Shown here piece after piece: positions 1-15,901 of a stretch of 15,901 bases of DNA (the stretch's first letter is position 1; each line of letters starts with the position of its first letter). The notes under the pieces are model-generated. The model saw only the letters and a program-made list of their open reading frames with translations. It had not been told where the DNA came from and did no database searches. Made by a program: the position numbers and the translations under genes. Source of the stretch: Acidobacteriota bacterium (GTDB lineage Bacteria; Acidobacteriota; Blastocatellia; RBC074); assembly GCA_013140935.1 (NCBI GenBank), contig JABFSD010000864.1:1-15901 (forward strand), given 5' to 3'.

Positions 1-575
1 TAAGTGAACTTGGGTTTATAAACGACTTCGCTGGGTACGACGAGCATGGCCGCTTGCAGTTCGTCTATGGCTTTGGTGAGCAGCTTGCGATCGGCGATGC
101 CGCACTCTTCGCGCAAGTCGCTCGTCGCCATCTCCCATTCTTTGCGCAACACTTTCAGCACGGCCTGTGCGGTTGAACTCAAGCGTTTCTTTTCGTCTTT
201 TTTCGTCACGCCCCACACGGCAAAGAACGGCGCGATCATACGCGGCGCGAGAAACATGGTGCGCGCTTTCGCCAGCTTGCCGTAATAAACCTTGCCGCGC
301 CGCAACACGTCGTCTTTCAACAACCACGCCGCCGAAGCCTCTTCGTCTTTTTGTACGTTAGGCGGCATTACGGCGTCGCGGCGTCCGCACACAGCGACGT
401 AAAGCGACGGCCCCGGCGTGCGCGAGTCAGTCAAACAATTGGCGAAGCCGACTTCTTCGATGAAGCGTTCGGCTTCGAATACGTTAGTGATGCGTGAGCG
501 GTCTTCGCGCCGCCAGCGTTGATCGCGGAACTCTTCAAACTCAATGGGCAAGCTGGGCAGATTGTTTTTGGGCAT
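1..575 (-). CDS. AlkZ-related winged-helix protein, C-terminus beyond window
   Basis: The reading frame is open from an ATG at 573-575 down to the left edge (191 residues visible, no stop), so the gene is partial. An in-frame TAG lies a dozen codons upstream of this ATG with no other ATG between, which fixes the start; no clear Shine-Dalgarno is visible. The visible part has an N-terminal region with [20 protein letters not shown], a middle stretch [20 protein letters not shown], then a helical segment ([20 protein letters not shown]) that looks like a winged-helix module ending in ELQAAMLVV. From memory, this order matches proteins annotated as AlkZ-related, distant relatives of the HTH_42 DNA glycosylases AlkZ/YcaQ that unhook DNA cross-links. 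No catalytic motif can be checked here, so glycosylase activity is not claimed. It is divergent from the cupin gene across about 51 bp. Confidence 0.7.
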
Positions 576-626
576 ACGCCGAAAGGTAGCGCATCCGATG
601 GGTTTGCGCTACATTCCCGCGCCAAT
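576..626. promoter_or_regulatory. Divergent intergenic region between AlkZ-related and cupin genes
   Basis: This 51-bp gap separates two divergently oriented start codons (ATG on minus at 575, ATG on plus at 627) and must hold, or overlap, both promoters. I see no convincing -35/-10 pair and no Shine-Dalgarno on either side. The plus frame of the cupin gene stays open upstream to an ATG at 519, but using it would overlap the divergent gene and add 36 residues lacking family resemblance. Confidence 0.35.
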
Positions 627-1142
627 ATGCAAGAGCGAAAGATTCAAACGATCACGAAGGCGACGTTGGATGCGTTGTTGGAAGAAGCGCGCCAGTTGCC
701 GCGACTACGCGCCATTCAACGTTTGCACGACGACGATTGGGAACACGCGCATCGCATGCTCAACGCGCTCGTGCCGGGCACTTACGTCAGGCCGCATCGC
801 CATCAAGACAAATATAAAGGCGAAGGCTTCATGCTCTTGCGCGGACGGTTGGCGGTATTGATTTTCGACGAAGCCGGCGCGTTAAATCAGTCCGCGAGTT
901 GCGTGCTTTCACAGGCCGACGGCTGCTTCGGTATGGATATTTCGCCCGGCGTATGGCATTCGCTGGTCGCGTTGGAAGCGTCCGTGATTTACGAAGTCAA
1001 AGGCCAACCCGCAGGCGGATACGTGCAAGACAGCGACAAGGATTTCGCGCCGTGGTCACCGCCGGAAGGCGATGTAGCGGCAACGGATTTTGTGAAGCAG
1101 TTAGAAACGATGGCCCAGCAACAAGTGAAAAGTGAAAAGTGA
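627..1142 (+). CDS. WbuC family cupin fold metalloprotein
   Basis: This 171-residue protein matches the WbuC cupin family, whose founding member is encoded in O-antigen clusters and whose biochemical role is not firmly known. Seen in the sequence: an N-terminal helix TKATLDALLEEARQLPRLRA, then LNALVPGTYVRPHRHQDK with candidate metal ligands H57 and H59, GEGFMLLRGRLAVLIFDEAG with candidate ligand E66, the late cupin strand GVWHSLVALE with H111, and the family-typical DKDFAPWSPPEGD near the C-terminus. A start at 519 is possible in frame, but the family begins close to M(627), so I chose that. The last codons (QQVKSEK and the TGA) are written by a heptameric tandem repeat that forms one arm of a large hairpin, so the C-terminus may have been altered by the repeat. 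The cytoplasmic location is inferred from the lack of a signal peptide. Confidence 0.88.
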   Translation: MQERKIQTITKATLDALLEEARQLPRLRAIQRLHDDDWEHAHRMLNALVPGTYVRPHRHQDKYKGEGFMLLRGRLAVLIFDEAGALNQSASCVLSQADGCFGMDISPGVWHSLVALEASVIYEVKGQPAGGYVQDSDKDFAPWSPPEGDVAATDFVKQLETMAQQQVKSEK

Positions 1143-1202
1143 AGTCTCTGTACCGAGGTTTTGTATTCACCGTATTCACTTTTCACTTTTCACTTTTCAC
1201 TC
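1123..1202. repeat. Inverted heptamer tandem repeats forming a 21-bp hairpin
   Basis: Three copies of AAGTGAA (1123-1143) face four copies of TTCACTT (1175-1202, last copy ending in C). Positions 1123-1143 and 1175-1195 are perfectly complementary over 21 bp with a 31-nt loop; the fourth right-hand copy allows the pairing to slip by 7. The left arm contains the cupin stop codon (1140-1142), and the right arm ends 3 nt before the TPR-protein ATG (1206). There is no U-run after the stem, so a classical intrinsic terminator is not supported. Attenuation, mRNA stabilisation or masking of the downstream start are possible. Confidence 0.85.
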
Positions 1203-1205
1203 TCA

Positions 1206-4200
1206 ATGCAACTCTCAGCGAAAGACATTCAACCTATTCTCGATTTATACGAACGCGGCTTTTATTTGCAGGCGCACGCTGCCGCCTTACAACTCGCACC
1301 TTTGAAAGACTGGCAGGGAACTGACGCGAAGGTTTTAGCGGGGCGTATGTGTTACGCGTTGGGTGCGGCGCGCCAAGCGCAACGATTGCATTACAGCGCG
1401 TGGCGGCACGACAAGCTGCACGCCGAAGCGCGCTATTTTTACGCACGCGCTTTGAGTGATCGTTCGGGCGTATTGCGCGCGTGGTGGTTTTTGCAATCCA
1501 TCGGTGAAGAGTTGCCGAACGCGACGCCGAATGTGCAGGCCGATTGGTACGGTTTGCACGCGCAGACGCTCGGCAACCTGCGCGACTTTGATCGCGCCGA
1601 AGCCGCGCTGGCGAAAGCCGAAGCCTGCGCACCCACCGACCCTTACGTCTGGGTCGAACGCGCGGGCTTGCTTGAAATGGAAGACCGTTACGATGAAGCG
1701 TTGCAAGCCGCCGAACACGCGCTCTTGGTGCGTCCGTGGTATCGCCCCGCGATTCAAACCGCCGCGCACTTGCTGGTGTTGCTCGAACGCGAACAAGAGG
1801 CGTTGCAATTGTTGAAGGAAGCCATTACGCGCATCGAGAGCGGTTCCATCGCGGGCCAGTTGGCGCAATTGCAAAGCGATCTTGAGTTGTATCAAGAGGC
1901 GCGTGCCAACTGGGAACTCTTCGCCGAACGCATGCCGTTGCTCGACGAAGACGATCAGCCCTGGCTCAACGCGCGGCGTTCCGATGCGGCTTATTACTGC
2001 GGCGATTACGAAGCGGCGCTGGCCTTTGCCGAAAAGGCGCGCGGTTTCTTTTTCAAGCGCGTGGCCGAAAACCTGCGTGCGGCTCAGTCGAATGGAAACA
2101 ACGCGCAACGCCTTGCGCTGCCAGTCAATTTCATTCGTCAGCATCACATGACGTGCGCCCCGGCTACGCTCTCGATGATTAGCCGTTACTGGCAAAAGTC
2201 CGTAGAACATCTGGGCGTCGCCGAACAGATTTGTTACGGCGGCACGACCGATTACAGCGAACGCAAGTGGGCGATGGAGCAGGGCTATGTCACGCGCGAG
2301 TTTTGCGTGAACCGCGACGATGCGGTGAAACTTATCGAACGCGGCGTGCCTTTCACACTGGCGACGGTTGATCCGGGCAACGCACACTTGCAAGCCGTGA
2401 GCGGATATGACGCGCGACGCGGTACGTTGTTGTTGCGCGACCCTTACGTCAGCAGCCTCGGCGAAGCCCTCGCCGACGAACTCGTCAAACATTATCGTTC
2501 GAGCGGCCCGCGCGGCATGGCGCTCGTGCCCTTAGATCAAGCCGACAAACTCGCCGACTTGGAATTGATGGACGCGGCGCTTTACGACCACGTATACCAA
2601 ATTCAAGACGCCCTCGACCGCCACGACCGCGAATCCGCGATGACGGTCTGGCAAACGCTGCAAGGCGCGCATCCCGAACATCGCCTCACGCACTGGTCGC
2701 GTTTGATCATTGCGTGGTACGACGACGACAACACGCAAATCCTCGCCAGCGTAGAAAAGCTGCTCGAACAATTTCCCGAAGACGCCAATCTCAAGATGAG
2801 CAAAATTTTCGCGTTGCGTACTTTATCGCGCAGCGAAGAGCGATTGGCTTATCTGGCTGAACTCTGCGCGTGGCATCAGCGCGGTGAACCAACGGCTGAT
2901 AACGACGCTGCGGTGGATGGCGATAAACCAGCGGCTGATAACGGGACTCTTGATAATGCTGTCAATCGTTCTTCTCAAGGCGTTGATGAGGATGATGCAA
3001 AACAACTCCCATCAGTCCCATCAGTCCCATCAGTCCCATTATCTGACGACAATGATCCTGACCAAGAGCTAACCGAAAAAGAAAAGAAAGACTCGCGCCG
3101 TTATTTCGATCCGCTGTTTTGGCAGCAATACGCCGAAGAACTCAGCACCGACGCGCGTATGCACGGCAAAGCTCTGCGTCTCTTGCAACGCACGCTGCGC
3201 TATCGTTCGCAAGACGCGCACAGCATCAGCATTCTGGCGAACATCCTCTGGGCGCAGCGCCGCTTTGAGATTGCTACCGAACTCTATCGCTTTGCCGCGT
3301 GTTTGAAAGACACGAGCGAACATTACGTCCAGGCTTATTTCATCGCGGCGCGTTATTTGGGACAGCGGCAAAGCGCGTTGCAACATTTAGAAAGTCGTTT
3401 CAAAAGGTTCGGCAAACGTAGCGGCGCTCCGGCGCGCACGCTGTCGAGTGCGTTGGAACAAGTCGGTGACGACGTACGCGCCTTAGCCGTGCTCGACGAG
3501 GCCTTAGCGTCGCGGCCTGAAGACGGCGAGTTGTGGCTTTACGCATCGGACGCGCAAGCGCGCAACGGTAATTTCGACAAAGCCGAACAGTATGCCGCGC
3601 AAGCCGAAGGCAAAGCGCCGCGCACGGCGTGTTTGCGCGGCAAGGCTTTGATCGCTTTTTATCGCGGCGCGCTCACCGAAGCCCTGCAACACTGGCGCGA
3701 AGTACTCGAAGCCGAGCCGCAAGCGATTGACGCTACGCGCAACGTCTCGCGCCTGATCGCCGAGACCGAAGGCCGTGAGGTTTCGCATGCGTTTTTGCGC
3801 GAACGCTGCGAATGCTTTCCGCACAACTATCCGCTCAACCAATTGCTGGTCGAAGCCTTGCGCGAAGACCCCGCCGCCGCCGAGCAAGCCTTGCGCCGCT
3901 TGATCGAGATTGATCCGAACGAGTCTTGGGGGCGGCGCGAGTTGGCTTACAAGCTGATCGAGTTGCAACGTTACGACGAAGCCCAAGCAGAAGCCGAAAC
4001 CGCCCGCCAACTCGAACCGCAAAACCCTTTCAGTTTTTGCACGCTCGGCGCAGTGCAAGCCGCGCGCGGCGACGTCGCGGAAGCGCGCGAATCATTCAAA
4101 GAAGCCATACGTTTGTCTGCCGATACCGAATTCGCCATCGGTGAATTGATGAATCATTCGCACACGCCCGCTGAAAAACTCGATGCCTTGAACCTGCTCG

Positions 4201-6488
4201 CCGCTGAGTTGGAAAAGCAGGTCACGTTCGGCGAAGGCGTGCTGGCTTATCGGGAATATGCAAAAGCCTCGTTGCCGATGGAGGAAGTGCAGGCGTTTTT
4301 GCAACGCGCCCTCGACGCACGCCCCGACCTGCCCTTGGTGTGGACGGCGATGATTCAACAATTGGTGGATATGCAAAGCCTCGACGAGGCGTTGCGCGTG
4401 GGCGAAGAAGCTACGCAACGCTTTCCGTTGCTGCCGCGTTTGTGGCTCGATCTGGCTTCGGTGCAACAAGTGCGCCTCAACGTAGCGGGCGAAATCACGG
4501 CGTTGCAACAAGCCCTGCGCATCGCGCCGAAATGGGGCTTCGCCGCCCAACAACTGGCGGACGCTTATTTGCGCGCCGGCGAAAAACAAAAGGCCATAGA
4601 AATTTTAGAGCGCGCCATCGCCTTGACGCCGCTCGATCCTTACAACCACGGCTGCCTCGCCGACGTGTTGTGGAAGCTCAACGAAAAAGACGCGGCGCTC
4701 GCCCGCATTCAACCGGCGCTCAAGCTCGAACCTGAATATGAATGGGGCTGGCGCGCGCTGCGCGATTGGGCGGCAGACCGCAAGCAGCCTGAGCTGGCTA
4801 CGGAATTGGCACGCGAAGTTACGCAACAACGTCCGGGGCAGGCGCTCGCGTGGCTCACGCTCGCGCGTACCATCACCGATGCACGCAAGCTGGACGAACG
4901 CCTTGCTGCCATAGATCGCGCGCTCGTTTTGCAACCCCGCATGATCGAAGCCTACGCCTTGAAAGCGCGCCTTTTCACCGAAGCCCATCGCTTCGACGAA
5001 GCGCGCGCTGCGTGCCGTCCGGCGGTATTCGGTGAAAACGTTCCTGCCGGTTTGCGCATTGTCGCCGCCAACGTCGAAGCCGAGCGCGGCGCGGTGAACG
5101 ACGCCGTCAAACTCCTGCGCGAAATCGTGACCGACGAGCCGAACTTTTATCCCGCCTGGGCGCAACTCGCCGACTGGTATCGTGCCAACAAAGATCACGG
5201 CTATTACCGCGAAGCCGCCGAAGCGATGGCGCGCTTGCAGCCGCACTATCCGATTGCGCTCGGCTATCTCGCCGAAGCCCGCCAACTCACGCTCGACCGC
5301 GCGGGCGCAAAAGAAGCGTTACAACGCGCGCTGCAACTCGACCCGATGTATGAATACGGCGCGATCACGCTGTTTGATTGGCAGTATGAAGACAAGGAAT
5401 GGGACGATTGCGAAACCACCGTCGCCCATCTCAAACAATATCTGGGCGGCGATGAAACTTACCTCCGCGAACTCAAGCTCGCGTTGCATAACGAGGACTT
5501 TCAGACCGCGCGGCAACGCTTGCAGGAACTGTGCGTTTCAGAAAGCGAAGAGCGCCACGCGCTTGATCAGGCGCTGAGCGCCGCGACGATGGCCGGCGTA
5601 GATACGCCGCAAGCGGAACGTTGGAAGACGGAAGCCGATTCAGTATTGGATTACGTGGTTGACGCGCGCTTGGCGAATGCCAACGCCGTCGCTGCGTGGG
5701 TTGAACGCAATGCGAAACGCGAGCAATACGACAAAGTGCAACAATGGCTCGATGCTTTGCCCGAACGCGACGAGTTGTGGCGGCGCGGTTCCATTGTGTT
5801 TCTCGAAACTCTGGTGACGGCGCACAAAAAACATCGGATGCGCACTTACGTCACGCATCATCAAGAAGCCCTACGCGCGCACGACTGGTCGTGGGGCAAC
5901 GTAGGCTTTTTCTATCTCGACATGAAAGAACCGCGCTCTGCCATCGCGTGGCTCAACGATTGGCGCGAACGTGCGGAACTCGAACCGTGGATGTTGTGGA
6001 ATCTCGTACTCGCGCTGCATCAACGCCAACAACTCGCACCGGCTTATGAAGTCAGCGAACACGCGCTCACGCTGCCGCCCGATTCGACGAGCGACGCGCA
6101 TACGTTGCTGTTAGCCGTCGAAGATTTCCTGCGTGACCATTACGACCTCGGCAGTAAGCGGCTCGAACACGTCAACGTCAACGCGCTGCGCGAATGGGAC
6201 AAGTTCGTTTATGAACTGGCTTCGTGTTTGCAGGACGCCGACCACGCGCGCATCGAACAATACAACGGGCACCGCATCTCGCACCAAACCATCCTGCAAC
6301 GCATCGCTGAGGCGCGCCGTGTCACGGCAGATGCGCGCATGAGCAACGTATTGGTTCCGCTGCATCGGCGCGTGGTTTGGCATATCGCGCGGCGCAGCGG
6401 GAATCCGTTGTTGATGATGTGGGTGGGATTGCAATTAATGGGGCAGGCGGCCTGGCGTTCGGTGTTTGGGGATACGGAAGGAGCCTAA
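1206..6488 (+). CDS. Giant TPR protein with internal C39-like cysteine peptidase domain
   Basis: This 1760-residue protein is built mostly of helical pairs with TPR signatures (for example RYDEALQAAEHALLVRPWYRP, AEQYAAQAEGKAP, KAIEILERAIALTPLDPY). A papain-like C39-type domain is embedded at about residues 300-460: Q312 and C317 in RQHHMTCAPATLSMI, H394 in GNAHLQAVSGYD and D412 in LLLRDPY give the Gln-Cys-His-Asp set expected for activity. A low-complexity acidic linker at about 560-628 separates it from a second long TPR block. No signal peptide or membrane segment is seen. The frame is also open from a TTG at 1161, but that extension is just translated heptamer repeat, so ATG 1206 is preferred; no Shine-Dalgarno precedes it. 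C39 domains usually cleave leader peptides at double-glycine sites; here no transporter or precursor is nearby, so the substrate is unknown. Scaffold with protease function is an inference. Confidence 0.85.
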   Translation: MQLSAKDIQPILDLYERGFYLQAHAAALQLAPLKDWQGTDAKVLAGRMCYALGAARQAQRLHYSAWRHDKLHAEARYFYARALSDRSGVLRAWWFLQSIGEELPNATPNVQADWYGLHAQTLGNLRDFDRAEAALAKAEACAPTDPYVWVERAGLLEMEDRYDEALQAAEHALLVRPWYRPAIQTAAHLLVLLEREQEALQLLKEAITRIESGSIAGQLAQLQSDLELYQEARANWELFAERMPLLDEDDQPWLNARRSDAAYYCGDYEAALAFAEKARGFFFKRVAENLRAAQSNGNNAQRLALPVNFIRQHHMTCAPATLSMISRYWQKSVEHLGVAEQICYGGTTDYSERKWAMEQGYVTREFCVNRDDAVKLIERGVPFTLATVDPGNAHLQAVSGYDARRGTLLLRDPYVSSLGEALADELVKHYRSSGPRGMALVPLDQADKLADLELMDAALYDHVYQIQDALDRHDRESAMTVWQTLQGAHPEHRLTHWSRLIIAWYDDDNTQILASVEKLLEQFPEDANLKMSKIFALRTLSRSEERLAYLAELCAWHQRGEPTADNDAAVDGDKPAADNGTLDNAVNRSSQGVDEDDAKQLPSVPSVPSVPLSDDNDPDQELTEKEKKDSRRYFDPLFWQQYAEELSTDARMHGKALRLLQRTLRYRSQDAHSISILANILWAQRRFEIATELYRFAACLKDTSEHYVQAYFIAARYLGQRQSALQHLESRFKRFGKRSGAPARTLSSALEQVGDDVRALAVLDEALASRPEDGELWLYASDAQARNGNFDKAEQYAAQAEGKAPRTACLRGKALIAFYRGALTEALQHWREVLEAEPQAIDATRNVSRLIAETEGREVSHAFLRERCECFPHNYPLNQLLVEALREDPAAAEQALRRLIEIDPNESWGRRELAYKLIELQRYDEAQAEAETARQLEPQNPFSFCTLGAVQAARGDVAEARESFKEAIRLSADTEFAIGELMNHSHTPAEKLDALNLLAAELEKQVTFGEGVLAYREYAKASLPMEEVQAFLQRALDARPDLPLVWTAMIQQLVDMQSLDEALRVGEEATQRFPLLPRLWLDLASVQQVRLNVAGEITALQQALRIAPKWGFAAQQLADAYLRAGEKQKAIEILERAIALTPLDPYNHGCLADVLWKLNEKDAALARIQPALKLEPEYEWGWRALRDWAADRKQPELATELAREVTQQRPGQALAWLTLARTITDARKLDERLAAIDRALVLQPRMIEAYALKARLFTEAHRFDEARAACRPAVFGENVPAGLRIVAANVEAERGAVNDAVKLLREIVTDEPNFYPAWAQLADWYRANKDHGYYREAAEAMARLQPHYPIALGYLAEARQLTLDRAGAKEALQRALQLDPMYEYGAITLFDWQYEDKEWDDCETTVAHLKQYLGGDETYLRELKLALHNEDFQTARQRLQELCVSESEERHALDQALSAATMAGVDTPQAERWKTEADSVLDYVVDARLANANAVAAWVERNAKREQYDKVQQWLDALPERDELWRRGSIVFLETLVTAHKKHRMRTYVTHHQEALRAHDWSWGNVGFFYLDMKEPRSAIAWLNDWRERAELEPWMLWNLVLALHQRQQLAPAYEVSEHALTLPPDSTSDAHTLLLAVEDFLRDHYDLGSKRLEHVNVNALREWDKFVYELASCLQDADHARIEQYNGHRISHQTILQRIAEARRVTADARMSNVLVPLHRRVVWHIARRSGNPLLMMWVGLQLMGQAAWRSVFGDTEGA
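2887..2943. repeat. 18-bp imperfect direct repeat in TPR gene linker
   Basis: Positions 2887-2904 and 2926-2943 are identical except for one base and are offset by 39 bp, hence in frame; they encode PTADN and PAADN. They lie in the low-complexity linker, a stretch whose composition differs from the flanking TPR coding sequence. This looks like local expansion of an inserted linker. Confidence 0.7.
3007..3039. repeat. 9-bp in-frame tandem repeat (TCCCATCAG), about 3.7 copies
   Basis: The unit TCCCATCAG occurs at 3007-3015, 3016-3024 and 3025-3033, and partially at 3034-3039. It is a multiple of three and encodes a Ser-Val-Pro triplet repeated (SVPSVPSVP) within the acidic linker, so copy-number change would alter linker length without frameshift. 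This marks a candidate variable-number locus. Confidence 0.85.
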
Positions 6489-6799
6489 AAAGGCAGAATG
6501 CCGCCAATACCATCAGCGCGGCGAAAATTACTACTGGTTAAAAAAGAATTTTCAGTCCAACTGCTGCCAGTTAGTCCACCTATCCAATTGTGGCTACTTG
6601 TTGCCTCCTTACCGCAATTGATATCTCTTTCTTGCGTGACAGATTGGCCTACGGGGTTTTCTCCTCGGTAACTCTTTTGTGTCTTCTCCCTCCACCTTGT
6701 TTGTGACACTTGTGTAACAGGGTTGCGTTTATTGATGTGTAAACAGCGATACGAACGTGTTCTTGCCCTTACTGTTTGGCAAGAAGGAGGAGGTAAGCA
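6489..6799. other. 311-bp gene-free stretch before the RDD gene
   Basis: No credible coding region is seen on either strand; the longest minus-strand frame here has no domain-like content and runs into the RDD gene. GC content drops compared with the TPR gene. It contains several small hairpin-capable words, for example AACTG/CAGTT with a 4-nt loop near 6560-6573, and a clear 8-bp hairpin at its right end. No tRNA, no transposon end pair and no convincing sigma-70 promoter were found by eye. It should hold the promoter of the RDD/dead-RT unit. Confidence 0.6.
6760..6793 (+). promoter_or_regulatory. 8-bp hairpin abutting a strong Shine-Dalgarno of the RDD gene
   Basis: TTCTTGCC (6760-6767) pairs perfectly with GGCAAGAA (6778-6785) around a 10-nt loop. 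The right arm overlaps by two bases an extended purine ribosome binding site AAGGAGGAGG (6784-6793), 6 nt before the ATG at 6800. This is the best Shine-Dalgarno in the window. The hairpin could gate ribosome access, but this is inference from position alone. Confidence 0.55.
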
Positions 6800-7498
6800 A
6801 TGGCATTTGTGTTTACGAAAAAAATCGACCCGCGAAGTGCGCGAACGAAAGCCCCCAGTGATTTCACCGAGCGCAAAGCTAAAATCATTCCAATCACTTC
6901 GCGTGGCAAAGCGCAAAGAATCACTCCGCTAATCGGTGGGCGACCGCGGGTGGGCCAGCGGCTTTACGCCGAATTTATCAATCGTTTCGCTCAATTTGTA
7001 GTGATGTCGGTTTTCGTCGTGCCTCTGTGGATGACGGGCGGCTCAACTTATCTGCTCACTGCTGGACTGGGCAGTATTCTGCTTTGGCAATTTTGTTGCG
7101 ACGGCGCACCCGAAAAGCCCAGCCTGGGCAAGCGGTTCGCTTTATTGCGAGTCGTATCGCTGACTGGTGAACCTGCCACCTTAATGCAAAAAATCTTGCG
7201 CCGCAGTGGCACTGCGCTTTCGCAATTCTGTTATGCCTTGTGCCTGACGTTGAGCTTGCCGCAATGCGTCGTACAAACACAGGCCGCAGGGTTGGCTGAC
7301 GGGCTGTTCGCACCTTTGCGTTGGTTGGATTACACGCCGCAACCCGTAGCGCAGTTAATGCTATTAGGGTTGTTGATAGATGCAGTTGGGCTGTTGTGTA
7401 TCTCGTTTTCACCGCAAGGCCGCAGCCTTGGCGATTTTTTTGCGGGCACGCGTGTCGTCACCAAAAAGTCATACCAGGCATGGAAAGCTACCACATAG
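6800..7498 (+). CDS. RDD family membrane protein
   Basis: This 232-residue protein has a basic soluble N-terminus (about residues 1-50) followed by an RDD-type domain. Family hallmarks seen: RLYAEFINRF (54-63), in the place of the Arg-x(3)-Asp pattern, opening a first membrane helix (about 64-77) and a second (about 83-97); the cytoplasmic loop KPSLGKRFALLRVVSLTGEP (106-125) typical of RDD proteins; a hydrophobic segment at 141-157; another at 184-203; and the terminal RSLGDFFAGTRVV (208-220). The signature Asp of the first helix is replaced (Ile-Asn-Arg instead of Ile-Asp). RDD proteins are inner-membrane proteins, some linked to Na+/H+ exchange, most without known function. The gene has a very strong ribosome binding site and is followed 37 bp later by the dead-RT gene on the same strand, so the two are probably co-transcribed. 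Confidence 0.82.
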   Translation: MAFVFTKKIDPRSARTKAPSDFTERKAKIIPITSRGKAQRITPLIGGRPRVGQRLYAEFINRFAQFVVMSVFVVPLWMTGGSTYLLTAGLGSILLWQFCCDGAPEKPSLGKRFALLRVVSLTGEPATLMQKILRRSGTALSQFCYALCLTLSLPQCVVQTQAAGLADGLFAPLRWLDYTPQPVAQLMLLGLLIDAVGLLCISFSPQGRSLGDFFAGTRVVTKKSYQAWKATT

Positions 7499-7535
7499 GT
7501 TTAACAAATCGGATTGCACTATTTGTGAGGCGAAT

Positions 7536-8687
7536 ATGACCTATCTCCCTTCTCAATTGATGTTCAAAACAGAAAACCTGCTAAAGGCCTGGCCGCAAGT
7601 ATGCGCTCAATTGCCAGACTTGCCGTTGATCGCCCAAGCCATCGCCTCGTACGAGGACGATTTGAGAGGCAATTTGCATGCGTTGCGCACACGACTATTG
7701 CGCGGCACTTATCATCCGGCCAGACAAGGCGCATCTATTACTGCTTTGCTGGAGGATTTCGTCGTACAGCGTGCGGTAGGCAACGTACTGGAGGTGTTAT
7801 TGACAGCCAGCCCCCCCGGCGCGGTGTCCAGCCGTCAAGCCGCCATCGAACGTTTGCAACAAGCGCAGGCTCGTGGTTTCCGGGGCGTAATTCTCAGCGA
7901 GTTACCCGGCTATCCTCACCAACTCAACTGCGAGTTATTATTGCAACGAATCGCCACGCAATTCGCTGACGAACCTTTGCTGGCGTTGCTCACGCTCTGG
8001 TGCGAAACGGGGGCGTTGTTCGGCGAACCGCCCGAAGTTCACCACGAAACGACCGGGCACATCCATCAACTTACCCGCGCCTGGCTGACAAACTTCTTGC
8101 AAACTGGGCGCTGGACTATGGGGCAACCAGCGGATCTAAATGATGAACAGTTTGTTGCACAGGTGATGGCATCATTCACCACCACGCGCACCAGCGAAAC
8201 CTCAAGGGAGGAACTGAGGCGTGCGGCTTGGAACCGATTGGTGCGTGCGGCGGCAGCCACCGGAGCGGCCTTGCTCGTGTTGTACGCCGCTTCGCGGTGG
8301 TTGCGCCGTCGCACCTGGCCCGGCTCGCTGACGGCTTTGAGCGCCGTGGCTGGTCTATTGGGCGCATACGTCTTGCGGCAGCCCCAAACAAGCCCGGTTA
8401 CGACTGGTATTCCTTTGGTGCTGGAAACACAAAAGCGGCTCGAAACCTTGCTGGCTGACTTGCTCGTGCGCGATTTTGATTTGGCGCTCACCCAGGCCGG
8501 GTGGCCCCTGGTGAGAATCGGCGGAAGCTTTGCCATTCCGGTAAGTAACGCGCAAAGCGCCCAGGCTGCCTTGCAGTTGGCACAACAGGTCTTGGGGCGA
8601 ATGGGCGAAGAGCTTGAATCTGATAGAACCAGTCTGGTGCGTTTCGAGGATGCGCAGGAACTCATCAGCAATCATTGGGTTGTGTAG
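7536..8687 (+). CDS. Catalytically dead reverse transcriptase with inserted membrane segment
   Basis: This 383-residue protein follows the layout of group II intron/RT-Cas1-type reverse transcriptases while losing every catalytic feature. Fingers: YEDDLRGNLHALRTRLLRGT (39-58), then LLEDFVVQRAVGNVLE (71-86), with the usual IPK...R-P-L strand pair missing. Palm A: ILSELPGYPHQLNCELLLQR (119-138), where E122 sits at the first catalytic Asp and H128 at the second aromatic-Asp position; FADEPLLALLTLWC follows as in RTs. The PQG turn reads GIPLV (291-295) before LLADLLVRDFDLALTQAG. The YADD box reads RIGGSF (327-332), followed by a thumb-side GEELESDRTSLVRF (357-370). Between palm A and the PQG position lies an extra segment with two likely membrane helices (about 238-252 and 264-280). 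GAGG precedes ATG 7536; the frame is open further upstream but would overlap the RDD gene. An intact, well-placed ORF argues for exaptation rather than decay. The molecular role is unknown. Confidence 0.72.
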   Translation: MTYLPSQLMFKTENLLKAWPQVCAQLPDLPLIAQAIASYEDDLRGNLHALRTRLLRGTYHPARQGASITALLEDFVVQRAVGNVLEVLLTASPPGAVSSRQAAIERLQQAQARGFRGVILSELPGYPHQLNCELLLQRIATQFADEPLLALLTLWCETGALFGEPPEVHHETTGHIHQLTRAWLTNFLQTGRWTMGQPADLNDEQFVAQVMASFTTTRTSETSREELRRAAWNRLVRAAAATGAALLVLYAASRWLRRRTWPGSLTALSAVAGLLGAYVLRQPQTSPVTTGIPLVLETQKRLETLLADLLVRDFDLALTQAGWPLVRIGGSFAIPVSNAQSAQAALQLAQQVLGRMGEELESDRTSLVRFEDAQELISNHWVV

Positions 8688-8692
8688 GCATA

Positions 8693-9952
8693 TCACTCGG
8701 CTATGATTTCGAGGGAGTAGCGCTGTTCGTCATACAGATGCCTGGCAAGTGCTTTGCCGTCTCGTCTTGTCGCGGCATGATTACTAACAACTAAAATCAA
8801 ATGGCTTACTTCCTCCAAAGCAGTCAATTCCATTCCTTCGCACAAAACCAGTGAGTTCTCTTGAGCAGAAGCCGCCGTCTTTGGCATTAGCTTCTTTTGT
8901 TCTCCTTTAATTACTCCATTTTTTACCTTGACTAACTGTGCCCGCAGCGGCGTCTCGCCGGACAAATCAGGTTTCAATCGAACGGTAATTTTGCGAACGC
9001 CGTCCAACGGAACAATCTTGTAATAACGACAGGCAAGATGATCCAGCGTGTCGCTTGCTACTTGCGGTTCTTCACTGGCGCTGACATTGAAGGTAAATGC
9101 AATCGCCCGTTCCCCGAATCTTTTATGTAGGTTTTCATCGAAACAGCAGCTATTCGGGTCGGCTAGAAAATAAGCGTCGAGGCAATAAGAGGCAAAAATA
9201 TCATTGTCGTCGTGCTCGCCAGATAAAAAATTATACCCGGCAGGCAAGGTTTTTCTGATTACTTCAAAAGGGTCTTTACTGGTGCTGGCATTACACCAAA
9301 CTTTATCAACGAACCCTTCGTGAAATAGTTTATCCAGGTATTTAATAAACATTACAGCTCGGTAAGGAGCCATGGGAAATGCCAAAGGGTCTTCATCTAA
9401 GGGAGCTTCCGGTTGGCAAATCCAGCTTCTCAGATAGCGGTAATAATCATGCGACTGCCTGACCAGCCGCGATTCCATGTAGACGGCTGTTCCCTCGTCA
9501 ATCCACGCCCACGATTGGTACTGAGAGTAATCTAAATTGGCAGGGTAATAACTGGAAATAATGGCATGAAACCCTTCGTGAATGGCCGTGATTCGGGCAT
9601 TGAGTAATTCAGCTTTGAGATCGGGCTCGCCTGTTCCGCTGGGCAGCAAAATATAAATATCATTGTCCTCTTGATACATACCGGGCGGATAGAAATCAGC
9701 AACGAAAACTCTAACCTTCAAAGGCACGGGGTTGAATGGGTGTTTCTTCCACGGCAAAGTTGTCATTGCGTGCTGAACGTTATTCAGCCCTTTAATGTAA
9801 GCGCGTATCAAGGCTTCGTCGGCAATGCCATCCAAACCCACTCCCTCGCCCTTCGCAGGGTTACGAAATGCATATCGGATCGCAAACAAGCCAGCGGCTT
9901 TCGGCGGGTTTAGCTTATCTACCTTTTTTTGTATTTTAGGATCAATGGGCAT
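8693..9952 (-). CDS. Cytoplasmic HExxH zinc metallopeptidase (gluzincin-like)
   Basis: This 419-residue protein carries the zinc-peptidase motif HEGFH (H125, E126, H129) in ITAIHEGFHAIISSYYP, and 24 residues after H129 the segment WIDEGTAVYMES, where E153 is the likely third zinc ligand. This fits clan MA gluzincins. The N-terminal part (1-110) includes a strand-rich VRVFVADFYPPG lead-in; the C-terminal part (about 300-419) looks beta-rich (ITVRLKPDLSGETPLRAQLV, HLILVVSNH) and resembles accessory domains attached to such peptidases. No signal peptide or membrane helix is seen, so it should act inside the cell. It is the last gene of a minus-strand operon, 17 bp after the receiver gene, with GGGG 8 nt before the ATG. 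Association with a two-component relay suggests a regulated protease; the substrate is unknown. It ends 5 bp from the stop of the convergent dead-RT gene. Confidence 0.78.
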   Translation of the reverse strand: MPIDPKIQKKVDKLNPPKAAGLFAIRYAFRNPAKGEGVGLDGIADEALIRAYIKGLNNVQHAMTTLPWKKHPFNPVPLKVRVFVADFYPPGMYQEDNDIYILLPSGTGEPDLKAELLNARITAIHEGFHAIISSYYPANLDYSQYQSWAWIDEGTAVYMESRLVRQSHDYYRYLRSWICQPEAPLDEDPLAFPMAPYRAVMFIKYLDKLFHEGFVDKVWCNASTSKDPFEVIRKTLPAGYNFLSGEHDDNDIFASYCLDAYFLADPNSCCFDENLHKRFGERAIAFTFNVSASEEPQVASDTLDHLACRYYKIVPLDGVRKITVRLKPDLSGETPLRAQLVKVKNGVIKGEQKKLMPKTAASAQENSLVLCEGMELTALEEVSHLILVVSNHAATRRDGKALARHLYDEQRYSLEIIAE

Positions 9953-9969
9953 AGTGAGTTCCCCAAAAT

Positions 9970-10683
9970 TTATTGATCTTCGCGGAAAAGGCGAATCTTG
10001 ATGGGATCGGAGCTATCGTCTACCTGATAGATATTCCGAACTTTTTGTTGCACCGAGGCGTCTATGTCACGCCAGTGTTCGACAATATCCCGTCGAAGTA
10101 AGGCCAGCCGATGTGTGACACTCTCCCCTCGCCCCCCATCTTTTTTCATAGAGTTTCTTGATGAGCTAAAAATTGGATCGTAGTGACTGCCGAATACCTC
10201 ATTGAGCTGTTCTTCAATGCGTCCACCGTAAAGAAACTGTTTAATCTGCTTAATCAGTTGCAGCAATTCGTCAGGGTTAAGTTTGGATAGGAAAAAAGCG
10301 TTTCGGTCGTTTTGTCTACTATGGATTTTTTCTTTGTGTTCTTGTATCTGTGGATTTTTTGGGAATGAAGTGATGTGGGCAATAAGCGTCCAGGGGAAAA
10401 ATCTCCTGATGTATTCGCACAATGTTGTGTCCACTGCCGGGATTTCTTCTTCTGGAGTTGTGCTTGTTACCACATTCTCTACCTCTTTTTTACGTGGCAG
10501 GTTAAAGTCCAGAATGACTACATGGTAAGGAGCTTCTTTCTGGAAAGCAGCTTCTAGCAACCCGCGCGCTTTTGTGACGGATTTTGCTTTATCAATCATT
10601 GCCTCCGGGATGGCCTGTAGTAGTAAGTTTTCGATTTCGATGAGGGTATCTTCTACGTCTTCCACTGCGAGAATTCTGAACAT
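9970..10683 (-). CDS. Response regulator, receiver domain with uncharacterised C-terminus
   Basis: The 237-residue protein begins with a receiver domain: acidic pocket E8-D9 in ILAVEDVEDT, phospho-acceptor D59 in HVVILDFNLPRK, T105/S106 in LIAHITSFP and K134 in AFFLSKLNP. All switch residues are present. The loop after D59 is expanded by roughly 20 polar residues (about 64-85), unusual for this fold. The C-terminal about 90 residues contain a Ser/Gly-rich stretch and a helical end with THRLALLRRDIVEHW; no helix-turn-helix, GGDEF, EAL or other output domain is recognised. The start follows AAAGGAAACT, which overlaps the kinase stop codon, so translation is probably coupled to the kinase gene (9 bp apart). 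It is the expected phospho-partner of that kinase. Confidence 0.85.
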   Translation of the reverse strand: MFRILAVEDVEDTLIEIENLLLQAIPEAMIDKAKSVTKARGLLEAAFQKEAPYHVVILDFNLPRKKEVENVVTSTTPEEEIPAVDTTLCEYIRRFFPWTLIAHITSFPKNPQIQEHKEKIHSRQNDRNAFFLSKLNPDELLQLIKQIKQFLYGGRIEEQLNEVFGSHYDPIFSSSRNSMKKDGGRGESVTHRLALLRRDIVEHWRDIDASVQQKVRNIYQVDDSSDPIKIRLFREDQ

Positions 10684-10692
10684 AGTTTCCTT

Positions 10693-13600
10693 TCATTGTT
10701 TTTGAGTAGGTGAAAAAGGCAGTTCAATAACGAACTTTACGCCTTCGCCAGGAACGCCTTTTTCCTTAATACTGCCACGGTGTGCTTTGATGACCCTTTG
10801 CGCGTAATTCAACCCTAAGCCTAAACCCTCTTGGCGACCGGGACGATAGCTATAGAATCTTTCAAAGATTTTTTCATTCGACCCGAATGGGATTCCAGGT
10901 CCATTGTCTTCATAGACTATCTCGACCTTCTCTGATTGGCTCTGGCCATTGATCGTAACAACAACCTGCAAAGGTTTTTCGACAGAAGCAAAGATTTGTG
11001 AGTTATGAATGATTTCCAGCAATGCCATCTCAATGTAGTGTGCATCCGCGTCAATAATTATCGAAGTGCTATTTGCTCTAAGTTGCGTCACTTCACTGGG
11101 TAAAGCCACATCCAAGGTTGTCTTTATCAGGCTTACTAGTTCAACAGGCGCAAGAACAGGGTTAATTACTGATAGCATTTCTTTGGCCCGTAATACCGTA
11201 GTTTCGACATTTTTCATCAGCACTGAAAAACGGTCATTGACTTCTTTTAGCTCCGAAAACTTTTCCTCATAGAGTCGATAACGGGTTAGTAAGAAGCCCA
11301 GCGAACTGAAACGTGTGGCGATGTTGTGCGCCATGTCAGCCATGTTTCTCTCTGCCGCTTCAACCCTGATGCTGTCTTTTAGTTGATTGTTCAAACTGTC
11401 GCGCTTACGAGTAGCATCAAGTTGATCGGCGGTGATCGAAGATAAAACCTTAAGCATCTCAAAAGTTTCCTGGCGTAGGTTCTCATCGCATTGAAGGGCG
11501 ATCTTCCCGAGAGGTTCATCGTGAGCTAGCAGCGGCAAATCAAGCCAGAAATCTCCGGGTAGCTTATCGGTTAAATGAGGGTGCTTGACAGTTCGATAGG
11601 GAAGGCCCCAGCGATTTTTTTTCTCGCTCCCGTCGGGCAGTTCAGGGTTGAAACAGAACACAACGGGCTCTTTTTTTTTCAGACAAAGCCAGGAATGTTT
11701 GTCTTTCCCTTTAGCAGGCAATTGCCGCATCTCGATGTTGAATTGTTTCTCTGCCTCGGCATCGTTAATGTTATAACAAAGTTTCCCCACTAACGTATCC
11801 GGGACTTTTTCATCAATTAGCCAGAGACGCCCCCATTTGTGTCCCAGCAATTTGGTAGCTTCCAAGCTGGCTTCTTCTGCTGATTCTAAATCCTGCGCGG
11901 CGGCTATCTTCTGAAATGCTGCGAGTACTTTGAAAAAGAAATTAAGATCTTGAATATGAGCCCAAGCCCCCGCTTTTTTTTCCTTCCAAAGTGGATGGCC
12001 TTTTCGCCAATCAGGAATGCAATCTGCCAACCATGAACCTTTGTATATTTTATGCGTGATCATTTCACTCAAATAACTGTTGCGATTTCCTTTAAGGGCT
12101 TGTTGAACAAAACTGATGACCTTTTCATCCTGTAACGTATCAATTGATTCCGCGTTTTTGTAATCGCGCCAACCAGGTTTGATGCCGAATAATCTAGCGG
12201 CTGGAAGATTGAGATACTGAAGTTTTGCTTCGGGGTTGACGATCATGATTGGCTCAGGAGTCTCATCCAAAGTGGATTCCAACAAGGTAACTCTTTCGCT
12301 CTTCTCGATAGCGATAGCTAATTGCCTGCCGAAATCTGTTAACTCGCGTGCTTCACCGGGAGAAAGAACTTCTGTGCGGTCATGGCGTTCAACATGGATT
12401 GTGCCAATCGGTTCGTCGTGGCGATCCAGAATCGGAATGACTGCAATTGCGCACATCTTGACGTAGGCAACGGTCGCCTTGTCGGTAAATAGGTCAGTAC
12501 GAGCATTTTCCACAATCCGATATTGTTTATAGTAAGTAACGAGTTGCTGAATATCCCATTGGTCACGCTCCGGTTTTATGCCTTCCCGAATTAGTGGCCA
12601 GGAGCTTCGTTGAGAAATATCCGTCTCTGAGTCATCGAATACTCCCTTGATTCTCTGTTCGCTTCGGTCTATCAGAGAAAACATAACCCGTCCGAAACCC
12701 ATCTCATGCAATCTGCGCGAGGCCACCGCCATAATTTGGCGAACATCTAGAATGTTTCTGCCTAACTCGTTGAGGATGTCGTTAGCAATCTTGAAATACT
12801 GATTACGCCGCTCCAACCTTTTTCGGTCGCGGCTGACTCTGACGGCGTGGTCGTGGGCGGACACGAAATGTTGGATCAGTTCTTTTGCCAGATATTCGCG
12901 TTCAGGCGAGATCACCGTTTTTTTGTCAAAGTCGCCGATGACGACTAGGTCCAAGTGATCTGAGCGAATGCTTTCCAGCATGGCTGCCATGGCATACGAA
13001 CTGATGGGCTGAGGAAGTGGAAGAAAACCTGTTGGAGGCGGGGCGGAAGGAGAAACTGTGTCATTGACCAGTTGCTCCAACACCGGAGTTGGGGAACCAC
13101 CAATTGGTTGAAACACTTTTCCTCTTTCACTGCGCCAAAACGATATCTCAGCGAAACCCAACACCAAGCGGCAGCCTTTGCTGAAGAGGTCGTTTACCTC
13201 TTCGACAATTTCAGCAGGAGCTTTTCCATCATCCGTTCCGCGCGAAGCCGTGCTGTAAAATGAGGAAGAAAGCGCCCGGAGCGCGGCTTCCACCTCCATT
13301 CGATCGTCTATATCCGTAGGCCGAAGCCGATTTTCAGCGGGAATTTTTTCATACAGGGCGAAGGCTTCGTCCCAGCGACGTTGCCTGGCTGCCAGATCAG
13401 CCCAATGAAGCTCATTAAAATGGTGCTTGACCAGCGTTTTTATCCAGGGAGAGGCGAACTTTAAGATACTGCCTTCGCGGATTGCCACGCCGGCTAACTC
13501 CAAAGTCGAAGGCAGTGCATTGGCGGCAGGTAACTTGTATTCGCCATCGCGAATAAGATACCGAAGCGTTCCCCAGCAATCAGGTTCTCTCGCGATTAAT

Positions 13601-14421
13601 TGATTGGCGTGACGAAAAGATTGAGTCCAATAGGCCCCTACCACGGCGTTGTTGTCGGGCAATTCGTAGTAATCATCAACCTTGACCTTTTCTTCTTTGG
13701 TAATTCTTTTTCTGGCGCGATGCTCTACGACGGAACTGAAAAAGTGCCTGAGTAGGTAAATATTCCCGCCCGACCATTGCCATAATTTGTGAATGGCTTC
13801 TTCCCTGTAGTCAAAGTCAAGTTGAAGAGTAGTAGCAAATCGCTCAAAGAAGAGTTGGAAGGCCGATTCGTCATAACCTTGTAACACGATTTGGTTCGCG
13901 CACCGAAAGGGCGAATTGGGACCATTAACCAGATCGCGGAAATCATATTCTCCGCTAAGAACGACGACCAGCTTTTTTTTCTCGACCCGGGATTGGATGT
14001 TTTCGAGAAAATGTCGAGCCAGATGTTGCGGAATAGAATCTACGTTACTAACGAGTAGAATGATTGGTTTATCTGTTCGTAAGTAAAGGTCATCCAACAG
14101 AGGGAAGGCTTCCGTTGGAGTGAATAAGGAGGGATTCGAAGCGGTCGCTGCTATGTCACCCTCTGGCATCGCTTGTTCGATTTCCCGCAGCATCACGTTG
14201 TTCAATTCGGCGGCGTTACTGACTTGGCTTTTGCCGCTAAACCTGAGAAGGATGACGTTTGAACGATCCTCCTCCTTCAATCGGTCGCAAAGCTGAATGA
14301 TCGTTGCTCTTTTCCCTCCGAAACGTGGCCCTAAAAGTACTACGCTTTCACCGCAGTCTATTTTTTGGATTATTGCGTTGATTAGGTTTTCGCCAATTTG
14401 CCTGTAAGTAAATTCGATCAT
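10693..14421 (-). CDS. Hybrid sensor: degenerate AAA domain, GAF/PAS regions, histidine kinase
   Basis: This is a 1242-residue protein. Residues 1-240 form an AAA/STAND-like NTPase domain with altered P-loop GPRFGGKR (31-38; Arg instead of Ser/Thr) and altered Walker B ILLVSNVDSI (121-130; the Asp-Glu pair replaced by Ser-Asn). A winged-helix-like and helical linker follows (240-390). GAF-like regions are at about 385-525 and 545-705 (ending IPILDRHDEPIGTIHVERHD, typical of GAF). A PAS-like segment starts at LDETPEPIMIVNPEAKLQYL (718-737). A third GAF-like region lies at 830-1000. The DHp helix has H1032 in MADMAHNIATRFSSLG. The HATPase shows N1140 (N box), D1172 in EDNGPGIP, F1186 and GLGLGL (1199-1204). 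No membrane helix is seen, so it is a soluble sensor. It follows the ATPase gene by 40 bp and precedes its likely partner receiver by 9 bp. Several A8/A9 tracts occur in the coding strand. Confidence 0.85.
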   Translation of the reverse strand: MIEFTYRQIGENLINAIIQKIDCGESVVLLGPRFGGKRATIIQLCDRLKEEDRSNVILLRFSGKSQVSNAAELNNVMLREIEQAMPEGDIAATASNPSLFTPTEAFPLLDDLYLRTDKPIILLVSNVDSIPQHLARHFLENIQSRVEKKKLVVVLSGEYDFRDLVNGPNSPFRCANQIVLQGYDESAFQLFFERFATTLQLDFDYREEAIHKLWQWSGGNIYLLRHFFSSVVEHRARKRITKEEKVKVDDYYELPDNNAVVGAYWTQSFRHANQLIAREPDCWGTLRYLIRDGEYKLPAANALPSTLELAGVAIREGSILKFASPWIKTLVKHHFNELHWADLAARQRRWDEAFALYEKIPAENRLRPTDIDDRMEVEAALRALSSSFYSTASRGTDDGKAPAEIVEEVNDLFSKGCRLVLGFAEISFWRSERGKVFQPIGGSPTPVLEQLVNDTVSPSAPPPTGFLPLPQPISSYAMAAMLESIRSDHLDLVVIGDFDKKTVISPEREYLAKELIQHFVSAHDHAVRVSRDRKRLERRNQYFKIANDILNELGRNILDVRQIMAVASRRLHEMGFGRVMFSLIDRSEQRIKGVFDDSETDISQRSSWPLIREGIKPERDQWDIQQLVTYYKQYRIVENARTDLFTDKATVAYVKMCAIAVIPILDRHDEPIGTIHVERHDRTEVLSPGEARELTDFGRQLAIAIEKSERVTLLESTLDETPEPIMIVNPEAKLQYLNLPAARLFGIKPGWRDYKNAESIDTLQDEKVISFVQQALKGNRNSYLSEMITHKIYKGSWLADCIPDWRKGHPLWKEKKAGAWAHIQDLNFFFKVLAAFQKIAAAQDLESAEEASLEATKLLGHKWGRLWLIDEKVPDTLVGKLCYNINDAEAEKQFNIEMRQLPAKGKDKHSWLCLKKKEPVVFCFNPELPDGSEKKNRWGLPYRTVKHPHLTDKLPGDFWLDLPLLAHDEPLGKIALQCDENLRQETFEMLKVLSSITADQLDATRKRDSLNNQLKDSIRVEAAERNMADMAHNIATRFSSLGFLLTRYRLYEEKFSELKEVNDRFSVLMKNVETTVLRAKEMLSVINPVLAPVELVSLIKTTLDVALPSEVTQLRANSTSIIIDADAHYIEMALLEIIHNSQIFASVEKPLQVVVTINGQSQSEKVEIVYEDNGPGIPFGSNEKIFERFYSYRPGRQEGLGLGLNYAQRVIKAHRGSIKEKGVPGEGVKFVIELPFSPTQKQ

Positions 14422-14434
14422 AACTCTTCAAGAA

Positions 14435-14455
14435 GATTACCAGAAAAAGGTAATC
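14435..14455 (-). other. 7-bp hairpin between ATPase and kinase genes
   Basis: On the minus strand GATTACC and GGTAATC pair perfectly around a 7-nt loop within the 40-bp gap upstream of the kinase ATG. No T-run follows, so termination is unlikely. It may mark RNA processing or modulate the kinase start, whose GAAGAG sequence lies a few bases downstream. Confidence 0.45.
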
Positions 14456-14461
14456 AGTGTT

Positions 14462-15901
14462 TCAACGACATTGAGCAATGGTTTCTTCCAACGCACTATC
14501 AATAAACCCCATTTCGTGCGCGTAAAAGGTGATCGCGTCGTTCGCTATACGATATCCATCGTCCCAGATCAAAATATTGTTAATAATCAGGTCGTTACAG
14601 ATTTCATGAGCTTGCTCAAAACTTAAATTTATTCCGTGTTGACGCGCTAACCCTTGGACCAGGCCAAATTCGATGCGGCGAATACGGCCTTTCAGCAGTG
14701 CGAGTGCCACCAAACGGGCACGCGGATTTTTTAGTTCAATAATGGGGGCCGTACAAAAATTCGCTGTGAGGTCATCTGCTTTGAGAGTTTCTATGTGTAA
14801 TGGAGAAATTGAATCCGCTTCTTCCTCGTCTGCTAATTCTGCCAACCGTTTCGCATGAAACTGTAATAGGTGAGGCATTCTTCCGGTTAGTTCAAAGAGC
14901 AATTCAACTAGTTTTTCTTCGTGTTCAACTTTGAAGCCGATGTCTTTGAGTGGCGTAAGAACCAACTTGCGCGCGGAGGTTGCATCGAGCGGTTTTAGTC
15001 GAAGCAACTCTAATCGGTATTTAAGTGGTGAATTGCCGTAAAGCATCGTTTTCAGCAGTACCTCACGCCCGCATAAAATGAGTCGGCATAATCCTTGATG
15101 TGCGGCAATGGCAAGTTCCTGGAACGGCTCGGTTTGGCATACCTCGTCTACCTCATCGAGAATAAGTTCCAGTGGACGCTCGGCCACGGTGCGCTGAACT
15201 TTGAGAAAATGCGATAACTCCGCAAACTTGAGGGAGGCGCTCCGGCTGGAATTATCAATTCTCAACGCAATAAATTGTGCAATGCCGTCAGGCGTCTTGT
15301 TCGTGCAATCGCGAAAATCAAAATAATACCGGCAAGCGTTTCGGGGATCGAGCTTTTGCCGGATTCTAAATTCATGTTGTTTGACGAGAGAGGTTTTTCC
15401 CAAGCGGCTGGGCCCGGCGATGGCGAAACTTGCGGTGTCTTCATTGAAGAGTCGGCTTAATTCTCTTTCTCTGCCGAAAAACATATTGTTGCTGGCGGGT
15501 AACAATATGTTGAAAGGCTGTACGGACATGCGGCCCAGTTGATTTCGCAAAAGCAGAGAGAACAGTTTTTCGGGAGCAGGTGATTCCAGCAACTCCGCGA
15601 GTTGTGCCGAGGAAAACCGCAGAGAGCGGGTGTGTCCGATAGCCTGTTGTGCGAGGGCGAGCGAGGTTTCTGACAATGCCCAGACCATTACCAGGCGTTC
15701 AGGCGCATTCACCGTGCGCCAGAATTTTTTTAGGTCGTCGGCCAGGGCGGGGTTATCGCCGCTGACGAGCAGGCAATGAATATTATCAGCGCCACGCAAT
15801 TTGAGTTCGTTGAGTTGCATCTCAAACCGCAGCGCATCCGTACCGATTTTCCCGATGGAGCCTTCGGCTTTGAGATGTTTTTTCAGATGCTGTACCAGTT
15901 C
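14462..15901 (-). CDS. AAA/STAND-type ATPase, N-terminus beyond window
   Basis: The frame is open from the right edge to a TGA at 14462-14464 (479 residues visible). The first ATG is at 15818-15820, but 27 further codons in frame upstream (reading ELVQHLKKHLKAEG and on) look like protein, so the gene most likely starts outside the window. Numbering from that ATG: an unrecognised alpha/beta N-terminal domain (about 1-95), the linker NMFFGRERELSRLF (112-125) that typically precedes STAND/AAA P-loops, Walker A GPSRLGKT (136-143), Walker B LELILDEVDE (217-226), a sensor-like LILCGRE, then a GRMPHLLQFHAKRL lid region and a C-terminal winged-helix-like part (about 375-440). Both Walker motifs are intact, unlike the related domain in the kinase next door. 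It heads the visible minus-strand operon. It probably serves as an NTP-dependent switch; the signal and partner are unknown. Confidence 0.78.
   Translation of the reverse strand, partial: ELVQHLKKHLKAEGSIGKIGTDALRFEMQLNELKLRGADNIHCLLVSGDNPALADDLKKFWRTVNAPERLVMVWALSETSLALAQQAIGHTRSLRFSSAQLAELLESPAPEKLFSLLLRNQLGRMSVQPFNILLPASNNMFFGRERELSRLFNEDTASFAIAGPSRLGKTSLVKQHEFRIRQKLDPRNACRYYFDFRDCTNKTPDGIAQFIALRIDNSSRSASLKFAELSHFLKVQRTVAERPLELILDEVDEVCQTEPFQELAIAAHQGLCRLILCGREVLLKTMLYGNSPLKYRLELLRLKPLDATSARKLVLTPLKDIGFKVEHEEKLVELLFELTGRMPHLLQFHAKRLAELADEEEADSISPLHIETLKADDLTANFCTAPIIELKNPRARLVALALLKGRIRRIEFGLVQGLARQHGINLSFEQAHEICNDLIINNILIWDDGYRIANDAITFYAHEMGFIDSALEETIAQCR

Follow-up and report, generated by a model that had tools for sequence, protein, structure and literature searches.

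The question raised by this locus is why an acidobacterial genome should keep an intact gene for a protein which resembles a reverse transcriptase (RT) and in which the catalytic aspartates have been replaced. Hardly any dead RTs with new tasks have been described from bacteria; among bacterial intron-encoded proteins, a 2015 review names, in the passage concerned, a single one known to have lost its RT motifs (PMC4424553). The gene lies in the window, i.e. the whole stretch of 15,901 nucleotides analysed here (contig JABFSD010000864.1), the features of which are collected in Table 1. That the protein combines RT ancestry with loss of catalysis we hold with high confidence. The most telling facts about it, namely a CRISPR origin, an RDD-family partner, an adjoining signalling cluster and a second dead copy, are found outside the coordinates covered by the preliminary description of this DNA.

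Table 1. Features of the window around the pseudo-RT gene
Feature	Position	Strand	Evidence
RDD-family membrane protein gene, 232 aa, partner of the dead RT	6800..7498	+	Pfam RDD, 30.7 bits (cut-off 24.1)
GAGG, Shine-Dalgarno-like, ahead of the RT start	7527..7530	+	sequence reading
Pseudo-reverse transcriptase, 383 aa	7536..8687	+	profiles, model, fold match, alignment
Codon of E122, column of the motif A catalytic Asp	7899..7901	+	alignment A4
Predicted hydrophobic helical hairpin, residues 221-281, inside the motif A-PQG insert	8196..8378	+	model, hydropathy, insert length
RIGGSF replacing the (R)YxDD(W/F) box	8514..8531	+	alignment A4
Metalloprotease-like protein, convergent with the RT gene	8693..9952	-	NF045524, 72.8 bits (below cut-off 140); homologue in G001:C87
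Response-regulator-like protein	9970..10683	-	weak: Pfam Response_reg, E 0.053 (below cut-off); homologue in G001:C87
Histidine kinase, 1242 aa, PAS/GAF-like parts, P-loop-like N-terminus (by eye)	10693..14421	-	HATPase_c, E 8.8e-15
STAND-type ATPase	14462..15820	-	nSTAND1, 34.2 bits (cut-off 27.1)

RT ancestry and loss of the catalytic residues

On the evidence of its sequence, the window protein is an RT by descent but not an RT enzyme, the catalytic Asp triad being replaced. It matches the RT profile of PADLOC (E 5e-13) and no RT profile of Pfam, and its predicted model finds the RT fold in a fold search, so that the RT ancestry proposed in the preliminary description is supported. The reading that the protein is not an RT at all is ruled out by the same profiles and fold. 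None of the PADLOC profiles for DRT, Abi or retron RTs matches the window RT, RT and Cas1_IIIb being the only two with a match at E<=1; the intact relative P0003 matches several DRT models weakly.

In an alignment (A4) of three dead proteins with 83 others (79 of the best 120 of 493 matches, the omissions from these 120 being mainly near-duplicates, plus four loci), E122, G330 and S331 of the window RT occupy the three catalytic Asp positions. All 83 relatives keep the motif A Asp, the first Asp of YxDD, the Gln and Gly of PQG, the fingers Lys and the motif D Lys, and 82 of them the second YxDD Asp, in a set which leans towards intact proteins because it was found through similarity to such proteins. 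The exception, P0065, belongs to the insert type and reads YADN instead of YADD, its other checked sites being intact. The dead three carry Glu, Ala and Glu at motif A, Gly, Gly and Asn at the first and Ser, Ser and Gln at the second Asp of YxDD, and have none of the conserved PQG, fingers and motif D residues; they share a Pro in the motif A Phe column (3/3 versus 0/83 relatives). The fingers beta-hairpin is absent from the model of the dead protein and present in that of intact P0003 (strands 67-72 and 78-83). The loss of catalytic residues first read from the window is therefore confirmed by the alignment; the stronger wording, that all metal-binding residues are gone, goes slightly too far for the window copy with its Glu, the copy in the congeneric genome G001 having Ala at motif A.

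Descent from CRISPR-associated RTs

The RTs associated with type III CRISPR systems are treated in parts of Silas 2017 (PMC5513706), Toro 2017 (PMC5541045) and Toro 2018 (PMC6013744). The closest intact relatives of the window protein are RTs of Acidobacteriota, such as P0003 (HYR56_33485), and G001 carries both a dead copy (contig C87) and an intact insert-type RT within a CRISPR locus (contig C42). Pfam Cas1 adjoins the RT at four loci (L017, L019, L020 and L021), PADLOC recognises type III-D genes at L016 (Csm3/Cas7_IIId, Csx1) and L018 (Cas7_IIId, Cas10d), and CRISPR-type repeat arrays occur at L017 (8 copies) and, in the part searched, at L019 (84 copies), with none in the 20 kb of L016; cas2 was recognised at the CRISPR loci by eye only. 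Neither cas genes nor arrays turned up at any of the three dead loci, and the genome of the window (G000, an assembly 74% complete) gave no match to Cas1.

The stretch between motif A and PQG points to the same descent. Its length is 166-220 residues in 74/74 aligned insert-type relatives versus 53 in nine group II-type outgroup RTs, and its 19-residue hydropathy peaks are 1.21-2.21 versus 0.27-1.13; in the window RT the two modelled helices (residues 221-258 and 264-281) have peaks of 1.59 and 1.48, which are only moderate. The insert, which had been taken for a new RT architecture, is thus conserved in homologues and inherited from intact CRISPR-associated RTs, and its occurrence in all 74 non-outgroup relatives rules out that the hairpin is an invention of the dead protein. 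From the hydropathy and the modelled hairpin, we infer that the pseudo-RT may be inserted in the membrane. A hydrophobic insert of about 120 residues between motif A and PQG is found throughout a clade of cas1-linked RTs (e.g. L008:320-1762, minus strand), and its conservation there hints at spacer acquisition at the membrane. One such insert-type RT, in G153 (L029:1202-2712, plus strand), stands beside a cas1-like gene and has its start in a different frame from the remainder.

A tree of 45 rows puts the three dead copies inside an Acidobacteriota clade of CRISPR RTs (31 rows, support 99/99), with support of 89/96 for the trio and 100/99 for the window and G001 copies together, and with a warning from the tree program that long branches meet at the trio. 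When the trio is partly omitted, what remains of it still groups with those rows, but its position varies and is weakly supported. Judged by the common insert and by this tree, with its weak support on partial omission, the dead RT is kin to the cas1-linked RTs. A single origin of the trio is suggested by common residues and neighbours, the tree alone not settling it.

Distribution and retention of the dead copies

Searches of 58 related genomes with the window protein gave matches in seven (E<=1e-3). The dead homologue of G001, of the same genus, is 41% identical to the window RT, and a second dead copy lies in the window's own genome (G000:C473); the closest homologue is thus also dead and does not have an intact YADD box, which speaks against a decaying copy. 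The dead set comprises three sequences from two genomes of one genus, all with open frames and with 21-41% mutual identity. Searches of 162 genomes of the class and 396 of the phylum, the latter a selection from a larger group, yielded 35 loci (L025-L059) among the matches with a locus assigned: two of these (L025 and L050) are the dead copies already described, L049 is without an RT frame and the other 32 have an intact box. Phages gave no match and plasmids a single weak one. A protein collection returned the window protein and the second G000 copy and no others, an absence which is weak because each search scored no more than the 7,995 candidates with the most words in common, and the G001 copy was missing among them. 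The 80 loci listed, of 536 from a scan of genome contigs, hold mostly ordinary group II-like RTs, together with one cas1-linked insert-type RT (L060). An intact RT without the insert is encoded in G001:C37.

Between the window and G001 copies (377 codons, 40% amino acid identity), dN is 0.57 and dS 2.89, the latter near saturation, so that their ratio is only rough. The dead RT diverges to a similar degree as its neighbours at the two loci, the RDD (42% identical), STAND (41%) and histidine kinase (36%) proteins, and the former active-site segment (residues 326-345, 13/20 identical) is the most conserved of 11 segments. With open frames and a dN well below dS, the dead RT is, as far as sequences can tell, kept as a gene, and the earlier claim of an intact and retained reading frame holds up. 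Decay to a pseudogene, which the loss of the catalytic residues and fingers hairpin might bring to mind, is highly improbable against three open frames at 21-41% identity, this dN and dS, a divergence like that of the neighbours and a former active site that changes least. A sequencing error is also unlikely, given the dead orthologue in a separate assembly.

The RDD partner

At E<=1e-5, the window RDD has only four matches in the 162 class genomes, all RT-linked: itself, one RDD from each of the other dead loci and, in G001, the RDD gene that precedes the intact CRISPR RT. Pfam RDD gives 19 matches in five genomes, six at these RT loci and 13 elsewhere. An RDD gene is present at 3/3 dead loci and at 4/8 loci of intact insert-type RTs (in G001, G007, G036 and G019), and was not seen on the examined stretches of G013, G017, G153 and L060. 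A profile built from seven RDDs found none at the 80 loci listed from the contig scan, a comparison in which only the misses inform, because the profile was made from those same seven proteins. The ancestral link between RDD and CRISPR is not new here, since a figure legend on associations of adaptation modules already holds both RDD and RVT (Altae-Tran 2023, PMC10910872).

Zinc-ribbon RDD proteins occur at one dead locus (L014:942-1844, plus strand) and at one CRISPR locus (L019:12283-13032, minus strand). Upstream of the RDD gene, two CRISPR loci share a conserved protein (L016:2956-4758 and L017:5537-7198, both minus strand; 35% identical over 585 residues) with hydrophobic stretches, a second half that looks vWA-like by eye and no Pfam match.

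The neighbouring signalling cluster

Homologues of the STAND ATPase and the histidine kinase adjoin 3/3 dead loci. A sigma factor and a protein of about 210 aa accompany them at G000:C473 and in G001, the window contig ending short of this region; the response-regulator-like and metalloprotease-like genes are seen in the window and G001, and a TIR gene in G001. The RDD-RT pair converges on the cluster in the window and in G001; at G000:C473 the two genes precede the sigma gene and share its strand. Both the STAND and the kinase genes have further homologues on two contigs, G094:C118 (5.2 kb) and G317:C196 (9.4 kb), where the core of sigma factor, ~210 aa protein, STAND and kinase occurs without the pair; the core therefore does not need the pair, which seems to have joined an existing cluster. 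A weaker STAND match is found in G042 (27%). In G317 (L181:1-9259, minus strand), the core adjoins genes resembling, by eye, a primase and an AlpA-type regulator, a hint that the setting may be a mobile or defence one.

Possible role of the pseudo-RT

Considering these observations together, the explanation we favour would start from the RDD-RT pair of a CRISPR adaptation module (RDD, insert-type RT and cas1) in acidobacteria bearing type III-D systems. Through duplication or relocation, the pair would have become separated from cas1 and the array; the RT would then have lost its polymerase chemistry and fingers beta-hairpin while retaining its fold and hydrophobic hairpin, and the RDD gene would have remained its neighbour when the pair came to lie beside the signalling cluster. 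There, the hairpin may hold the dead RT at the membrane together with the RDD protein, possibly in contact with it, and the pair might relay a signal to the STAND and kinase proteins as a scaffold or sensor subunit without catalytic activity. The membrane tethering and the RNA or protein binding put forward in the preliminary description are likewise putative. For this explanation as a whole, we put the chances slightly above even, and for the scaffold or sensor role taken by itself somewhat below. More tentative again is the reading of a Prp8-like event in a bacterium, in which a STAND/histidine-kinase pathway, possibly immune, recruited the spacer-acquisition RT and RDD protein of a CRISPR module as a receptor or scaffold held at the membrane and devoid of enzymatic activity.

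Other roles for the same protein can be weighed against the same evidence. A sensor in which RNA or DNA binding without chemistry switches the signalling cluster would suit the retention of the RT fold and the precedent of dead RTs that work on RNA, among them Prp8 and degenerate intron maturases (as described in parts of the literature cited below), but the fingers Lys, PQG, motif D Lys and fingers beta-hairpin are all lost, and we consider such a sensor unlikely. We find it harder still to credit that the dead RT works in trans in CRISPR adaptation, where, without catalysis of its own, it would assist or restrain an intact RT-Cas1 complex encoded elsewhere in the genome: dead and intact RTs do share their fold and RDD partner, and G001 has one of each, yet the dead loci show neither cas genes nor arrays, G000 has no Cas1 match at its 74% completeness, and its two differing dead copies would both need such a role. 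Insertion of the pair near the STAND/kinase cluster by accident, with an unrelated membrane role, would agree with the convergent orientation at 2/3 loci and with cores that are without the pair on two contigs; linkage at 3/3 dead loci in two differing arrangements makes this, too, a rather improbable account.

Comparison with known systems

Prp8 is not known to have RT activity. Its RT-like domain and the degenerate group II intron proteins, in the passages of Zimmerly and Semper 2015 (PMC4424553) that treat them, keep an RT fold for a non-polymerase task, as the dead RT does; they act on introns or in the spliceosome, whereas the dead RT is a stand-alone bacterial protein with CRISPR-RT descent and a hydrophobic insert. 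The G2L4 RT (PDB 9d4s; PMC12337344) differs in being, by the parts of that source concerned, an active enzyme in DNA repair. With type III CRISPR-associated RTs, the dead RT has in common its fold, sequence kinship, the hydrophobic insert of the cas1-linked clade and an RDD neighbour, but it is without catalytic residues, cas1 and array, and adjoins a signalling cluster.

Among titles and abstract openings of the open-access literature, no report of an exapted dead CRISPR RT was found, in a search that was not exhaustive, because the combination of RDD, CRISPR, cas1 and RT missed PMC10910872, whose legend has RDD and RVT. Word finds in PMC5541045, PMC6013744, PMC5513706, PMC8934634, PMC12669027, PMC9048733 and PMC8730458 gave nothing on a dead CRISPR RT in the passages they led to, and the legend and section 14 passages of Altae-Tran 2023 (PMC10910872) contain neither a dead RT nor an RDD-RT pair away from CRISPR. 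The present case suggests that part of an immune-memory machine has been recycled as a non-enzymatic component and, if this is true, a polymerase fold would serve only as a signalling part. Intact CRISPR relatives that carry the insert and the partner gene allow its descent to be traced, so that the use of an RT fold which has no chemistry can here be addressed directly.

Other features of the loci

An Rfam scan of the window gave no RNA family. Upstream of the RDD-RT pair, the window encodes a 1775-aa TPR protein with a Peptidase_C39_2 domain (1161-6488, plus strand), which has no match at E<=1e-5 around the dead loci L014 and L015 or in L151. A further RT of the same genome (L013:268-2352, minus strand; 695 aa) keeps YVDD and has a long C-terminal extension.
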